Notes under the pieces: model-generated
The model's input: only the letters and a program-made list of their open reading frames with translations
What the model was told of the DNA's origin: nothing
The model's database searches: none
Made by a program: the position numbers and the translations under genes
Shown: positions 1 to 64,000 of the stretch, one piece after another
Layout: every line of letters begins with the position of its first letter
Numbering within the stretch: the stretch's first letter is position 1
Assembly (NCBI RefSeq): GCF_009649955.1
Contig: NZ_CP045875.1
Location: forward strand, 1,097,501 to 1,161,500
From: Heliorestis convoluta
GTDB taxonomy: Bacteria > Bacillota > Desulfitobacteriia > Heliobacteriales > Heliobacteriaceae
Direction of reading: 5' to 3'
DNA length: 64,000 nucleotides

Positions 1-666
1 TGCATAGCGATTATCACCAATAATAATATGGTCTAATACTTCAATTCCTAAAATACGCCCTCCCTCTACAATTCGACGCGTAATTTCCCGATCCTCCCTT
101 GAAGGTGTCGGATCGCCACTTGGATGATTATGTAGTAACACCACAGCGGCCGCGCTTTTTCGAATGAGAGCTTTAAAAAGTTCTCGAGGATGGACAATGG
201 CAGAAGATAAGCTGCCTACGGAAATATCCTCTATACTGAGCACATGATTTTTTGTATTTAAGGCAAGGGCTCTAAATACTTCTTTGTCTAAGAATCTCAT
301 TTCTTCCATAACCAAACGACTCACATCTTCAGGAGAGCGAATGATCGTTTTGGTTTCTGGCGTAGAAGCAGCAATTCGTCGTCCTAATTCAACAGCGCTT
401 TTGATCTGGGCTGACTTGGCTAAGCCCAGTCCTTTGATTGTGCTTAGATCATCGATGGATGCTTCAGCCAAAAAGCGCAAACCACCGCTGTGTAAGATAC
501 GATGAGCTAGATCAACAGCCGTTTCTTGACGAGTCCCTGTTCGTAATAAAATTGCCAGTAGTTCACCATTAGAAAGTCCCTGTGGTCCCGCCTGAACCAT
601 CCGCTCTCGCGGACGAAGCTCCTGCGGTAAATCTGTAATCCGTAATCTCTCATCGTTCATTGTCAT
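1..666 (-). CDS. radC: RadC family JAMM-domain protein (partial)
   Basis: The reading frame runs off the left edge after 222 codons, so only the last few residues are missing. The N-terminal part has a helix-hairpin-helix stretch (IKGLGLAKSAQI, about residues 75-86). The C-terminal MPN/JAB domain carries the metal motif HNHPSGDPTPSRED, which fits HxHx7SxxD. The start at 666 (MTMNDERL) follows a GGGGGGAT ribosome-binding site; 660 is an alternative. RadC proteins were once linked to DNA repair, but the cellular role is unsettled. The order DUF4321-maf-radC seen here is the common Clostridia arrangement upstream of mreBCD. Confidence 0.95.
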   Translation of the reverse strand, partial: MTMNDERLRITDLPQELRPRERMVQAGPQGLSNGELLAILLRTGTRQETAVDLAHRILHSGGLRFLAEASIDDLSTIKGLGLAKSAQIKSAVELGRRIAASTPETKTIIRSPEDVSRLVMEEMRFLDKEVFRALALNTKNHVLSIEDISVGSLSSAIVHPRELFKALIRKSAAAVVLLHNHPSGDPTPSREDREITRRIVEGGRILGIEVLDHIIIGDNRYA

Positions 667-813
667 CGATAATCCCCCCAAAAATTTGGGGAACGGCCAG
701 GAAAAATAGAAAAAACTTAAAAAAGAAGAAGCATAAAAGAGTAAGACATGCCTTTCGTTGATGTTCCCTACGATACAAATATCAAAAAGAATCATTCGCG
801 AGTCAAAGGTCCT

Positions 814-1413
814 TTATCGAACACTTTCCTGTATCCGAAGACTTTGATTCCACGTACCTAACAAGCGTTCAAGTAATAGAAGGGGCAACCCAACGACGTT
901 ATAGTAGTCACCTTCTATTCTTTCTACGAGCAACGATCCGTAACCTTGAATACCATAAGCACCGGCTTTATCATAGCTTTCACCAGTTGATAAATACCAC
1001 TCTATTATCTCATCGTTTAACTCTCGAAAAAAAACAATTGTCTCTTCATACCCTGTCAATTCTGATAGAATCTTTCCTTCTTTTACTTCGATAAGTGCTA
1101 GTGCTGTCACAACTCGATGAGACCGTGAAGACATAACTTGAAGCATCTGACGAGCATCTGCTTCTGTCTCGGGCTTACCCAGCAAACGATCATCCAGAAT
1201 TACAACAGTATCTGCGCCTATAACGATTCCCTCTGTCACTCTAGGTGTAATTGTTTTAGCTTTATTTAGTGCAAGATAGGCTGCTCGTTCATTGATAGCA
1301 ATATGTTCAGCACTGCTTTCATCAAAATCACTGGGAAAGATCTGAAAAGGTACCTTTAGACTTGCCAGTAATTCTTTGCGTCGCGGTGATGCTGAAGCCA
1401 GGATAAGATTCAA
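814..1413 (-). CDS. maf: Maf-like nucleotide pyrophosphatase
   Basis: The 199-residue protein starts with the Maf signature SASPRRKELL (residues 7-16) and has GADTVV near residue 67, both part of the nucleotide-binding pocket. Family members hydrolyse non-canonical or dTTP/UTP-type nucleoside triphosphates to monophosphates in the cytoplasm and are implicated in septum control. Length is normal. It lies between the DUF4321 gene (20 bp upstream) and radC (147 bp downstream), all on the same strand, so it is probably cotranscribed with them. Substrate preference cannot be read from the sequence. Confidence 0.95.
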   Translation of the reverse strand: MNLILASASPRRKELLASLKVPFQIFPSDFDESSAEHIAINERAAYLALNKAKTITPRVTEGIVIGADTVVILDDRLLGKPETEADARQMLQVMSSRSHRVVTALALIEVKEGKILSELTGYEETIVFFRELNDEIIEWYLSTGESYDKAGAYGIQGYGSLLVERIEGDYYNVVGLPLLLLERLLGTWNQSLRIQESVR

Positions 1414-1433
1414 CAGAAAGCCCCCCGATTCAA

Positions 1434-1694
1434 TTAAAGCTTCCGATAAAGTAAATAGCCACCTATTAAACCAAGTACGCCAGCCAGATTCAGCTTTATG
1501 GTAAACCCAAAGGTGAAGTGCAAAGCAACTAGATCGATTCGAGTCGGACTCAGTGCAATATCCTTTCCTAGAAGCAAAAAGGGCATCACAGGCCTTAAAG
1601 CCTCTCCAAGTAAGGATCCAATGATTGCACCTGTCAATAGTATAACGATGAGGATAGAGACTTTTCGGGAACCACCATTGCGATAGGTCCTCAC
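1434..1694 (-). CDS. DUF4321 small membrane protein
   Basis: An 86-residue protein with two predicted membrane segments: one after the basic N-terminus (SILIVILLTGAIIGSLLG, about residues 13-30) and one near the end (LNLAGVLGLIGGYLLY). This two-helix layout and its position directly upstream of maf match the DUF4321 family of Clostridia. No catalytic residues are evident and no function is known. Its position beside genes that precede mreB suggests a link with the cell envelope, which is inference only. Confidence 0.8.
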   Translation of the reverse strand: MRTYRNGGSRKVSILIVILLTGAIIGSLLGEALRPVMPFLLLGKDIALSPTRIDLVALHFTFGFTIKLNLAGVLGLIGGYLLYRKL

Positions 1695-1715
1695 AAGTCT
1701 AACCTCCCAGGATCA

Positions 1716-1744
1716 CAAAAAGAAAGCCGGGAACACTCCCGGTC
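1716..1744 (-). terminator. Rho-independent terminator of the B12 operon
   Basis: The minus strand carries the stem CCGGGA / TCCCGG with loop GTGT, followed by a T-rich tract (TTTCTTTTT). It lies about 65 bp after the stop of the P-loop gene and before DUF4321, so it probably ends the 8983-1810 operon. Confidence 0.75.
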
Positions 1745-1809
1745 TTCCCTGCATGTTGCTCTTTATTCGTCAGTTTACCCTAAAATCCTTCTATAATCCA
1801 GACCATTCG

Positions 1810-2883
1810 TTAAAAACCAATTGTTTTCCTCCAAAGATAGAGAGGACCTTTCCTTTTTACATCCAAAACGGGAAGGGGCAGTTTATAAAGTGGTGATTCC
1901 AACACCCCTGTTGGTAAATATCGAGAACGGTATAATTGAGCGCCTCGATCATATTCTGGGTAGAAGGGATTGACCGTTATCGCGATCAAAGGAATTTTTT
2001 TGCGGACTTGTGCTTTTAACCTTCTTTCTCCTAGCATTCGCAATAAGGCACCTACATTTTTGGGGTCGTCACTTAGTAAAAGACTAACAGGATCTCGAAA
2101 AAGCAGGGACCAGCCTTTCATTTGAGTCGCTGCTTTTTCAAGAAACTTTTCCAGCGCTCTTAGAGTGACAAAGCCTGGTAAATTAACATAGCCTCGACTA
2201 TTTTCTCGCAAAGAAGGCGCTAGCATTTCTGCTAAATCTTGTCCATCTTCTGCCGTAATGAGTACATTTTGGGCTATGTTTTTTTCATGCCACTGGTTGT
2301 CGTGCCAATAGGCAAAGCCAAGCTGGTCATTTGGCCTATGAAAAGTTGTTGCTGTCAGGCGAAAAATGGCTGAAATAGCCGTCGTTTCTGTTGCCAATTG
2401 TGCAGGTTCTACATGACGGGCCGCCCCTGTTGCCAGAATAAGACCATCTGTCTCAACCATCGGCGCCATTCGATTGAGCGCGCCATCAACAAATACTAAC
2501 TGGGGCTTATATTTTTGCAAACTTTTTTTTATTTTAGCAAGTTCATGGGATTTATTAGGACCTGCAATAACAACCCTTCCTGCAGATTCTACTTGACCAA
2601 TGACAATCGATCCAAGGGCTGTTGCAATGGAAGTGTCTTCTAAAATGCGAATATCGGCAGAAGATAAGGGAAGGCATTTTCTTGCCGTTGCTACAACAGT
2701 GCCCTCTTCCAACCATAGTCGCGGTTTGGGTAGACCTGTGACATTATCAAGCTCTTCTCCGTCAAAGCCAATTGATGTAATGGCCATTCGACGCTTTCGT
2801 CGATAGCCTTCTTTGAGCAAAGCAGCTGTTGTTGTTGTCTTACCTGTATTTTTTGCTGTACCCGCTATACCGATGACTTTCAT
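1810..2883 (-). CDS. P-loop NTPase resembling aminomutase reactivase KamB
   Basis: A 357-residue protein with an N-terminal Walker A motif GTAKNTGKTTTT (residues 8-19) and a likely Walker B-like LVFVDGA near residue 130. Its start overlaps the stop of the upstream B12-binding gene by 4 bp (ATGA), which implies translational coupling. B12 enzymes of the lysine/ornithine aminomutase group need an ATP-driven reactivase (KamB/KamC) to exchange damaged cofactor, and the size, motif and placement fit a KamB-like role. No KamC/MutS-like partner is seen in the window. Function is inferred from similarity by eye and from context; a general cofactor or metal chaperone is the main alternative. Confidence 0.6.
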   Translation of the reverse strand: MKVIGIAGTAKNTGKTTTTAALLKEGYRRKRRMAITSIGFDGEELDNVTGLPKPRLWLEEGTVVATARKCLPLSSADIRILEDTSIATALGSIVIGQVESAGRVVIAGPNKSHELAKIKKSLQKYKPQLVFVDGALNRMAPMVETDGLILATGAARHVEPAQLATETTAISAIFRLTATTFHRPNDQLGFAYWHDNQWHEKNIAQNVLITAEDGQDLAEMLAPSLRENSRGYVNLPGFVTLRALEKFLEKAATQMKGWSLLFRDPVSLLLSDDPKNVGALLRMLGERRLKAQVRKKIPLIAITVNPFYPEYDRGAQLYRSRYLPTGVLESPLYKLPLPVLDVKRKGPLYLWRKTIGF

Positions 2884-4715
2884 TCTTTTGTAATCGTATC
2901 CCGTCCGCCTCGACCTGGATAAGCACCTTCTTCTTTACTGCCCAACAGACCTCCGTAAAGCGCATCGACGAAGGAAGGCGCAGCTGCTACTTCTTGCAGA
3001 ACTTTCTCTATCTTCTCGACGATTTCTTCAGACCATTTGGAAGCTTTTGCTGTTGCTTCTACAGAGCCTTCTCCAAAAAAGCGAAATCCTTCCTGAACTG
3101 CTTTTAAGGTATCGATACGAGAAGCAGCTACAATGGGACCACCGGAGTAAGCTTCATCGGACGAAGCAATTGAGATTGCGTCTACGCGAAGGGAAGCAGC
3201 TAAAGCCGCATGGAGCGACGTTGTCATAGAAGATTGAACCCGATCTTCCGTTTGCGTTAAAAAGCCAATTGGAGCCCCTGGCCAGATAGGTGCGTCTACA
3301 ATTGAACGAAGCGCCTCTATTTTAGCCGCATTAAAGTCAATATAATTGTGTTCCATCTGCCCGCTGATCATGACTTCAGGACTATAACAGAAAAGGGGTT
3401 GAAGAATGGGCCTTCCTCCAAGCTTGCGACCTAGTGCAGCTACGATTAACATACCTGCAAAAGCTTTATGAGCGGGCACACCGGCGAGCTCTTCATTTGT
3501 TACCACATCAAAAGGCAAGTTATACTTTGTAGCCATCTTAATTGATTCTACACCATCTACGGTCAGACGAGCTGGATCAGTCCCAGCAGCTAAAGAACCA
3601 TAGGCAATATTAATTTTTGTTAAATGAGCACCTAACTTACCAGCTAAAACAACAGTCTCAGGTGTATTCAAGCCGCGATGGGCTCGCACTTGCCAGAGTG
3701 TATATTCTTCCAAACCAGCCTTTGTCCAAGAAAGATTTTCCGGTGTAATCACAGATCCATCTTCCTGATGTGTTAGAAAATCACCGATAAAACCTTCTGT
3801 ACGGGCTCCCCAGGAGGGATCAAAGTGAACGACACCATCAGCACCCCAAGCTTCAGACAATTTAATATGAGCAATGTCCATAAAAGGGCAACCTGTGCCA
3901 TACTGAACAAAAACTTTTGGTTGTCCTGCTTCCCAATGCTGTACTTTTGCTGGTTCCATACGGCTTTTTGTCGCTGTTAGATAAGCTTCTAATCGTTCGA
4001 TCTCTTCTGGTCGTAACTTTCTTGTCTTGGGGTGGACTTCGCCACTTCGATAATAGGCTTCTGCTACTGGATCACATAAAGCGGCGTAGGCTTCGGTGAA
4101 TTCTTTGTTAATTTTTCCCTGTCGCCATTCTTCTAGATCCCAAGCGCTATCTCTTAAGCGACCTCTCTTTATTGCAGGAGATGTTTTTCCTTGCACCCAT
4201 TCTAAAATTCCATCGGTGATCTGATCGAGCAACCGTCCAATGCCAGCATGGCGAAATTCATAAGTATAGTTGGCTGTCAGATCGGCTCTTTCTTTTTTTA
4301 CTTTGTTTTGATCGGGCAGGTATGGACGTCCTTCTACATAGGCAACGACTTCTTCTACCGAGGTTCCAGGTCCAAAGCCAGCATCATAACCCAATTCTGC
4401 AGCCAACTCTGGTCTTATCGCCATGCCACCAATAACAAGGCCCATTTTATCTCGCAACCCTGCTGCATCAGCAAGATCGGCAAATCGAGCTAACAATTCA
4501 GCCACACCATAGCCAAGAGTACGGCTAATCAAAACCTGATCAGGTTGTTCTTTGCTCATGGCTGAAATAATTTCTTCCGGCGGTAGATCGGGTGGCAAAA
4601 GCATTGTCTTATGCCCAGCTTTATCGAGACCTCTACGAATCATTTTGAGTCCAATATCATGAACGGGATCGAGCGGTACCAGTAATATTTTGCGTCGCTC
4701 CAAGCAGGTTACCAC
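2880..4715 (-). CDS. B12-binding aminomutase/mutase-like protein
   Basis: The 611-residue protein begins with a cobalamin-binding Rossmann-type domain. Near residues 14-22 it has LDPVHDIGL, the place of the usual DxHxxG motif, but the residue two before His is Pro and the Asp is displaced by one. From about residue 265 it continues into a TIM-barrel-like domain (VFVQYGTGCPFMDIAHIKL, then SSDEAYSGGPIVAASR near 535) that recalls glutamate mutase and the ornithine aminomutase large subunit OraE. In OraE, however, the B12 domain is C-terminal. Start GTG at 4715 follows GAGGGG. It sits in an operon with PLP, RidA and FAD proteins. Substrate unknown; a B12-dependent carbon-skeleton or amino-group migration is the inference. 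Confidence 0.65.
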   Translation of the reverse strand: MVTCLERRKILLVPLDPVHDIGLKMIRRGLDKAGHKTMLLPPDLPPEEIISAMSKEQPDQVLISRTLGYGVAELLARFADLADAAGLRDKMGLVIGGMAIRPELAAELGYDAGFGPGTSVEEVVAYVEGRPYLPDQNKVKKERADLTANYTYEFRHAGIGRLLDQITDGILEWVQGKTSPAIKRGRLRDSAWDLEEWRQGKINKEFTEAYAALCDPVAEAYYRSGEVHPKTRKLRPEEIERLEAYLTATKSRMEPAKVQHWEAGQPKVFVQYGTGCPFMDIAHIKLSEAWGADGVVHFDPSWGARTEGFIGDFLTHQEDGSVITPENLSWTKAGLEEYTLWQVRAHRGLNTPETVVLAGKLGAHLTKINIAYGSLAAGTDPARLTVDGVESIKMATKYNLPFDVVTNEELAGVPAHKAFAGMLIVAALGRKLGGRPILQPLFCYSPEVMISGQMEHNYIDFNAAKIEALRSIVDAPIWPGAPIGFLTQTEDRVQSSMTTSLHAALAASLRVDAISIASSDEAYSGGPIVAASRIDTLKAVQEGFRFFGEGSVEATAKASKWSEEIVEKIEKVLQEVAAAPSFVDALYGGLLGSKEEGAYPGRGGRDTITKE

Positions 4716-4728
4716 TGGACGAATCCCC

Positions 4729-4971
4729 TCACTTTTCCATATGATCAGAGGTTACCCAAGCATAATTGTCACCGGGCCGATAAATATATGCTCTTACTCT
4801 TACCCTTGCACCAGGTCCAGCATATTGAATAAAAACAATATCTACGTCTTGAAAGCCCAAAGAGCGCATCAATCGAATGGCCCGATCTTTTCCTTCATTC
4901 TCGCTAGCACAGACCAAGAAAGTTTCTACATCGAGTGCATCCATTACATGAGACAGCATCGCTTCTGTCAA
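4729..4971 (-). CDS. Small protein of the B12 operon, unknown
   Basis: An 80-residue protein starting with TTG at 4971, eight bases after a strong AGGAGG. It has no signal peptide or membrane segment. It contains a mixed alpha/beta pattern (AIRLMRSLGFQDVDIVFIQYAG followed by beta-like VRVRAYIY). The gap to the following B12-binding gene is only 13 bp, so the two are probably made together. Aminomutases of the OraE/KamE type have a small partner subunit, and this could play that part, but I recognise no family and the similarity is positional only. Confidence 0.6.
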   Translation of the reverse strand: MTEAMLSHVMDALDVETFLVCASENEGKDRAIRLMRSLGFQDVDIVFIQYAGPGARVRVRAYIYRPGDNYAWVTSDHMEK

Positions 4972-4973
4972 AG

Positions 4974-5105
4974 CTATTTCCTCCTTTGATCGTCCTCAAC
5001 AGGCTGGGAGAAGTAAAGCTGCTGTCTGAGTCGATGACCGATACGATACCCTGAAGGTTCTTTGCGATTTAGCCCATAAAGCCAGCTCCAGTATCCGATG
5101 ACCAC
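4974..5105 (-). CDS. Possible 43-residue protein, unknown
   Basis: A short open frame from GTG at 5105 to TAG at 4976-4974. An AGGAGG lies immediately upstream, though with only about two bases of spacing, which is short. The predicted peptide is rich in aromatic and basic residues (IGYWSWLYGLNRKEPSGYR). Its last codons contain the AGGAGG used by the next gene, so the two would be translationally coupled. I recognise no family. The alternative is that this stretch is a leader or spacer RNA. Confidence 0.35.
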   Translation of the reverse strand: MVIGYWSWLYGLNRKEPSGYRIGHRLRQQLYFSQPVEDDQRRK

Positions 5106-5130
5106 CGCCTCCTTTTACAACCGATTTATA

Positions 5131-5170
5131 GGAAAGCAAGGGCCAGGCTTTCCCGGACCTTGCTTTTTTT
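5131..5170 (+). terminator. GC-rich hairpin with T-tract on the plus strand
   Basis: AAAGCAAGG and CCTTGCTTTTTTT form a long imperfect stem around a GC-rich interior, ending in seven T on the plus strand. The surrounding genes are on the minus strand, where the hairpin falls inside the B12 operon between the FAD gene and the small ORFs. It may stop antisense transcription or act as an RNA-processing or partial attenuation site. Confidence 0.45.
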
Positions 5171-5199
5171 GAAAAACGGTTGTTCATTCACCAGTCTTG

Positions 5200-6489
5200 C
5201 TAAGACAATGGTTGGGCGAATACGCCAGCAAGACCTGCCGCATCAACCTTTTGTTTTATCACATTGACGTCACTTGTATAAAGATTTTGCTCCTTCATAC
5301 GTTGGAAGTACACGGATCCAGAGAAGGTGTATTTTTTCGTTAATCCATCTTCTGTTGTCATTTGATCTTTCACATGGGCAATCGCATCGCCCACAGCAAG
5401 AGATCGAGGCAATTCTAGTAAGTCTTTGTTTACAGCGGCTCTTACGGCGTTGTGCCCCGCCAGTGTTCCTGTAACAACAGCTTCTGTGTGACCTACGAGT
5501 AAGCCCGCTTTTTCGCCTGCACAGAAGAGATTGTCCACATCACCCTGTACTTTTAGAGTATTATCACGAGGGCACATACCTAGATAACGTACCGAGTTGC
5601 CAATGCCGCCAGAGTAGGGATCTTCGAAGCGAGCATCTTCAAAGCCTGGTACTTGCCGCAGTTTATCAAGAGGATAAAAAGGGCTCATCAATTTGGCGTG
5701 ACCTGTATCAAGTAATATTACGTTGTCAGCAAATTCTTTTAGGGCATATTGCTGGCAAGCTTTCTGTGATAAAGAATCGGATTTTCGCAGTTGCTCCGGA
5801 ATCGGTACTACTGCCACACCCGTCCGATCCATTTCTTCGATAATATCAGGACGAATGGAATCTTTATGAAGCTTACAAGAACCAGACATAGCTCCTAAAG
5901 AACCGTCAGCCTTGCGACCAATGATTTCTTTTACGCCTGCTTTCGCGGCAATAGAAACACGACCGCCGAAGGTTGGGCAGCGATAGATACACATAGCGCA
6001 GCCATTGCCGTATTTGGTACAGTTTCCTTGAGGACCTGCTGTTCCCGATGCATCGACAAAGACATCGCCTTGGATTACATCGGTTTCATCTACTACAACA
6101 GCCGTAATTCGCGAGCCTTCCATTTGAATATCTTTCACTCTTGCTTCTGTACGAAATTGAATCTTTCCGTACTGGGCCATGCGGTTTTTAACGGCAGGCT
6201 CAACTTTTGCTACATCATAGAGGCTGGCATGTTTGTGACCGGGAAATTCCACGTTTTTATGGCGTGAAACTTCATCGGTTACTTCAAAGAGATCGCCTCC
6301 GCCCAAAGCGAGGAGCTCTTCTGTTGCCGTAAAGCGACCGTTATTACGCATAATGCCGCCGACGAGACCCGTACCTAAGAACATATCTGTTCTCTCTAAT
6401 AGCACTACATCAGCGCCTGCTTTGGCGGCAGAGATGGCTGCGGCACAACCAGCCCAGCCACCACCTACGACTACGACTTTAGGCATCAT
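5200..6489 (-). CDS. FAD-dependent oxidoreductase
   Basis: A 429-residue flavoprotein with an N-terminal dinucleotide-binding motif VVVGGGWAGCAAA (residues 5-17), an acidic VLLERTD end of the second strand, and a late FAD-contacting segment (DNLFCAGEKAGLLVGHTEAV, about 310-330) typical of GidA/succinate-dehydrogenase-like flavoproteins. A Cys-rich stretch GNGCAMCIYRCPTFGGR (about 162-178) could be redox active or bind a metal. It starts 15 bp after the PLP enzyme gene with GGGGGG-TGT before ATG. The operon context suggests oxidation of an amino-acid-derived intermediate, but substrate and electron acceptor are unknown. Confidence 0.75.
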   Translation of the reverse strand: MMPKVVVVGGGWAGCAAAISAAKAGADVVLLERTDMFLGTGLVGGIMRNNGRFTATEELLALGGGDLFEVTDEVSRHKNVEFPGHKHASLYDVAKVEPAVKNRMAQYGKIQFRTEARVKDIQMEGSRITAVVVDETDVIQGDVFVDASGTAGPQGNCTKYGNGCAMCIYRCPTFGGRVSIAAKAGVKEIIGRKADGSLGAMSGSCKLHKDSIRPDIIEEMDRTGVAVVPIPEQLRKSDSLSQKACQQYALKEFADNVILLDTGHAKLMSPFYPLDKLRQVPGFEDARFEDPYSGGIGNSVRYLGMCPRDNTLKVQGDVDNLFCAGEKAGLLVGHTEAVVTGTLAGHNAVRAAVNKDLLELPRSLAVGDAIAHVKDQMTTEDGLTKKYTFSGSVYFQRMKEQNLYTSDVNVIKQKVDAAGLAGVFAQPLS

Positions 6490-6503
6490 ACACCCCCCTT
6501 TTA

Positions 6504-7967
6504 TTACAGCATTCCAGCGTGACGACCAACAATTTCCATTAATTGAACCAATGCTCTTACAGCATAGCGCATATTCGGCTCGATTAACTGACCATGTTCA
6601 TCCGTCGTTCCGAGACCTGGAGAGATATAAATATTAGCATCATAAGCAATTGTAGGAATGACACCCATTTGAGCAAGACCTGTCTGTAAAATATTACTGC
6701 CAGCATACATATCTTCAATGGCGAAGACAGGGAAGCCAATGCCGTTGTTTTTCCAAGTACCTTCATAGTTAACTTCCACAGCTTGGGAGTTGTAGCTCTT
6801 GGTAATGATAATGCCTTGACGAATCTTGGGATTGAGTTTTTCGAACTCTTCTTTTACGATTCGCTCTAGATCATCCACTGGCTTGGTGAGCACTTCCGGA
6901 TTATCTCGAAGTACGCGCAGTGCTTGAACCTGGCTGAGCAGTGCTTCTTTCCCTGGATCGAAAGTAACATAAGCCGCTTTACCGTAAGATGCTGTCGTTC
7001 CCCAACGATCGCCTTGCATACCCATGGCGCGTCGAATTGTGACCATAAGATCTTCTCTACCAATAACAAGGCCAGAAGTGGCTGCGCCAGCTGCTTTATC
7101 CATGGCGTAAACGATCAGATCTGCATTGGCTTTGCGAGGATCGGTCCCAACAAAGGGAATTCCCCAAGCGTTGTCGACCAGGTAAGGCACATTGTATTCA
7201 TGGGCAAGCTCACCCATACGCTTCATTAAAATAGGTGTACCATCATCATCTTTGGCCCCATAGCCATAACCTGGTGTATCGTAACCAATTGAAGTAAAGC
7301 CAGTGAGATAGGCAGCGTGGACTTCTGCAGCCAGTGCCATTTGTTCAATGGAGCTTTCTGGATCAACTTCTGTTAACAATGGTACGGGATGAGCTTTAAT
7401 GCCATGAACAGGGTACTTTGCACCAGCAAGAGGTACAATGACGCTATCTAAGTTGTTCTGACGTTTGCCATAGAAACCGAGTTCACCAGCCGTAGTACCA
7501 CGATCGGCATAGAGATCTTTATACTTTGGCGGGAAAGGTCGACCATAGGCGGCCTGGTGATGCATATGCTTTTCATAAGGCGCAATGTAGCGAGCACGAT
7601 AGTTTTCACCACGACCAAGGTTCGGCGGTGTCATTAAGGTATCAAAGCAAAGCCAAAGAGCTGCTTCGCAAGTGCTCGTAGGTGCTACATCCCACTCATC
7701 ACCATAAACGTCTTTGACAATTTCACGAAGCTCATCTACGAGCTTAGCCAACGGGATTACTTCTTTACCACCACGCTCTGTCGCTTCAGCCACGTCTTTA
7801 CGAAGCGGCGCAGGGCACCCTGAAATGGCACCTGTTAAGCCGAACTTACCACGCAATTCTGGTGGGATTCCAATTTCATCAGCGCTTTTTTTGGCATCGG
7901 CATAAATCTGGGGAATGGAAGCTTGAAGATGTCGATAAAGCTGAAATTTATACTTGGCGTTCGCCAT
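6504..7967 (-). CDS. Fold-type-I PLP-dependent enzyme, unknown reaction
   Basis: The start at 7967 (MANAKYKFQL) follows GAGGAGG with six A; a TTG at 7982 is less likely because it overlaps that site. The 487-residue protein has the pattern VDNAWGIPF (Asp that would contact the pyridine nitrogen) followed by YAMDKAAGAATSGLVIG, where Lys would form the Schiff base, similar to the DK motif of SelA/SepSecS-like enzymes. It is most like the aspartate aminotransferase superfamily. It is followed by an FAD oxidoreductase and preceded by a RidA gene, a combination expected when a PLP enzyme yields reactive enamines. The reaction is not known to me. Confidence 0.7.
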   Translation of the reverse strand: MANAKYKFQLYRHLQASIPQIYADAKKSADEIGIPPELRGKFGLTGAISGCPAPLRKDVAEATERGGKEVIPLAKLVDELREIVKDVYGDEWDVAPTSTCEAALWLCFDTLMTPPNLGRGENYRARYIAPYEKHMHHQAAYGRPFPPKYKDLYADRGTTAGELGFYGKRQNNLDSVIVPLAGAKYPVHGIKAHPVPLLTEVDPESSIEQMALAAEVHAAYLTGFTSIGYDTPGYGYGAKDDDGTPILMKRMGELAHEYNVPYLVDNAWGIPFVGTDPRKANADLIVYAMDKAAGAATSGLVIGREDLMVTIRRAMGMQGDRWGTTASYGKAAYVTFDPGKEALLSQVQALRVLRDNPEVLTKPVDDLERIVKEEFEKLNPKIRQGIIITKSYNSQAVEVNYEGTWKNNGIGFPVFAIEDMYAGSNILQTGLAQMGVIPTIAYDANIYISPGLGTTDEHGQLIEPNMRYAVRALVQLMEIVGRHAGML

Positions 7968-7997
7968 TTTTTTCCTCCTCAAAGGGAAATTATTGAT

Positions 7998-8459
7998 TTA
8001 GGAACTTACTTGTACAATCATTTCTACTTCTACAGCCGCATCGAGTGGGAGCTCATTGACACCTACGGCTGAGCGGGCATGTTGGCCTTTTGTTCCAAAA
8101 ACTTGACCCAAAAGCTCAGAGGCGCCATTGATTACACCAGGCTGCCCTTGAAAACCTGGGCCACTGTTTACAAAGCCAACGACTTTAACAATTTGTTTGA
8201 CCTGATTGAGATCGCCCACTTGTCCTTTGATCACGCTTAAACAATTGAGGCAACAAATTTTTGCCGCTTCATAAGCATCTTCCGGTGTTAGATCCTTACC
8301 TACTTTTCCCTTGTATTTAAGTTCACCGTTGACAAAGGGAATCTGCCCCGATGTATAGATATAATCACCAACTCGTAAAGCAGGTACATAAGCAGCGACT
8401 GGCTTGGGTGCTTCTGGGACTGTAAGACCCATTTCTTGTAATTTTGTTTCTACAGACAA
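7998..8459 (-). CDS. RidA/YjgF family protein
   Basis: TTG at 8459 is chosen as start because AGGAGG lies eight bases upstream; GTG at 8468 would overlap that site. The 153-residue protein has the RidA core pattern, including GDYIYTSGQIPFVNG (about residues 32-46) and a late ARSAVGVNELPLDAAVEVE. RidA proteins are cytoplasmic trimers that hydrolyse enamine/imine intermediates released by PLP enzymes. The usual catalytic Arg is plausibly the one in HARSAVG. Placement directly upstream of a PLP enzyme supports a clearance or catalytic role for that enzyme's product. Confidence 0.88.
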   Translation of the reverse strand: MSVETKLQEMGLTVPEAPKPVAAYVPALRVGDYIYTSGQIPFVNGELKYKGKVGKDLTPEDAYEAAKICCLNCLSVIKGQVGDLNQVKQIVKVVGFVNSGPGFQGQPGVINGASELLGQVFGTKGQHARSAVGVNELPLDAAVEVEMIVQVSS

Positions 8460-8539
8460 GGGTTTCACCTCCTAGTTTTTGTCCTTAACAAAAGACAAGA
8501 GTAGTTTCACCGTACCTAAGAAAAAGATGTACACCTTTT

Positions 8540-8983
8540 TTAACGATCAGGACTTTTAATCAGCAACTGTTGACCAATCTCAGCACCTTGTTGGATACCA
8601 GTAAGCCGCTCTTTCGAGTAAATCACCATATTGATGTGATTGGGCATATGGGTCTCATCAAAGCCAGCAATATAACCAAGATGCTTTCCTTTCAGGTACA
8701 CTGGATCGCCTGTAACAACCACGCCTGGTCCTTTTACTTCAAAAAAAGCAAGGTAGGCAATGCGATTCACGATCTTTCCCGGTCCTGCTTCCTCTTCGTC
8801 CGTTATTATTATTTCATGAATTTCATTGACAGCCAGAGCTCGAGAAATAGGCTTGATCAGTTGTAAGCCTCGTTGTTCCAGTCGACCATCCAAAATAGCT
8901 ACGAGCTCACCAACGACATCTTTCTTTTTCGCGTAAGGGTGCACTTTTAGCATGCCTTTAGAGTAAGGATCGGATACAGTCAT
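8540..8983 (-). CDS. Conserved unknown protein heading the B12 operon
   Basis: A 147-residue soluble protein with no signal or membrane segment; ATG at 8983 follows AAGGGGGG. The sequence is beta-rich in the middle (AYLAFFEVKGPGVVVTGDPVYLKG). I believe it belongs to a small family of unknown function (possibly DUF6917) but cannot confirm it. It is the first gene of the run toward RidA, the PLP enzyme and the B12 protein, so it is likely part of the same pathway. No catalytic motif stands out. Confidence 0.65.
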   Translation of the reverse strand: MTVSDPYSKGMLKVHPYAKKKDVVGELVAILDGRLEQRGLQLIKPISRALAVNEIHEIIITDEEEAGPGKIVNRIAYLAFFEVKGPGVVVTGDPVYLKGKHLGYIAGFDETHMPNHINMVIYSKERLTGIQQGAEIGQQLLIKSPDR

Positions 8984-9065
8984 GTTTTCCCCCCTTTCTC
9001 TTTTGCCCTTAGTTTCTCTACTTTAAGACCTTTTTAATGATTAATGATAATTCCAAAAAATAGAA

Positions 9066-9100
9066 AAAGAAGCCCGAAATACCATTTCAAGGCTTCTTTT
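9066..9100 (-). terminator. Terminator after rex
   Basis: On the minus strand GAAGCC and GGCTTC form a stem around an A+T-rich loop and are followed by TTTTTCTATTTTTT. It separates rex from the B12 operon downstream. Confidence 0.75.
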
Positions 9101-9130
9101 CTTCATCTTATGGATTGGATAGCTATGTAC

Positions 9131-9766
9131 TTACTTTTTCTGCTTACTCGCAATATTAAATGTAAGTACTTCTAAATTAACAGCAAGATCCACATTTCGT
9201 AACTCAATATGATAGGGCACTGTAAGCACACAGGGTGCAAAGTTTAATATTGCTTTAACACCTGCTTGTACAAAAATATCAGTAACTTTCTGAGCTTCCG
9301 AAGCAGGCGTTGTTATAATACCGATGTCTACATTGTTTTCTTTGATCACCTTTTCAAGTTGTTCAAAAGGACTTACAGCAATTCCTTCATAGACTTTGCC
9401 TACTTTATTGGGATCAACATCAAATAGAGCGACCATGTCAAACTTACGATCTCTAAAACCTCGGTACATAGCCAAAGCAGCACCTAAGTGTCCGACTCCT
9501 ACAAGTACGACCTTCCATTTCTCATCTAATCCTAAAATTTTCAAGATGTGCTTATGCAATTCTTTTACATTGTAACCAACACCCCGAGTACCGAACTCGC
9601 CAAAATAAGCAAGGTCTTTGCGCACGTGTGCTGGACTAACACCAGAACCTTCCGCAATTTCTCCCGATGATATAAGTTCAAGACCTTGTACTTCTACCTG
9701 ACTTAAAAAACGTGAATAGACGGAAAGTCTAGCAATGGTAGCTTCAGGTATCTTGTAAGATTTCAA
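9131..9766 (-). CDS. rex: Redox-sensing transcriptional repressor Rex
   Basis: A 211-residue protein with an N-terminal winged-helix domain (VSPAHVRKDLAYFGEFGTRGVGY, about residues 42-64) and a C-terminal Rossmann domain with GVGHLGAAL (about 90-98) for NADH/NAD+. Rex represses fermentation and respiration genes and releases DNA when NADH rises. TTG at 9766 is the apparent start, preceded by GAGGGGGAG. It is followed by its own terminator, so control of the neighbouring B12 operon by Rex would have to be through a promoter site. I saw no convincing Rex operator. Confidence 0.95.
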   Translation of the reverse strand: MKSYKIPEATIARLSVYSRFLSQVEVQGLELISSGEIAEGSGVSPAHVRKDLAYFGEFGTRGVGYNVKELHKHILKILGLDEKWKVVLVGVGHLGAALAMYRGFRDRKFDMVALFDVDPNKVGKVYEGIAVSPFEQLEKVIKENNVDIGIITTPASEAQKVTDIFVQAGVKAILNFAPCVLTVPYHIELRNVDLAVNLEVLTFNIASKQKK

Positions 9767-9943
9767 TGGCTCCCCCTCTTTTCATAAAGGTAAATCGATA
9801 ATTATTTTGCACATTGCAATCACAATTCTTTTGTTACCTGGCTCCTAAAGGAAAAAGAAGAATAGATCGTGCGTAGAAACTTACTCTTTCTATTATAAAC
9901 GTAAAAAAGAAGATGGTGAAGACCAATTTGTTATTGAAAAATC

Positions 9944-11281
9944 TTATAAATCTTTATGATTGGTCAATTCTTTTCGAGCTTCTGCAATCATATAAAGTGA
10001 ACCCGTTACAACAACGATGGCTTTCATCCCTTTATCTTCATACTTTTCTACTGCTTGTTGACCTGCTTGTAAAGCATCCTGAATGCATGCAATCATTTGC
10101 AAGGGTTTGCCATAAGGACTGGCTACCTCTTCTACGCTTTTCCAGTCTCCAGCTCTTGTATGGTTTACCTGCGTGATGATGATTTCGTCAACTTCTGGTG
10201 CTAGTAAAGCAACAATTTTCTCTCGGGCTTTGTCGGCTAAAAGAGCAAGAATTAAAATCTTTTTGATGCCTTTGTACTCTTCTTGAAGCGTTCGTGCGAG
10301 GGAAGAGGCACCTCCTTCATTATGAGCACCATCTAAAAGTATTTTTCCGATCTTTTCTTGTCTTCCTGGCCAGGTTGTCTTTTCTAAGGCACGAGAAAGT
10401 TGCTTTTCCGTCCATTCATACCCTTGTTCCTTCGCTACTTCTAGAGCAGCAATGGCTGTCGCCAGATTTTGTTGTTGATGATGACCTTGTAGCGGTACTT
10501 TAAGGGGGCCGTACGATTGCAGGCGCCCCTCCACCATCACTTTTTTCTGGTCCCTTACTCCATCCCATTGCACCCACTGGGCAGTGGCCATCTTCGGGCC
10601 ATGCCGCACCACTTGTACAACTGGTGCGGACTTGGCTTTGGCTCTTTCTTGTATAACCGTAAGGACCAGTGGATCTTCACTGGCTGTTACCACAGGCACT
10701 GCCTCTTTGATGATGCCTGCTTTCACTTGTGCGATTTCTTCCACCGTCGTACCCAGGTAGTCCATATGATCAAGCGTTACATTTGTAATGACCGACAATA
10801 GGGGCGTAATTACGTTGGTCGAATCAATGGCACCGCCCATACCAACTTCAAGAACAACAATATCTACTTCTTCTCTTGTAAAGTAGAGAAAAGAAAGGGC
10901 TGTCCATACCTCAAACTCTGTAGGATGATCATAACCTTCTGCTACCATGCTTTCAATAGGACCTTTTAAGAGGCCAATCAGATGGGCGACTTGATCTTTT
11001 AAGATTGCTGTCCCATTGATCTGTGTTCTTTCGGTATAGCAATGAAGGTGTGGTGATGTAAAAAGACCTACGCGATAGCCTGCTTCTTCTAGTACTTTTG
11101 CAATTATGACAGCCGTAGAGCCTTTGCCGTTGGTACCACCAATATGAATAAATTGAGGCTTTTTTCTCTGTTGAGGCTGACCAAGACGATGTAATAGTTC
11201 TTGAATGCGCCCTAAGCCTGGGTTAATGCCGAATTTGGTCAGATCTTGTAAATAATGCAAAGCCTCTTCGTAAGTCATCAT
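9944..11281 (-). CDS. folC: Bifunctional folylpolyglutamate/dihydrofolate synthase
   Basis: A 445-residue Mur-ligase-type enzyme that adds glutamates to folates. The P-loop HIGGTNGKGSTAVI is at about residues 46-59. The central region carries VLEVGMGGAIDSTN and TNVTLDHMDYLG, both family hallmarks, and the C-terminal domain has ILLDGAHNEGG. The ATG at 11281 overlaps the valS stop by 4 bp (valS-folC), a very common pairing in Bacillota that implies coupled translation under the valS T-box. Length is normal. Confidence 0.95.
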   Translation of the reverse strand: MMTYEEALHYLQDLTKFGINPGLGRIQELLHRLGQPQQRKKPQFIHIGGTNGKGSTAVIIAKVLEEAGYRVGLFTSPHLHCYTERTQINGTAILKDQVAHLIGLLKGPIESMVAEGYDHPTEFEVWTALSFLYFTREEVDIVVLEVGMGGAIDSTNVITPLLSVITNVTLDHMDYLGTTVEEIAQVKAGIIKEAVPVVTASEDPLVLTVIQERAKAKSAPVVQVVRHGPKMATAQWVQWDGVRDQKKVMVEGRLQSYGPLKVPLQGHHQQQNLATAIAALEVAKEQGYEWTEKQLSRALEKTTWPGRQEKIGKILLDGAHNEGGASSLARTLQEEYKGIKKILILALLADKAREKIVALLAPEVDEIIITQVNHTRAGDWKSVEEVASPYGKPLQMIACIQDALQAGQQAVEKYEDKGMKAIVVVTGSLYMIAEARKELTNHKDL

Positions 11282-13962
11282 AGCTTGATCAAGGCGTCAA
11301 TTCGCTCTTGTAAAGCCACCTTTTTATTTTCTCCTTCCCTTTCTTTTTCTCGCTCTTTTTCTACTACTTCTGCTGGTGCTTTGGCCACGAAAGAAGCATT
11401 ACCTAGCTTGCCTCGAAGACGTTGCAACTCCTTTTCTGTTGTGGCCAGCTCTTTCTGCAACCTTTCTACCTCTTTCTTACTATCAATAAGATCTTTTAGA
11501 GGTAGGTAAACTTCAATGTTGTGAACAATGGCAGTTACAGCGCCTTCTGGCTTAACAGAAGTATCCGCGCTGATAGTTACGTCAGAAGCTGTGCTCAGAT
11601 TGGCAAGATAGGATTTTCCTTCTTGTAAAATCTTCAGAGATCTTTTGTCACCAACTTGCAAGATCAATTCTGCTTTTTTTCCAGGCGGTACATTCATTTC
11701 AGCACGTAAATTCCGAGCACTTCGAATCACGTCCATCAGCAAAGCCATTTCTTCTTCTGCCAATCGATCCACTTTTTCTGGTTCAACCTGGGGCCATGGT
11801 GAACGCATAATGGTTTCACCATGATGAGGAAGCTGTTGCCAGATTTCTTCCGTTAAGAAAGGCATGTAGGGGTGGAGCAATTGCAAGGTGCCACTGAGTA
11901 CATGACGTAGGACTTTTTGTGCTGTTTTTCTGGAAGCAGTGACATCGGAGACTGTGCTGTCTTTGCCATAGAGCCTTGGCTTGACAAGCTCAATATACCA
12001 GTCACAAAACTCATTCCATAAGAATTCGTATAAGAGGCGCGCGCCTTCACCAATGTCATAGTTTTCTAGTGCTTTTGTGACAGCGTCTACGACTTGATTA
12101 TAGCGAGACAAAATCCAGCGATCTGCCAAGGTTAATTCGCCCCAAGGTTGGTGCCCTTCATAATCCTGCAAATGCATTAAAGCAAAGCGAGAGGCGTTCC
12201 AGATCTTGTTGGCAAAGTTACGCGTTCCTTCCAACCGCTCAAAATGAAAGCGTATATCGTTCCCTGGTGTATTGCCTGTGACAAGCATAAACCGAAGTGT
12301 ATCAGCGCCATATTGCTCAATCACTTCAATCGGATCGACACCATTGCCTAAGGACTTAGACATTTTTCTGCCCTGGCTATCTAGAATGAGTCCATGAATA
12401 AAGACATCTCGAAAAGGTACATCTTTTTGGAACTCTAAGCCCATGAAGACCATACGAGCGACCCAGAAGAAGATAATATCTCGACCCGTTACGAGAACAG
12501 AAGTGGGGTAATACTTCTTTAATTCTGCCTTCTCTTCTGGCCACCCTAGCGTAGAAAAGGGCCAGAGAGCCGAAGAGAACCAGGTATCTAAAACGTCTGG
12601 ATCTTGGTTTAACTTTTCCTTTTCAGCTCCACATTTTGGGCAATGTCCTGGTACATTTTCCGCCAAACCACAGTAAATGTAGTCACAATCATCACAGTAC
12701 CACACAGGAATACGGTGACCCCACCAGAGCTGGCGAGAAATACACCAATCTCGTATGTTTTCCAGCCAACCTAAATAAACCTTTGTAAAACGATCAGGCA
12801 CAAAGTTCAGTTGACCTTGTCGTACCACTTCCATGGCTGGTTCTGCCAAGGGCTTCATCTTGACAAACCACTGGGGTGATACCATCGGTTCTACGACAGT
12901 GTCACAACGATAACATTGTCCAACGGCATGAACATGGTCATTGATTTTCTCCAAAAAACCTGTTTCGTCTAGATCAGCTACCAGCTTTTTGCGACAGCTA
13001 TAACGCTCCATCCCTTCATAAGGTCCGGCTAGCTCATTCATAATCGCTTCTTTTGTCATCACCGTTACTTGGGGAAGATGATGGCGAAGACCCATTTCAA
13101 AGTCATTGGGATCATGGGCTGGTGTAATTTTAACAACACCCGTACCAAAAGCAGGATCAACATATTCATCAGCAATCACTGGAATGGCTTTGTTGAGGAT
13201 AGGTAGAATAACATTTTTCCCTATCAGATGTTGATACCGTTCATCGGCAGGGTGTACAGCCACAGCTGTATCTCCTAGCATCGTCTCAGGTCGAGTGGTG
13301 GCTACGACAACATAACCTTCTTCACCTTCTATGGGATAGCGAATATGCCAGAGCTGCCCGCCTTTTTCTTGATGCTCCACTTCAATATCGGAAATGGTTG
13401 TCTGGCATTTGGGACACCAATTAATGATTCGATTGCCACGATAGATCAAGTCTTTTTCAAAAAGTTGAATAAATACTTCTTGTACAGCACGGGAACAACC
13501 TTCATCCATGGTAAAGCGTTCTCGGCTCCAGTCACAGGAGGTTCCTAGCTTTTTTAATTGCGATGTAATCCGATGGCCATACTGGTGCTTCCAATCCCAG
13601 ACGCGCTCTAAGAAAGCTTCTCGACCTAGCTCGTACTTGTTAAGGCCTTCTTTGGCCAGAGCTTCTTCAACTTTTGCTTGCGTTGCAATGCCTGCATGGT
13701 CAGTACCGGGTATCCAGAGCACATTGTACCCACTCATTCTTTTCCAGCGCACCAGAATATCTTGTAAAGTATTATCTAAAGCATGTCCCAAGTGGAGTGA
13801 ACCTGTCACATTTGGTGGTGGCATGACAACGGAAAAAGGTTCTCCTTCTGCCTCTACATCAGCTTGAAAATATCCTTGTTCCATCCATCTTTGATACCAT
13901 TTTTCTTCAACTTGTTGGGGATCGTAGGTTTTGGACAAACCTAGTTGATTTACTTCACTCAC
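11278..13962 (-). CDS. valS: Valyl-tRNA synthetase
   Basis: An 894-residue class I synthetase charging tRNA-Val. GTG at 13962 is chosen because AGGAGG lies seven bases upstream; the open frame extends further only through the T-box leader. The protein shows the HIGH motif as LHLGHALDN, the KMSKS motif as RKMSKSLGN, a CP1 editing domain with TTRPETMLGDTAV, zinc-ligand-like pairs (WCPKC, CDDCDY, HCPKCG) and a C-terminal coiled-coil arm (KKEVERLQKEL). It is controlled by the T-box RNA directly upstream and overlaps folC downstream. Confidence 0.97.
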   Translation of the reverse strand: MSEVNQLGLSKTYDPQQVEEKWYQRWMEQGYFQADVEAEGEPFSVVMPPPNVTGSLHLGHALDNTLQDILVRWKRMSGYNVLWIPGTDHAGIATQAKVEEALAKEGLNKYELGREAFLERVWDWKHQYGHRITSQLKKLGTSCDWSRERFTMDEGCSRAVQEVFIQLFEKDLIYRGNRIINWCPKCQTTISDIEVEHQEKGGQLWHIRYPIEGEEGYVVVATTRPETMLGDTAVAVHPADERYQHLIGKNVILPILNKAIPVIADEYVDPAFGTGVVKITPAHDPNDFEMGLRHHLPQVTVMTKEAIMNELAGPYEGMERYSCRKKLVADLDETGFLEKINDHVHAVGQCYRCDTVVEPMVSPQWFVKMKPLAEPAMEVVRQGQLNFVPDRFTKVYLGWLENIRDWCISRQLWWGHRIPVWYCDDCDYIYCGLAENVPGHCPKCGAEKEKLNQDPDVLDTWFSSALWPFSTLGWPEEKAELKKYYPTSVLVTGRDIIFFWVARMVFMGLEFQKDVPFRDVFIHGLILDSQGRKMSKSLGNGVDPIEVIEQYGADTLRFMLVTGNTPGNDIRFHFERLEGTRNFANKIWNASRFALMHLQDYEGHQPWGELTLADRWILSRYNQVVDAVTKALENYDIGEGARLLYEFLWNEFCDWYIELVKPRLYGKDSTVSDVTASRKTAQKVLRHVLSGTLQLLHPYMPFLTEEIWQQLPHHGETIMRSPWPQVEPEKVDRLAEEEMALLMDVIRSARNLRAEMNVPPGKKAELILQVGDKRSLKILQEGKSYLANLSTASDVTISADTSVKPEGAVTAIVHNIEVYLPLKDLIDSKKEVERLQKELATTEKELQRLRGKLGNASFVAKAPAEVVEKEREKEREGENKKVALQERIDALIKL

Positions 13963-13984
13963 CCTGAAACCTCCTAAAAAAAAT

Positions 13985-14220
13985 AAAAAGAGCACCCCCA
14001 TCCCAAAGGACGGAGTGCTCCGCGGTACCACCTTTGTTCCATTGTTTACGTAGAGAGCTCTGAAAGAAAGTGAGCCCAAACAATGGCACTTGAGGGATGA
14101 TAACGGTTCCCAGCCGGCTATGGTAAAGCACTCTAAGGCGACTTCCACCGATTTACCCAGCAACCTTTCAGCCAAGGGCTGCCTCTCTAAAGGGCGAAGG
14201 CGGTGTACTCCTCCTTATCA
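13985..14220 (-). promoter_or_regulatory. T-box leader of valS (valine specifier)
   Basis: On the minus strand the leader has the AGAGAGG distal-loop motif followed by GCTGAAAGG. A valine codon GTC at 14142-14140, inside GGAAGTCGCC, is in the expected specifier position. The T-box sequence AAAGGTGGTACCGCGG lies near 14034-14019. A terminator stem (GAGCACTCCGTCC with GGATGGGGGTGCTC) and a T-rich run end at about 13985. Uncharged tRNA-Val would stabilise the antiterminator and allow valS-folC expression. Confidence 0.93.
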
Positions 14221-14264
14221 TCGAATTATCCTATGCTTGTCCTACAAAATATCTGCTCTTTACT

Positions 14265-14293
14265 ATGTTAGAAAGGTTAACCTCTTTTGTCAA
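14265..14293 (-). promoter_or_regulatory. Promoter of the valS T-box transcript
   Basis: The minus strand has TTGACA (14293-14288), a 17-base spacer and TAACAT (14270-14265), a near-consensus sigma-A promoter. It overlaps the last codon of meaB and lies about 45 bases before the T-box. Confidence 0.75.
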
Positions 14294-15255
14294 GGTGTAG
14301 ACCTTTTCCATAACTCTTCCTTTATAATCTGGCTTGCGACTGTATAGGGATCGATCTTTCTAGCAACAACTTCTTCGAGTAAATCGTTCCATTGTCCACT
14401 TCGACCGAGTTGTTGTCGAATCATTTCTTTGATTCTCTCTTCTATGATTTCACTTACTTCAGCTTTTAAACGACGCTGCCGCTCTTGATCTAGTCTTCCG
14501 CTTTTTTCCAAATGTTGTCGGTGGGCTTTTACCTTTTGTACGAGCTCATCGACACCCTTGCCATTGATTGAAACGGTCTTCGCTACAGGAGGACGCCAAG
14601 ACTGATCACCTTTTTTGTAACCACCTAAATCAAGCATGACTTCAATTTCTGTAACAACACGGTCAGCACCGGCTAGATCGGATTTGTTAACAACAAAAAT
14701 ATCAGCGATTTCCATAATACCTGCTTTGATGGCTTGAATAGAATCACCTGCGCCCGGTGTTAATACCACAAGCGTTGAATCTGCTGCTGTCATAATCTCT
14801 AGTTCTGATTGGCCTACCCCTACAGTCTCTACAATAATGAAGTCACAACCGGACGCATCGAGTACTTTGATGACTTCTTTGGTCGCCCTAGATAAGCCAC
14901 CGAGACTACCTCTTGTTCCCATAGAACGAATAAATACGGATTGATCAAGGTAATGATCACTCATGCGAATTCGATCGCCCAAAATGGCGCCACCTGTAAA
15001 GGGACTCGTCGGATCAACAGCGATAACGCCGACTTTATAATCTCCCTTGCGTAGTTCTGTAATGATTCGATCGGTCAGACTAGACTTGCCTGCACCTGGT
15101 GAGCCTGTTATTCCAATCACATAAGCTTTCCCTGTATAAGGATGTAATTCTCGTAACAATGCTTCTTTGCCTTCACCGTCATTTTCTACATAGGTAATCA
15201 TACGAGCCAAAACTCGACGATCTCCTCCTAGCAATGCCGGAATTTGTTCAACCAT
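14290..15255 (-). CDS. meaB: MeaB/ArgK-type GTPase, B12-mutase chaperone
   Basis: A 321-residue G3E-family GTPase. Walker A is GITGSPGAGKSSL (about residues 48-60), followed by DPTSPFTGGAILGDRIRM, which is characteristic of MeaB, and NKSD near 190. MeaB proteins load and protect the adenosylcobalamin of methylmalonyl-CoA mutase and related enzymes. No mutase gene is adjacent; the only B12-binding protein in the window is the mutase-like protein at 2880-4715, about 10 kb away. A functional link is possible but unproven. Start ATG at 15255 follows GGGGGTGA. Confidence 0.9.
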   Translation of the reverse strand: MVEQIPALLGGDRRVLARMITYVENDGEGKEALLRELHPYTGKAYVIGITGSPGAGKSSLTDRIITELRKGDYKVGVIAVDPTSPFTGGAILGDRIRMSDHYLDQSVFIRSMGTRGSLGGLSRATKEVIKVLDASGCDFIIVETVGVGQSELEIMTAADSTLVVLTPGAGDSIQAIKAGIMEIADIFVVNKSDLAGADRVVTEIEVMLDLGGYKKGDQSWRPPVAKTVSINGKGVDELVQKVKAHRQHLEKSGRLDQERQRRLKAEVSEIIEERIKEMIRQQLGRSGQWNDLLEEVVARKIDPYTVASQIIKEELWKRSTP

Positions 15256-15306
15256 AAAGTCACCCCCATCGAATCATTAAGTTTTTACTACGATGGCTTA
15301 CTTACG

Positions 15307-16392
15307 TTAGTTTAACAGAACATAGATCCCTAATGCTGTGACGGCGCCACCGCTAAAGACAAGCAAAGCGAGAAAAATAAATCTTACCGCCTGCTTCCAA
15401 CCTTTTTTGGCTTTGTTATCATAGTTATCATAGCTTGGATTCCATCCATTATTCTTAAAAGTTCTAGCCTCAGGTGGAATTTCCTTCAAAGGATCTTGTG
15501 CAAGATCATCAATTTTGTGTACCACTGCTTCTTGATCTTTTTCATTGATTGCACAACTCTCAAGGGTATTATAGCTTTTAGTGCTCTCGTCGACCTTGCT
15601 AGATTCTGCTTTATCTTCATACAAAAGATCGCTTGCTTCTTGCTCTTGTTGCAGTTGTCCTTGTAGAAGTTGCTCTTGTTGAGGTTGCTCTTCTTGTTGA
15701 AGAGTCCATTCCTTTTCCTCATTTTTCTGCACTGTTGATGAAAGGACCTCAGTATATTCAATTGCATTATCAAAATGATTTTTTTCTAGCTTTTCAACAG
15801 CATCCACAGTCGTTGCGATTTCATTCTCTTTCGTTGTGGTAGCAGGATTTTCTCTCTTCCGTGCAGAACGAGAAATAGGATCACTTTTTGGAGAATTTTT
15901 GCAGCTTGGAGGCGCTACGTAACGCATTACATGCCAGTTTTCTGTTTCAACCATGGTATCGTATCTCCAATGGAAGAAACCTTGTAAGCCTTGCTTAGGG
16001 TCAACGACCCAGGCAATATTCCAGGGTCTGGAGAAGTATAATTGTTGGTTAATTACGTCTTGCCCTGAAAAGAAAATGCCATAGCCAGGATGACTGTGTA
16101 CCCAACCAACGACTTGCATACTTGGGTAATTTCTGCGTTGTATAACCCAATCATCCCAAGTCTTATCGGTGAAACGAATGCTCGTTTGTTCTTCTATAAT
16201 ATCCTTTGCTGGCAAAAAAGCTTCTACTTTCACCATAGCTCCAAGATTTCCCTTTTTCTCCTGAAAGAAAACGTTGCCTAGTAAAAGACCCCCATATTCC
16301 AATTCTGCTTTCTCCAACACCGTTGCAACTTCCAGGGCAACCTTTTCCGTGATCTCTATCGTCATCGCATCAATGTGAATCTTGTCTGTCAC
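15307..16392 (-). CDS. JAMM/Mov34-type metalloprotease-like protein with C-terminal anchor
   Basis: The N-terminal domain (about 130 residues) has ELEYGGLLLG with the upstream Glu, then VHSHPGYGIFFSGQD, a perfect HxHx7SxxD JAMM zinc motif. A polar Gln/Glu-rich linker follows, and the protein ends with one membrane helix (FIFLALLVFSGGAVTALGIYVLL). This suggests a tail-anchored zinc isopeptidase/peptidase facing the cytoplasm. GTG at 16392 follows AAGGGG and lies well after the -10 box; ATG at 16425 is only ten bases from that box and lacks a ribosome site. Substrate unknown. The linker is low-complexity and probably fast-evolving. Confidence 0.75.
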   Translation of the reverse strand: MTDKIHIDAMTIEITEKVALEVATVLEKAELEYGGLLLGNVFFQEKKGNLGAMVKVEAFLPAKDIIEEQTSIRFTDKTWDDWVIQRRNYPSMQVVGWVHSHPGYGIFFSGQDVINQQLYFSRPWNIAWVVDPKQGLQGFFHWRYDTMVETENWHVMRYVAPPSCKNSPKSDPISRSARKRENPATTTKENEIATTVDAVEKLEKNHFDNAIEYTEVLSSTVQKNEEKEWTLQQEEQPQQEQLLQGQLQQEQEASDLLYEDKAESSKVDESTKSYNTLESCAINEKDQEAVVHKIDDLAQDPLKEIPPEARTFKNNGWNPSYDNYDNKAKKGWKQAVRFIFLALLVFSGGAVTALGIYVLLN

Positions 16393-16434
16393 CCTGCTCA
16401 GCCCCTTTTTTTTGACATCTTTCATTCATTTTCC

Positions 16435-16464
16435 ATTATATCCCCCCCAATAGTCTCCGTTCAA
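16435..16464 (-). promoter_or_regulatory. Promoter of the JAMM protein gene
   Basis: On the minus strand TTGAAC (16464-16459), an 18-base spacer and a perfect TATAAT (16440-16435) form a strong promoter candidate. It supports initiation of translation at 16392 rather than 16425. Confidence 0.65.
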
Positions 16465-16508
16465 TGACAAGTTTTGAAAAGCAATAGAATATAGAGGAGT
16501 GGTTAACA

Positions 16509-16877
16509 ATGGATCTACAATTTTTTATGACAGTCTCTGGAACACTGGTTATTGTTTACATTGCTTTACGCTATTACATGGGCTGGGATTTGCCTACCAT
16601 TACCAACGAGCAGGCATCACCCTTGTTAAAGGGAAAGGGAAGCGCCATTATTCTTGATATACGGAGCAAAGAAGAATATAAAGCACAAAGAGCAAAAAAT
16701 GCAATTAACATCCCTGTGAAAGAGTTGCCACAACGCATAGAAGAACTGCGAAAGTATGAAGATAAGTTAATTATTGTTATGGATCAGAAGGGGCTAGGCA
16801 GCAAAAAAGTGGTTCGTACATTGATCAAAAAAGACTTTCCCTATGTAGCTAGCTTTCATCATGGTTTTTATGCGTGA
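16509..16877 (+). CDS. Membrane-anchored rhodanese-like protein without catalytic Cys
   Basis: A 122-residue protein with one N-terminal membrane helix (FFMTVSGTLVIVYIALRYY) and a rhodanese fold (AIILDIRSKEEYKAQRAKNAINIP). The active-site loop, normally starting with Cys, reads VMDQKGLGSKK: Asp stands where the sulfur-carrying Cys belongs. It is therefore probably not a sulfurtransferase and may bind an anion or a partner. ATG at 16509 follows GAGGAG. It is divergent from the JAMM gene, with about 80 bp between the two. Confidence 0.8.
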   Translation: MDLQFFMTVSGTLVIVYIALRYYMGWDLPTITNEQASPLLKGKGSAIILDIRSKEEYKAQRAKNAINIPVKELPQRIEELRKYEDKLIIVMDQKGLGSKKVVRTLIKKDFPYVASFHHGFYA

Positions 16878-16903
16878 GTGCGTCTCTGATCAGAGACGCA
16901 CTC
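16876..16903 (+). terminator. Perfect 28-base palindrome after the rhodanese gene
   Basis: Two 14-base arms (GAGTGCGTCTCTGA and its exact complement) meet with no loop, starting within the stop codon. No T-run follows, so it may be a protein-binding site, an mRNA-stabilising hairpin or a weak terminator. Confidence 0.5.
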
Positions 16904-16997
16904 TACCCATTAATCGAAGGATCTACAACAAACAATATATTCGATTGTTCGTTATTATTCGATTAGAAAACGAAAATAGCTACCTTGTGGTGGGTTC

Positions 16998-17221
16998 AGG
17001 CGTTATGAATTCCTTCCGAACGGACTCATCCCACGCCATGAGCGGCAGCAAGCTGCCGATGGCTGAGGTCTGAAGTCCTCTCTCCAGGAAGTCATAACGC
17101 CTGCCTCTGGGCCAGGGCATCACGCTTTCCGCAGCGGGACTTGGGACCTCAGCGCATCAGTAGCTTGCTGGCGGTAACAGCGTGGGACCAGTCCAGAGCG
17201 GAGGAAAGCGTGATGACCTGG
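16998..17221. repeat. Paired palindromic element (BIME-like)
   Basis: Two long hairpins sit head to head. Arm 1 (16998-17102) is closed by AGGCGTTATGA / TCATAACGCCT. Arm 2 (17112-17221) is closed by CCAGGgcATCACGCTTTCC with GGAAAGCGTGATgaCCTGG. The inner parts of arm 1 (GGACT...CCCACGC...CAGCAAGCT...TGAGGT...AAGTCC) match the reverse complement of arm 2, so the pair is itself an imperfect inverted repeat. No reading frame with protein character is seen. It is most like a REP/BIME-type palindromic repeat; a structured RNA is the alternative. The neighbouring bases 16904-16997 and 17222-17383 hold no recognisable gene. Confidence 0.7.
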
Positions 17222-17383
17222 TCCCTCTATGAAGTAACCCCAACGTAATCAGGAAAAGTTATTTTCATCAGTGGTTGTGCCCGACCGGGCATGGGGGGTT
17301 AGACAAAATCACTGCTTTTACTGCTTAGAACCGATTATTAAAAGACACAAAGTTAGAACTGTCCTAACCAAAACCAATCCTGC

Positions 17384-17749
17384 TACAATGAAAGAAAAAC
17401 CACAGCAACCGTAGAAAAGCACAAGAATAGAGAAAAAACTTTTACCAACAGCAAAAATCGAACATTTGTAATTGGAGCCATCATAGCCATAACAGACAAC
17501 TTTCTCTCAACAAGTGTAAAAAAGACATTGATGGAGGTGTTAAAAATGACAGAGATTGAACAATGGATTCGAGAACAAGGTCGCGAAGAAGGCTGGAAAG
17601 AAGGCATACAAAAAGGCCGAGAAGAAACAGTTCGAGAAAAAACCAAAGCGGCCCTAAAAGCAGGGCTAGATGTCACCCTGGTATCCCAAATCATGGGATT
17701 AGACGTAAAAGAAGTACAAAAACTAAAAGAAGAACTGAACAAACCATAA
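17384..17749 (+). pseudogene. Remnant of a PD-(D/E)XK (Rpn/YhgA-type) transposase-like protein
   Basis: The last 67 codons (ATG at 17546, after GGAGGT) read as an EQGREEGWKEGIQKGREE charged repeat, followed by AALKAGLDVTLVSQIMGLD, the usual tail of Rpn-family nuclease-transposases. The same frame stays open upstream to about 17384 without a start codon or nuclease domain and reads FVIGAIIAITDNFLSTSV, consistent with decayed upstream sequence. The intact family has about 280-320 residues, so only the tail remains. The small ORF could still be expressed, since it has a good ribosome site and its own terminator. Confidence 0.6.
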
Positions 17750-17750
17750 C

Positions 17751-17776
17751 GAGCCCTAACAAGGGTTCTTTTTTTT
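17751..17776 (+). terminator. Terminator after the Rpn-tail ORF
   Basis: GAGCCC and GGGTTC form a short stem (one G-T pair) followed by eight T. Confidence 0.7.
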
Positions 17777-17792
17777 AGGACGTGATGCACAC

Positions 17793-19733
17793 CTACTCAT
17801 ACAACAACCCTCTCTCCCGCAAAAAAACCTCCTGTCGCTCAATCAAAACCTGAAACTCCTCATCAACAATCCCCTCGCGCCTCTCAAAAATCGCCTGGCT
17901 ATAGCGCATATCACTCAAAGTCAGCAAGGCATAATCAAGCAAACCATAAGAACCATCAGGCAACCAAGCATAACACAGATCGCCCTCGCCCTCATCACGA
18001 ATCCAAGCACCGGCCCGATCAAGGACGGCCAAACGAATCTTCTCCGCCACCTCAAGATACAGCGCCTTCGGCCGCACCTCATAAACCTCATAAAGAAAAT
18101 TCATCTCAGACAAAAGATGATTCAGCGACACATGAGACAAAGCCCGCAACGCAGGCCGCTCACGTAAACTATCACTGGCACAAGGCGCCTCCGCCGGATC
18201 CTGAATCGCCCCCGAAGACCCCGACGAAGCATCCAACAGAGCCCCCACCGCAGCCTCACGCCCCGACCCACTGCGCAAATCCAAATAATCATAGACCAAA
18301 AACCCACCCCGCTCCGTAATCTCATGATAACGAAGCGCATGATTACAGAAAAAATCAGCATACCGCAAAGCCCCATCCAGAAAAGGCTCAGCCCCAAAAC
18401 GGCGATACCCCTGAAGCAAAAAAAGCGCCATATCCCGATTAAAACGACTATCATAAAAAGAAACATCCATACCATACTGATCATAAAGCCAATCAGAACG
18501 AGGCATCAAAGGCCAAATCCCCTCCTCATGCTGCCGCTTCAAAGCAGCATCCAGAGCCAGAAAAGCCACATTTCGAGCAAAACGCTCCTCGCCCTCCATA
18601 AGAACCCTTTTCCCGACAGGATCATCTGGCGCAACCCAGAAACCACGAGGCGTAGCAGGCTCAAACGAAATCGGCGTCATCGCCTGCACACCTTCCCGCG
18701 TCCAAGGACGAACCCGATCTAGATTCGCCATAAAACGCAACTGATTCTGCCCCACATCATCCCACCAAAACATACCCGCCTCCCCCAAAAGGCCCCACTG
18801 CTCAACCTCTACACCAACCGCATGAGGAAAATAAAAAGTAAACACCTTACGATCCCCCTGATCCACATAGATCGGATCAGGCACCAGATCATAACGCTCC
18901 TTCCGAACCCCCCAATAAAGAGGCTCATAGACATACACCATACTCAGAAAAGCACCAAAATCAACGCCATCAACAAAAAGACTCCTCCGTGGCAAAGCCC
19001 GCTCCGTCTCCTCACGAACAAGCTCCTCCCGATGACGCCAACCGGGATTTAACACATCCCACTCCTCATAAGCATAATGGCCAAGCCAAAGCGCCTCCGA
19101 CAAAGAACGAACCGTCAACGTCACAGGCAAAAGCACATCTGAAGACTGCACAGGCTTATAACAAAGAAAATAATACCAATCCTCCGTCAACTCCAAAAAA
19201 CCAACATCAAGCAACAATTCACCCCAAAAAACCTTCTTCCAACCTTGTCGCTGATAAACCTCAAAAACCTGCGTATCAATAAAAAAAGAACTACCCCCAG
19301 CACCCAAAGCACCGGAAGTACCACTTCCCACAAATTCAGCCAATTCACCCAAGCCATCGGCTCATTCAACCCATTGCTATCAACCCCATCAACCCGACCA
19401 AAACCATCAAAAAAGCTCCAACCCTTTTTGCGCAGCACAAAATCATCACTCGCAACCGACAAAGTAACAGTCAAGCCCAGCGGTGACGCTTCAGAAGTAT
19501 TCACATCAAAAAAACTACCCAAAAAAGTACCAGCGAAAGAATCAGACAAACCACCCAATACCGTACCAGACAAACCCTCAGAAGAAGTAACACTTTCATC
19601 TTCAGAAAAATGAAGCAACACAACCTGACTGCCCGAACCCCTGCCCTCTATCCAAAGTAACAAAAGTAACCAAAAAACCAATCAAAAAGAAAGACACAAG
19701 CAAAACAAAAAGCACTTTTTTTCTATTCTTCAT
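17793..19733 (-). pseudogene. Glucuronyl C5-epimerase-like protein, two apparent frameshifts
   Basis: The C-terminal 519 codons are open and end in an (alpha/alpha)-barrel-like segment resembling the C5-epimerase C-terminal domain (FNRDMALFLLQGYRRFG, HVSLNHLLSEMNFLYEV, WLPDGSYGLLDYALLTLSDM). The likely start, ATG at 19733 (MKNRKKVLFVLL), is in the same frame but reaches a stop. Removing one base from the six-base run at 19672-19677 and adding one to the seven-base run at 19281-19287 gives one 646-residue protein with an N-terminal membrane anchor and a second hydrophobic stretch. Epimerases of this type convert D-glucuronate to L-iduronate in polymers. Family assignment is moderate; it could be another barrel-type glycan enzyme. 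Broken gene or base-calling error cannot be told apart here. Confidence 0.5.
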
Positions 19734-20155
19734 AAAAAATACCCACTCCACAAATCAAGCGATTCCAAGATGCCCTGCAATAACACTAAAAACAATATAA
19801 CAACAAAGAGAATAGATCTAATGTTCGCCAAAAAAGCTATAGTAGATAAAATACGACAAAAAAGATCCAAATCCTCCAAAAAAAACACAGGGATTCGCAG
19901 ATACTACAAAAATCGACAAGACAGCAGGACACACATGGGCCCACAACCAATTCCATGATTTGCAAGAACGAAGCACTTCTACTATGAGCTATAATAAGCC
20001 CATACCACCATAATATAAGAGTCAAAAAAGAGAATAAACTTTTCAAAAACAAATATTCCATTTCAACACAAAGCATGCTATAATCAACCCAGATGGAAAC
20101 AATATGAAGCAATAGAAGCAAAAGCAAGAAGAGAAGAAAGGAGGAAATACAAAAT
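19734..20155 (+). promoter_or_regulatory. Divergent intergenic region with a TATAAT box
   Basis: No convincing gene is present in 420 bp of very A/C-rich plus strand. A perfect TATAAT at 20079-20084 lies about 70 bases before the coiled-coil gene; the matching -35 box is poor (TTCCAT region). A GAAAGGAGG ribosome site precedes the ATG at 20156. Confidence 0.45.
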
Positions 20156-20653
20156 ATGAGCGACGCAATCTTACGACAAATCCTCAACGAACTACAAGGC
20201 CTCAAAGAAGGACAAGCCCGCTTAGAAGCAAGAATGGACAAGATAGAAGCGAAAGTCGACAACCTCGCAACAAGAATGGACATCGTAGAAGCAGACCTAT
20301 CCGTATTAAAAGAAGGCCAAGCTCGTCTAGAATCCAGAATGGAGCATCTAGAATCCAGAATGGAGCACCTAGAATCCAGAATGGAGCATCTAGAATCCAG
20401 AATGGACAGCCTAGAAGCAGACATGACCAGCCTCAAAGAAGGACAAGCCCGCCTAGAACAAGGCCAAAAACGCCTCGAACGGAGCCAAGAAGAAAACGTC
20501 ATCACCCTACTTAACATCATCAACGACAAACAAGAAAGCCTTAACAAAAAACAAAACGAAATGAACCTCGTACTCAAAGAACTGACCTACCAATCCTTCA
20601 AGCACGAAGCCGAAATCAAAGAAATACGCCAAGAAATCAACCTAGGCGCATAA
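20156..20653 (+). CDS. Coiled-coil protein with heptad-type tandem repeats
   Basis: A 165-residue soluble protein that is nearly all coiled coil. It has repeated EGQARLE and LESRMEH units: KEGQARLE occurs three times (about residues 17, 55 and 93) and SRMEHLE is repeated in tandem near residues 60-80. Such short proteins are common in Bacillota and often have no assigned role; they resemble tail-fibre or chemoreceptor-like coiled coils only in composition. AAGGAGG precedes the ATG, and a strong terminator follows. I do not recognise a specific family. Confidence 0.75.
   Translation: MSDAILRQILNELQGLKEGQARLEARMDKIEAKVDNLATRMDIVEADLSVLKEGQARLESRMEHLESRMEHLESRMEHLESRMDSLEADMTSLKEGQARLEQGQKRLERSQEENVITLLNIINDKQESLNKKQNEMNLVLKELTYQSFKHEAEIKEIRQEINLGA
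20327..20410 (+). repeat. Four 21-bp tandem repeats within the coiled-coil gene
   Basis: Units begin at 20327, 20348, 20369 and 20390 and read CTAGAATCCAGAATGGAGCA plus one variable base. The first three are nearly identical and the fourth diverges at its end. Each adds seven residues (one heptad), so copy-number changes keep the frame and lengthen the coil. Confidence 0.95.
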
Positions 20654-20661
20654 CAAAGCCC

Positions 20662-20717
20662 AAAAAGACTAGCGGCCAGTGGAGCACAAGCACCCACAAG
20701 CCGCTAGTCTTTTTTTC
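20662..20717 (+). terminator. Bidirectional terminator between convergent genes
   Basis: AAAAAGACTAGCGGC and GCCGCTAGTCTTTTTTT form a 15-bp stem around a 25-base loop, with A-run and T-run on the two sides. It serves both the coiled-coil gene and the glycosyltransferase gene ending at 20716. Confidence 0.9.
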
Positions 20718-21990
20718 ACAACTGTCCTTCAATCACTTGCACATATCGAGCTGCATTGGCCTCAAAATCATACAAAGCCTTCAAATCACCATAATCAAAA
20801 TCAAAAACACCACCCAGGCGCAGCTCCACAAAATCCATCAGAACCTGGGCGATCACAGAACGTTCATAAGGCGCATTCAAAAAACGATCATAAATCACCG
20901 GTCCCACATTCAAAACAGGCTTACAAGCATGGAGATAATCAATAATCTTACTCGGCACCTGCGTCGACGACAAATTACTCAGATTCACAAGTAAATCCAT
21001 CTCCTTCATCACAGCCAAAACCTCATCACGAGGCCGGAAATGATTCACCCGAATCGGCACATCATCAACAGCATAACCAGCACCCTCAATATAATCCATC
21101 ATAGCACCAGCATTGCCAAAATAATGAAAACACAACTGCGGAAACTGCTTCGCCGCCTCCACCAAACCATGAACAAACTCCGTCGGATTCCGAATATCGG
21201 CATACAACTCGCCCGCATAAAGCAAATTGATCTTTGAAGAATCGACAACATACCTATGACGAGACCCATCATCGACTACACTATCACCAGCCGCAGACTC
21301 AGCAACAGCAGCACTCGTCACAGCCGCAGCCCCATCCTTCGGCTGCGCAAAAAGCTGAGGAATCACCACAACGCGCTCCGCAGGAACGCCCAGATCAACA
21401 TAACAAGGCGTCGCCTTCTCCGTAGGAATCACAACCCGATCGACCTTCGAAAGCATCAACCGCTCCAAAGGCCCATCATAAAAGCGATTCTCAAAATGAG
21501 GATTATTCGAAAAAGGATCACTATAATCAGCAACCCAAAGCAACTGAGGCGCCTTCCGCTTCACCAAAAAACCCGTCACATGAGGCGACAAAGGCAACCC
21601 ATTCGTCACCATCGCCGAAGCACGAGCCGCCAAACCCTCAGCCACTATGTATCGATAGGCATTAATCGCCCACTCCACCGTCCGATCAGGCCAGATAAAA
21701 TAATGATGGCCCCACTTCATCACCGAACGCAGCAAAGAATAATCAATCAAAACCCGCGTCTCCACATCCTTAACCCGCTTCGTCCGATGAAAAAAATAGC
21801 CAGCCTTCACAGCATGCACCTGAACCCGATCATCCCCTTGATGCGGCAAGTCCGCATTCTCAAGACGAGGAATCACCAGATCCACCCCATGCCCCTGATC
21901 CAAAAGCCCCTGCACAATCCCCTGTGCATGAAAAGACCGAGGCGTATTCTCGGGATAATAAAAATAACTAACAACAATAACACGCATCAA
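20716..21990 (-). CDS. Glycosyltransferase, GT-B type
   Basis: A 424-residue protein that starts MMRVIVVSYFYYPENTPRSF, an N-terminal Rossmann strand typical of family 4-like glycosyltransferases. A second half follows, with KINLLYAGELYADIRNPTEFV (strand start of the nucleotide-sugar domain) and a late LSNLSSTQVPSKIIDYLHA, the usual acidic/donor-binding region. A 25-residue Ala/Ser-rich insert occurs near 225-250. It is probably cytoplasmic, adding a sugar to a lipid-linked or polymer acceptor. It is encoded just downstream of a UDP-sugar dehydrogenase (46 bp gap), so the two are likely cotranscribed. Donor and acceptor are unknown. Confidence 0.85.
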   Translation of the reverse strand: MMRVIVVSYFYYPENTPRSFHAQGIVQGLLDQGHGVDLVIPRLENADLPHQGDDRVQVHAVKAGYFFHRTKRVKDVETRVLIDYSLLRSVMKWGHHYFIWPDRTVEWAINAYRYIVAEGLAARASAMVTNGLPLSPHVTGFLVKRKAPQLLWVADYSDPFSNNPHFENRFYDGPLERLMLSKVDRVVIPTEKATPCYVDLGVPAERVVVIPQLFAQPKDGAAAVTSAAVAESAAGDSVVDDGSRHRYVVDSSKINLLYAGELYADIRNPTEFVHGLVEAAKQFPQLCFHYFGNAGAMMDYIEGAGYAVDDVPIRVNHFRPRDEVLAVMKEMDLLVNLSNLSSTQVPSKIIDYLHACKPVLNVGPVIYDRFLNAPYERSVIAQVLMDFVELRLGGVFDFDYGDLKALYDFEANAARYVQVIEGQL

Positions 21991-22035
21991 ACAACAACCT
22001 CATTTTCCCGAAAAATAACACACAAAGGGACGGTA

Positions 22036-23256
22036 CTACCGCCAGATCCCCCGCGTATCAATCACAATCTTCTCCTTCAAAATCTCCCGATCCACAAAAG
22101 CAAAAGCCCGATGATTTACCAAAAGCACCACAATATCAGCAGCCTGAATCGCCTGCCTCATATCCGCAAAATGCACACCATCATAACAAGCCAACGAAGC
22201 CGGCAACGCCGCAATATGAGGCTCCACCACATAAAGCTCGCCCACCTCGTCAGAAGCCAGATGACGCACAATCTCCAAAGCCGGACTCTCCCGCAAATCA
22301 TCAATATCAGCCTTAAAAGAAAGCCCCAACAGCGCAATCACCGGTCGGCGAAAACGCTCCGCCTTCTCCTTAATCTTACGCAACACATGAAAAGGCTTCC
22401 CATCATTCACATACCGAGCCGTCCGAATCAACCGCGCCTCCTCCGGCGCCGAATCCACAATAAACCAAGGATCCACTGCAATACAATGACCACCCACCCC
22501 AGGTCCCGGCTGCAAAATACTCACCCGCGGATGGCGATTGGCCAGATCAATCAATTCCCACACATTCACATCCAAACGCTCGCAAATCAACGAAAGCTCA
22601 TTGGCAAAAGCAATATTCACATCACGAAACGCATTCTCCGTCAACTTCGCCAACTCCGCCGTCCGAGCCGACGTCAGCAGAATCTGCCCCTTCACAAAAG
22701 ACTGATAAAAAAGACAAGCCCGCTCCGCCGAAGCCAGATCAATGCCGCCCACAATCCGGTCGTTATCAATCAACTCCCGCAAAATCTGCCCCGGCAACAC
22801 CCGCTCCGGACAATGCGCCAGATACACCTGCCCCGGCACCTTCAGATCAGGCCGCAACTCCCGCAACCACTGAGCAATCGCCTCTGTCGTTCCCACAGGA
22901 CTGGTCGACTCCAAAATAACCAAATCTCCCGCCTTTATATAGGAAGAAATAGCACGCGTCGCCGCCTCAATATAAGAAAGATCAGGCACATGCCCCTCCT
23001 TAAACGGCGTCGGCACCGCCAGAACAAAAACATCAGCCTCTTCCGGATCCATCGAAGCCTTCAAATTCCCACTATGGACAGCCGACTTCACCAAAACATC
23101 CAGATCAGGCTCATAAATATGGATCTCACCACGATTAATCGTCTCCACAGCCTGCGCATTCACATCAACACCATGAACACGAAAACCCTTCGTCGCTAAC
23201 AAACTCGCCGTGGGCAACCCAATATAACCAAGCCCAACCACACAAACCTTCTCCAT
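22036..23256 (-). CDS. UDP-N-acetyl-D-mannosaminuronate dehydrogenase-like enzyme
   Basis: A 406-residue nucleotide-sugar dehydrogenase that oxidises C6 of a UDP-HexNAc in two NAD+ steps. The N-terminal NAD motif is VCVVGLGYIGLPTA, and the catalytic region has TENAFRDVNIAFANEL plus PGPGVGGHCIAVDPWF, where Cys is the nucleophile. It is close in length and motifs to the gene at 43113-44333, a second copy in the low-G+C locus. WecC/WbpA/Cap5O-type is the best guess. The opposite strand carries a long open frame that is a composition artefact. Confidence 0.9.
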   Translation of the reverse strand: MEKVCVVGLGYIGLPTASLLATKGFRVHGVDVNAQAVETINRGEIHIYEPDLDVLVKSAVHSGNLKASMDPEEADVFVLAVPTPFKEGHVPDLSYIEAATRAISSYIKAGDLVILESTSPVGTTEAIAQWLRELRPDLKVPGQVYLAHCPERVLPGQILRELIDNDRIVGGIDLASAERACLFYQSFVKGQILLTSARTAELAKLTENAFRDVNIAFANELSLICERLDVNVWELIDLANRHPRVSILQPGPGVGGHCIAVDPWFIVDSAPEEARLIRTARYVNDGKPFHVLRKIKEKAERFRRPVIALLGLSFKADIDDLRESPALEIVRHLASDEVGELYVVEPHIAALPASLACYDGVHFADMRQAIQAADIVVLLVNHRAFAFVDREILKEKIVIDTRGIWR

Positions 23257-23634
23257 ACAGCACCTCGACCTTTACAAAATAACAGTTAACAAAAAATTCG
23301 ACAAAAAAACATCAACTCCTGTTTTCGGGGTCGTACCCCACAACAATTCACAAAATTCAGAAAATACAGATCATAAAAACCCACCCCACCAAAAAGAAAT
23401 AGCAGCAACAAAATATCCATAAAGAAGGAAAAAAAAGATCAAAAGGGAATACATATCCTTTGAATAGCAAAAAAAGACGCAACAATAACAAAGGCAACAA
23501 AAGCGAAATCGGAAGGAGGTGATAGCACCAAAAACAGACCAACACAAGACAAAAACCACATACACAATACTTGCTCTACACGCAACATCCAACAAGACTA
23601 GAGCAATGCCAAGCATTGTAAACAAAGGAAAGGT
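23257..23634 (+). promoter_or_regulatory. Upstream region of the first S-layer gene
   Basis: A 378-bp gap between divergent genes with no recognisable protein. It contains an orphan full-length Shine-Dalgarno-like AAGGAGGTGAT at 23513-23523 that is not followed by a start codon. A small hairpin AATGC-CAA-GCATT lies at 23605-23617. The region probably holds the S-layer promoter and a long leader, but I cannot place -35/-10 boxes with confidence. Confidence 0.35.
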
Positions 23635-26600
23635 GTGACGACAACCCCCATGAAAAAACTTTTCAAAGCAATGCTGATCCTTTGCCTGGTCATCGGAACC
23701 ACAACAGCAGCATTCGCCGCCAACTTCAGTGACATCAAAGGACACTGGGCCGAACCATGGATTACCAAGATGGTCAACCAGAACGTGATCAGCGGTTACC
23801 CTGACAGCACCTATCGACCCGATCACAGCATCACCCGCGCAGAATTCACAACCCTGGTGAACAAATCATTTAACAAACACAACCCCAACGCCCAGGCCAA
23901 CTTCCAAGACGTCAAAACAACGGACTGGCACTACAGCCAAATCGCCTCAGGCCAAGCTGCCGGCTACATCTCCGGCTACCCCGACGGAACCTTCCGTCCC
24001 GACAACTCCATCACTCGTGAAGAAGCCGCCGTACTCATCGCCAAAGTCCTACAACTTCAAACCACCACAACCGGCATCACCTTCACAGACAGCAACCAAA
24101 TCGAGAACTGGTCAAGAGCCAGCATTGCCGCCATCACCGCCAAAGGCATCATGACCGGCTACCCCGATGGCACCTTCCAACCCCAAAGGCCCATCAACCG
24201 CGCTGAAGCCGCCGTCTTATTGGACAAAGCCATGAATACACCTGTAGAACCCAGACCAGAAGTAGGCATTAGCGGAACCATTAACATAGCCAATGCCACC
24301 GTAAAACTCTTCGAAGCAGGCACACTCAACCTCATCTCCGAAACAACCACAGACCAACAGGGTAACTACAAATTCAACGTCCAAAGCGGCCAATACGACA
24401 TCACCGTCCAAAAAGACAACTTCATCGGCTATGCCAGCGACATCACCCTGAATAAAGACACCAAAAGCATCAACATTACCCTCACAGAAGGCGTAACCGT
24501 AGAAGGCCGACTCGTAGACAGAAACAACCGCAACGTAGCCAACGCAGACATCGCTTTTAAAGTCAACCCCGTCTTCACCACCAAAACAGACAGCACAGGT
24601 AAATACAAAATCACCTTGCTGCCAAACAAAAGATATCAAGTATCCGCCATTGACCCCAACAAAAAAGACGAAGGCTGGCAGAAAGTCACAGACGCAGTCA
24701 CTGTCGGTGAAAAAAGCGTAACATTATCAAACTTAACAGTGCCATTCACAGTACCGACATCATCGAGCGGTGGGGGAAGCAGAGCTACTGACAGCGGATA
24801 CACAATTAGAAATAATATAGCAACGGTAACGACCGTCAACGGCCTACTAGCAGCCTTAAACGATGGACGTGCAACCACCATAAACGGACAAGAAGAATCC
24901 TTTAGCACAAATATTACGATCAACAGACCGAACATTACCTTAAAAAACATCACAATTGATGGAAATGTACATGTTGCTGAAGAAATTTTAGAAAGCGATC
25001 TAACACTAGAAAATGTAATCATTACCGGACAAACCACCTTCGCTGGTGGTGGTAGCCAATCCATCAAATTACTAGGAACAACAGAACTGAGAGGACCCGT
25101 CACATCGAGGAAAGAAGGCTTGCGGATCGTTGCTGAAGGAACGGCCAAAGTAACAGGAACACTAACCTTAGAACGGTCAGCAACCATAGAATCCGATCAT
25201 AAAGCATTTGAACAAATTCACGTAGCACTTGCAGGAAGTAACACAAGACCTATTGTCATCGCAGTACCGGGAGCAACTATCACAGCAACAAAGGACGTGG
25301 ACGTACGTCTTGAGCTAGAAAGACCGGCAACAGTAAAAACAGATAATAATAGCACAGTAAATAATCTAGTAATCCGTATCCAGAAAGACGTTCAGACGGA
25401 AGAAGCCATTAAAATCGAAGCAACGGTTACAACAGTTACTTTAGAAAAACTTGTCGCCAACAGTATTATAGAGATTGCTGAAGCAGCACAAGTCAGTGAC
25501 TTAAAAATCGACTCCCAAATTACATCACCCATAGAGCTAGAGATCAGAGGGGAACTAAGTGAGATTAAGGCAGATTCTCCAGATGCAGTACGAATAACGA
25601 TTGCACTCGCAGATAGCCGTGAAATGCCTCAATCCAACATCAGCAACATTCCACAACGAGTCCTCAGACCTACAGCTTCAACAGCACTAAGTGGAAAAGA
25701 CGTAATCGTTACACTAACACCTGAAACGAGCGATTCGAAAATTTACTACGCTATCAACGAAGAACCGAATGTCCAAAACGAAAATCACTTGTATAACGGA
25801 CCATTTACAATTACCGATACAAGCACGATAAAAGCCATCGCTACCAAGGAGGTTCTAGAAGATAGCAGACTCCTAACGCTCAACGTTACTTACTACAACG
25901 CTACATTCCAAATAACGCCAGAAGAAGCTACAATCGAAGTCAAAAACAGCAACAATGAACCGATAACAGCAGAGCAGCCAGGAACCTATAGACTACCATC
26001 AGGCTTTGGCGACTATAGCTATAAAGTCACCAAAGAAGGCTACCGAGTAAAAGAAGGCACCTTCACCATAGAAGAAGACATTACAATAGCAATAACTTTA
26101 GAAGCCCTTCCCACCCTAACTATAGCGGGCGAAGAGCCTGACGCAGAGAATCGCTTTTCAATCCCCTTTAACAAAATCACTCGACAAACTATCGTTCACA
26201 CTAGCGAAAGTGGCAATCTCACCTTCTGGATCGAAGACCTAGGGCCTTTTGGCGGAATCGAGCTACAAGAAGGTGACAACAATCTATTTAACCTGGATAT
26301 CACCACCATCAACGAAAATGATCTCAATCAGATTAACTACACCCAACTTATGGAAGCTTTGCGTGGAACAGACCCTGATACCAGAAAAGCCATCCTGAAC
26401 GCTATTGACTTTGAAGAAATCCTAAACCTCTCCCAAAACGTAGAAGAGGAAACACTGCAAACAATAACAAGCCACATTGCCCAAGAGTTCGAAACAGTCT
26501 TTTCCATGATGCAAAAAGCTAATCAAGCCCAGAAGGATCAAATTAAAGCAGACTTAAACAAAATTCTAGACATACTCATGAGCGAAACTTATGATGTAAA

Positions 26601-27162
26601 AACCTATCTATCCTGGGCCCTATTCCCGGCCATAAAAGAAGCTGAACGCTTGACATTAGTCAGCAAGGAAGACTTTGGCCTCGATGAGCTTACAGCAGAA
26701 AAATTCAACGAAGCCGTTAGAACGAACGCTATAAGCAACACACAACTCAAAGACGCTGTGAAAAAAGCACTGTCAGCAACAGATGAAACACATACCGAAA
26801 GCATCATCAATGAAATTGAGCAAGAACACTTAATCAATGCAATCAACGCAACATCGAACAACAACAAAAAAGACATCATCAAAGCCGTGAATATCAACAA
26901 CCTCTTTGAAATCCTTCGTGACAAAAGTGAACAAGAAGAGAAAGAGGCGATTTTCAGTCTCGCCATCAACATGATAAGTGCTTTGGAATCAGATTCGAAT
27001 GTAGCGCTCAGCGACATCTTCGAAGCCATTGCTTTCGATACAATCGGCCGAGAAGCACTCTTTGCTTGGTTAGCACAACTTAAAGATCCTAGCAATGAAA
27101 TTAACATCACCTTTGAAATTGACACCGTAGAATACACTCTAACTATTACAAACCAAAACTAA
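23635..27162 (+). CDS. S-layer homology (SLH) domain cell-surface protein, 1175 residues
   Basis: A signal peptide (KKLFKAMLILCLVIGTTTAA, cleaved near AFA) is followed by three SLH repeats at about residues 31-190 (FSDIKGHWAEPWI, FQDVKTTDWHYSQI, FTDSNQIENWSRASI), which bind pyruvylated cell-wall polymer. Two carboxypeptidase-regulatory-like beta domains (about 205-350), a beta-helix-like region (440-680), a chitobiase-C-terminal-like domain (about 690-750) and a PEGA-like segment follow; the end is helical. GTG at 23635 or ATG at 23650 may be the start. Probably a structural S-layer or surface-anchored protein. G+C is higher over the SLH part than in the middle, suggesting domain shuffling. 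Confidence 0.9.
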   Translation: MTTTPMKKLFKAMLILCLVIGTTTAAFAANFSDIKGHWAEPWITKMVNQNVISGYPDSTYRPDHSITRAEFTTLVNKSFNKHNPNAQANFQDVKTTDWHYSQIASGQAAGYISGYPDGTFRPDNSITREEAAVLIAKVLQLQTTTTGITFTDSNQIENWSRASIAAITAKGIMTGYPDGTFQPQRPINRAEAAVLLDKAMNTPVEPRPEVGISGTINIANATVKLFEAGTLNLISETTTDQQGNYKFNVQSGQYDITVQKDNFIGYASDITLNKDTKSINITLTEGVTVEGRLVDRNNRNVANADIAFKVNPVFTTKTDSTGKYKITLLPNKRYQVSAIDPNKKDEGWQKVTDAVTVGEKSVTLSNLTVPFTVPTSSSGGGSRATDSGYTIRNNIATVTTVNGLLAALNDGRATTINGQEESFSTNITINRPNITLKNITIDGNVHVAEEILESDLTLENVIITGQTTFAGGGSQSIKLLGTTELRGPVTSRKEGLRIVAEGTAKVTGTLTLERSATIESDHKAFEQIHVALAGSNTRPIVIAVPGATITATKDVDVRLELERPATVKTDNNSTVNNLVIRIQKDVQTEEAIKIEATVTTVTLEKLVANSIIEIAEAAQVSDLKIDSQITSPIELEIRGELSEIKADSPDAVRITIALADSREMPQSNISNIPQRVLRPTASTALSGKDVIVTLTPETSDSKIYYAINEEPNVQNENHLYNGPFTITDTSTIKAIATKEVLEDSRLLTLNVTYYNATFQITPEEATIEVKNSNNEPITAEQPGTYRLPSGFGDYSYKVTKEGYRVKEGTFTIEEDITIAITLEALPTLTIAGEEPDAENRFSIPFNKITRQTIVHTSESGNLTFWIEDLGPFGGIELQEGDNNLFNLDITTINENDLNQINYTQLMEALRGTDPDTRKAILNAIDFEEILNLSQNVEEETLQTITSHIAQEFETVFSMMQKANQAQKDQIKADLNKILDILMSETYDVKTYLSWALFPAIKEAERLTLVSKEDFGLDELTAEKFNEAVRTNAISNTQLKDAVKKALSATDETHTESIINEIEQEHLINAINATSNNNKKDIIKAVNINNLFEILRDKSEQEEKEAIFSLAINMISALESDSNVALSDIFEAIAFDTIGREALFAWLAQLKDPSNEINITFEIDTVEYTLTITNQN

Positions 27163-27170
27163 AAGAAAGG

Positions 27171-27207
27171 AACCAGCGACCTTCTTCTGAAGCGTCGTTG
27201 GTTTCTT
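27171..27207 (+). terminator. Terminator after the large S-layer gene
   Basis: AACCAGCGAC pairs with GTCGTTGGTT (one G-T wobble), followed by a short T-rich tail. Confidence 0.65.
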
Positions 27208-27245
27208 CACTATCCAAACAAAAAGACGAAGAAAAAATACTAATT

Positions 27246-27274
27246 TCGACAAACAATTACCGAGCTTCTATGCT
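27246..27274 (+). promoter_or_regulatory. Promoter of the second S-layer gene
   Basis: TCGACA (27246-27251), a 17-base spacer and TATGCT (27269-27274) resemble a sigma-A promoter. They lie 40 bases before the gene, whose ribosome site is AGAGGTG. Confidence 0.5.
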
Positions 27275-27313
27275 ATCATAAATGAAACCCATGAATAATT
27301 AAGAGGTGAAAAG

Positions 27314-28423
27314 ATGAAGCATCCCAAAAAAATAACCCAGATCATAACACCAATTGTACTATCGGCCTTTCTACTTACAGCAGCAAGCAGTCCGGTAGCA
27401 TCAGCATCCTCTTTTACCGATGTGTATAGCGACATCAAAAAGGAGCACCCCCAATTCGTGAGCAAGCTCGTTGAAGGAGGGGCCAGCGAACAACAGATTA
27501 AATCTTTTTTGCAAGACCTAGAAAAAGAAGTTAACAAAAGCACCACTTTAACAGATTCAAACTTTAACACTGAATTGTTTAAAGCAGTCGGGAACGTATT
27601 TGCAACGCCCACCCATAGTACTGTATTCAAAGCACTCAACACCAAGTTTGGTGAAGAAATCGAATCAACATTAGCAACCAGCAGCCTCCACCCCAACCTC
27701 CAGCCGCTTCACCATGCAGTCAAACAAAGCATTGTTCCAGAATCAGCAGCACCCCCAACAGGCGGAAGTACTGGCGGTGGCGGCGGAGGTGGCGGCGGAT
27801 CCGTAACAACCCCCACCAACAACGAAACCCCTGACAACGAAACAAACACCTCCGATGATGAAACTCCCGCCCCCCAAGCACCTACAGAACAACCCCCAAC
27901 TCCCTTCCATGACCTCACCACCCACTGGGCCGAAGCCAACATCCGCCAACTCATCCAAGAAAACATCATCACCGGCTACCCCGACAACACCTTCCGCCCT
28001 GACAACAACATCACCAGAGCCGAATTTGCCATCCTTACCCTCAAAGCCTTCCAAATCCCCCTAGAAGGCAACAAAACCTTCACCGACACAGCAGGACACT
28101 GGGCCAAAGACTACATCGCCGCCGCCTACAACCAAGGCATCATCTCCGGCTACAGCAGCGACACCTTCGGACCAGACAACCCCATAACACGGGAACAAAT
28201 GGCCCTCATGATCATTCGAGCCGCCAACCTCACGGCAGAACATAACACAACAACCAACTTCAAAGACCAAAGCGCCATCGCCCCCTGGGCCGAAGAAGCC
28301 GTCGCCACCGCCGTCCAAGCCAAGCTCATATCAGGCTTCCCAGACGGAACCTTCAGACCCCAAGAAAGAGCCACAAGAGCCCAAGCAGCCACCATCCTCA
28401 TCAACCTGCGAAACAACAAATAA
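27314..28423 (+). CDS. SLH-domain surface protein with glycine linker
   Basis: A 369-residue exported protein. The signal peptide includes ITPIVLSAFLLTAASSPVASA. An N-terminal helical region of unknown function (about 30-145) follows, then a linker of nine glycines (about residues 155-163) and a Thr/Pro/Asn-rich stretch. Three SLH repeats end the protein (about 195-365: FHDLTTHWAEANI, FTDTAGHWAKDYI, AIAPWAEEAVATAV). The first gene of this pair has its SLH repeats at the N-terminus and this one at the C-terminus. It likely docks on the cell wall and presents the helical domain outward. It has its own promoter and terminator. Confidence 0.9.
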   Translation: MKHPKKITQIITPIVLSAFLLTAASSPVASASSFTDVYSDIKKEHPQFVSKLVEGGASEQQIKSFLQDLEKEVNKSTTLTDSNFNTELFKAVGNVFATPTHSTVFKALNTKFGEEIESTLATSSLHPNLQPLHHAVKQSIVPESAAPPTGGSTGGGGGGGGGSVTTPTNNETPDNETNTSDDETPAPQAPTEQPPTPFHDLTTHWAEANIRQLIQENIITGYPDNTFRPDNNITRAEFAILTLKAFQIPLEGNKTFTDTAGHWAKDYIAAAYNQGIISGYSSDTFGPDNPITREQMALMIIRAANLTAEHNTTTNFKDQSAIAPWAEEAVATAVQAKLISGFPDGTFRPQERATRAQAATILINLRNNK

Positions 28424-28453
28424 CCAGACAGCCCAGCACCAGATTGACAAAAA

Positions 28454-28484
28454 AACCCAGCTATCCACAACATAGCTGGGTTTC
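28454..28484 (+). terminator. Terminator after the second S-layer gene
   Basis: AACCCAGCTAT and ATAGCTGGGTT form a perfect 11-bp stem with loop CCACAAC, then TTTCT. Confidence 0.85.
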
Positions 28485-28547
28485 TACTACGTTTCCCCCA
28501 AGAACCCCACTCACCACCCACCCCCCCAAAAAAAGGAGGCCCACCCC

Positions 28548-29204
28548 ATGCCAACCCGCCCCCGCCAAATCGCCCTTATCGCCACCACAGCCCTCATCAT
28601 CATCACCATCACCACAACGGTCACCCTCTACTTCAGCATGAGCGACAACGCCCGCACCAGCCTCCTCCGAGGCGACCCCACCCAAGCCATGATCGAACGC
28701 TGGCTCACCCAGGGCGAACTCTCCGAAGAAGAACTCGCCTACCTCCTCGGCCTCGACAGCAGCGACCCCAACAACCCCAGCAGCAGCCCCAACAACGAAA
28801 GCCCCATCAACATCATCACCCTCAACCCCCTCAACGCAGAAGGCCACAGCCCCATCGAAGCCGACATCCGCCAGCGCTACAACGAAGAACTCCAAAACCT
28901 CCAGATCCAGAACGAAGCCAAGCTCAACAACATGCTCCAAAGCGCCCAACAAGAATACATAGAAGCCAAAAACACAGGCTCCACCACCCGCATCGCCGCC
29001 ATCGCCACCAAATACTACCGCCAAGCCAAAACCCTCCAAAGCCAAACAGACCAAGAATTCGAAAAAATCGTCCAAAACCTCGAACAAGAACTCCGTACCA
29101 ACCACCTACCACCGGACCTAGTCCACCAAGTCAGAGCCTACTACAAACAACAAGTCCAAGAAAAACAAAAAGAAATCCTCCAAAGAGCCCTCAGCAACAG
29201 CTAA
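28548..29204 (+). CDS. Membrane-anchored coiled-coil protein, unknown
   Basis: A 218-residue protein with a basic N-terminus and one membrane helix (IALIATTALIIITITTTVTLYF, about residues 8-29). A Ser/Asn/Pro-rich linker follows, then a long helical/coiled-coil part (about 105-218) rich in Gln, Glu and Lys. GGAGG lies nine bases before the ATG. It directly precedes the Wzz-like gene and may belong to the polysaccharide export machinery as a periplasm-like accessory, but I recognise no family. The codons are extremely C-ending. Confidence 0.65.
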   Translation: MPTRPRQIALIATTALIIITITTTVTLYFSMSDNARTSLLRGDPTQAMIERWLTQGELSEEELAYLLGLDSSDPNNPSSSPNNESPINIITLNPLNAEGHSPIEADIRQRYNEELQNLQIQNEAKLNNMLQSAQQEYIEAKNTGSTTRIAAIATKYYRQAKTLQSQTDQEFEKIVQNLEQELRTNHLPPDLVHQVRAYYKQQVQEKQKEILQRALSNS

Positions 29205-29365
29205 AAACCCCCAAACACCCCAGCACAACAAAACCAATGCAGGAAATAACAAACATATGTAGAAAAAACAAATAAGAAAATCACGCAAAAAAAGCAACTT
29301 TGATCCACCAACAAACCCAACCACCCCAATACCAACAAGCGAAAGAGAGGACAGAACTACCCAAA

Positions 29366-30988
29366 ATGCATAACCACAACACCCCACCACAACACCCAAC
29401 GGAAAAGCAAGGCCCCCCCGAAGACGAAATCGACCTGCGCCAACTCTTTTCCGTACTCTTCAAATGGAAGTGGCTCATCGCCTTTCTCACCACACTCTCC
29501 TTCGCCACCGCCGCCCTCATTAGCTTCTTCGTCCTCACCCCCGTCTACGAAGCACGGACCACACTCCTTGTCACCCAAGCCATCGACACCCGACAACTCT
29601 CCCAACGCCAGAGCGGCAACCTCGAAGACGTCGTCGCCCAGGCCATCCGCCTCCCTGAACTCACCCTCCAATCCTACGTCAACCAGATACGCAATGAAGC
29701 CGTCGCTGAAAAAGTCATCGATAGCCTAGGCCTCGAAGGCATCTACCGCCCCAACCAGATCCTCGGCATGGTCTCCGTCAGCCTCATCAGAGACACCAAC
29801 CTCGTCGAGATCCGCGTCACCAACACCAACCCCACCATGGCCCGCGACATCGCCAACGCCATGGGCCGCGAATATGTCGAATACATGGCCGAAACGAACA
29901 TAGAAAAACTAAGCCGCTCCGGCGAACTCCTAGAACAACAAATCCAAGAAGAAGAAAAAAGCCTCCAAGCTTCCATCGAGCGGCTTAACAACTTCCTCGG
30001 AGAAGCCCGCAACCCCCAAGTTTTAGACCGAGAAAGCCAGAACCTCCTCGAAGCCCTCAGCCACTACCGCAACGCCAAAATGCAAATCGAAATCGAGATC
30101 CAACAACTCCAAGCCCAGAAAAACGAACTAACCTGGCAAATCGAAAGCCTCCCCACCTACCAAAGCAGCACCACACCCACCACCCAAGTCGCCGCCGTCA
30201 CCATCGCACCCACGTACCCAACAGGAACAGACCCCGCCCCCATCAACTACGAACTCCTAACAGAACAACACACGGCAGCCACAGTCACAGAAACACCACA
30301 ACCAGCCCCAATAACAGAACCCCCCCCAACCCACACAACAGCACCCGCCCCCACCAACCCAACACCAGCCCCAAAACCAACGCCCCAACCATCCCAACCG
30401 ACCTATCCAGCGCCCACCCAACCAACGATCCAACAAAACCCCAACGACACCAACCAATACACCAACCAATACACCAACCCCCTCTACCAGACCCTCCGCA
30501 CCCAACTCGCCCAGAAATCAGCAGAACTTGCCGGCAAAGAAGCCCAACTGCGAACCATCAACTACGCCATCCTAACCATCGAAAGCGAATGGCGCAAGAT
30601 CCAAGAAGAACTGGCCGTCAAACAGACCGAATACGAACAACTCCGCCGAGAAACAGACCGCCTCAGCAACATCCAGAACCTCCTCGCTGACAAAGTCGCC
30701 GAAACCCGTATCGCTACCTTCGTCAACCAAGGCGAGACAAGCGTCCAAGTCGCCGTCCCCGCCAACTTACCCACCAGCCCCGTCAAACCCAACAAAAGCC
30801 TCAACATGGCTCTCGGTCTCCTCATCGGCCTCATGATCTCCGTCGCCCTCGCCTTCGTCCTAGAAATGCTCGACAACACCATCAAAAACGAAGAAGACGT
30901 CCGCCGTCACTTGGGCCTCCCCGTCCTCGGCGCCATCCCCAAATTCGACATAAAAGCCAAAGGCCAAGGCCCCAAGGGAGGAACATAG
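29366..30988 (+). CDS. Polysaccharide chain-length/copolymerase protein (Wzz/CapA type)
   Basis: ATG at 29366 (MHNHNTPPQ) is preferred because a GAGAGG precedes it; TTG at 29300 has no ribosome site. The protein has about 540 residues. A first membrane helix follows EIDLRQLFSVLFKWKWLIAF, a long extracytoplasmic coiled-coil region contains LVEIRVTNTNPTMARDIAN, and the second helix near the end (LNMALGLLIGLMISVALAFVL) is followed by a short cytoplasmic tail that would activate CpsD. An unusual Pro/Thr/Gln-rich insert at about residues 270-375, ending in a repeated TNQY unit, splits the coiled coil. It is followed four bases later by the CpsD-type kinase. Confidence 0.9.
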   Translation: MHNHNTPPQHPTEKQGPPEDEIDLRQLFSVLFKWKWLIAFLTTLSFATAALISFFVLTPVYEARTTLLVTQAIDTRQLSQRQSGNLEDVVAQAIRLPELTLQSYVNQIRNEAVAEKVIDSLGLEGIYRPNQILGMVSVSLIRDTNLVEIRVTNTNPTMARDIANAMGREYVEYMAETNIEKLSRSGELLEQQIQEEEKSLQASIERLNNFLGEARNPQVLDRESQNLLEALSHYRNAKMQIEIEIQQLQAQKNELTWQIESLPTYQSSTTPTTQVAAVTIAPTYPTGTDPAPINYELLTEQHTAATVTETPQPAPITEPPPTHTTAPAPTNPTPAPKPTPQPSQPTYPAPTQPTIQQNPNDTNQYTNQYTNPLYQTLRTQLAQKSAELAGKEAQLRTINYAILTIESEWRKIQEELAVKQTEYEQLRRETDRLSNIQNLLADKVAETRIATFVNQGETSVQVAVPANLPTSPVKPNKSLNMALGLLIGLMISVALAFVLEMLDNTIKNEEDVRRHLGLPVLGAIPKFDIKAKGQGPKGGT

Positions 30989-30992
30989 AACA

Positions 30993-31700
30993 ATGCCATT
31001 TTTCAACAAAAAAACAGCACCCACCAAGCCTATCAACGGACGTCACCTCTACACCTACAACAACCCCAAAAGCCCCATCGCCGAAGCCTACCGCACCATT
31101 CGCACCAGCATGCACTACGCCAGCGCGGACGACAACGCCAACGCCTTTCTCTTCACCAGCGCTGCCCCCGAAGAAGGCAAATCCACCACCATCGCCAACC
31201 TCGCCGTCGCCTATGCCCAGACAGGCACCCGCACCCTCTTAATCGACTGCGACCTCAGAAAGCCCACCCAACACCGCACCTTCCAGATCAGCAACGGCCG
31301 AGGCCTCACCAACATCCTCGTCGACAACATAGAACCCCAAGCCATCATCGCCCAAAGCGCCCTCGAAAACCTCCACATCCTCACCAGCGGCCCCGTACCC
31401 CCCAACCCCTCCGAACTCCTCCAAAGCAACAAAATGAAAAAGCTCCTCCAAGAGCTCAAAGCAAAATACGACCTCATCCTCATCGACACACCACCGACCC
31501 TCGCCGTCACCGACGCAGCCATCTTAGCCAGCACCGTCGACGGCATCATCCTCGTCATCCAAGCCAAAAAAACCAAAATCACCTCCGTCCAAGAAGCCCA
31601 ATACCGCCTCCAACAAGCCAACGGCAAAATCATCGGCACCATCTTAAACGGCACCGACATCCCCAAAGACTACTACTACTACTACCAACAAGAAGAATAA
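30993..31700 (+). CDS. Tyrosine-protein kinase, CpsD/CapB type
   Basis: A 235-residue BY-kinase. Walker A is APEEGKSTTIANL (about residues 54-66), Walker A' is LLIDCDLRKPT and Walker B is LILIDTPPT. The C-terminus ends in a tyrosine cluster DYYYYYQQEE, the autophosphorylation site. In Bacillota the kinase is activated by the cytoplasmic tail of a separate Wzz-like protein, here the gene just upstream. It controls polymer length and export and is reversed by the CpsB-type phosphatase encoded downstream. Confidence 0.95.
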   Translation: MPFFNKKTAPTKPINGRHLYTYNNPKSPIAEAYRTIRTSMHYASADDNANAFLFTSAAPEEGKSTTIANLAVAYAQTGTRTLLIDCDLRKPTQHRTFQISNGRGLTNILVDNIEPQAIIAQSALENLHILTSGPVPPNPSELLQSNKMKKLLQELKAKYDLILIDTPPTLAVTDAAILASTVDGIILVIQAKKTKITSVQEAQYRLQQANGKIIGTILNGTDIPKDYYYYYQQEE

Positions 31701-31784
31701 GTAAGTACCTCTTCCATAAATCACAGCCGTTCACCCATACCCAACAGTTACGAACCCACACTCTACAGCCAATAGACCACCCTC

Positions 31785-31823
31785 CAAAAGAGTTAAAAGC
31801 AAAAGTCTTTTAACTCTTTTTTC
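31785..31823 (+). terminator. Terminator after the CpsD gene
   Basis: AAAGAGTTAAAAG and CTTTTAACTCTTT form a 13-bp stem with loop CAAAAGT, followed by TTTTTT. The remaining 31701-31931 gap holds no gene. Confidence 0.9.
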
Positions 31824-31931
31824 ATAAAAAAACAACCACAATAAAAAAAAGAAAAAAACCAACGAAAACAAAAGGAAAAAAACCCCCGCCCACGAATAAA
31901 ATTACATAGAAAAAAAGGAAGGACCAACGCC

Positions 31932-32711
31932 ATGACCCAAGAACAGCACAACCTCATCACCGACATTCACACACACATCCTACCGGGTCTTGACGACGGC
32001 GCCCGTACCATAGAAGAAGCCCTTCAGATGGCCCAACAAGCCCACAGCCAGGGCATAACCCATCTCATCGCCACACCCCACTACATCGAAGATAGCGTCA
32101 TCACCAAGCCCGACGTAATCATAAAAGCTTGCCAAGCCCTCCAAGGCAAGCTCCAAGAACAGCAGATCCCCCTCACCATCTACCCCGGCCAAGAAATCTT
32201 CCTCAGCCCCCACAGCGCCCACCAATACGACCAAGGCCAACTCCTCACCCTCGCCGGCACCGACTACATCCTCATCGAACTGCCCCTACAAACATACCCC
32301 CACTGGGTGGCCGACAGCATCTACGAACTCACCCTCCGAGGTCTCAAGCCCATCCTCGCCCACCCCGAACGGTACCGCCACTACAGCAACAACCTCGAAG
32401 CCCTCCAAGAACTCACCGCAGCAGGCCTCCACCTACAAATCAACGCCAGCTCCATCACCGGCCACATGGGCCCCCGCGCCCAGCAAAAGGCCAAAAAAAT
32501 GCTCCAAGCAGGCCTCATCACCTACCTAGGCAGCGACGCCCACTCCCCCCGTACCCGCACCTTCCACCTCACCGAAGCTCTCCGCACCCTCAAAGCCTGG
32601 GGCATCAACGCCACCTACCTCCTCCACAACAACAACCGCCTCCTCCACAACGAAAAACCACAACAAATCGACAAACCCAAAAGAACATGGTGGCAAAAAC
32701 TCTGGGCATAG
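31932..32711 (+). CDS. Tyrosine-protein phosphatase, CpsB/YwqE type (PHP fold)
   Basis: A 259-residue metal-dependent PHP-family phosphatase. The N-terminus has DIHTHILPGLDDGA, the first metal site; IATPHYI, PILAHPERY and LGSDAHSPR supply the remaining His/Asp ligands. It dephosphorylates the CpsD-type kinase and so balances capsule polymerisation. AAGGAAGG precedes the ATG. It is separated from the kinase by a terminator, unlike the tight cpsBCD operons of streptococci. Confidence 0.93.
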   Translation: MTQEQHNLITDIHTHILPGLDDGARTIEEALQMAQQAHSQGITHLIATPHYIEDSVITKPDVIIKACQALQGKLQEQQIPLTIYPGQEIFLSPHSAHQYDQGQLLTLAGTDYILIELPLQTYPHWVADSIYELTLRGLKPILAHPERYRHYSNNLEALQELTAAGLHLQINASSITGHMGPRAQQKAKKMLQAGLITYLGSDAHSPRTRTFHLTEALRTLKAWGINATYLLHNNNRLLHNEKPQQIDKPKRTWWQKLWA

Positions 32712-33003
32712 CAAAAAAAGTTACCACACCATCATACCAAGATTTCCAAATTAGCAAAAAACAGCCGATCGCCCCCAACCGCCATTTACCCGTCCCCCAA
32801 AAAAACAGTCTAGTCTATTCTCCATAAGGGCATAAAAAAATCTAATAACAAAGAATGTCGAAAACTGTCGAAATGATTGTACTCGTCCCCAAAAAATGAT
32901 ACAAAAAAGTATAAGCAAAAAATACAACCCCAACCCCCAGAAAAGCACTACAACACTTCAGCTTTTCACAAACAGCATCCGTGAAAACAGAAGGAAGGTA
33001 ACC
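32712..33003 (+). other. Non-coding gap before the CapD-type gene
   Basis: No gene is visible. The region is A/C-rich. It contains two close copies of TGTCGAAA (about 32857-32876) that could be an operator, and an AAGGAAGG ribosome site for the gene at 33004. Confidence 0.35.
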
Positions 33004-35046
33004 ATGGAAACCCTAACCAAAAACTCCAAAGCAAGGCGACTCATTGTCATCGTCACTGACAGCTTCCTCTTCACCTTTGCATTTCTATTCGCCTTCTTCC
33101 TCCGCTTCGACATGCACATCCCCAACGCCGAATGGTCTCATATACAATACTTCGCTCCCTGGGGCATCCTCATCCTCATCGCCTCCTTCTACACCCTCGG
33201 CGTCTACAGCACCATCTGGCGCTACACCAGCGTCCCCGACCTCTGGACCCTCATCCGCGCCGTCACCGTCGCCATCGCCGGCCTCGCCGCCGTCGACTAC
33301 TTCACCAGTCACCTCAACATTCCCAGAAGCGTCATCGTCATGACCTGGATGTTCACCATAACCGCCATCGGAGCCAGTCGCCTCGGCTGGCGCCTCTACT
33401 GCGAACTCAAATGGGGCAAAAAAAGCGAGAAAAACGGCACCACCCGCACCCTCATCGTCGGAGCCGGTGACGCCGGCGTCATGGTCGCCCGCGAACTCTT
33501 CCAAGCCCCCTCACACCTAAAACCCATTGGCTTCGTCGACGACGACCCCCTGAAAAAAGGCAAAACCCTCCTCGGTCTCAATGTCCTCGGCACCACCGAA
33601 GACATCCCCCAACTCGTAGAACGAGAAGGCATCAAAGAAATCGTCATCGCCATGCCCTCCCTGCCCGGCACCACCATCCGAGAAATCGTCAACCACTGCA
33701 AAAAAACACCGGCCAAGCTACAAATCCTCCCAGCCCTCCACGAACTCGTCAGCGGCAAAATCAGCGTCAACAAACTCAGAAACGTCGAAGTCGAAGACCT
33801 CCTCCGCCGTGAACCCGTCCAGACAGACTTCCAACAAATCGCCAGCTACCTCAAAAGCAAAAAAGTCCTCATCACCGGCGCCGGCGGCTCCATCGGCAGC
33901 GAGCTGACCCGCCAAATCGCCTCCATTGGCCCCCAAGAACTCATCCTCCTAGGCCAAGGCGAAAACAGCATCCACACCGTTGAACAAGAACTCCGCTGGG
34001 CCCACCCAGACCTCAACATCACCACCTACGTCATCGACATCAAAAACCACTACATACTGAACCAAATCTTCACCCAACACCAACCCCAAGCCATCTTCCA
34101 CGCCGCCGCCCATAAGCACGTCCCCCTCATGGAAAAGCAACCCGAAGAAGCCATCAAAAACAACGCCTGGGGCACCAAAATCCTCGCCCAACTGGCCGTA
34201 GAACATAACGCCGAACGCTTCGTCATGATCTCCACCGACAAAGCCGTCAACCCCACCAACGCCATGGGCGCCTCCAAACGTTTTGCCGAACTCATTATCC
34301 AACACTACGCCCGCCAAGCAAAAACCCGCTTCGCCGTCGTCCGTTTCGGCAACGTCCTCGGCAGCCGCGGCTCCGTCATCCCCATCTTCAAAAAGCAAAT
34401 CGCCCAAGGTGGCCCCGTCACCGTCACCCACCCCGACATGATCCGCTACTTCATGACCATCCCCGAAGCAGTTACCCTGGTTCTTCAAGCCGGCGCACTC
34501 TCTGAAGGCGGCGAAATTTTCGTGCTCGACATGGGGACACCCGTGCGCATCACCGATCTGGCCACCGACCTCATCCGCCTCTCCGGCTACGAACCGGGCA
34601 AAGACATCGAAATCCAATACAGCGGCATCCGACCCGGCGAGAAGCTCTACGAAGAACTAAGCCACAGTGGGGAAGAGCTAGAAAAGACAGAACACGGACG
34701 AATCATGCGCATCGCCCATTGTGCCCGTGCCTACGAAGGCTCTTACACACCCATCCATGAATTAGTAACGATGACCGATGAAGGAATGTATCGACTAGAA
34801 CGAGCAAAAGCTCTCCAATGGCTAGAAGATGTGAACCCGACCTATAAGCCAGGGAAAGAAAGCACTCCCATAACAGCGCAAGAACAACAAATAATCATCG
34901 CCGAGATTAATAACCCAAGAAAAGAAGATAAAAACAACAAAAAAAAGCGCCCTCCTATCGAGCTATTGGATAGGAAAGAGCGCAGTTCGGCTCGGGAAAC
35001 TAACAGCAAGCGGATCGAACCGGAAGCGATTGCGAAAGTGCCGTAG
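33004..35046 (+). CDS. CapD/FlaA1-type polysaccharide nucleotide-sugar epimerase/dehydratase
   Basis: ATG at 33004 follows GGAAGG; an in-frame ATG at 32896 lacks a ribosome site. The 680-residue protein has four N-terminal membrane helices (about 1-130), a first Rossmann domain (IVGAGDAGVMVAREL) and a C-terminal SDR domain with VLITGAGGSIGSELT (about 285-299) and MISTDKAVNPTNAMGASKR (about 405). These membrane enzymes make UDP-sugar precursors of capsule, for example by C4,C6-dehydration of UDP-GlcNAc. The last 80 residues are Lys/Glu-rich and of ordinary base composition, so the A/C strand bias stops inside this gene at about 34.7 kb. Confidence 0.93.
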   Translation: METLTKNSKARRLIVIVTDSFLFTFAFLFAFFLRFDMHIPNAEWSHIQYFAPWGILILIASFYTLGVYSTIWRYTSVPDLWTLIRAVTVAIAGLAAVDYFTSHLNIPRSVIVMTWMFTITAIGASRLGWRLYCELKWGKKSEKNGTTRTLIVGAGDAGVMVARELFQAPSHLKPIGFVDDDPLKKGKTLLGLNVLGTTEDIPQLVEREGIKEIVIAMPSLPGTTIREIVNHCKKTPAKLQILPALHELVSGKISVNKLRNVEVEDLLRREPVQTDFQQIASYLKSKKVLITGAGGSIGSELTRQIASIGPQELILLGQGENSIHTVEQELRWAHPDLNITTYVIDIKNHYILNQIFTQHQPQAIFHAAAHKHVPLMEKQPEEAIKNNAWGTKILAQLAVEHNAERFVMISTDKAVNPTNAMGASKRFAELIIQHYARQAKTRFAVVRFGNVLGSRGSVIPIFKKQIAQGGPVTVTHPDMIRYFMTIPEAVTLVLQAGALSEGGEIFVLDMGTPVRITDLATDLIRLSGYEPGKDIEIQYSGIRPGEKLYEELSHSGEELEKTEHGRIMRIAHCARAYEGSYTPIHELVTMTDEGMYRLERAKALQWLEDVNPTYKPGKESTPITAQEQQIIIAEINNPRKEDKNNKKKRPPIELLDRKERSSARETNSKRIEPEAIAKVP

Positions 35047-35061
35047 CTAGATAAAAGAAAA

Positions 35062-35107
35062 ACACCTACGGGACGCTTACGTACTTGAAGCTGCGTCCCA
35101 CAGGTGT
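35062..35107 (+). terminator. Hairpin after the CapD gene
   Basis: ACACCTaCGGGACGC and GCGTCCCacAGGTGT form a long stem with two mismatches around a 16-base loop. Only a weak T-rich tail (ATATTAT) follows, so it may terminate CapD transcription or stabilise the pilin mRNA. Confidence 0.55.
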
Positions 35108-35164
35108 ATATTATGAAAGAACCAGATCTACAGAAATATTACCAAAGCTTGGAGGCACTTACGA

Positions 35165-35548
35165 ATGTTCACTACAAGCAAAAAGAGTAATAGAAAAATC
35201 TGTAGCAGTGGATTTAGCCTAATTGAACTTATAGTGATAATTGCTGTTATATCCATCTTGATTTCCATAGCAGTTCCGACTTATTTAAGTTTTGCAGAAA
35301 AAATCAAAGAGAAAGCATGTCGCAACAATTGCTTTCAACTTGAAAAAAGATATGAAGCAGATCTTTTATTAGAAAATGCACAGCACTCGCAAGATAGATT
35401 TTTAAATTTTTTGTACGACTATGGTGAAGATATTTGCCCTAGTGGCGGGCAGGTTATGTATTTGAATGGACAGGTCCACTGCAATGCGCATCCGATAGAA
35501 GATGTTGGTGGAAGTGATGGAGAAAGTGGCGGTGTTCCGGTGCTGTAA
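35165..35548 (+). CDS. Type IV prepilin-like protein
   Basis: A 127-residue protein with a class III signal: a basic leader ending SSGFSLIELIVIIAVISILISIAVPTYL. Cleavage would fall after Gly before Phe, with Glu at +5. The mature protein has about 110 residues, a CRNNC pair, and a tail CPSGGQVMYLNGQVHCN that resembles the conserved Cys-containing C-terminus of small Clostridia pilins. GGAGG lies nine bases before ATG. No assembly ATPase or prepilin peptidase is in the window, so it would rely on machinery encoded elsewhere. Confidence 0.85.
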   Translation: MFTTSKKSNRKICSSGFSLIELIVIIAVISILISIAVPTYLSFAEKIKEKACRNNCFQLEKRYEADLLLENAQHSQDRFLNFLYDYGEDICPSGGQVMYLNGQVHCNAHPIEDVGGSDGESGGVPVL

Positions 35549-35596
35549 ACGATCGCCCATACGAAGAGCAATCAACAGCTAGCACATGTCGAGAGC

Positions 35597-35728
35597 ATGA
35601 AGACGATAGTTTCTGACTCGCCATTGAAGCAAATACTGAAGTCAGTTTTCAAGAAGCACAGGAAAAACAGAACTTATTTCGCTGAAGCTATCTTCCTCAT
35701 AGAAAAAGAAGAGGAGCCGGTTAGATGA
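35597..35728 (+). CDS. Possible 43-residue protein coupled to the next gene
   Basis: An open frame from ATG at 35597 to a TGA that overlaps the next start in ATGA. The peptide is basic then acidic (LKQILKSVFKKHRKN ... FLIEKEEEPVR) with no signal. The overlap with the following gene suggests translational coupling. The ribosome site is weak (GAGAG). It may be a truncated remnant or a leader peptide; I recognise no family. Confidence 0.4.
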   Translation: MKTIVSDSPLKQILKSVFKKHRKNRTYFAEAIFLIEKEEEPVR

Positions 35729-36516
35729 AAGCAATTTTCTACAGAAAAATCAGCGACTTAAATGAACTAAAAAAACTGACAGAAGCAACCTTAAAGTACG
35801 CACAAAAAGGTCAACCCTACATAGTAACCACAGAAGTGATTCTTAACAACGAGGACTTCCAAGCCTTCGCCTCTGATTTCCTTGCTGATCATCCTTGGAT
35901 TACGAAAGAAACTGGAGGGGTAACTCCACAAGGCGAAGAGCGCTGCATCCGCGTGATCAACGAACAAAGCGGTCAAACAGTACTTGTAAACAGCGAAGGT
36001 CATAATTACGCTCGTTATACATCTCTGGAAATACCAGATGAACAGTTTGAGAGAAAAAAGCCAGAGTACTATGAACCAGAAAATGGTGTGGTAATAATTG
36101 ATGATATTACAGCCCCACCACTTAAAGTGCAGGAATCAATTCCAATCGATGCTTTCGAACTGAAAATCCCACTTAAAGAACATGACGGAAGAACACTTTG
36201 CAATCTAATCAAAATAATCTCTAGAGAAGAACAACTGATTGTAAAAGTTTTAGAGCAAAGTGAACCTTTGATGGATGAACAATTTACAAAAGATTTGAGT
36301 CAATACGAAATCACGACTTTTGAAGAATTCCAAAAAGCCTTTGAAGAATTAGAAGGTCCAGAGCGCTGCCCAGTCCTAAGTGTTAACATTGATGCGGAAA
36401 CTTATTCTATCAACCTGTATTCGCAGACATTTACTTCCGAAAAAATCGCCTTCTTGCAAACGTTATTCTACCGAATCAACCTACTAGCTTATATTTACAA
36501 TGAGAAAACCATGTAG
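35725..36516 (+). CDS. Unknown protein between pilin genes
   Basis: A 263-residue soluble protein with no signal peptide. The N-terminal part (about 1-110) includes YAQKGQPYIVTTEVILNNEDF, and the C-terminal part (130-263) is alpha/beta with Glu-rich helices. GAGGAG precedes ATG. It lies between a pilin gene and a truncated pilin gene and just ahead of the polysaccharide locus. I recognise no catalytic motif. Base composition is intermediate between the A/C-rich region and the A+T-rich locus. Confidence 0.6.
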   Translation: MKAIFYRKISDLNELKKLTEATLKYAQKGQPYIVTTEVILNNEDFQAFASDFLADHPWITKETGGVTPQGEERCIRVINEQSGQTVLVNSEGHNYARYTSLEIPDEQFERKKPEYYEPENGVVIIDDITAPPLKVQESIPIDAFELKIPLKEHDGRTLCNLIKIISREEQLIVKVLEQSEPLMDEQFTKDLSQYEITTFEEFQKAFEELEGPERCPVLSVNIDAETYSINLYSQTFTSEKIAFLQTLFYRINLLAYIYNEKTM

Positions 36517-36540
36517 CTTTTCTTAAAGACTAGAGGTATC

Positions 36541-36678
36541 ATGATGAAGAGGTGTACTACCAGCGAAGGAACCCCAGAAAAGGACAATCGAGGTTTTAAC
36601 CTGATTGAGATCACTGTAGTATTAGAATTAGCTATTATCTTCATCATGATATCCTTGGGTTTAGTTATGATTTTCTAG
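36541..36678 (+). pseudogene. Truncated prepilin (45 codons)
   Basis: ATG at 36541 follows AGAGG. The peptide has a short leader ending NRGFNLIEITVVLELAIIF, the prepilin cleavage pattern with Glu at +5 and a hydrophobic helix, but it stops right after the helix (ISLGLVMIF). A complete pilin would need about 70 more residues. Either this is a deletion remnant or an unusually small pilin-like membrane peptide. Confidence 0.6.
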
Positions 36679-36687
36679 GAGGAAAAA

Positions 36688-36738
36688 ATGAGGGAAAGAT
36701 TGAATGGTGGTGGGGACGTGAGTATTCATCTTAGATAA
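36688..36738 (+). pseudogene. Sixteen-codon ORF with a strong ribosome site, probable gene stub
   Basis: A full AGGAGG lies five bases before ATG at 36688, and only 16 codons follow (MRERLNGGGDVSIHLR). Such a strong ribosome site with so short a frame suggests the start of a further pilin-cluster gene that was deleted. The following bases to 36876 show no gene. Confidence 0.35.
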
Positions 36739-36876
36739 GGGTCTGCATTTTTAGTGGTTTAGTAGTTGGTTGGGATTGAGATAGATGTTCCAATTAAGTA
36801 TTGAGCTACTAAAGCAAGAAAAATTGAAACGCGAAAAAAGCATAATGCTAAATAAAAGATAATCGAGGTTAATGCC

Positions 36877-37557
36877 ATGTCATATTTAATAGTCGTTGCA
36901 CATCCTGATGACGAAGTTCTAGGTGCAGGCGCTACAATGTATAAGCTTGCTCAGGAAGGCCACTCAGTGAATGTATGTATCTTATCTGGCGAAGTTCAAG
37001 CCAGAAATAACCGTCCCAGTACTGACGAGCTTTACGAAGATGTAAACAGCTCTATGAATATCTTGGGAGTTAATAAAATCATAAAAGGCGACTTCCCTAA
37101 CATTGAGTTTAACACGGTACCTCACTTAAAGCTTGTTCAATTTATTGAAAAAGCGATTATAGAAACCAAAGCAGAAGTTATTCTTACTCACCACCCTGCA
37201 GATTTGAACAATGACCATTTACATACATCAATTGCGTGCCAAGCTGCCGTGAGGTTGTTCCAGAGAAGAACAGATATAAAACCGTTGAAAGAACTGCTCT
37301 TCATGGAAGTACCTTCTGCTACGGAATGGGGACTTGATAAAGCCATGAACCAGTTCACGCCAAATACTTATATCGAAGTCGGAGAGATTGGCGTAGATAA
37401 AAAAATAGAGGCTCTAGCACAATATCGTGGTGTTATGAGAGATTATCCTCACCCTAGAAGTAATGAAGCCCTTAGAGGACTGGCTGCTTTTCGTGGTGGA
37501 CAATCTGGAATGGTCTATGCCGAAGCCTTCGAAAGTGTATTTAGACGTGGTTTCTAG
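36877..37557 (+). CDS. PIG-L family N-deacetylase
   Basis: A 226-residue zinc hydrolase. The metal motif is VVAHPDDEVLGAG (about residues 6-18, AHPDDE), with HHPADLNNDHLHTS (HxxxxxxDH) supplying the other ligands. PIG-L enzymes remove acetyl groups from N-acetylated sugars, usually nucleotide- or lipid-linked GlcNAc. The next gene is an N-formyltransferase 16 bp away, so the pair could replace an N-acetyl group by N-formyl. ATG at 36877 follows a weak GAGGTT. Confidence 0.9.
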   Translation: MSYLIVVAHPDDEVLGAGATMYKLAQEGHSVNVCILSGEVQARNNRPSTDELYEDVNSSMNILGVNKIIKGDFPNIEFNTVPHLKLVQFIEKAIIETKAEVILTHHPADLNNDHLHTSIACQAAVRLFQRRTDIKPLKELLFMEVPSATEWGLDKAMNQFTPNTYIEVGEIGVDKKIEALAQYRGVMRDYPHPRSNEALRGLAAFRGGQSGMVYAEAFESVFRRGF

Positions 37558-37572
37558 AAAAAGAGGGGATGA

Positions 37573-38403
37573 ATGCTGATGAAGAAAAAAGTAGCCTTTG
37601 CAACTTGTGTACAATTAGGATTAAGTTGCATTGAAGAAATTTATCGTATCGGTGGCAACCTAGACTTGCTTATAACGCTAAAAGATGAAAAAGCGAAAGA
37701 TAAGTCAGGGAGAATATATCTAGATGACATCGCTACACAACATCAAGTCCCACTCTTGAAAATAGATAATATCAACGACCAAGAAGTTCTTAATACTTTA
37801 AAAGAACATCAAATAGATTGGCTCTTTATCATAGGTTGGTCTCAAATTGCTAGAAAAGAAGTGCTTGAAGCACCTACCTATGGATGTATCGGTATGCATC
37901 CTACTTTATTACCGATAGGAAGAGGAAGAGCAGCTATCCCTTGGGCCATCATTAAAGGATTAGAAAAGACCGGTGTCACCATGTTCAAGCTAGACGAAGG
38001 TGTTGATACTGGAGAAATCATAGGTCAAGGCGTAATTATTCTTGATAAGAACACAACAGCAACGAAGCTGTATCAAAAAGTAAATGCTATGCATATCACA
38101 CTGATATCAAAATATTGGAATGATATTATCAATAACAACATCACATTGATGAAACAAAACGAAGATGATGCCACCGAATGGCCAGGAAGAAAGCCAGAAG
38201 ATGGCGAGATACTAAGCAGCATGACTATGGATGAAGCTGATAAATTAGTTAGAGCTGTCACGCATCCATATCCGGGTGCTTTTTTTAAAGTTAATGATAA
38301 AACGATGAGAATATGGTCAGCAACCACATATAAAGACGAAGGTGAAATAAAACTTCGCGATGGCTATCTAGTTCCGATTGATTATGAAATAGAGGGAGAG
38401 TAA
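37573..38403 (+). CDS. Formyltransferase-type sugar N-formyltransferase
   Basis: A 276-residue protein of the methionyl-tRNA formyltransferase/ArnA-N fold. It has GMHPTLLPIGRGRAAIPWAI in place of the NxHxSLLPxxRG motif, keeping His but with Gly where Asn usually sits, and DEGVDTGEI with the catalytic Asp. The C-terminal region includes EWPGRKPEDGEI, common in sugar formyltransferases. It would use N10-formyltetrahydrofolate to formylate an amino sugar. ATG at 37573 or 37579 may be the start. Its stop overlaps the next gene's start (TAATG). Confidence 0.85.
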   Translation: MLMKKKVAFATCVQLGLSCIEEIYRIGGNLDLLITLKDEKAKDKSGRIYLDDIATQHQVPLLKIDNINDQEVLNTLKEHQIDWLFIIGWSQIARKEVLEAPTYGCIGMHPTLLPIGRGRAAIPWAIIKGLEKTGVTMFKLDEGVDTGEIIGQGVIILDKNTTATKLYQKVNAMHITLISKYWNDIINNNITLMKQNEDDATEWPGRKPEDGEILSSMTMDEADKLVRAVTHPYPGAFFKVNDKTMRIWSATTYKDEGEIKLRDGYLVPIDYEIEGE

Positions 38404-39062
38404 TGGAGGTTAAAGGGTTTCAAAAAAACATTAAACGTTTGATAGACATTGTTGTTTCTTTAATTGTATTGATTCTATTACTACCGATATGGATTGTTGT
38501 AGCAATTCTAATCAAAGTTACTTCGCCAGGTCCAGTATTTTTCTTGCAAGATCGGCCGGGGTTAAATAAAAAAATCTTTAAGGTTTATAAATTTCGAACA
38601 ATGCGACCTGGATCAGAGAAGATGATAAAGGGTCAAGAGGTCATGATGGACGATGACCGAATCACACCAGTTGGTAAGCTTCTCAGAAGAACAAAATTAG
38701 ATGAAATTCCGCAAGTCTTAAATGTACTGAAAGGCGAAATGAGCCTGGTAGGTCCAAGGCCTGAGCGGATTGCATCTCTTGATGATTATACTGATGAAGT
38801 ATCCAAACGACTTAATATGCTCCCAGGAATGACTGGATTAGCACAAGTTAGCGGAAACATTTATCTTTCGTTAGATGATAGATATAAGTTTGATGTTTAT
38901 TATGTAGACAATTTTAGCTTGTGGCTAGATATAAAGATTATTTTTAGAACCGTTGGCGTTATGTTGTTTGGTGAAGACCGATATGTAAATAAATGCTTAG
39001 TTGATATGAACTTGGGGTCTTTAGAGGCAGCTACTACGAAAGAGGAGACCATTTCAAAATGA
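38403..39062 (+). CDS. Initiating sugar-phosphate transferase (PglC/WcaJ-like)
   Basis: A 219-residue polyprenyl-phosphate sugar-phosphate transferase. A membrane helix/re-entrant segment (IVVSLIVLILLLPIWIVVAIL) is followed by the catalytic core with FKVYKFRTMRPG, RRTKLDEIPQVLNVLKGEMS and VGPRPE, including the Asp-Glu pair. It attaches the first sugar phosphate to the undecaprenyl carrier and so starts repeat-unit assembly. Size is that of the minimal PglC-like form. It overlaps both neighbours by one to four bases. Confidence 0.93.
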   Translation: MEVKGFQKNIKRLIDIVVSLIVLILLLPIWIVVAILIKVTSPGPVFFLQDRPGLNKKIFKVYKFRTMRPGSEKMIKGQEVMMDDDRITPVGKLLRRTKLDEIPQVLNVLKGEMSLVGPRPERIASLDDYTDEVSKRLNMLPGMTGLAQVSGNIYLSLDDRYKFDVYYVDNFSLWLDIKIIFRTVGVMLFGEDRYVNKCLVDMNLGSLEAATTKEETISK

Positions 39063-39937
39063 AAAAGATACTCATTACTGGAGAAAACAGTTACATAGGT
39101 ACATCATTTAAGAAGTGGGTTTCACAGTATCCTGATATGTACTCTGCTGATTCGATCAGTTTGAGGGATGATAGTTGGAAAGATAAATCTTTTGTAGGTT
39201 ATGATGTTGTGTTTCACACATCTGCCATCGTTCATGTCAAAGAAAATGACGTCAAAAAATACTTTAAGGTTAACAGAGACTTGACTATAGATGTTGCTAA
39301 TAAAGCAAAAAAAGAAGGAATTAAGCAATTTATTTTCTTAAGTACGATGGGGGTCTATGGTACAGAGACAGGTTATATTACGAAAGATACTCTCCCTAAT
39401 CCTAAAACCTCATATGCTAAATCTAAATATGAAGCAGAAAAAATGTTAAGAAAGATAGATTCTAATGATTTTAATGTAGCAATCTTACGTCCCCCTATTG
39501 TTTATGGAAATAGTTGTCCAGGAAACTATGGTAGGCTAGCAAACTTGGCTTTAAGACTACCGGTTTTTCCACATGTGAATAATGAACGAAGTATGATTTA
39601 CATTGACAATTTAACTGAGTTCCTCCGCATTCTAATTGACCATAGGGTAAATGGTTTATTTTTCCCGCAGAATAAAGACTTTGTAAATACGACTGAGTTA
39701 GTGAGGCTTATTGCAAAAGCAAATGGTAAGGACTTAAAAGTAACAAATATGTTAAACTGGGCTGTTTCTATGGGCCTTAAACAGTCAGAGACATTTAGGA
39801 AAGTCTTTGGCTCTTTTGTTTATGATAAAGAAATGACTGGTGGTCCAGGAACTTTAATGAAGGGTAACAGGATACATTATGAGAAAGTAGCATTTGAAGA
39901 TTCAATAATGGCAACAGAAAAGAATGTCGGTGATTAA
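39059..39937 (+). CDS. NAD-dependent sugar epimerase/reductase (SDR)
   Basis: A 292-residue extended SDR. The NAD motif is ILITGENSYIGTSFKK (variant of GxxGxxG), and the catalytic pair is TSYAKSKYEAEKML (YxxxK, about residue 118). RPPIVYG follows. It is short for a UDP-galactose 4-epimerase and resembles the sugar-nucleotide reductases/epimerases found next to PglC-like transferases. It starts inside the ATGA overlap with the previous gene. Confidence 0.88.
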   Translation: MKKILITGENSYIGTSFKKWVSQYPDMYSADSISLRDDSWKDKSFVGYDVVFHTSAIVHVKENDVKKYFKVNRDLTIDVANKAKKEGIKQFIFLSTMGVYGTETGYITKDTLPNPKTSYAKSKYEAEKMLRKIDSNDFNVAILRPPIVYGNSCPGNYGRLANLALRLPVFPHVNNERSMIYIDNLTEFLRILIDHRVNGLFFPQNKDFVNTTELVRLIAKANGKDLKVTNMLNWAVSMGLKQSETFRKVFGSFVYDKEMTGGPGTLMKGNRIHYEKVAFEDSIMATEKNVGD

Positions 39938-41219
39938 AATTATGGTAAACCGTAATGATTGTAAAAATATTTGGGTTTTTCATCACTATGCAACCCCACC
40001 AACAATGAATGGATTCACAAGACCATACAATTTTGCAATAAATATGAGTACGGAAAATTATAAAACCACAATCTTTGCAGCATCATACCTTCATTTTTCA
40101 GACATTAATTTAATAGATGATGGTAGGTTGTTTACCGTAGAAGAACATTCAGGTGTTTCTTTTGTATTTGTGAAGACGCCGTCTTCTGCTAAAAATACTT
40201 TGGCAAGAGTAAAAAATATGGCATCTTATTACAGAAATTTATATAGTGTGACTAAAAAATATTTTAATCAATATGGTAAGCCTGACTTAATTATTGCTTC
40301 ATCTCCACATCCATTAGCTATGGCTGCTGGCATTAAGATTTCAAAGAGGTTTAAAGTCCCTTGTATATGCGAGGTGCGAGATTTATGGCCTGAGGCAATA
40401 TTTGCTTATGGCAAAACAAAGGAAAATAGTCTTTTGGGGAAGTTGCTAATAAGTGGCGAGCATTGGATATACAAGAATGCAGATGCAATAATTTTTTTAA
40501 AAGAAGGCGATTCGGATTACCTTAAAGATAGAAATTGGACTACTAAACAAGGTGGAGATATTGAGCTCGATAAGTGTCATTATATAAACAATGGTGTAAA
40601 TATTGAAGCGTTTAATAAACAGATAGATGAGAATTCTTTACAAGATCCAGACTTAATGAGTGGTAAATTTAATGTAGTATATACGGGAGCGGTACGTCCA
40701 ATTAATAATGTAGGAAATATTTTAGATACTGCGAAGTTATTGAAAGAACAAAGAAACATCCAATTTCTAATATACGGTGACGGTAATCAATTAGCAATGT
40801 TAAAGAAACGTGTTTCGGATGAAGGATTGACTAATGTAAAAATGAAGGGATATGTAGATAAAAAATTTATTCCTTACGTACTAAGTAAATCCTCAGTAAA
40901 CATATTAAATTATTCGCAAACAAAATATAACTGGTCTAGAGGTAACAGTTCAAACAAACTGTTTGAATACATGGCATCAGGAAAGCCAATTATCTCAACT
41001 GTCAAAATGGGTTATTGTCCTTTAAAAAAATATGAGTGTGGTTTGTCCTTAGAAAGGGATACACCTGACGAATTGGCGAAAGCCATTATGCGCATATATG
41101 ATATGCCTAAAGAATCTTACAGTAAAATGAGTCAAAACGCTAAAAATGGTGCAAAACATTATGATTATAAAGTTTTAACGAAAAAATTAATTTCAGTAGT
41201 GGAGAAGTTAAGACAATGA
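39924..41219 (+). CDS. Glycosyltransferase family 4 protein (WbuB/WcaI-like)
   Basis: About 431 residues; an alternative start at 39942 gives MVNRNDCKNIWVFHHYATPP, which resembles the usual beginning of this family. The acceptor domain has IIASSPHPLAMAAGI and CEVRDLWPEAIFAYG, as in WbuB-like transferases; the donor domain has VVYTGAVRPINNVGN and SSNKLFEYMASGKPII with the E-x7-E-type region. It probably adds the second sugar in the cytoplasm. It overlaps the heparinase-like gene by 4 bp. Confidence 0.88.
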   Translation: MSVIKIMVNRNDCKNIWVFHHYATPPTMNGFTRPYNFAINMSTENYKTTIFAASYLHFSDINLIDDGRLFTVEEHSGVSFVFVKTPSSAKNTLARVKNMASYYRNLYSVTKKYFNQYGKPDLIIASSPHPLAMAAGIKISKRFKVPCICEVRDLWPEAIFAYGKTKENSLLGKLLISGEHWIYKNADAIIFLKEGDSDYLKDRNWTTKQGGDIELDKCHYINNGVNIEAFNKQIDENSLQDPDLMSGKFNVVYTGAVRPINNVGNILDTAKLLKEQRNIQFLIYGDGNQLAMLKKRVSDEGLTNVKMKGYVDKKFIPYVLSKSSVNILNYSQTKYNWSRGNSSNKLFEYMASGKPIISTVKMGYCPLKKYECGLSLERDTPDELAKAIMRIYDMPKESYSKMSQNAKNGAKHYDYKVLTKKLISVVEKLRQ

Positions 41220-43069
41220 TAAAAGAAGTCAAATCCCTATTAACTGAATATGGAGTAAAATGGGCAATTAATCGATCTTTCTACTCAGCAAAATTAAAAA
41301 TGTTGTCTGCATTTCCTGCAACAGAAAAAATCTTCGAAAAAAATGTTAAAGTAAAGAGAATTGACTTATTTGAATTCGATGTTCCAGCGATAAAGAATTT
41401 TTTAGATAAGCTAACAGAAGATAAACAAAAAGAAATCGTATTAGTTGCTGACAAAGCAGTTAATGGGATTATTACTGGATTTTCCTCGATTAAACTTGAT
41501 TTTGGAAATCCTATTAACTGGCATTACAACCCGCTTACAGGAGTTGAAAGCAAGAAAAATGTTAAATGGTATCATTTACCTGATTTTGATAAAGACTTAG
41601 GTGATATAAAAGTCATCTGGGAAGCATCACGATTAACACATTTCTTCTACCTTGTTAGAGCATATTTGTTAACTGATGACCAAAAATACTATATCGCGTT
41701 CTCAAAACAATTAGAGGATTGGCTTGAAAACAATCCTTATCCATACGGAGTAAACTTTAAATGTGGACAAGAATGTACACTTCGAATGGTAAATACACTT
41801 ATAGCTTATTCTATATTCAAAGATTGCGGACTTACCTCAAAGAATGATAAAGAGAACGTAATACAACTTGTGGAAAGATGCTACAAGAAGGTTTTATCTA
41901 ACTTTTTTTATGCACATAAATGCATTAAAAATAACCATACATTTTCTGAGATTTGTGGCCTAATTGTAGGGGCTTGGTGTTGTGATGATACATTTGCTGT
42001 TAAGAAAGCATATGAATTACTTGATAAAGAAATAATAAATCAATTCGAACCAGATGGTGGCTTTACACAATACTCATTTAATTATCATAGATTTACACTT
42101 CAGATTATTGAATGTGTTTATAAAATAAGCGAAAAAACCAAAATTTACATAAAAGAAACTGAAAGAATAAAAAATAGTGTTTTGTTAATGTATCAAGCTC
42201 AAAACGATGATGGAGATGTCCCTAATTATGGTTCAAATGATGGAGCGCTTATTTTTCCAGTAACATCATGTGGGTACCGTGATTTTCGCCCAGTCTTGAA
42301 TACGATGTATGCGTTTGTAGAAGGTAAAAGATTGTACGAAGATAATGATTATGATGAAGAGTTATTGTGGTTTGGTAATAAAAAAGAACTACCTCTAGAA
42401 AAAATTAAACGTAAAACCTCAATATTTGCTGATTCTGGTTTTTATATTTTTCGTCATAATGGTGGTTTTTTGATGACTTGTTTACAAAATTACAAGTCAA
42501 GACCCGCACATATGGACCAACTACATATAGATTTGTGGCACAAAGGAATAAATGTTTTGTGTGACAGTGGAACTTATTCTTATGCTAGTGAGCTGGGGAA
42601 AGACCTTTCTTCAACGAAAGGTCACAATACAGCAAAAATAAAAGGTATTGATCAAATGAATAAAAAGGGCGCTTTTTTGGTAACAGACTGGACAAAGATT
42701 AAACATGTCAATTTTCAAAATAATTGCTTTGTAGGTACTATGAATTCAATAAACGGATATCAACATAAGCGAATTATTGAAAAAAATAAATTAGGATATA
42801 CAGTTGTTGATGAAGTTATAGGTAATGGAGAATATTGTGAATTTTATTTCCACACGCCATGTGAAGTAAAAAGAATATCAACAGGATTTGAACTATATCA
42901 TGAAGGTCAAATCATATGCATTATAGAAACAGAAGGAGCTATAAATATCAAAAAATCTTACAGAAGTTTGTACTACTTAAAAAAAGAAAAAGTAAAGTGT
43001 GTATCTGTGAAAATTCCTTTAACTAACGATAAATTCAATGTGAAGACTAATATTAATCTCATAAGCTGA
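41216..43069 (+). CDS. Heparinase II/III-like polysaccharide lyase
   Basis: A 617-residue protein with an (alpha/alpha) N-terminal domain (WEASRLTHFFYLVRAYLLTDD; KNNHTFSEICGLIVGAW with candidate catalytic His/Asn) and a C-terminal beta-sandwich (ADSGFYIFRHNGGFLMTCL; AHMDQLHIDLWHKGINVLCDSGTYSY, where His/Asp could bind metal). No signal peptide is seen. Such genes are frequent in capsule/EPS loci, where they act on uronate-containing polymers or may edit them. It overlaps both neighbours, so it is in the operon. Confidence 0.9.
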   Translation: MIKEVKSLLTEYGVKWAINRSFYSAKLKMLSAFPATEKIFEKNVKVKRIDLFEFDVPAIKNFLDKLTEDKQKEIVLVADKAVNGIITGFSSIKLDFGNPINWHYNPLTGVESKKNVKWYHLPDFDKDLGDIKVIWEASRLTHFFYLVRAYLLTDDQKYYIAFSKQLEDWLENNPYPYGVNFKCGQECTLRMVNTLIAYSIFKDCGLTSKNDKENVIQLVERCYKKVLSNFFYAHKCIKNNHTFSEICGLIVGAWCCDDTFAVKKAYELLDKEIINQFEPDGGFTQYSFNYHRFTLQIIECVYKISEKTKIYIKETERIKNSVLLMYQAQNDDGDVPNYGSNDGALIFPVTSCGYRDFRPVLNTMYAFVEGKRLYEDNDYDEELLWFGNKKELPLEKIKRKTSIFADSGFYIFRHNGGFLMTCLQNYKSRPAHMDQLHIDLWHKGINVLCDSGTYSYASELGKDLSSTKGHNTAKIKGIDQMNKKGAFLVTDWTKIKHVNFQNNCFVGTMNSINGYQHKRIIEKNKLGYTVVDEVIGNGEYCEFYFHTPCEVKRISTGFELYHEGQIICIIETEGAINIKKSYRSLYYLKKEKVKCVSVKIPLTNDKFNVKTNINLIS

Positions 43070-43112
43070 TGAAAAGTAAAGGACGGATCATACGAAAGGA
43101 AGTCATTTACAT

Positions 43113-44333
43113 ATGATCAATATTATTGGACTCGGCTATATAGGCTTACCTACAGCACTTATGTTTGCCAAAAATGGAATAAAAGTGGTTGGTACTGATT
43201 ACAACGCTAATCTAGTAAAATCATTAACTGAGGGTAGACTTACTTTTGAAGAAGATGGTTTGGAAAATTTGTTCCAAGAGGCACTGTCAAATGGAATAGA
43301 ATTTACAACAGAATACCAGAAGACTCATACGTATATTCTAGCGGTTCCAACACCATACATTAAGGAAAGTAAAAAACTTGATCCTAGGTATGTAATATCA
43401 GCAGTTAATAGTGTTCTTGAGGTTTGTGAAAGAGGAGCAAGCATAATTATCGAATCTACTATTTCTCCAGGAACAACTGATAAATACATTCGACCTGAAA
43501 TAGAAAAAAGAGGGTACGTTTTAGGAGAAGATGTACATTTAGTGCATGCTCCTGAGAGAATTATTCCAGGAAACATGATTTATGAGCTTGAAAACAATGC
43601 AAGAACTATAGGAGCAGATAACCTTGAAATGGCAAAGAAAGTTAAAGGTTTGTATGCAAACTTCTGTAAAGCAGAAATCGTGGTAACTGATATAAGAACA
43701 GCAGAAATGTCAAAAGTCATTGAAAATACGTACCGAGATATCAATATTGCATTTGCGAATGAGTTAGCTAAAATTTGCAGGACTGATAATATGGATGTTT
43801 ATGAAATTATTAGAATTGCCAATATGCATCCACGAGTTAATATATTACAACCAGGCCCAGGTGTTGGTGGCCATTGTATCTCTGTAGACCCATGGTTTTT
43901 AGTTGGAGATTATCCAGATTTAACAAATCTTATTTTGACGGCGAGAAAAATTAACGACTCTATGCCTAGACATGTATTAGGACGGATCAGAGATATAATG
44001 AGAGATCATGGCATTAGAGATATTTCAAAAGTTGGACTATATGGATTGACCTATAAAGAAAATGTTGATGATACTAGAGAAAGTCCAACACTTCAATTAT
44101 TAGAGAGAATGGACGAACATTTAGCTATTGGGGTTAAAGTATTTGATCCTTTAATTAAGGAAAGAATCGTTGAGCATCAATTCATGTATTTTGAAGATTT
44201 TTTAAATGAAATTGAAATTCTTGTAGTTATGGTGGGACATGATCATATTAAGAATAACACGGATCTTATTAAAGATAAGTTGATTCTAGATACTAAAAAT
44301 ATTTGCAATTTAAATAGCTGCTATAAATTATAA
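43113..44333 (+). CDS. UDP-N-acetyl-D-mannosaminuronate dehydrogenase-like enzyme (second copy)
   Basis: A 406-residue enzyme, the same length as the protein at 22036-23256 and with the same motifs: IIGLGYIGLPTALM for NAD, ENTYRDINIAFANELA and PGPGVGGHCISVDPWF with the catalytic Cys. It would provide a HexNAcA donor for this A+T-rich locus. Codon use differs strongly from the 22-kb copy, so the two are probably old paralogues or separate acquisitions rather than a recent duplication. Confidence 0.93.
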   Translation: MINIIGLGYIGLPTALMFAKNGIKVVGTDYNANLVKSLTEGRLTFEEDGLENLFQEALSNGIEFTTEYQKTHTYILAVPTPYIKESKKLDPRYVISAVNSVLEVCERGASIIIESTISPGTTDKYIRPEIEKRGYVLGEDVHLVHAPERIIPGNMIYELENNARTIGADNLEMAKKVKGLYANFCKAEIVVTDIRTAEMSKVIENTYRDINIAFANELAKICRTDNMDVYEIIRIANMHPRVNILQPGPGVGGHCISVDPWFLVGDYPDLTNLILTARKINDSMPRHVLGRIRDIMRDHGIRDISKVGLYGLTYKENVDDTRESPTLQLLERMDEHLAIGVKVFDPLIKERIVEHQFMYFEDFLNEIEILVVMVGHDHIKNNTDLIKDKLILDTKNICNLNSCYKL

Positions 44334-44334
44334 A

Positions 44335-44361
44335 TTTAGTTTATAGTTTATAGTTTATAAG
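44335..44361 (+). repeat. Short A+T-rich tandem repeat
   Basis: The unit AGTTTAT is repeated about three times in the gap between the dehydrogenase and pyruvyltransferase genes. It is possibly a slippage-prone spacer. Confidence 0.6.
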
Positions 44362-44412
44362 ATAAAAACTGTTTCCTTTTTTTAATAAATAAATGGCTTG
44401 GAGGTTAAGTAA

Positions 44413-45669
44413 TTGAGTATTGTTTCACTAATATATACTTATGATTTAAAAAATAGTGGTGATATGGCGATCAACCTAGGAGCTTTTGATTTACTCCAAG
44501 ATTTGAATTTTAAAATAAAGGCTTTTTCAAAATCCAATGAAAATGATAAAGAATTCCAAAAAAGCAAAGCTTACATAAATGAATATTACCCAAAAATTAA
44601 ATTTTATGGTGGTCCTTTTAAGCTTAATAGAGATGATAATAAAATGGTAACTGTACTGAATCACTTTAATGGGTATCTAAAAACAATAGGAATTAATGAA
44701 GATAATTATTTTATTAATGAGCTAACATCTTCAAACCTGATTATATTTAATGGAGGTAACCTATTCAGAGCGGAATCTTTTGCTGATTATGCACGACTGT
44801 TAGCATTAATGTATCCACTAAAAAAAGCTAGAGAAAAAAAAATTCCTTTTATTATTTTTCCTCAGTCGGCTTCTAATATTAACAGATTAGGTCATAAATT
44901 GTTAAACAAAAATTTAGAACAAGCAAAAAGAGTTTTTACCAGAGAAGACAAAAGTTATCATTATTTAAAAGAAACATTTTCAAACTTGAAAATGGAAAAG
45001 TCTATTGATTTAGCATTTTTTATAAAAGATAACAATAGAGCTAAAGAAAAATATAAAGATAGATATTCTAAATTTTTCAATCTAAGGTCTAAAAAAATAG
45101 CTATAACATTACGCACTCAAGTCGTAGGAGATCTAGGGGAATTAGGTGAAACTAAGAAAAATAAAATAATGAAAGTTATTAAGAAAACAATAGAGCATTA
45201 TCTAGAAATGGAAAACACTCAACTGACATTAATTATACAAACGAGAAAAGATAAAGTAATAACTGAACAGATTTATAATAAGTATAAACATACGTCTAAA
45301 GTTACTTTAATAGAAGAATATGATTGTCTTGTTTTAAGAGAAATATATAGAAATTGTGATTTGCTTATTGGGATGAGATTACACTCAATTATTATGGCAT
45401 TGTCAACCTATACCCCGGCTGTGGGTTTTTTTGACGAAGATTGGGGGCTCAAAAATCCTGGCTTAATGCAAAAATTTAAATTACCGTATAAATTTGTTGA
45501 AGATGAAGTAACGGATTTGGTTAATGAATGCGATTTTGTTATTAATAATAAAAATGAAATAAAGATAAGAATTAAAGATACAGTAGAAAAAGAAACTGAA
45601 AGAATAAAATTTAGCCTGAATGAACTAATCACTACTGAAAACCTAACAGCTGTGTATAAAGCTTTCTAA
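44413..45669 (+). CDS. Polysaccharide pyruvyl transferase family protein
   Basis: A 418-residue protein of the CsaB/WcaK-like fold. It has NSGDMAINLGAFDLL near the N-terminus, IIFNGGNLFRAESF (GGxx motif), IIFPQSASNI, EDKSYHYL (RE/D motif) and a late DLLIGMRLHSIIMAL. Family members add pyruvate ketals to sugars or act as related transferases. SLH domains bind pyruvylated wall polymer, so such an enzyme could in principle serve the S-layer proteins in this window, but its place in the EPS operon favours repeat-unit decoration. TTG at 44413 follows GGAGG. Confidence 0.88.
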   Translation: MSIVSLIYTYDLKNSGDMAINLGAFDLLQDLNFKIKAFSKSNENDKEFQKSKAYINEYYPKIKFYGGPFKLNRDDNKMVTVLNHFNGYLKTIGINEDNYFINELTSSNLIIFNGGNLFRAESFADYARLLALMYPLKKAREKKIPFIIFPQSASNINRLGHKLLNKNLEQAKRVFTREDKSYHYLKETFSNLKMEKSIDLAFFIKDNNRAKEKYKDRYSKFFNLRSKKIAITLRTQVVGDLGELGETKKNKIMKVIKKTIEHYLEMENTQLTLIIQTRKDKVITEQIYNKYKHTSKVTLIEEYDCLVLREIYRNCDLLIGMRLHSIIMALSTYTPAVGFFDEDWGLKNPGLMQKFKLPYKFVEDEVTDLVNECDFVINNKNEIKIRIKDTVEKETERIKFSLNELITTENLTAVYKAF

Positions 45670-45911
45670 GTTGGCTCATAATTGTTTTTGCGAGTTCTCT
45701 TCAAAAAGGAAGTTACTCTCTTAAACAATTTTTTTCGCTGTTAAGTTTTAGACTTTGCAAACTGACATTTGATTTGAATCGAATGTTTATCTTTAGCAGG
45801 TTCAATGATTTTTAAGTGACAACAAAGGTCCACTGAGAGTTAATGTTTTTTATGCAATCAAACTTTTATTAAGTAAATTAAAAGATGCGATTAATAGGAT
45901 GGTGTTTTTCT

Positions 45912-46973
45912 TTGAAAAAAGTACTTATCTTAAGTGCATTTATACCTCATTATAGAGAAAAGCTAATTAAACAATTTGCACAAAAATGTAGTTTGACTGT
46001 AACGAGTCTAGAGCTAGAGAAATTAAATCATATCGCTCCCAAAAGTGAAATTGAAAAATATTGCAATTTAATAAAAACCAAATCACTTAATTTTTTTGAA
46101 AAAATATTAAAAATTTACATAGTGCCGAAAGAAATTAATTTATCAGTTAAACAAGAATGGGACACTGTTTTTGCTTTTTACAGCTTAAGATATCCTCATA
46201 GACTTTTTATTTTTATGTGGTACAAGTCTTTTAAGAAAAAAACAAATTGGGTTTGGGTTGGCCATATATACGGAAGAAACAACATGTTCCTTGTTAAATT
46301 ATTAAGAAGGTTTTTTCTTAATAATAGTAATGGAGTGTTAACTTATACAAATGAGTATGTTGAAAAGCTTAAATCTGATGGGATAAATGTGCCTATATTT
46401 TCATTTAATAATACATATTTAAGTGCAGATGATATAGAAGTATTGCCAATAGAAAAGATAAATAATAAATTAAATATTATATTTGTTGGACGATATCAAA
46501 AAAGAAAGAAAATTGAACGACTGATATATTTAGCAAAAAGACGAGAAGATGTATGTATAAGATTAATAGGTCCAGGGATGGATGTATTGGAAGAAAAAAT
46601 CTTAGAATATGGTTTGTCTGAAAGAATATCAACTTTTGGCTCTAAAATAGGTGACGAACTAAAACCTCATTTTCAGTGGGCGCATATTGTTGCTAATCCA
46701 GGACATGTCGGTTTATTGGTTGTTACTGCAGGTCAATTTGGTAGGCCTATAGTTATTGATAATCAATGTGAGCATGCCCCCGAATATATTATTGCAAAAG
46801 AAACAGGTCAATTTTTCATTAATTGGGAAAACAATGAAGAAGTAGATAAAATAATTGACCTATATAAAAGTTCACCTAGTATAATTACTAATATGGGCAA
46901 AGATTTATCTGAATTGATAAAAAAACAATATACGGTGGAGAATAGTGTCAAGTCCTTTAGAAGATTTATATAA
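45912..46973 (+). CDS. Glycosyltransferase, GT-B type
   Basis: TTG at 45912 (KKVLILSAFIPHYREKLI) is preferred because the sequence before it has no ribosome site for ATG at 45885. About 353 residues. The N-terminal domain is divergent and basic; the donor domain has KLNIIFVGRYQKRKKIERLI and a late WAHIVANPGHVGLLVVTAGQFG, where the usual E-x7-E is altered. It probably adds a sugar in the capsule repeat. The 240-bp gap upstream (45670-45911) holds no gene and may contain a promoter. Confidence 0.8.
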   Translation: MKKVLILSAFIPHYREKLIKQFAQKCSLTVTSLELEKLNHIAPKSEIEKYCNLIKTKSLNFFEKILKIYIVPKEINLSVKQEWDTVFAFYSLRYPHRLFIFMWYKSFKKKTNWVWVGHIYGRNNMFLVKLLRRFFLNNSNGVLTYTNEYVEKLKSDGINVPIFSFNNTYLSADDIEVLPIEKINNKLNIIFVGRYQKRKKIERLIYLAKRREDVCIRLIGPGMDVLEEKILEYGLSERISTFGSKIGDELKPHFQWAHIVANPGHVGLLVVTAGQFGRPIVIDNQCEHAPEYIIAKETGQFFINWENNEEVDKIIDLYKSSPSIITNMGKDLSELIKKQYTVENSVKSFRRFI

Positions 46974-47020
46974 ATCTATACATATATATTTAGTGTATAA
47001 AAATTAAGAGGGTCTTGCCA

Positions 47021-48238
47021 ATGAATTACCTATACAAAATACAAAAAATAAATAAAAATGAATATGAAAATACAATATTATCTATTGCACTTGTAGCACC
47101 ATTTGTAATACTTCCAATTCAGTTTTTTTTATTGACTTTTTTTGAATTATTTCATACTGACATCGCGTCAAAAATTCAAACCTTTTCCAAATTAACAGTA
47201 GGATTAATATATTTATATGCATTACCAATAATTATAAAAAAAAGCAAAATAAAAATCATAGGAATTTATACAATTGCTTTTTTAATTTTTTTGGTTAACT
47301 TTATTCTTTTTCCGGAAAACCATATACATTTAAAAGATTTAATTTTTCCAGTGTTTTTTATGTGCTTACCAGCTTTTATTTTTAGTATATGTATTTATAA
47401 CGTAAATATACTAAAACGAGTGATGTTAAAAGCAAGTCTAATAGTTTTGCTATTAGGTATAATTTTAAGCACTCTAATTTTTATTGGAGGAGCTTCGGTG
47501 GGTCGATATAGTTTGCCTTTATCATATTATATGTTATTACCAACAATAATGTATTTAGATGAATTTTTTGAGAAAATCTCAGTAAAAGCTCTGTTATATG
47601 CCTTAGTTTCGCTTATGATAATACTTTCACTTGGTTCGAGAGGAGCTCTTATATGTTCCGCATTATTTGTCATATTAAAGCTTGCCAGATTTGACTATAA
47701 ATTAAGTTATAGAAAAATGGTTTTTTACTTTAGCTCGATAGGAACGATTGTAGCTTTACTTTTATATTCAAAACAAATTTTAGAATATTTATACATATTC
47801 TTTCTTAATATTGGAATAGAAAGTCGAACAATAAGAGTGCTCTTGAGTGATGATATACCTTTGAGTGGTAGAGATAATCTTTATGAAAATGTTATTAGAG
47901 AAATTTTAATTAATCCTATCTTAGGAATTGGAATAGGTGGAGATAGAGCAGTAAATGGAATATATGTACATAATTTTTTCTTAGAAGTATTAGCAAATTT
48001 TGGCGTGATTATTGGTACTATTCTTATAATTGTATTTTTACTAATAATATTTAAAAACTTAACTATAAAAAACAAAGAAATATACAATATAGTTATCATA
48101 TGGTTAGGCATAGGTTTTTTTCCTTTTATGATGAGCAGCTCATATATAGAAAATATTAAATTCTGGATAATGTTAGGGTTGCTCACTGGATTGTTGAAAT
48201 TTAATAAAAATTACAAGGTATCGTTTTCAAGAAAATAA
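47021..48238 (+). CDS. O-antigen ligase/polymerase-type membrane protein (Wzy-like)
   Basis: ATG at 47021 follows AGAGGG. The 405-residue protein has about ten membrane helices and an extracytoplasmic loop with DIPLSGRDNLYENVIREILINPILGIGIG (about residues 280-305), the characteristic Wzy_C region. It would polymerise repeat units on the outer face of the membrane. One polymerase, one flippase, one initiating transferase and a Wzz protein together complete a Wzx/Wzy pathway in this window. Confidence 0.88.
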   Translation: MNYLYKIQKINKNEYENTILSIALVAPFVILPIQFFLLTFFELFHTDIASKIQTFSKLTVGLIYLYALPIIIKKSKIKIIGIYTIAFLIFLVNFILFPENHIHLKDLIFPVFFMCLPAFIFSICIYNVNILKRVMLKASLIVLLLGIILSTLIFIGGASVGRYSLPLSYYMLLPTIMYLDEFFEKISVKALLYALVSLMIILSLGSRGALICSALFVILKLARFDYKLSYRKMVFYFSSIGTIVALLLYSKQILEYLYIFFLNIGIESRTIRVLLSDDIPLSGRDNLYENVIREILINPILGIGIGGDRAVNGIYVHNFFLEVLANFGVIIGTILIIVFLLIIFKNLTIKNKEIYNIVIIWLGIGFFPFMMSSSYIENIKFWIMLGLLTGLLKFNKNYKVSFSRK

Positions 48239-48267
48239 AAATAACAGCCCTCGCAGAAAGGAAAAAA

Positions 48268-49375
48268 ATGAAAAAAATTGCAATAATTTTACCTTATTTA
48301 AAAGCTGGTGGAACAGAGAGACAAGCTTACTATATTGCTAAGCATCTTCAGTCAAAAGTAGATGTTACGGTTATAACTTTTGAAGATACTGGTTCATTTA
48401 AGAATATGTATAAAAACATTAAGATCCATTGCCTTAATGTCGTATTATGCAAAAAAAACACGTTTGAAATTATGTTAAGACTTATTAAATTATTAAGTAG
48501 AGAAAAATTTGATTTAGTAATTAGTAGAGCATGGAGGTCTAATTTTTTAGTTGCAATATCAAGTTTAATTTTAAAAATACCTTACGTATTATTCTTAAGT
48601 AGTGCAACTAATCAAAATATGAATAAAATAAAGAACAAAGCTCAAGGTTATTTAATATCTAAAGCTAATCTAATTTTTTCTGTATCACAGAAAGCAAAGA
48701 CTAACTGTATAAATACTTACGGTATTGATGGCGACAATATTAAAGTGGTCCAAAACGGGGTTGATATAGATTATATAAAAAAATGTCGAAAGAAGATAAT
48801 AAGACTTTTACTGAAGTTACAAAGGGTAAGTTTGTAATTGTATTCTTAGGAAGACTTGTTCATAGAAAAGGTTTAGACATACTATTAAGAGCTATTTCTA
48901 AAATTAAATCAAATCGGAATGATATAAAAGATATTAAAGTAGTTGTTATTGGAGATGGTGAAAAAGAAAGTGAGTATTTAAAAATGTCTATTGATTTAAA
49001 TATTTCTGATTGGGTAATTTTTTAGGAGAACAGAAGAATCCTTTTAACTATCTAATAAAAGGAGATTTGTTTGTTTTTCCATCTAGAAGCGAAGGTTTTC
49101 CTAATGCACTACTAGAAGCTATGGCCTTAGGTATTCCTTCTATTGCAGCAAACTGTGAAACTGGTCCTGCAGAAGTAATTAACGATTCAATTAATGGTAT
49201 TCTTATAGAGCCTAATCAATCGGAACCTTTAGAATTAGCAATAATAAAACTTTATGAGAATCCAATATTAAGAGCTAGTATTAGTGAAAACGCAATTGAC
49301 ACAATTTATAATAAGCATAATTTAAAAACTAAATTGCTTGAAATAGAAAACGCAATTTCCTCAATTAAGCTATAA
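48268..49375 (+). pseudogene. Glycosyltransferase family 4, two single-base frameshifts
   Basis: Three overlapping frames make one protein. The first (to about 48783) has IILPYLKAGGTERQAYYIAK and VVQNGVDIDYIKK; the second has GKFVIVFLGRLVHRKGLDIL; the third has YLIKGDLFVFPSRSEGFPNALLEAMALG, the donor-binding E-x7-E. Adding one A to the seven-A run at 48777-48783 and one T to the six-T run at 49018-49023 restores a continuous frame of exactly 369 codons plus stop. All family motifs are intact after correction. Recent inactivation, reversible slippage and base-calling error remain possible. Confidence 0.88.
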
Positions 49376-49510
49376 ATTTGGTGGTGTCCAACAAATCGGG
49401 TACGGGTCAGTGACTCTTTGCTATTTAGAACTTGACCGGTAGCTGCTTTTCTTTTTATAGACTGAATGACACTATTATGGCTGTTGTTTACCTATGTATA
49501 TTACGGTTCC

Positions 49511-49826
49511 AGAGAGCCACTTCTCCGGAAAAAATGAGCCACCTTTCCGACGGTTTTTCACGGGTTTTGAGCTACAACACACAAAGCTACTAATACCGCT
49601 AAATGCCGTACCCGTTCGAGACTGGGGGCTTTCAATGGGCCTTAAGGGCTGGCGGAATCCCTTGTCATTTACAGACGGCTAGCTCGGATGGACAATCCAA
49701 GTGGCGATGTTTGTGCGACGTACTATAAATAATGCACTTTGCCGTTAGTGGCTCAGCTTTTGGAAGGGGGGCTCCAAACAATCCATAATAGTTGCGCAGT
49801 TTGGTTCGGGGCTCCAACCTACACTA
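49511..49826 (+). repeat. Left copy of a degenerate inverted repeat
   Basis: Non-coding sequence whose parts match, in reverse complement, the stretch at 52522-52797: GAGCCACTTCTCCGGAAAA, CTAAATGCCGTACCC-TTCGA-ACT, ATTTACAG-CGG, GGACAAT, GTGTTTGTGCGA. It also has repeated GAGCCAC / GGGGCTCC ends like those of IS21-type elements. The rest of the 49376-49921 gap shows no gene. Confidence 0.7.
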
Positions 49827-49921
49827 AATGGCGAGCCATAATTTTTCAGTTAAGTGATATTGCTCCCGAATGCTTATTAATTACAACTGAATATTAAATT
49901 ATAGAGGAAGTGTAAATAGGT

Positions 49922-51157
49922 ATGAATTTAAAAAATGTTAAATCTTTTCTTCAGTATGGTTATTTTATGAATTATGAAAAAGATGATTTACCCCTTGAAT
50001 TTTCGAAAATCGATAAACTAATTTATACAAGCTTGGAAGAAAATGAATTAGTTAATTTAGGCATAGAAAAATTTATTGAAGCAATATCGAAAGATTTCGA
50101 ATACAACTACCAGCATGTTGTACCTTTAAGTGGGGGTTTAGACAGCAGGGCTATTTTAGCCGCGTTATTAGAATTTACTGATGCTAGCAATATATTCACT
50201 TACACATTTGGCACTCCAGGTACACTAGATTATGAAATTGGAGGACTGATAGCAAAAAAAGCTGGAACTAAGCATACTAATTTACCGTTGACTACCCATA
50301 AATATTGCCAGGATGAATTAATTGATATCTCAAACAGGATAAATAATCAAACAATGCTATTTCACCATCCGCCTGTTTGGTTAGTAGACGAATTATTTAG
50401 TAATCATGTGGTCTGGTCAGGCTATATAGGAGATTTAATTGTAGGTGGACATTTACCTACACATCCTGTGACAAACCTAAAAGATGCTAAACTCAAATAT
50501 CTTAATAAATATAAATATGTTAAATCATTGTCGTTATCTAATATTGAAAATGATTTTCTTATAGATTATATAAATTTTAATACTATCGATAAGAAATTAG
50601 TAACTTATGAGGAACAAATATTATTTAACGAAAGGGTTAGGAAATTAACTGCACCGCATGTTTTAATTAAAGGTTATAATTACAAAACACCATTTATTAA
50701 TAACGGGTTTATGGATTTTATGCTTAGTCTAGATAATAGATTTAGACTAGGAAAATATTTATTTATTGAAATGATGTTAAAGGCATTTCCTAAACTTTTT
50801 AGTCAAAAAACGAAAAATAATTATGGGTTACCTTTAAAATCTGGAAATATTAAAATTGAGGTAAAAAAGATTGAAAACAAAATTAAAAGTTTTCTCGGAA
50901 GAAGTCTAAATGGTTTTGTTAACCCTTATATAAATTATTTGGATTTTAGGAATGGTATTCGTGAAAGAGAAGATTTACTTTCAATATTTAGCTCAAATAT
51001 TATGGATTTAAAATCTCGAGGCATTATTGATTGGATAGATATTGAAGATATCTTAAATAGACACTTAAAAAAACAGGGTAATTTTGCGGATGCTCTTATT
51101 GTGTTAACCTCTTTAGAAATACATTTGAAGGCGCAAACAGGTTGGAAAACAAAATGA
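49922..51157 (+). CDS. Asparagine-synthase-like amidotransferase domain protein
   Basis: A 411-residue protein with the PP-loop VVPLSGGLDSRAILAAL (about residues 66-82, SGGLDS) and the downstream VWSGYIGDLIVGGH, as in the C-terminal domain of asparagine synthetases. The N-terminal Cys-dependent glutaminase domain is missing. It may use ammonia from a partner or adenylate a different carboxylate, for example a uronic acid of the polysaccharide, as in WbpG-like proteins. No obvious partner glutaminase is seen in the window. The following flippase overlaps it by 4 bp. It lies between the two inverted repeats. Confidence 0.85.
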   Translation: MNLKNVKSFLQYGYFMNYEKDDLPLEFSKIDKLIYTSLEENELVNLGIEKFIEAISKDFEYNYQHVVPLSGGLDSRAILAALLEFTDASNIFTYTFGTPGTLDYEIGGLIAKKAGTKHTNLPLTTHKYCQDELIDISNRINNQTMLFHHPPVWLVDELFSNHVVWSGYIGDLIVGGHLPTHPVTNLKDAKLKYLNKYKYVKSLSLSNIENDFLIDYINFNTIDKKLVTYEEQILFNERVRKLTAPHVLIKGYNYKTPFINNGFMDFMLSLDNRFRLGKYLFIEMMLKAFPKLFSQKTKNNYGLPLKSGNIKIEVKKIENKIKSFLGRSLNGFVNPYINYLDFRNGIREREDLLSIFSSNIMDLKSRGIIDWIDIEDILNRHLKKQGNFADALIVLTSLEIHLKAQTGWKTK

Positions 51158-52511
51158 TTAACCGTTTAACAAGGGTTTTTAAAGATGAATTAATTAGCAA
51201 GTTATTAAAAAATGCAGGAACATTATTAAGTGGCAACATTATTGCTTCTGTTATGGGGCTACTTACGCTCATAATAACTGCTAGAACCTTGGGACCAGAG
51301 GCTTTTGGAATTCTTGTACTTATTCAAACCTACATATTAGTAGTAGATGGATTAATGAATTTTCAATCTTGGCAAGCCATGATTAAGTTTGGTACTGACT
51401 TTAATGAGAATCAAGAAGTTGACCTTTTCAAAGCAATGATAAAATATGTTTTACTTATTGATGTATTAACAGCAATAATAGCAACAATACTTGCTATTAC
51501 TATGATTAAAGTTATAGGGCCTTTTATAAATATTGATGAAAATGTTTATCATTATGTAATGCTTTTTAGCTTTGTTATACTATTCCACGTTTCTGGAGTA
51601 CCAATTGCAATATTACGTATGTTTAATAAGTTTAAGTTGTTAGCTTTTCAAGCCGTTTTAACATCATTGATAAAACTGATTGGGGTCATAATTCTTTTTA
51701 TAACGGAATCTGAATTACTTGGATTTGTGATTGTGTGGGTTATTACCGATATAGCAGGACACATTTTACTGCAGTATCTTGGTTTTAGAGAACTAAAAAA
51801 ACGAAACTTATCTAATATATTAGATATAAGGATAAATTTACTAAAGGGATACATTAAAAATATTTGGACATTTATAATCACTACAAATTTAAATAGTTCA
51901 ATTAGAATGTCCACGAGACAGTTAGATATATTAATAGTGGGAAGTATATTAGGAAATCATGCTGTAGGTTTATATAAAGTAGCCAAACAATTTTCATCGG
52001 TTTTATCTAGACTAGCAGATCCGTTATATAAAGCTATTTATCCACAGTTAACCAAATTGTATACTCAGAAGAAATTATTAGATTTCAAAAATCTGATAAT
52101 TCAATCTAGTGCCTTAGTTTTCATTCCAGTCATGATTTTATGGGTTGTATTTTTTTGTTTGGTGATTTTATTATTAAACATACAGTAGGAATGGAATTCA
52201 TTGAAGGAAAAACTGTTCTTTTATGGTATATGATGGCGATTGCAATATCAGTTATATCATTTCCGTTACAGCCAGCTATGCTCGCACAAGGACATCCTAA
52301 ATTTTCTCTTTACATACATTTATTAAGCACGATAGTATATTTTGTTTCATTAATCCCTCTAATGAATTACTTTGATATTGCAGGTGCAGGAATAAGTTAT
52401 TTTGTATATTATGCGATCTGGTCACTGCTTATGTTTCTAGTAATTTTTAAGAAGTTAAATAGTTATCAAAAATATGTTAACGAGAGTATGGTTACATACA
52501 AAAGCAATTAA
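51154..52511 (+). pseudogene. Wzx-type polysaccharide flippase, one single-base frameshift
   Basis: ATG at 51154 overlaps the previous stop. The first frame (346 codons) has LLSGNIIASVMGLLTLIITARTLGPEAFG and many membrane helices, typical of the MOP flippase family. It ends early; the second frame continues with LFGDFIIKHTVGMEFIEGKTVLLWYMM and three more helices. One extra T in the seven-T run at 52150-52156 joins them into a 452-residue protein of normal length. It would move lipid-linked repeat units across the membrane and is the only flippase seen in the window. Confidence 0.88.
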
Positions 52512-52521
52512 CTTATTATGA

Positions 52522-52797
52522 AGACTCCGGAGCAAATTAGGCCACTATTTACGGTTTGTTTGAGCTACCTTTCTAGAAGCTTAGGCACTAACGATAATAT
52601 ATACAATATTTAAGCCATATCGCACAAACACCCCACCTGTATTGTCCGTCCGAACCCCGACTGTAAATAGCAGGGACTTCAGACGCAACTTCGAGGCTCA
52701 TTGACAGACAATAGTTTCGAATGGGTACGGCATTTAGGCGCTGTTAGTGGCTTTGTGTGTGTTTTTGTGTCTCATATTTTCAGAGAAGTGCTCACCA
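52522..52797 (-). repeat. Right copy of the degenerate inverted repeat
   Basis: Reverse complement of a diverged version of the repeat at 49511-49826; the best-kept blocks are near 52787 (GAGCACTTCTCTGAAAA on the minus strand) and 52735-52720 (CTAAATGCCGTACCC). Together the two copies flank the asparagine-synthase-like and flippase genes. No protein-coding frame is convincing. Confidence 0.7.
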
Positions 52798-52825
52798 CCA
52801 CTGGAAAAGTATTAGAAAGAGGTAA

Positions 52826-53935
52826 ATGATGAAAATAGCGTACATTTCCACTGCTATAGTTCCGTCTAGGACAGCAAATAGTATTAATGTTATGAAGATG
52901 TGCCAGGCTTTTGCGAAAAATGGACATCAAGTAAAACTATTCCTACCGAAATACAGAAACGCAGATGCGTTACATAACGTTTATAATTATTATGATGTAG
53001 AAAGATGTTTTGAAATAGAATGGATTCCTATAAATAAAAGCCATAAACTCTCAGGTCATTGGTATGGGTTAAAAGCGATGTTGGCTGTAAAGAAATGGAA
53101 GGCTGAGTTAATTTATGGGCGATCTTTATTAACAATATTATTATTTTCAAATAACTCTTCGAAAGCTATATATGAATTACACAAGCCGTTTTCCAACAAA
53201 TTTTTATCTTACTTGTTATATTATTTTACAAAAAACAAACTAAATAAAGTAGTTGTTATCTCGCAAGCATTAAAGAATTATACTATAGAAGAATATAAAA
53301 TTGACGAAGAAAAAATAGTTGTAGCTCATGACGGAGCAGACATACCACATTATACAAAAAAAGCAGATTTGAAAGTTCAAGGAAGTAGATTAAAAGTTGG
53401 GTATGTAGGCCATTTATATCCAGGAAAAAGCATGGAGATTATATCGGAGCTTGTGAAATGCTGTAAGTGGGTTGATTTTCATATAATTGGAGGTTTAGAA
53501 TCAGATATTGATTATTGGAAAGAAAAATTAAAGAATGAGCAAAATATAATTTTTCATGGTTACCTACCACATAAACAAACAGAAGCGTACCGCTTAGCTT
53601 GCGACGTCTTAATTGCTCCATATCAACGCCATGTTTCAGTTTATGGAAATAATAGCATAGATATAGGTAAGTGGATGTCACCTTTGAAACTCTTTGAATA
53701 TATGGCAAGTAAGAAGGCTATATTAACTTCAGATCTTCCTGTTTTAAAGGAAGTATTGGAAAATGACAGAAATGCGTTACTGTGTTCACCTGATGATATA
53801 AATGAATGGATACGAAGTCTAGAAAGGTTAAATTCTGATATAAATCTAAGAAATAGATTAGGTGAAAATGCTAATAAAGATTTTATTAAGAATTATACAT
53901 GGAATGCTAGAGCTAAGAAAATATTAGAGCACTAA
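52826..53935 (+). CDS. Glycosyltransferase family 4 protein
   Basis: A 369-residue protein that starts MKIAYISTAIVPSRTANSINVMKMCQAF. The acceptor half has YELHKPFSNKFLSYLLYYFTK and VVISQALKNYTIEEY; the donor half has LKVGYVGHLYPGKSMEI and SPLKLFEYMASKKAILTSDLPVLKEV with the E-x7-E motif. AGAGG precedes the ATG pair at 52826/52829. It is the last glycosyltransferase of the A+T-rich locus and lies outside the inverted-repeat unit. Confidence 0.9.
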   Translation: MMKIAYISTAIVPSRTANSINVMKMCQAFAKNGHQVKLFLPKYRNADALHNVYNYYDVERCFEIEWIPINKSHKLSGHWYGLKAMLAVKKWKAELIYGRSLLTILLFSNNSSKAIYELHKPFSNKFLSYLLYYFTKNKLNKVVVISQALKNYTIEEYKIDEEKIVVAHDGADIPHYTKKADLKVQGSRLKVGYVGHLYPGKSMEIISELVKCCKWVDFHIIGGLESDIDYWKEKLKNEQNIIFHGYLPHKQTEAYRLACDVLIAPYQRHVSVYGNNSIDIGKWMSPLKLFEYMASKKAILTSDLPVLKEVLENDRNALLCSPDDINEWIRSLERLNSDINLRNRLGENANKDFIKNYTWNARAKKILEH

Positions 53936-54296
53936 GCGTGACTATACTGATTTATTATTAATGTTAGATAAAAATTGTTTATTGTTACGACTATAAAAAT
54001 AGCAAGAATTAAGGGGTTCTTCGCTATTATATGTGGGGTTCAAATAGATGTAGAAATGAAATGGTTATCATTTGAGACTTGTAATATTAAGGCTTGAGAA
54101 TATCAGGACACCAGTGACAAAGTATTAGTGCTGGGGAAACATGACTAACAAAATCTTCCTGAAAAGACACAACGACTATTAAGCAACGCTATCTTCGCGT
54201 AATAGATAAAATATACCCAAATAAAACAAAAGAACATGATGAAAATAACCGTTTTTCAAGAATGTGATCTTAAAAAAAGCAAAGGATGATAACCAA
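53936..54296 (+). other. Intergenic region at the right end of the A+T-rich locus
   Basis: No gene is seen. AATAGCAAGAA and TTCTTCGCTATT form an imperfect hairpin near 53998-54029, which might terminate the operon though it lacks a T-run. The gene at 54297 has its own AAAGGA ribosome site. Confidence 0.4.
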
Positions 54297-55667
54297 ATGT
54301 TCAAAATAGCAGTAGCAGGAACAGGCTACGTCGGCTTAGTCGCCGGCGTTTGCTTCGCCGAAATAGGCCATCAAGTAACCTGCGTAGACATCGACGAAAA
54401 CAAAGTCAATCTTATGAAGTCTGGAATTTCCCCCATTTACGAAACAGGCCTAGAAGAATTGATGCAAAAGAACTACGCCGCTGGAAGGCTTGACTACACC
54501 ACTGATTACAGAGAAGCTTACAGAGATGCTGATGCCATCTTCATCGGCGTCGGTACACCAGAACAACCAGACGGTTCTGCCAATCTTTCCTACATAGCCA
54601 CTGTAGTCAGACAAATCGCTGAAACGATTGAAAAAGACTGCCTCGTCGTTGTCAAATCAACAGTCCCCGTAGGAACAAACGACAAAGTAGAGCAGTTTAT
54701 CCAAGACTTTTTAGTCAATGACGTGAAAGTAGAAGTCGCTTCCAACCCCGAATTCCTAGCCCAGGGCTCAGCTGTCAAAGACACCTTAGAAGCCGCCAGA
54801 ATTATCATCGGCACAGAAAGCAAATGGGCAGAAGAACTCCTGATGAAAATCTATGAACCCTTTAACTTACCCATTGTTTCTGTCAACAGACGCTCCGCAG
54901 AAATGATTAAGTATGCTTCCAACGATTTTCTAGCTCTGAAAATATCCTATATGAACGACATTGCCAACCTTTGCGAACTCGTCGGTGCCGACATTCAAGA
55001 CGTAGCCCAAGGCATGAGCTTTGACGAACGCATCGGAAGCAAATTCTTAAATGCCGGCATCGGCTATGGCGGTTCTTGTTTCCCCAAAGACACCAAAGCC
55101 TTAGAGTACCTAGCCAAACAACATGGCTATGCTTTACGAACCATCAAAGCAGCCATCGATGTAAACGATGACCAAAAAACAATGCTCTATAAAAAAGCCA
55201 GCAAAAGACTGATCACCTTCAACGGCCTCAAAGTCGCCGTCCTCGGCCTAACCTTCAAGCCTGGAACAGACGATTTAAGAGAAGCGCCATCCCTAGAAAA
55301 TGTACCTCTCTTGCTAGAACAAGGCGCCGACATCTACGCCTACGATCCTGTCGGTGCTGATAACTTTGCCAAAGTATATCCAGAAGGCAAAAATGGCAGA
55401 GGAACGATAACCTATGTTGACAATGTAGAAGCAGCTTTAGACAATGCCAATGTCTGCTTCATTTTCACCGAATGGGGAGAAATTAAAGCCGTAGCGCCTG
55501 AAACCTATAAGAAGTGCATGAGAACACCTTTGGTCTTTGACGGTAGAAACATTTACGCCATCGAAGCCATGAAAGAAGCAGGCGTAGAGTATCATTCTAT
55601 AGGAAGAGAAGCTGTCCAAAGAGAAAGCCAAAAGGAGTCGAAGAACCTTGACATACAAGCTTCTTGA
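54297..55667 (+). CDS. ugd: UDP-glucose 6-dehydrogenase
   Basis: ATG at 54297 (MFKIAVAGTGYVGLVAGVCF) follows AAAGGA. The 456-residue enzyme has the NAD motif GTGYVGLVAG and the catalytic NAGIGYGGSCFPKDTKAL with the nucleophilic Cys. It converts UDP-glucose to UDP-glucuronate. The next gene, a UDP-glucuronate 4-epimerase-like SDR, overlaps its end by 20 bp. Base composition is higher in G+C and more C-ending than the preceding locus and like the 17-35 kb region. Confidence 0.96.
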   Translation: MFKIAVAGTGYVGLVAGVCFAEIGHQVTCVDIDENKVNLMKSGISPIYETGLEELMQKNYAAGRLDYTTDYREAYRDADAIFIGVGTPEQPDGSANLSYIATVVRQIAETIEKDCLVVVKSTVPVGTNDKVEQFIQDFLVNDVKVEVASNPEFLAQGSAVKDTLEAARIIIGTESKWAEELLMKIYEPFNLPIVSVNRRSAEMIKYASNDFLALKISYMNDIANLCELVGADIQDVAQGMSFDERIGSKFLNAGIGYGGSCFPKDTKALEYLAKQHGYALRTIKAAIDVNDDQKTMLYKKASKRLITFNGLKVAVLGLTFKPGTDDLREAPSLENVPLLLEQGADIYAYDPVGADNFAKVYPEGKNGRGTITYVDNVEAALDNANVCFIFTEWGEIKAVAPETYKKCMRTPLVFDGRNIYAIEAMKEAGVEYHSIGREAVQRESQKESKNLDIQAS

Positions 55668-56673
55668 TCAGAGCAAAAGATATCTCATCACCGGAGCAGC
55701 AGGGTTCATCGGATATTTCCTATCGAAAAAACTCCTAGAACAGGGCTGCCAAGTAATCGGCCTTGACAATATGAATGATTACTATGATGTAACCCTCAAA
55801 GAAGCACGCTTAGAGCAACTCAAACCCTATAAAAACTTCACCTTCATCAAAGCCGACATTGCTGACAAAGCCATCATCACCCATCTTTTTGAAACGCACA
55901 AACCCCAAATCGTCGTAAACCTAGCCGCCCAAGCCGGTGTCCGCTATTCAATCGAAAATCCCGATACCTACATTCAAAGCAACATCATCGGCTTTTTCAA
56001 CATCTTAGAAGCTTGCCGCCATCACTCCGTAGAACACCTCGTCTACGCCTCCTCCAGCTCTGTCTACGGAGCCAATAAAAAAGTGCCATTTGAAGAGACA
56101 GACTTTGTAGACAACCCCGTATCTCTCTACGCATCAACCAAAAAATCCAATGAACTCATGGCCCATACCTACAGCCACCTCTACAAAATCCCCGCCACAG
56201 GCCTTCGTTTCTTCACCGTCTACGGCCCCTTAGGCCGACCCGACATGGCCTACTTCGGCTTTACCAACAAATACTTTGCCGGAGAGCCCATTCAGATTTT
56301 CAACAACGGCGACTTTGAAAACGACCTCTACCGCGACTTTACTTATATCGATGACATCGTAATCGGCATCGAGCGCTTGATCAGCAAACCACCTACAGAC
56401 TCTGTACCACATAAAGTCTATAACATCGGCAACAACAATCCAGAGAAGCTAATGGTCTTTATCGATACGCTAGAAAGATCCTTAAGCAAAGCCACAGGAC
56501 GGAAGGTAGAATTCGATAAAGCTTTCGAACCCATCAAACCTGGCGATGTACCAGCCACCTACGCTTCAACCGATCTATTACATGAAGCCGTAGGATTTAA
56601 GCCGCAGACTTCTATTGAGGAAGGCCTGCAGAAGTTTGCCGATTGGTATGTGGAGTATTATAGGGTGAAGTAA
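55648..56673 (+). CDS. UDP-glucuronate 4-epimerase-like SDR
   Basis: TTG at 55648 is used as start, ten bases after AAGGAG. The 341-residue protein has YLITGAAGFIGYFLSKKLL (GxxGxxG), AQAGVRYSIENPDTYIQSN, VYASSSSVYG and LYASTKKSNELMAH (YxxxK), plus RFFTVYGPLGRPDMAYF, the hallmarks of CapI/LpsL-type UDP-GlcA epimerases. It makes UDP-galacturonate from the product of the upstream dehydrogenase. Codons match the upstream gene. Confidence 0.93.
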   Translation: MTYKLLDQSKRYLITGAAGFIGYFLSKKLLEQGCQVIGLDNMNDYYDVTLKEARLEQLKPYKNFTFIKADIADKAIITHLFETHKPQIVVNLAAQAGVRYSIENPDTYIQSNIIGFFNILEACRHHSVEHLVYASSSSVYGANKKVPFEETDFVDNPVSLYASTKKSNELMAHTYSHLYKIPATGLRFFTVYGPLGRPDMAYFGFTNKYFAGEPIQIFNNGDFENDLYRDFTYIDDIVIGIERLISKPPTDSVPHKVYNIGNNNPEKLMVFIDTLERSLSKATGRKVEFDKAFEPIKPGDVPATYASTDLLHEAVGFKPQTSIEEGLQKFADWYVEYYRVK

Positions 56674-56773
56674 AGAATTAATTAATTGTTCGGTGAAGCT
56701 AAGAATTCAGGAGTCCTCTAATAAGGGGGCTCCTCAAGATTTTAGGAAGGAACTGAAAGTAAGGAGGATAGGC

Positions 56774-57223
56774 ATGAATATATGCGAAGCAATAAAGGAT
56801 TTAATTGAAAAAAATTTTTCTAAATCCTTTGCCTGCAATCAGTTTTTTTATGAAGACGAATGTAATGACTATTCAATGTTGAAAGCATATAAAGAAGAAA
56901 CGGGTATATATCATTTTTATGAAATTGAAAATAATGGAGAAGGAGGAACTAAGAAATCACTATACATTGGGGTATCATATGAAAAAAGCCATGGCTTAAA
57001 AAAAAGAGTAACACAAAACTTCACAGCAGGTAATACAGGAGGAACATTCCGAAATAACCTCGCTGCATATAAGTTTAAGAATGATCAGATTCAAGCGATT
57101 AAATATATAAAAAAACATGTGTTTTTAGAATTATTACCGACAAAATCTAATGAAGCCAAAAAACTTGAAGAAATTGCAATTGCTATTTATGAGCCGCAGT
57201 ATAATTTGAAAACATATACTTAG
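56774..57223 (+). CDS. GIY-YIG-like domain protein
   Basis: ATG at 56774 follows AAGGAGG; the open frame extends further upstream without a ribosome site. About 149 residues. It has IYHFYEIENNGEGG then KKSLYIGVSYEKSHGLKKRV (YIG motif with Arg two turns later), TFRNNLAAYKF and an end EEIAIAIYEPQYNLK (Glu and P-x-YN), the order of elements in GIY-YIG nucleases, although the first GIY is YHFYEI. It may be an accessory nuclease-like protein; activity is uncertain because the motif is degenerate. It is A+T-rich and likely acquired separately. Confidence 0.6.
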   Translation: MNICEAIKDLIEKNFSKSFACNQFFYEDECNDYSMLKAYKEETGIYHFYEIENNGEGGTKKSLYIGVSYEKSHGLKKRVTQNFTAGNTGGTFRNNLAAYKFKNDQIQAIKYIKKHVFLELLPTKSNEAKKLEEIAIAIYEPQYNLKTYT

Positions 57224-57490
57224 TGTCCCTTGTGGATTGACATAGCCTAACAGCCTGCCAGGATAGTCTCTACCAACAAGGACTGTGCCCCGCTATGCGA
57301 TCAATTATAAACATTCTAACGAAACAAAGGCAATCGATCACAAACCGAACAAAGCAAAGCCTTAGCAAAACCCGAGTAGAAACACAATCGAAGCTCTCAG
57401 GTTTTTGCATTCTCAAGTCAACCCCACCAACAAAACCCATGTACGGACTGGGAAAAGCCACGTGATGGGAGAGGTACTTTCATTTCCAAG
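57224..57490 (+). other. Intergenic region left of the IS66 element
   Basis: No gene is recognised. The stretch near 57224-57290 (CTTGTGGATTGACATAGCC and following) looks like the end of an insertion sequence, but no transposase is left to confirm it. The last eight bases before 57491 are the IS66 target duplication. Confidence 0.4.
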
Positions 57491-57544
57491 GTAAGCGTAA
57501 AAAGAACCCCACCTTGAAGACAAGATGGAGTTCCGGTTAAACTT

Positions 57545-59116
57545 TTATTTAGTTACTCGGCAAAGTTCGGGTAGGGTTTCAGACCAGGGAAGTAGCTGAT
57601 CCAGCGCCTGCACATCTTTAGTATCTACATTGGGAAGTATCTCAAAGAGATAGTTTAGATACGTAAAAGGATTCAGGCCATTTTCCTTGGCTGTTTCGAC
57701 AATGCTATATACAATCGCACTAGCTTGGGCACCGCGAGGAGTATTGGAGAATAAGAAATTTTTTCTTCCTAAAACGAAGGATTTTATGGTTCGCTCACTG
57801 CGATTGTTATCTAATTCCAAGCGACCGTCTAACATAAATCCAATGAGTTTATCCCATTGATTCAAACAATAGTTAATGGCTTGACCAAGTGCGCTTTTTG
57901 GGAGTACATTGGGGCTTTGTTTATGAAGCCATGCCAAAAAAGCATCCAGCACTGGCTGGCTGCGTTTTAGTCGCTCTTCATAGCGTTCTTCATTAGTCAA
58001 ATCTTTTAATTGCTGTTCAATGGCAAAGAGTTGGTTGCAATACTCTAGGCCTTCGTCGGCAACGGTCTTGCCGGAACGCTTCTTCTTATCAGGCAACACC
58101 TTAAGAGCCTCGGTGAATTTCCGCCTAGAATGAGCCCAACAGCAAGCTAGGGTAACGCCTTCAACTTTATGATAGCCCGAATAGCCATCGACAGTTAAAA
58201 AGCCCTTGAATCCCGAAAGGAACTGACGGGGATGCTCACCGGCTCTTGTTTGTTGGTAGTCATAAAGCACGATCGGAGGACCTTCGCGACCAGTGCGGTA
58301 CAACCACATATATGAAGTAGTCTGCGCCTCTCGACCTGGTTCATGGAGCACTTGAAGACTCGTCTCGTCAGCGCAAAGTACTTCTTGTAGTAGCAAGTAG
58401 TGATGCATCCGAGTGTAAAGCAAGCTCAGCCATTGATGTGCTCCGTAGAGAATCCAGTTGGCCATATTTTGGCGAGACAAGTTAACGCCAAGGTGCGCAA
58501 AATGCTGTTCCTGACGATAAAGAGGCATGCCATTTACATATTTTTGCGTCATCAAATAAGCCATAGCCGATGGAGAAACCAGGCTTTTTTTAAGCACTGG
58601 CGCAGGCATGGGAGCTGTAACAATGGGCGTATGGATCTCTTCTTGCTCACAACGACGGCAAGAGTAAACATAGCGGACGTGCTTAACAACTTTGACTTGA
58701 GCAGGAATAATCTTAAGCTCTTGCCTTTCCTCAGTGCTCATCTCGTGTAATGAACCACCGCAACAGGAACAAACCTGCTCCTCTTCGGATAGACGATATT
58801 CAATCGTTTCCACAGGCAGGTTTTCTAATGTAACTTCACGGGAACGACGTTTTTTACGGCGCTCGTAAGTGATCTTTTCTATTGTAGGCTCTGCCAAAGG
58901 GGCAAGAGCTTCTGCTTCTACTTCATTGAAGAGAGAGATCTGCTGTTGCTCTGAATCAGTACGTTCGCTAGAAGAGCCAAATTGGCGATGGCGACTTAGT
59001 TTTAACTGTTCCTTAAACCAGTTCAATTCAGCCATCAACTGAGCATTTTGGCTTTCTAGTTGCTCACAGCGTTTTATCAAATCTTCAACATCAGTTGTAT
59101 TCTTTACATTACTCAT
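57545..59116 (-). CDS. tnpC: IS66 transposase (TnpC)
   Basis: A 523-residue DDE transposase. The N-terminal leucine-zipper-like region is followed by HRQFGSSSERTD, a Cys-rich zinc finger (CSCCGG ... YSCRRCEQ), and the catalytic core with ADETSLQVL, TVDGYSGYHKV and LDNNRSERTIKSF supplying D, D and E. The C-terminus has GLNPFTYLNYLFEILPN, the conserved IS66 end. Full length and intact. Confidence 0.97.
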   Translation of the reverse strand: MSNVKNTTDVEDLIKRCEQLESQNAQLMAELNWFKEQLKLSRHRQFGSSSERTDSEQQQISLFNEVEAEALAPLAEPTIEKITYERRKKRRSREVTLENLPVETIEYRLSEEEQVCSCCGGSLHEMSTEERQELKIIPAQVKVVKHVRYVYSCRRCEQEEIHTPIVTAPMPAPVLKKSLVSPSAMAYLMTQKYVNGMPLYRQEQHFAHLGVNLSRQNMANWILYGAHQWLSLLYTRMHHYLLLQEVLCADETSLQVLHEPGREAQTTSYMWLYRTGREGPPIVLYDYQQTRAGEHPRQFLSGFKGFLTVDGYSGYHKVEGVTLACCWAHSRRKFTEALKVLPDKKKRSGKTVADEGLEYCNQLFAIEQQLKDLTNEERYEERLKRSQPVLDAFLAWLHKQSPNVLPKSALGQAINYCLNQWDKLIGFMLDGRLELDNNRSERTIKSFVLGRKNFLFSNTPRGAQASAIVYSIVETAKENGLNPFTYLNYLFEILPNVDTKDVQALDQLLPWSETLPELCRVTK

Positions 59117-59179
59117 ACATTATCAATTCGACAAATTCCACCAATATCCTTTTAAAGGGGTGAAAGATTGGAGGAAGAT

Positions 59180-59536
59180 TTAGATGATAGTACGGGCTGT
59201 TACTTCTTGATGGGCTTGTTTTTGCTCAATGGCTAGGCCATCGAGCAACCATCGTAGCTCGCGACGACTAACCTTTACTGGAGTAGCACGACCTTCAGAT
59301 GGCCATTGAAACTTTCCCCGTTCTAAACGTCTATAATATAGCCAGAAACCGTTTCTATCCCAGTGGAGAATCTTGAGTTTATCACGTTGGCGATTGCAGA
59401 AAACAAAGAGACAAGGCGAGAAAGGGTCTAGCTCAAAGACTTCTTTGACAATTACAGCTAGACCATCAATTGACTTTCGGAGGTCTGTATTGCCCAAAGC
59501 CAAATAAACCCTTTCTACAGCAGCCTCATTTAACAT
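59180..59536 (-). CDS. tnpB: IS66 accessory protein TnpB
   Basis: A 118-residue protein with VYLALGNTDLRKSIDGLAVIV and LFVFCNRQRDKLKILHWDRNGFWLYYRRLE, the IS66 Orf2 signature. Required together with TnpA for IS66 transposition. ATG at 59536 overlaps the tnpA stop. This is not the RNA-guided TnpB of IS200/IS605. Confidence 0.96.
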   Translation of the reverse strand: MLNEAAVERVYLALGNTDLRKSIDGLAVIVKEVFELDPFSPCLFVFCNRQRDKLKILHWDRNGFWLYYRRLERGKFQWPSEGRATPVKVSRRELRWLLDGLAIEQKQAHQEVTARTII

Positions 59537-59852
59537 AGTGTCTTCAGCGTCCTAACAACTTGTGTTAAAAGAGCTGGGTCAAAGCCTGGCTTTACTTCGA
59601 TGACAGCTTGTCCCACACGAATAACCAAAGGGCTTGCCAAGCTATCTCGTTCTGACGTTTCACCTACTTCTACAGACAACCATGAAGCATTGCCGGAGCT
59701 TGTTTTCTTTCCTCGGTTTTCCGAAGCCAGTACCGTAATTGATGGGTTTTGACATCGTTGGCTGCACACCACTTTGGGACGCTAAGGCCACTCTCCTTGA
59801 AGGCAGCCAATCGTTCTGCCCATTCTAATCGCAGTTCTTCTTTGGTCATCAT
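59530..59852 (-). pseudogene. tnpA: IS66 accessory protein TnpA, frameshifted
   Basis: The first frame begins at 59852 with MTKEELRLEWAERLAAFKESG and a helix-turn-helix-like SVPKWCAANDVKTHQLRYWLRK. It stops early; the last part (SPLVIRVGQAVIEVKPGFDPALLTQVV) lies in another frame. Adding one base, for example in the four-base run at 59703-59706, gives a 107-residue TnpA of normal size. If the shift is real, the element may not move by itself unless slippage restores TnpA. Confidence 0.85.
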
Positions 59853-59966
59853 AGAAAAATCCCCCCAGATTCATATCCTTTTGGGAGGATTATCGCACAA
59901 GTTTAATCGCGTTTCTATGTGGGCATCGATTGACGCTTACTTTCCAAGCAGATATTCTTGGTCAAT

Positions 59967-60005
59967 AAAAACCTCGATCATCAATTATGAGATCGAGGTT
60001 TTTAT
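59967..60005 (+). terminator. Bidirectional terminator between IS66 and a small hydrophobic gene
   Basis: AAAAACCTCGATC and GATCGAGGTTTTT form a 13-bp stem with loop ATCAATTATGA; T-runs are present in both orientations. It could end the small toxin-like transcript on the minus strand and an antisense RNA on the plus strand. Confidence 0.85.
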
Positions 60006-60085
60006 ATTATTTTTAAGGAACAGTGCTATATGTTATATTCTATTTTGCCCTAAGAGGATGACTTAGTCACCCTCCCCCAGTGGGG

Positions 60086-60151
60086 CTAACGACCACATAT
60101 TACTATAATAATAATGGCCAGTATAGCTAGCGCAAAATCAAGATTTAACAT
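60086..60151 (-). CDS. Possible type I toxin (holin-like small hydrophobic peptide)
   Basis: The 21-residue peptide MLNLDFALAILAIIIIVICGR is one membrane helix. A strong GGGAGGAGG lies about 11 bases before ATG at 60151. It is followed by a GC-rich hairpin (TAGCCCCAC / TGGGGGAGGG) and then the terminator at 59967-60005. This layout recalls the holin-like toxins of type I toxin-antitoxin systems in Bacillota, with an antisense RNA expected on the plus strand. No antisense promoter was located with confidence. The IS66 element sits about 145 bp downstream. Confidence 0.5.
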   Translation of the reverse strand: MLNLDFALAILAIIIIVICGR

Positions 60152-60317
60152 GGTACACTGTTCCTCCTCCCATTTTTAGTTTTCAAAGAATCATAGATTC
60201 TTAGTAGATAGTATTACGATAGCTCTGTTACTTTTATGCCTAATTGGATCAAAAAAAGATAGGTTGAGTAGAATGAAAAATCATACCAAGACAGGCATTG
60301 ATCCAACTAACAACAAG

Positions 60318-60722
60318 CTAAAAAGGCAAATCATTAATAATGCGACTGGGCTTCTTCAACTTACTTGCGCCCTTTTTATTTCTCTTATCTATTAGCTTCA
60401 AATCGGCTAGAAAATTGTTATCCTCTTTTTTCACTTCCTGCCATGGTTTGAGAAAGACGGAATTAGAGAAATAGGTGGGCTTACCGCAGATCTCGCAGAA
60501 CCTTGCGTCGCCGGGGTTACTATGATAAACAGTATCTACGATATCCCCGTAATTATCGTATACCGGATCGCCTTCGCATTCATTCAATAACTTCGTTCCG
60601 CAAATCTTACAATAATGAGCCTGGGTTGAAAAATCATTGTTTTCGCACAGAGGACAGATAGTAACACGCATGTTTTCATCCATTGGAAAACCGTCATTAT
60701 ATTTCATCATAGTTGATGGCAC
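60318..60722 (-). CDS. Zinc-ribbon protein, paralogue of the ImmA C-terminus
   Basis: A 134-residue protein with two Cys-pair modules: CPLCENNDFSTQAHYCKICG and, further on, ARFCEICGKPTYF, followed by VFLKPWQEVKK. The order and spacing match the C-terminal part of the neighbouring ImmA-type protein (CPRCGNEVFSDEARYCKICG, ARYCKECGSKTAFYKQGFLKSW). It is probably a stand-alone version of that sensor/adaptor region and may compete for the same partner. No catalytic domain. A second start at 60710 is possible. Confidence 0.7.
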   Translation of the reverse strand: MPSTMMKYNDGFPMDENMRVTICPLCENNDFSTQAHYCKICGTKLLNECEGDPVYDNYGDIVDTVYHSNPGDARFCEICGKPTYFSNSVFLKPWQEVKKEDNNFLADLKLIDKRNKKGASKLKKPSRIINDLPF

Positions 60723-60783
60723 CCCATTTCAATTAACCACCACAAAAAAGAAGTGGATATTATCAGAAAAACGCTACAATAAA

Positions 60784-61866
60784 TTACTTAGCTTTACTTT
60801 TAAGAAAACCTGAGCGGCTTTCAGCCACTTTGCCAAATTGATTCAACTGATCCGTAGATTTATAATATTGGCCCTTACCAACATCAACAGTGCCATTCCA
60901 ACTTTTCAAAAAACCTTGCTTGTAAAATGCTGTTTTAGAACCGCATTCTTTACAATAACGGGCGTTACCGTCGTTAATCGGATGACTTATAAGGTCCTTA
61001 ATGAAGGGAACTGGCATCGAGCGGCCAAGACAATAATTAACAACTAAGGCACCACAAATCTTGCAATATCTAGCTTCATCAGAGAAAACTTCATTGCCAC
61101 ATCTAGGACATTCTACAGCCCGTCCATCTTGATCGACAGTGACACCATCGTAGTATACTCGGTCACAGCTCTTTTCGAATATAGCTGCTTCTTCGCCACA
61201 TATTTTGCAGTAACCGTTAGAATCAATTTCTGCGTTGTTACAGGTAAGGCAATAATGACCATATAAGATGGAATAAGTATCGAAATAGTTATGATATTTA
61301 TCTTCTATCATAGCCTTATCATCATAATAAAGATTGCGTCTAGTAACAGCAGCCTTATAGGACACTTCAAATGCTTCCATGATATCGTTTGCAGATCTTG
61401 GTTTTTTAATATCTGTGATGCGCTGTACAAGAGGAATGGGAGCAAGAAGGTTACGAGCAAAACAGTTCGCTTCATTTTCAAATTTTCTATATTTGCTAGC
61501 CGATATGTTTCTTCTGATCAAAATATCTGTATTAGCATCTTGATGGTGCCCTAAAAAAATATGGCCCAGTTCATGGGCAATTGTAAACCGTTCTAAGCCT
61601 CTGTTATTTTTCGTATCGTTGTAAAAGATTACGTATCTTTCTGTTTTTTTATCGTAAACACAAGCACCAAGCTCACTGTCAAATTGGTCGCATATTTCAA
61701 CTATGCTCATATCGTTTTTCGTAGAAAAATCACTATACGAGAACAAGCGAATGGTCCTTTTCAGAGCATCTAAAATAATATCTAGGTCAATAGGCGTTTG
61801 ATTAATGCTGTAATCTTTTAGTGTCTCGGCACTTTCGATTACAGCATTTTTATAATTTGCTATCAT
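60784..61866 (-). CDS. ImmA/IrrE-type metalloprotease with C-terminal zinc ribbons
   Basis: The N-terminal domain (about 1-150) has FTIAHELGHIFLGHH with the HExxH zinc motif and EANCFARNLLAPIPL, as in ImmA/IrrE anti-repressor proteases. The C-terminal part (about 195-345) has several Cys pairs (CLTCNNAEIDSNGYCKICG, CPRCGNEVFSDEARYCKICG, YCKECG), predicted zinc ribbons not usual for ImmA. Its ATG overlaps the repressor gene by 4 bp. In related systems ImmA cleaves the XRE repressor after a signal; here the ribbons could sense that signal or bind a partner. Confidence 0.88.
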   Translation of the reverse strand: MIANYKNAVIESAETLKDYSINQTPIDLDIILDALKRTIRLFSYSDFSTKNDMSIVEICDQFDSELGACVYDKKTERYVIFYNDTKNNRGLERFTIAHELGHIFLGHHQDANTDILIRRNISASKYRKFENEANCFARNLLAPIPLVQRITDIKKPRSANDIMEAFEVSYKAAVTRRNLYYDDKAMIEDKYHNYFDTYSILYGHYCLTCNNAEIDSNGYCKICGEEAAIFEKSCDRVYYDGVTVDQDGRAVECPRCGNEVFSDEARYCKICGALVVNYCLGRSMPVPFIKDLISHPINDGNARYCKECGSKTAFYKQGFLKSWNGTVDVGKGQYYKSTDQLNQFGKVAESRSGFLKSKAK

Positions 61867-62228
61867 TCAGCATTTTTATCCTCCTCAAATAAATCATCAA
61901 AAGAAGCTTTTAAGATATTTAACATCTTCTGCTTTTGTTCAGGATTCATCTTTTTGGCCGCCCTTTGTATAACACGAATTTCAGGTTCATCATCAATTGA
62001 TTTATTCAGTGCTAGCAAAAAATTATAATCAAGGTTCAGCCTATTGGCTAAGGCTCTTAAAGTAGCATTGTCTGGGGAGATACCGTCATCTTTTTCAATT
62101 CTAGATATAGTAGAGTGACTAATTTGTATGTCTTTGGCTAGCTCTCGCTGGCTTAGGCCTGTTGCTTGTCTTTTTTGTGCGATATAAGTTCCTAAAGTTA
62201 TTGCTTCGTTTGAAAAATTATCAGACAT
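61863..62228 (-). CDS. XRE-family repressor
   Basis: A 121-residue protein with an N-terminal helix-turn-helix (TGLSQRELAKDIQISHSTISRIEKDDG, about residues 19-45) and an acidic C-terminal tail. It is probably the prophage immunity repressor and the target of the coupled ImmA-type protease. GGAGG precedes ATG at 62228. It faces a Cro-like gene across a 154-bp control region. Confidence 0.9.
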   Translation of the reverse strand: MSDNFSNEAITLGTYIAQKRQATGLSQRELAKDIQISHSTISRIEKDDGISPDNATLRALANRLNLDYNFLLALNKSIDDEPEIRVIQRAAKKMNPEQKQKMLNILKASFDDLFEEDKNAE

Positions 62229-62251
62229 AATAGCACCTCCTTCACAGTGCT

Positions 62252-62280
62252 ATTGTAACACAAGTGTAACACCGATGCAA
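62252..62280 (-). promoter_or_regulatory. Repressor promoter with embedded operator
   Basis: On the minus strand TTGCAT (62280-62275), a 17-base spacer and TACAAT (62257-62252). The spacer and -10 contain GTTACACTTGTGTTAC, a near-palindrome likely bound by the repressor itself. Confidence 0.7.
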
Positions 62281-62307
62281 CAATGACGGAAAGTGTCAGA
62301 TAAAGTG

Positions 62308-62337
62308 TTGATTAAAAGCAACGTGTCGTGATATAGT
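62308..62337 (+). promoter_or_regulatory. Early promoter of the Cro-like gene
   Basis: TTGATT (62308-62313), an 18-base spacer and TATAGT (62332-62337). Two direct repeats AGTGTCAnATnAA flank it (about 62292 and 62340) and may be operator half-sites. Confidence 0.6.
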
Positions 62338-62382
62338 CTTAGTGTCACATCAAATCAACATCCAAGGAAGGAGAAAAAAGCT

Positions 62383-62628
62383 TTGAAAGCACCGTCTAAC
62401 AACATTCGATTAAACTTGTCCAACTTTTTGCAACTACAAGGCGAACTAACGGAAGTAGAAATGGCCAAGAAGTTAAAGGTTAGCCGCTCGCAACTATGGA
62501 GGATCAAAAAGAAAAACAGCGCAGTTGGTCAAGAGTTCATTGTCAAATTCAAAAAAGCATACCCGAAAGAGCCTTTTGAGGCATATTTTTTTGTTGAAAG
62601 TGTTGAATTAAATCAACATGTTGAATAA
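62383..62628 (+). CDS. Small Cro-like helix-turn-helix protein
   Basis: An 81-residue protein starting with TTG at 62383 after AAGGAAGGAG. It has LTEVEMAKKLKVSRSQLWRIKKKN, a helix-turn-helix, and a C-terminal helix. It is divergent from the XRE repressor, the usual Cro position, and probably controls the switch to early genes. Ten bases separate it from the next open frame start. Confidence 0.8.
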   Translation: MKAPSNNIRLNLSNFLQLQGELTEVEMAKKLKVSRSQLWRIKKKNSAVGQEFIVKFKKAYPKEPFEAYFFVESVELNQHVE

Positions 62629-62658
62629 GAGTTACAAATGATTGGTGAGGTGCAGAAA

Positions 62659-63042
62659 GTGAATATCAAAGTAGAAGTAAGCCTGAAAGCCCCTGACTTG
62701 GTTGAGTCAATTGAGCGCTTGATTAGGGTTCTTCCTTATTCTTCGATTATAAATGAAGAAAAAGAAAAGCCCGCAGAGCAAGGGGTAACAGAACCGAAAC
62801 AACAAGAGCAGCCAAAGCCATCATCTAAGAATAAGCAACAAGCAAAAGAAGTGGCAAATGTAAAAGAAGGACAAGCCCCCGAGGTCACATTGGAACAAGT
62901 CCGGTCAAAACTGGCCGCTCTGTCGCAAGAAGGGAAGCAAGCGGAAGTGAAAGCTCTCATCACAGAGTTTAACGCTAAAAAACTTAGTGATATTCCCCGA
63001 GAAAGATATGCCGAATTGCTAGAGCGGGCGGGGGGATTGTAG
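62659..63042 (+). CDS. Phage early protein, unknown
   Basis: GTG at 62659 follows GAGGTG by six bases; ATG at 62638 is an alternative. About 127 residues: a short N-terminal beta-like part (VNIKVEVSLKAPDLVESIERLIRVL), a Lys/Glu/Gln-rich linker and a C-terminal domain (VTLEQVRSKLAALSQEGKQAEV) that resembles the short helical domain of phage rRNA/DNA-binding or Ssb-like accessory proteins. It is directly followed by the DUF2800 gene. Function unknown. Confidence 0.65.
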   Translation: MNIKVEVSLKAPDLVESIERLIRVLPYSSIINEEKEKPAEQGVTEPKQQEQPKPSSKNKQQAKEVANVKEGQAPEVTLEQVRSKLAALSQEGKQAEVKALITEFNAKKLSDIPRERYAELLERAGGL

Positions 63043-64000
63043 TGACAGAACACGCCTTATTGTCCGCATCGGGCGCTCACCGATGGCTGGCTTGTACAAA
63101 GGCACCAAGGCTTGAAGCAGCTATGGAAGAAGAATCGTCTTTTTACGCTAATGAAGGAACTTTGGCTCATAACATAGCTGAACTAAAGATTGCAAAAGAG
63201 CTAGGAATTATTTCCAAGCAGAAGTACGGGAGAAAATTGAAAGAGCTACGAGCTGACCCTCTTTTTACCGATGAAATGAACAAGGCAACCGAACTACATA
63301 AAGACTTCTGCCTTGAACGTTTCTACGAAGCTAAAGCAGTAACCCAAGACGCAGTCATCTTGCTAGAGCAACGCCTTGATTTTAGTCCATGGGTCCCCGA
63401 AGGCTTTGGTACGGCCGACACAACCATTATTGGTGATAAGAATTTAGAAATTATCGATCTGAAATATGGCAAGGGGATCGCCGTCAGTGCCTTTGAGAAC
63501 ACGCAAATGAAGCTTTATGCGCTGGGTGCAATCAATCAATTTGGCTTTTTATATGACATCGAAACCATCTCGATGACCATCAGTCAACCCAGGCTTGACA
63601 GCTTCTCTACTTATGAAATGTCAGTAGAAGAGCTTCTCAAGTGGGCCGATGAGGTGGTCAAGCCTAAAGCAGAACAAGCTTTTAAAGGAGAAGGAGATTT
63701 TCAAGTCGGTGATCACTGCCGCTTTTGTAAAATTAGAGCCCTTTGCAGGGCCAGAGCAGAGGAGAATCAAAAGCTTGCCTGCCTCGATTTCCAAAAGCCG
63801 CCGTTTTTGACGGATGAAGAAGTAGTAGAAGTGTTAACGTCTATCGATGAACTTTTGAGCTGGGCCAAAGATGTGCAGGAGTATGCTTTAACAATGGCCA
63901 TTGATGAAAACAAACAGTGGCCAGGCTTGAAGCTTGTAGAAGGCAGAGGCACCCGTAAGTACACAGATGAAGATGAAGTAATCAAAGCTTTACAATCTGC
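63042..64000 (+). CDS. DUF2800 phage protein, Cas4/RecB-like nuclease (partial)
   Basis: GTG at 63042 overlaps the previous TAG by one base; the frame is open to the window edge (about 319 codons). It begins with LLSASGAHRWLACTKAPRLE, and has EGFGTADTTIIGDKNLEIIDLKYGKG, the PD-(D/E)XK core with Asp and DLKYGKG, then a Cys cluster GDHCRFCKIRALCRAR near 237-252. DUF2800 proteins are found at the start of Bacillota phage replication modules and probably act as exonucleases. The rest of the prophage would follow beyond the window. Confidence 0.9.
   Translation, partial: MTEHALLSASGAHRWLACTKAPRLEAAMEEESSFYANEGTLAHNIAELKIAKELGIISKQKYGRKLKELRADPLFTDEMNKATELHKDFCLERFYEAKAVTQDAVILLEQRLDFSPWVPEGFGTADTTIIGDKNLEIIDLKYGKGIAVSAFENTQMKLYALGAINQFGFLYDIETISMTISQPRLDSFSTYEMSVEELLKWADEVVKPKAEQAFKGEGDFQVGDHCRFCKIRALCRARAEENQKLACLDFQKPPFLTDEEVVEVLTSIDELLSWAKDVQEYALTMAIDENKQWPGLKLVEGRGTRKYTDEDEVIKALQS

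Follow-up and report, generated by a model that had tools for sequence, protein, structure and literature searches.

What does a set of genes do that predicts a B12-binding protein, a PLP enzyme, an FAD oxidoreductase and a RidA-type deaminase side by side, and does it belong to any known system? Heliorestis convoluta is a photosynthetic clostridial bacterium. On its contig NZ_CP045875.1, the set occupies positions 1810-8983 of the window, i.e., of the whole 64,000-nt stretch of DNA that was analysed. An earlier note proposed an undescribed operon here, and our keyword search of openly accessible literature found no description of it. On balance, we favour the reading that the operon is a conserved catabolic module whose core belongs to a third branch of the lysine 5,6-/ornithine 4,5-aminomutase superfamily, one that works without PLP.

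The operon had been drawn with eight minus-strand ORFs. All eight are present, tightly packed between 8983 and 1810, and seven are genes as judged by conservation in other genomes; the exception is a 63-aa ORF (5187..4996), which was rejected because no homologue was found even in Heliorestis acidaminivorans. The features are as follows.

8540..8983, minus strand: DUF6917 protein, 147 aa (Pfam PF21891, 152.5 bits, cut-off 27)
7998..8459, minus strand: RidA-type imine/enamine deaminase (PF14588, 84.6 bits, and PF01042, 62.6 bits, both over cut-off)
6504..7967, minus strand: fold-type-I PLP enzyme, 487 aa from ATG 7967 (AF2 model, PDB matches, invariant Lys and Asp)
5200..6489, minus strand: FAD oxidoreductase of GidA/FAD_oxidored type (Pfam PF01134, 125.7 bits; Cys conservation)
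5133..5166, minus strand: hairpin that separates the FAD gene from the small ORFs (core stem computed; full arms and conservation by eye)
4974..5105, minus strand: 43-aa ORF with GTG start (tblastn and third-position bias)
4729..4971, minus strand: s80, predicted stand-alone OAM_dimer-like dimerisation domain, 80 aa (PF16554, hhalign, adjacency)
2880..4715, minus strand: 611-aa protein with N-terminal B12-binding Rossmann domain and predicted aminomutase-type TIM barrel (Pfam B12-binding, 51.3 bits; AF2 model and PDB search; hhalign to KamD/KamE; residue mapping)
1810..2883, minus strand: KamB-like P-loop ATPase (NCBIfam NF052386, 216.6 bits, cut-off 210)
1727..1742, minus strand: terminator-like stem with T-rich tail, 3' of the operon (computed)

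The domains first assigned from the sequence alone (RidA, PLP, FAD, B12-binding and P-loop) agree with the Pfam/NCBIfam matches, which are to DUF6917, RidA, class-V aminotransferase (weakly), GidA/FAD_oxidored, B12-binding and KamB-like P-loop families. The KamB-like gene and the 611-aa gene overlap by 4 bases. Good Shine-Dalgarno sequences, read from the sequence, precede TTG 8459 and ATG 7967, the likely starts of the RidA gene (for which the ORF call reaches 8468) and of the PLP gene. Just upstream of DUF6917 lies rex, apparently a separate unit because a terminator-like hairpin (seen by eye) stands between the two; Rex control was rejected, with 7 operator matches against 5.9 expected. As parts of the module, rex, DUF4321 and maf were rejected, since outside heliobacteria the module is found in other gene neighbourhoods.

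The relationship to B12 aminomutases that the earlier note had raised is borne out by the 611-aa protein. The best PDB match of its AF2 model is lysine 5,6-aminomutase alpha, 1xrs_A (Foldseek, E 1.3e-16, TM 0.62 by target), and by hhalign its barrel scores 51.2 against KamD, compared with 17.8 (sd 2.9, maximum 24.7) for shuffled controls. The N-terminal domain, correctly recognised as B12-binding, aligns with KamE (profile match E 2e-19), and the B12 motif LDPVHD[IV]G occurs in nearly all family sequences that reach that region. It is important to note that the kinship is distant: identity is ~15%, the KamD/KamE profile matches lie far under the family cut-offs, and the NCBIfam equivalog scores are 53.9 bits against a KamE cut-off of 280 and 38.1 against an OraE cut-off of 800. 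In the H. convoluta genome, KamD (PF09043) has no match and the OAM_dimer family is absent. Profile comparison and the structural model nevertheless place the 611-aa protein, as an outlying member, within the lysine 5,6-/ornithine 4,5-aminomutase superfamily; it is predicted to be a KamE-type B12 Rossmann domain fused ahead of a KamD-type TIM barrel.

The neighbouring small gene fits the same descent. PF16554 (OAM_dimer) is the top match for 16 of the 23 s80 family members, with a best E of 9.6e-4 that stays under the cut-off, and s80 scores 37.0 against KamE by hhalign (shuffled columns 14.2, sd 2.7, maximum 21.2); profile searches of the PDB with s80 and with DUF6917 gave nothing significant. 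These comparisons identify s80 as a putative aminomutase dimerisation domain in a gene of its own, i.e., the predicted small subunit of the B12 enzyme. The aminomutase domains would thus be re-partitioned, because the B12 domain is fused to the barrel and the dimerisation domain is a separate gene. The P-loop protein, described earlier as reactivase-like, is by sequence KamB-like, a homologue of the aminomutase reactivase subunit and probably a reactivase itself. Scores in its family fall on both sides of the NF052386 cut-off: its own lies slightly above, its relatives score 197, 204, 221 and 254 bits, and a KamB adjoining kamD scores 313 bits. Its identity to a true KamB is 37% over 157 aa. 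A KamC-specific homologue was not found in heliobacteria, where only partial matches in the MutS range were seen.

Compared with D-lysine/beta-lysine 5,6-aminomutase (KamD + KamE), the module has in common the KamD-type TIM barrel, the KamE-type B12 Rossmann domain, the OAM_dimer domain and a KamB-like ATPase. It differs in that the dimer domain stands alone, the B12 domain precedes the barrel, DxHxxG is replaced by DPVHDxG, the PLP-lysine loop and the PLP-phosphate segment are lacking, profile scores stay under family cut-offs and no KamC partner is seen in heliobacteria. D-ornithine 4,5-aminomutase (OraS + OraE) belongs to the same superfamily, likewise with a small and a large subunit and an alignable B12 domain; in OraE, however, the PF09043 barrel is followed by OAM_dimer and a C-terminal B12 domain, with Lys629 for PLP, whereas the 611-aa protein carries its B12 domain in front and lacks the lysine.

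Glutamate mutase (GlmE + GlmS) also combines a TIM barrel with a B12 Rossmann domain and uses no PLP, so the 611-aa protein might instead be a carbon-skeleton mutase of that kind, with the PLP, FAD and RidA proteins processing the branched product. In the structural search, glutamate mutase ranks directly behind the aminomutases; Arg344 and Arg347, both invariant, might serve to bind carboxylates; and GlmE is lacking in the heliobacterial genomes searched, including that of H. convoluta (PF06368, no match). Moreover, an FCD-type regulator and the TAXI-TRAP-like transport genes that adjoin three loci would suit a dicarboxylate. But the structural match is weaker, the operon has no GlmL-type reactivase, the hhalign score against GlmE is 16.0, at noise level, while that against KamD is clear, and GlmE and the module occur together in many genomes. 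We regard this reading as unlikely.

Has the PLP site of an aminomutase ancestor been kept? In aminomutases, PLP is contacted by Arg184, Gly187-Ser189, Tyr236, Ser238, Tyr263, Arg268 and Asn299 (PMC3958899). In the hhalign alignment, the Rossmann-domain loop with the Schiff-base Lys144 (Lys629 in OraE) is deleted from the 611-aa protein. Arg184 becomes Asp, Gly187-Ser189 is deleted, Tyr236 becomes Ala, Ser238 Arg and Arg268 Ala or Gly, and Asn299 is unaligned; the stacking Tyr263 is the sole contact kept, as Tyr372 in 32/32 sequences. The lost-PLP claim is drawn from a single profile alignment, and the loops of the AF2 model near 301-303 and 483-491 are of low confidence. As aligned, the ancestral PLP site appears dismantled; PLP could be bound differently, e.g., by an invariant barrel lysine.

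The latter would make the 611-aa protein a true PLP + B12 aminomutase with a new amino-acid substrate and a relocated PLP site, for example one in which Lys367 holds PLP and Arg347 points at its pyridine nitrogen. Its fold and domains are of the aminomutase type, the stacking tyrosine is retained and Lys367 is invariant in the family; nonetheless, deletion has removed both the lysine loop and the phosphate-binding segment, and other residues stand in place of Arg184 and Arg268, so that we consider a relocated site improbable, slightly more so than a glutamate-mutase relative.

In the PLP-independent reading, PLP would be supplied separately. The earlier note had set the fold-type-I PLP enzyme apart as its own protein, and its model (pLDDT 81.7; best PDB matches SepCysS, SelA and Cap15) and its Lys296 and Asp270 (ORF numbering), conserved in all module-linked copies aligned, agree with a predicted intact site. 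Relative to SepCysS, SelA and D-glucosaminate-6-phosphate ammonia-lyase, it shares fold type I and local similarity around the PLP lysine, but at ~490 aa and 11-14% identity it forms its own family. The Cys-rich loop seen in the FAD oxidoreductase recurs as C157-x6-C164-x2-C167-x3-C171 in every complete copy, together with C205, C245 and C323; this CX6CX2CX3C motif is a probable Fe-S site. DUF6917 has the invariant residues H56 E57 ... G92 D93 ... D109 x T H112 x P N H116 (family alignment), possibly a metal or active site, and in T. litoriperuensis (L052) it is joined to RidA in one ORF.

The operon is real and conserved. Among 398 genomes of the phylum, the 611-aa catalytic domain occurs in 38, and DUF6917 and the PLP enzyme are in all 38/38 (for DUF6917, hypergeometric P ~2e-52, kinship of the genomes ignored), so the co-occurrence that the earlier note proposed to test is observed. 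The genes are neighbours in 35 loci at different chromosomal sites, in the recurring order DUF6917-RidA-PLP-FAD-s80-B12/TIM-KamB, and s80 adjoins the 611-aa gene in 34/35. The earlier note had named a lack of such neighbourhoods in other genomes as a refuting result, and this did not arise. FAD or RidA is absent from some loci, so these two may be dispensable or come from another source in the genome. The related loci are usually accompanied by an unclassified permease and by a regulator of FCD type; thus a transporter, one of the features suggested for a search, does recur, though a Pfam scan of its family gave nothing significant. The other, a B12 riboswitch, is not borne out: neither in the 64-kb window nor in 23 related loci does the module have a B12 or amino-acid riboswitch attached. 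One cobalamin riboswitch was seen among related loci, in L054, 4 kb beyond the module. A PRK05802-type electron-transfer gene was rejected as a core part, as it is linked to the module in just some of the genomes and has no full-length match in the H. convoluta genome.

It is very improbable that the B12 protein works apart from the PLP, FAD and RidA proteins and that they are simply neighbours inherited together: DUF6917, PLP and RidA paralogues do occur without the B12 gene in genomes G308 and G331, and FAD or RidA can be missing, but co-occurrence is near-perfect across the phylum, four loci are reduced to the s80-611-PLP trio, both halves are duplicated in H. convoluta, whose second complete set is spread over two loci (RidA-s80-611-KamB and regulator-DUF6917-PLP-FAD-permease), and genome G004, a relative without the 611-aa domain or DUF6917, retains a decayed PLP homologue without the catalytic Lys and Asp.

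The gene set is probably an undescribed amino-acid pathway, because it contains a predicted B12 radical enzyme of B12/B6 aminomutase descent without the B6 site. In the pathway we propose, AdoCbl would be bound by the N-terminal domain of the 611-aa protein with His19 as ligand, and homolysis would lead to a radical reaction, either a 1,2-shift or a deamination. The substrate would be an amino acid with a carboxylate, and the newly invariant residues Asp299, Arg344, His346, Arg347 and Glu409 would hold it. The KamB-like ATPase would swap damaged cofactor, keeping the B12 enzyme active. The FAD/Fe-S enzyme would oxidise either an amine or a C-H bond, giving an imine or enamine for RidA to hydrolyse, and the PLP enzyme with DUF6917 would carry out further cleavage or deamination in amino-acid catabolism. 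An analogous sequence of mutase, dehydrogenase and cleavage steps is found when clostridia ferment lysine and ornithine. Ethanolamine ammonia-lyase (EutBC) catalyses an AdoCbl-dependent 1,2-amino shift without PLP; its likeness to the 611-aa protein is one of chemistry only, by analogy.

Only a small number of AdoCbl radical mutase reactions are known. It is a serious possibility, if somewhat short of probable, that the module represents a new AdoCbl radical enzyme class, in which an aminomutase fold without built-in PLP performs amino-acid rearrangement or deamination and, with its partners (PLP enzyme, DUF6917, RidA, FAD/Fe-S enzyme and ATPase), defines an undescribed pathway in phototrophic and fermentative Firmicutes. 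If true, such a PLP-less branch would test whether PLP is essential for the chemistry of the fold, and would bear on the evolution of B12/PLP aminomutases. The module also offers a starting point for finding the roles of DUF6917, of the unassigned PLP enzyme and of the unassigned permease, in ~10% of the genomes sampled from the phylum. A warning for annotation is that automatic naming may give its ATPase the label 'lysine 5,6-aminomutase reactivase KamB' even where a genome has no lysine aminomutase.

Finally, two very small proteins had been placed between the FAD and B12 genes. The 80-aa one is conserved, as the dimerisation domain described above, but the 63-aa one was read in the wrong frame. 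The hairpin at 5133..5166 is kept in H. acidaminivorans, without a T-run directly behind it. In the stretch of the 63-aa ORF, in another frame and behind AAAGGAGG, lies instead the 43-aa GTG ORF (5105..4974), which is found in the two Heliorestis genomes only; it is 79% identical in H. acidaminivorans, and the differences fall mainly at third codon positions (14 versus 7 and 5).

The window covers 1.10-1.16 Mb of the 3.22 Mb, single-contig genome of Heliorestis convoluta, and the open reading frames (ORFs) that the earlier note placed at 8983-1810 on the minus strand are present there. Pfam and NCBIfam assign the names DUF6917, RidA, GidA-like FAD protein, B12-binding protein and KamB-type P-loop protein, while class-V aminotransferase is a weak match. 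The main idea of that note, an undescribed operon combining B12, PLP and FAD proteins, holds, with corrections, for example to its two very small proteins: the 80-aa protein (s80) belongs to an OAM_dimer-like family, but the 63-aa ORF is not conserved and was rejected as a gene; what is conserved there, within Heliorestis, is a 43-aa ORF read in a different frame. Upstream of this short ORF lies a hairpin, for which attenuator, processing site and weak terminator are candidate roles:

Window 5133-5166, minus strand: conserved hairpin (AAAGCAAGG...CCTTGCTTT) separating the FAD gene from the 43-aa ORF

The sole Rfam match within the window is a T-box leader (103.6 bits, 14003-14230, minus strand), which overlaps the 5' end of a long valyl-tRNA synthetase-like ORF.

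The genes form a set that is inherited together. In one scan of species genomes, 35 loci carried relatives of the 611-aa B12 protein at 55-90% identity, the nearest named one (90%) being that of Heliorestis acidaminivorans; the hosts include heliobacteria, Tepidanaerobacter, Thermosediminibacter, Fervidicola, Thermovorax, Halobacteroidaceae and others. These loci are flanked by s80 (34), the PLP enzyme (31), KamB (30), DUF6917 (25), FAD (23) and RidA (20), several being cut by contig ends, and in 4 loci s80, the 611-aa gene and PLP are contiguous with the rest of the module absent. Among 398 genomes across the phylum, 39 encode DUF6917 and 38 the 611-aa catalytic domain, and the proposed co-occurrence is borne out by strong PLP matches in all 38 of the latter. 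Two further genomes have such matches: G432, a fragmented assembly with DUF6917 and PLP pieces at contig ends, and G004, a heliobacterial relative that lacks both DUF6917 and the 611-aa domain. The G004 homologue (L069 9051-10565) adjoins maf, has its catalytic lysine deleted and Asp270 replaced by Asn, and is probably a decayed remnant. The window genome itself holds a second complete set, divided between two loci:

L068 7872-13664, genome 1567276-1569184: regulator-DUF6917-PLP-FAD-permease
L056 7429-11120, genome 1843786-1845588: RidA-s80-611-KamB

The 611-aa protein is a member of the aminomutase superfamily. Its AlphaFold2 model, built with 32 relatives as input (pLDDT 83.6), matched PDB entries in the order lysine 5,6-aminomutase alpha, ornithine aminomutase, glutamate mutase. 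In sequence-profile comparisons, the N-terminal domain matched KamE, a lysine 5,6-aminomutase subunit, with 99% probability, and the barrel matched the KamD subunit over about 400 columns, far above column-shuffled controls; the comparison with GlmE of glutamate mutase gave noise level only. KamD and OraE of ornithine 4,5-aminomutase find each other by phmmer (E 1.5e-35), but the same method fails to link KamD to the 611-aa protein, whose family is therefore the deeper branch. Its B12 motif reads DPVHDxG, off by one residue from DxHxxG.

The 80-aa protein is the dimerisation domain: OAM_dimer is the top Pfam match in 16 of 23 family members, and in profile comparison the family aligns with the N-terminal part of KamE at a score above controls. 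In lysine 5,6-aminomutase, KamE joins the dimerisation and B12 domains and KamD is the barrel, whereas in the module the dimerisation domain is separate and the B12 domain is fused in front of the barrel. Across its first 157 residues the ATPase shares 37% identity with KamB, but no KamC-specific homologue was found in heliobacteria. The module's non-lysine subfamily scores 197 to 254 bits against NCBIfam NF052386 (KamB) and so straddles that model's equivalog cut-off of 210 bits, with the result that part of it is labelled lysine aminomutase reactivase.

In lysine 5,6-aminomutase, PLP is contacted by Lys144 of KamE and by Arg184, Gly187, Gln188, Ser189, Tyr236, Ser238, Tyr263, Arg268 and Asn299 of KamD (PMC3958899). 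A gap-free alignment of the G325 KamD with 1xrs chain A gives the contact residues identical numbers, and this protein was used to map them onto the 611-aa family. As aligned, all but one of the contact residues are lost: the Lys144 loop is deleted, Gly187-Ser189 fall inside a deletion, Asn299 has no aligned partner, and Arg184 becomes invariant Asp299, Ser238 invariant Arg347, Tyr236 Ala, and Arg268 Ala or Gly. Just Tyr263 is kept, as invariant Tyr372. This pattern, drawn from a distant alignment, suggests that the built-in PLP has been lost.

The separate PLP enzyme is of fold type I, with SepCysS, SelA and Cap15 as its closest structures. A paralogue in G331 (L073 9351-10751) is without the catalytic lysine and neighbours RidA and a Na/Ca-exchanger-like gene; in G308, PLP, RidA and DUF6917 paralogues are grouped and the B12 gene is absent. 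A cysteine motif is strictly conserved in the FAD enzyme, which in some genomes adjoins a PRK05802-type NAD/FAD/2Fe-2S electron-transfer protein and a second FAD paralogue. In Thermosediminibacter litoriperuensis, DUF6917 and RidA share a single 302-aa ORF (L052 5149-6057) that contains an internal Shine-Dalgarno sequence and ATG; the DUF6917 match of G302 likewise lies in a 303-aa frame.

Clostridial lysine and ornithine fermentation proceeds in the order mutase, oxidation, cleavage. By analogy, the module may follow the same order in a catabolic role: AdoCbl radical chemistry, with ATP-driven reactivation, would precede oxidation by the FAD enzyme, RidA would hydrolyse an imine or enamine, and PLP/DUF6917 would carry out one more step. 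There is a fair chance that the B12 enzyme represents a new enzyme class.

Outside heliobacteria, an FCD/HTH regulator and often a permease without a Pfam match lie inside the module. A Na/Ca-exchanger-like protein adjoins it in 12 of the compared loci. As read from protein starts, TAXI-TRAP-like transport genes border 3 loci, and acyl-CoA synthetase-like and CoA-transferase-like genes lie near the module in L051. The most divergent 611-aa relative is encoded in L132 (G078, 4614-10280), where the neighbours' protein starts resemble subunits of 2-oxoacid:ferredoxin oxidoreductase and of tungsten aldehyde oxidoreductase; this locus may represent another branch of the pathway.

What the first reader, a model, noticed from the sequence alone, without database searches (positions are those of the whole stretch)
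49511..52797. Two capsule genes boxed by diverged inverted repeats
About 300 bp on the left match the reverse complement of about 275 bp on the right in a series of blocks, and the pair encloses only the asparagine-synthase-like and flippase genes. This looks like an old composite element or a cassette exchanged by inverted-repeat recombination within a capsule locus.
Basis: seen in the sequence. Interest (0 to 1): 0.55.

Follow-up and report, generated by a model that had tools for sequence, protein, structure and literature searches.

The report
Transposon ends hiding a shared hairpin
The two inverted repeats are decayed copies of a small gene-less transposon, and each holds a folded, promoter-like hairpin that also sits behind the transposase genes of several unrelated families of jumping genes in Firmicutes, which suggests a shared helper element for moving DNA.

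Summary
The repeats are real: 233 bp of window 49577-49809 aligns with the reverse complement of 52527-52760 (score 145; best of 500 shuffles 31). They are decayed copies of a ~300 bp gene-less element with IS21-type ends (GAGCCAC arrays, spaced 20-23 bp). They are probably separate insertions: 75% identical to each other in the core, but up to 86% (left) and 82% (right) to copies elsewhere. A composite unit is not excluded, since pieces of the element also bracket genes at two other loci.

Each copy contains a ~125 nt hairpin with strong covariation and no Rfam match. Relatives occur in 23 of 398 genomes of the phylum. In 17 of 37 tip-pattern loci scanned (57 distinct) a neighbouring ORF is a transposase, always with its 3' end towards the hairpin: IS3, IS256, IS110, ISL3 and IS30 types mainly; IS21 elsewhere. 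Of 59 tips, 33 have a good -10 box on one strand, 2 on the other.

I propose a fold-back promoter that primes second-strand synthesis during copy-out transposition. Identity is well supported; this role is inferred (about 0.3).

The parts
49495..49809 (+). Copy A of the IS21-ended gene-less element (left arm); right terminus not recognised
   Evidence: left end by eye
49514..49520 (+). GAGCCAC motif of copy A
   Evidence: L001 1635-1641
49536..49542 (+). GAGCCAC motif of copy A
   Evidence: L001 1657-1663
49748..49754 (-). GAGCCAC motif of copy A, other end
   Evidence: L001 1869-1875
49587..49711 (+). Hairpin core of copy A (86.3 bits to model R2, which contains this sequence)
49922..51157 (+). 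Asparagine-synthase-domain gene between the arms
51142..52511 (+). Flippase gene between the arms, frameshifted into ORFs 51142-52188 and 52140-52511
52519..52815 (-). Copy B of the element (right arm), opposite orientation
   Evidence: ends by eye
52627..52750 (-). Hairpin core of copy B (85.3 bits to model R2, which contains this sequence)
49383..49412 (+). Remnant of an IS3-type end just left of copy A
   Evidence: query 4984-5013 matches 5 places in G001 and 1 in G004; likeness to the end of L099 by eye

Best explanation
Each arm is an insertion of a short gene-less element with IS21-type ends (outward-facing GAGCCAC repeats 20-23 bp apart), moved in trans by an IS21 transposase elsewhere. 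Two copies landed in opposite orientation in a capsule locus that already holds other IS scraps, so the box around the two genes is most likely incidental. Between the ends lies a conserved hairpin of about 125 nt (outer stem, interrupted middle stem, two small apical hairpins; outside heliobacteria the tip reads GTCAAGGG...CCCTTGAC). Relatives of this hairpin are a recurrent part of Bacillota insertion sequences of several families, just behind the transposase gene. In many non-heliobacterial copies the 3' arm carries a -35 box in the duplex tip and a -10 box 16-18 nt later, mostly unpaired in the fold. Most likely role (inferred): when the IS is single-stranded during copy-out transposition, RNA polymerase reads the fold as a promoter and makes a primer for the second strand, as Frpo of the F plasmid and single-strand origins of rolling-circle plasmids do. 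Odds by step: arms are decayed IS21-ended elements 0.9; box incidental 0.7; hairpin is a conserved module shared by IS families 0.9; it acts as a promoter 0.5; it primes second-strand synthesis 0.3. Shown: homology, ends, covariation, distribution, promoter motifs. Inferred: mobilisation in trans, transcription, priming.
For: Arms real; further copies in the own genome, G001 and G004. Same arrays around istA/istB sequence. Hairpin, 16 sequences, 42 pairs: 91.5% of cells paired, 20 pairs and 76 cells with changes on both sides, covariation score 0.352 against 0.179 shuffled and at most 0.071 slid. By model R2: 7 of 9 genomes of the family, 23 of 398 of the phylum, 19 of them outside the family, best E there 2.6e-13. 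Neighbours: 40 ORFs from 37 of 57 distinct tip loci scanned; 17 loci have a transposase family, 16 over the curated cut-off, 17 of 17 with the 3' end facing the hairpin; IstB in L167 and IS110 genes in L162, L164, L165. 15 of the 17 are in families that PMC9333248 lists as copy-out/paste-in (passages read; IS3 and IS30 assigned from domains by recall). Control: of 103 DDE_Tnp_1 hits in 7 of 13 hairpin-bearing genomes, 1 lies within 500 bp of a hairpin. Promoter: -10 with at least 5 of 6 matches at spacing 16-18 in 33 of 59 tips on the forward strand, 2 of 59 on the reverse, 1.7% of shuffled arms. Folded as DNA, 29 elements pair 165 of 174 bases of the -35 and 70 of 174 of the -10.
Against: In one search the number of further pair types is not above shuffling (42 against 41.1), and the structure was drawn from the same sequences. 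Heliobacterial IS3-borne hairpins have a poor -10 (GACCCT and the like, 2 of 6). Oscillospiraceae-type tips have a TACAAT-like box only about 7 nt after TTGACC, so TTGAC is no -35 there, and the two scanned (L201, L220) had no transposase neighbour. 20 of 37 scanned loci gave no transposase. Hairpin sense relative to the gene differs: IS3 same sense in 5 of 6, IS110 opposite in 3 of 3, IS256 1 same and 3 opposite. PMC7780238 (passages) says most IS families use copy-out/paste-in, which weakens the family argument. One DDE_Tnp_1 element in G371 has a hairpin nearby. The model does not match pTA1060 (8,000 of 8,737 bases). The IS21 gene copies seen (G056 broken, G004 at a contig end) showed no hairpin. 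No target duplications, transcription or transposition data.
Confidence: 0.55

Rival explanations
1. The two arms and the genes are an old composite or cargo unit: IS21-type ends in opposite orientation once moved the two capsule genes together, and the arms have since diverged.
For: Opposite orientation and tight enclosure. Pieces of the element also bracket a 491 aa ORF in L009 (inverted, one piece of 43-48 bp) and 783 bp with a 221 aa ORF sit in place of 85 bp of the element in L065, so the element can hold or flank genes.
Against: Arms are closer to other copies than to each other. Both arms are near-complete elements. No second site with the same unit was found among 8 relatives.
Confidence: 0.2
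2. The hairpin is an RNA element: a 3' untranslated structure of transposase mRNAs that stops transcription, stabilises the message or regulates the transposase.
For: In 17 of 17 labelled loci it lies behind the 3' end of the gene, and it covaries like an RNA.
Against: It lies in either sense relative to the gene, although the promoter-bearing strand is fixed; no Rfam family matches; promoter boxes on one strand are not expected of a terminator.
Confidence: 0.25
3. The hairpin is a small mobile fold-back element of its own that hitch-hikes on insertion sequences and survives only where it does not break the transposase gene.
For: Same hairpin in unrelated IS families; some tips have no transposase nearby (20 of 37 scanned loci).
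Against: Sense is mostly fixed within IS3 and IS110; IS3 relatives down to 63% and 52% transposase identity keep it at the same place, if weakly matched; no excision or insertion site was defined.
Confidence: 0.2
4. It is an ordinary double-stranded promoter inside a palindrome, firing outward or against the transposase gene.
For: Good -10 on one strand in 33 of 59 tips.
Against: Gives no reason for the long conserved fold with apical hairpins or for copies that keep the fold and lose the -10.
Confidence: 0.15

Closest known systems
IS21-family insertion sequences and gene-less derivatives (MITEs)
   Same: GAGCCAC repeat arrays at both ends, spaced 20-23 bp; the same arrays border istA/istB sequence
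   Different: no genes; carries a hairpin not seen in the IS21 gene copies examined
Frpo and rolling-circle single-strand origins (sso)
   Same: fold-back DNA with a paired -35 and a mostly open -10; PMC4595007 (passages) says F and many Gram-positive plasmids have an sso whose fold RNA polymerase recognises as a promoter
   Different: sits in insertion sequences; no model match to pTA1060; function untested
IS110/IS1111 seekRNA region
   Same: a non-coding structured part of an insertion sequence
   Different: the hairpin is also beside IS3, IS21, IS30, IS256 and ISL3 genes; PMC11187229 was seen only in search listings

Membership tests
IS21-derived gene-less element | terminal repeat arrays shared with istA/istB elements | tested here: met
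IS21-derived gene-less element | target-site duplication | not tested
   termini of the window copies placed by eye only
composite transposon | flanking copies more alike than unrelated copies | tested here: not met
   75% to each other; up to 86% and 82% to others (old divergence could hide it)
composite transposon | same unit at another site | tested here: inconclusive
   not found in 8 relatives by DNA; genes bracketed by pieces of the element at two other loci
known RNA family | Rfam 15 match to the hairpin | tested here: not met
   one match each, E 0.089 and 0.29, both far under the gathering score
single-strand origin / single-strand DNA promoter | fold with -35 paired and -10 mostly open | tested here: met
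   29 elements chosen for their best -10; heliobacterial IS3 copies lack a good -10
single-strand origin / single-strand DNA promoter | sequence relation to a known rolling-circle plasmid origin | tested here: not met
   no match in pTA1060, the only plasmid tried
single-strand origin / single-strand DNA promoter | RNA polymerase primes DNA synthesis from it | not testable with these tools
   needs an in vitro assay
integron attC | RYYYAAC / GTTRRRY boxes at the hairpin foot (recalled) | tested here: not met
   foot sequences read by eye do not fit

The most novel reading that the evidence does not exclude
Copy-out/paste-in insertion sequences of at least six families in Bacillota (IS3, IS21, IS30, IS110, IS256, ISL3) share a homologous single-strand origin: a fold-back promoter behind the transposase gene that primes the second strand of the excised element. 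It would be a cis element for the replication step and explain why unrelated families carry the same hairpin.
Probability: 0.3. Interest if true: 0.88.

Novelty: new variant of a known kind. Interest (0 to 1): 0.6.

Why it matters
How the figure-eight intermediate of copy-out transposition becomes a double-stranded circle is left to host replication in the paper read (PMC7780238, passages). A conserved hairpin beside genes of several such families would make that step testable by deletion and point changes, and would give annotators a handle on the non-coding parts of many insertion sequences. It also shows that repeats boxing capsule genes need not be cassette borders.

Tried and rejected
Composite transposon: lowered, not excluded. 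Rfam: nothing. Plasmid or phage origin: no blastn match of one 671-base query in plasmids or phages, and 2 stretches with the tip pattern in viral contigs. Integron attC: foot boxes do not fit, by eye. First model R1 used an RNAalifold structure that I judged partly wrong in the inner part; replaced by R2 with a structure drawn from the single folds. Both window copies are in the alignments of R1 and R2, so their own scores are by construction.

Rows dropped or not seen: six of 61 tip loci have non-Bacillota titles (L190, L212, L230, L231, L234, L243); I took them for probable chance, although R2 matches three of them (L230 E 5.6e-7, L190, L231). They were left out of the 59-tip count; with them it is 64 tips, forward 33, reverse 2. 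The tips are not independent (related copies). Four loci repeat one element. Pfam was run for 37 of 57 distinct tip loci; I chose ORFs after looking at them, and 20 loci were not scanned, several of which had small ORFs or lay at contig ends. In L187 a second IS3-like ORF (by eye) turns its 5' end to the hairpin and was not scanned. Of 35 loci put into the DNA-fold test, 5 had no tip by the pattern used and L208 had a poor -10; the strand with the best -10 was taken there. R2 in 398 genomes scored only 8 candidates a genome outside the handles search, so hairpins were surely missed, which also weakens the DDE_Tnp_1 control; its 103 hits come from few families in many copies. Papers: nine searches, of which bear on hairpins in insertion sequences, listed none that I recognised as describing this one; the library lacks most subscription journals.

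Full report
The observation. The left stretch and the reverse complement of the right stretch align over 233 bp with score 145; 500 dinucleotide-preserving shuffles reached 31 at most and the direct orientation 23. The inverted repeats are real. They enclose an Asn_synthase-domain gene and a frameshifted flippase.

What the arms are. The own genome (one contig of 3,218,981 bases; recalled, not tested: this fits Heliorestis convoluta) holds more copies of the repeat. Of 61 genomes searched, own included, 6 have matches. The better kept copies share a plan: GAGCCAC motifs 20-23 bp apart at both ends, termini like TGNATAYTNCGG (by eye), and a hairpin core between them. In G056 such arrays border an istA fragment (Mu-transpos_C_2) and istB, broken by another element; in G004 an IstB gene lies next to one. 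So the arms are IS21-ended and gene-less. One copy sits between the same flanks in the own genome and in congener G001 (L011, L062; by eye), the own copy with an internal deletion.

Composite or not. In the core alignment copies A and B are 75% identical; A is up to 86% identical to others (G001C8), B up to 82% (C1348, G001C4), and they do not group in the tree, whose support is low. The G001 copy L061 matches A at 85% over 281 bp and B at 77% over 229 bp. This speaks for separate insertions. Against it: in L009 a short piece and a full copy in opposite orientation bracket a 491 aa ORF, and in G001 L065 one element has 783 bp with a 221 aa ORF in place of 85 bp. A DNA search with window 44400-56700 in 8 relatives found the flank to the right (G001 93%, G004 69%), arm copies, an IS3-like end and a 65% piece of the glycosyltransferase right of the cassette, but not the cassette genes.

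The hairpin. Model R1 found the core in 7 of 82 genomes of the class, all in the own family, there also behind other transposases: IS3-type OrfB (L078, L090, L076) and a Mu-type transposase with an AAA ATPase (L088). Sixteen cores with a 42-pair structure gave 91.5% paired cells, 20 pairs with two-sided changes and covariation 0.352, against 0.179 shuffled and at most 0.071 slid; the count of further pair types was no higher than shuffled (42 against 41.1). Copy A of the window is decayed: z -1.36 and -0.11 on its two strands.

Distribution. Model R2 hits 7 of 9 genomes of the family and 23 of 398 of the phylum, 19 of them outside the family, down to E 2.6e-13 there and with up to 8 matches a genome. 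A tip pattern found 61 stretches in the set of 84,980 species, 55 with Bacillota titles, and 2 in viral contigs. R2 matches 53 of these 63 loci at E up to 0.1, which is not independent, as they were picked by the tip.

Neighbours. I scanned 40 ORFs from 37 of the 57 distinct tip loci: 17 loci have a transposase family, 16 over the curated cut-off; in 17 of 17 the 3' end of the gene faces the hairpin. By domains: IS3-like 6, IS256 4, IS110 3, ISL3 1, IS30-like 1, IS240-type DDE 1, weak rve_3 1. Of the 40 ORFs, 8 turn their 5' end to the hairpin and none of these matched a transposase. IstB (L167) and three more IS110 genes were confirmed. PMC9333248 (passages) lists IS1, IS3, IS21, IS30, IS256, IS110, ISLre2 and ISL3 as copy-out/paste-in; PMC7780238 (passages) says most IS families use this way, which makes the overlap less special. 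Control: 13 hairpin-bearing genomes were searched for DDE_Tnp_1; 7 had 103 hits, of which 1 lies within 500 bp and 4 within 1,500 bp of the 38 hairpin places known there. IS3 relatives: 8 of 8 loci in G004, G005 and G008 carry it; 5 of 6 in G032 (63-64% identity) and 1 of 2 in G033 match weakly; G064, the other G033 locus and a truncated own copy do not.

Promoter. In 59 tips the forward strand has a -10 of at least 5 of 6 in 33 and of at least 4 in 44; the reverse strand in 2 and 11; shuffled arms give 1.7% and 13%. Forward is set by the tip, not by the -10. In 29 elements folded as DNA, chosen for their best -10, 165 of 174 bases of the -35 and 70 of 174 of the -10 are paired. Against: poor -10 in heliobacterial IS3 copies and another spacing in Oscillospiraceae-type tips. 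IS21-type copies have a -35-like box and GACAAT at spacing 17 in 5 of 8; copy B has 15, and G001C8 and F1883 do not fit.

Reading. PMC4595007 (passages) states that F and many Gram-positive rolling-circle plasmids have a single-strand origin whose fold RNA polymerase recognises as a promoter to make a primer. In copy-out transposition DNA replication turns the figure-eight into a double-strand circle (PMC7780238). A hairpin with duplex -35, mostly open -10 and one-strand polarity beside such transposases fits a primer site. This is inference: no transcription or transposition data, and no sequence relation to the one plasmid tried.

Verdict. The box itself is most likely ordinary: two old IS21-ended elements. 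What they carry has no Rfam match and no description that I recognised in the paper searches.

Noticed in passing
window 48268-49375 and 51142-52511: A glycosyltransferase gene split into three ORFs and a flippase split into two, with breaks near homopolymer runs (by eye): pseudogenes, phase-variable tracts or sequencing errors.
   Followed up: no
window 57545-59536: An IS66-type element (523 aa and 118 aa ORFs, named by eye) close to the capsule locus.
   Followed up: no
L065 2516-3476 (G001): One IS21-ended element in which 783 bp with a 221 aa zinc-ribbon-like ORF (by eye) replace 85 bp of the hairpin part; the ORF starts right at the arm.
   Followed up: partly
L009 1850-4561 (own genome): A short piece, a full copy in opposite orientation and a further partial copy around a 491 aa ORF: a second place where the element brackets a gene.
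   Followed up: partly
L064 2400-2490 (G001): Group II intron 3' part (domain V-like, by eye) about 90 bp from a copy of the element.
   Followed up: no
L199, L201, L213, L217, L220, L221, L236, L242: Oscillospiraceae or Clostridiales tips with a TG-TACAAT-like box about 7 nt after CCCTTGAC(C/G); the two scanned (L201, L220) had no Pfam match in the neighbour: perhaps a separate class.
   Followed up: partly
L262 and L267 (G064, G033): IS3 relatives with a long hairpin of different sequence (by eye) at the same place behind the transposase gene.
   Followed up: no
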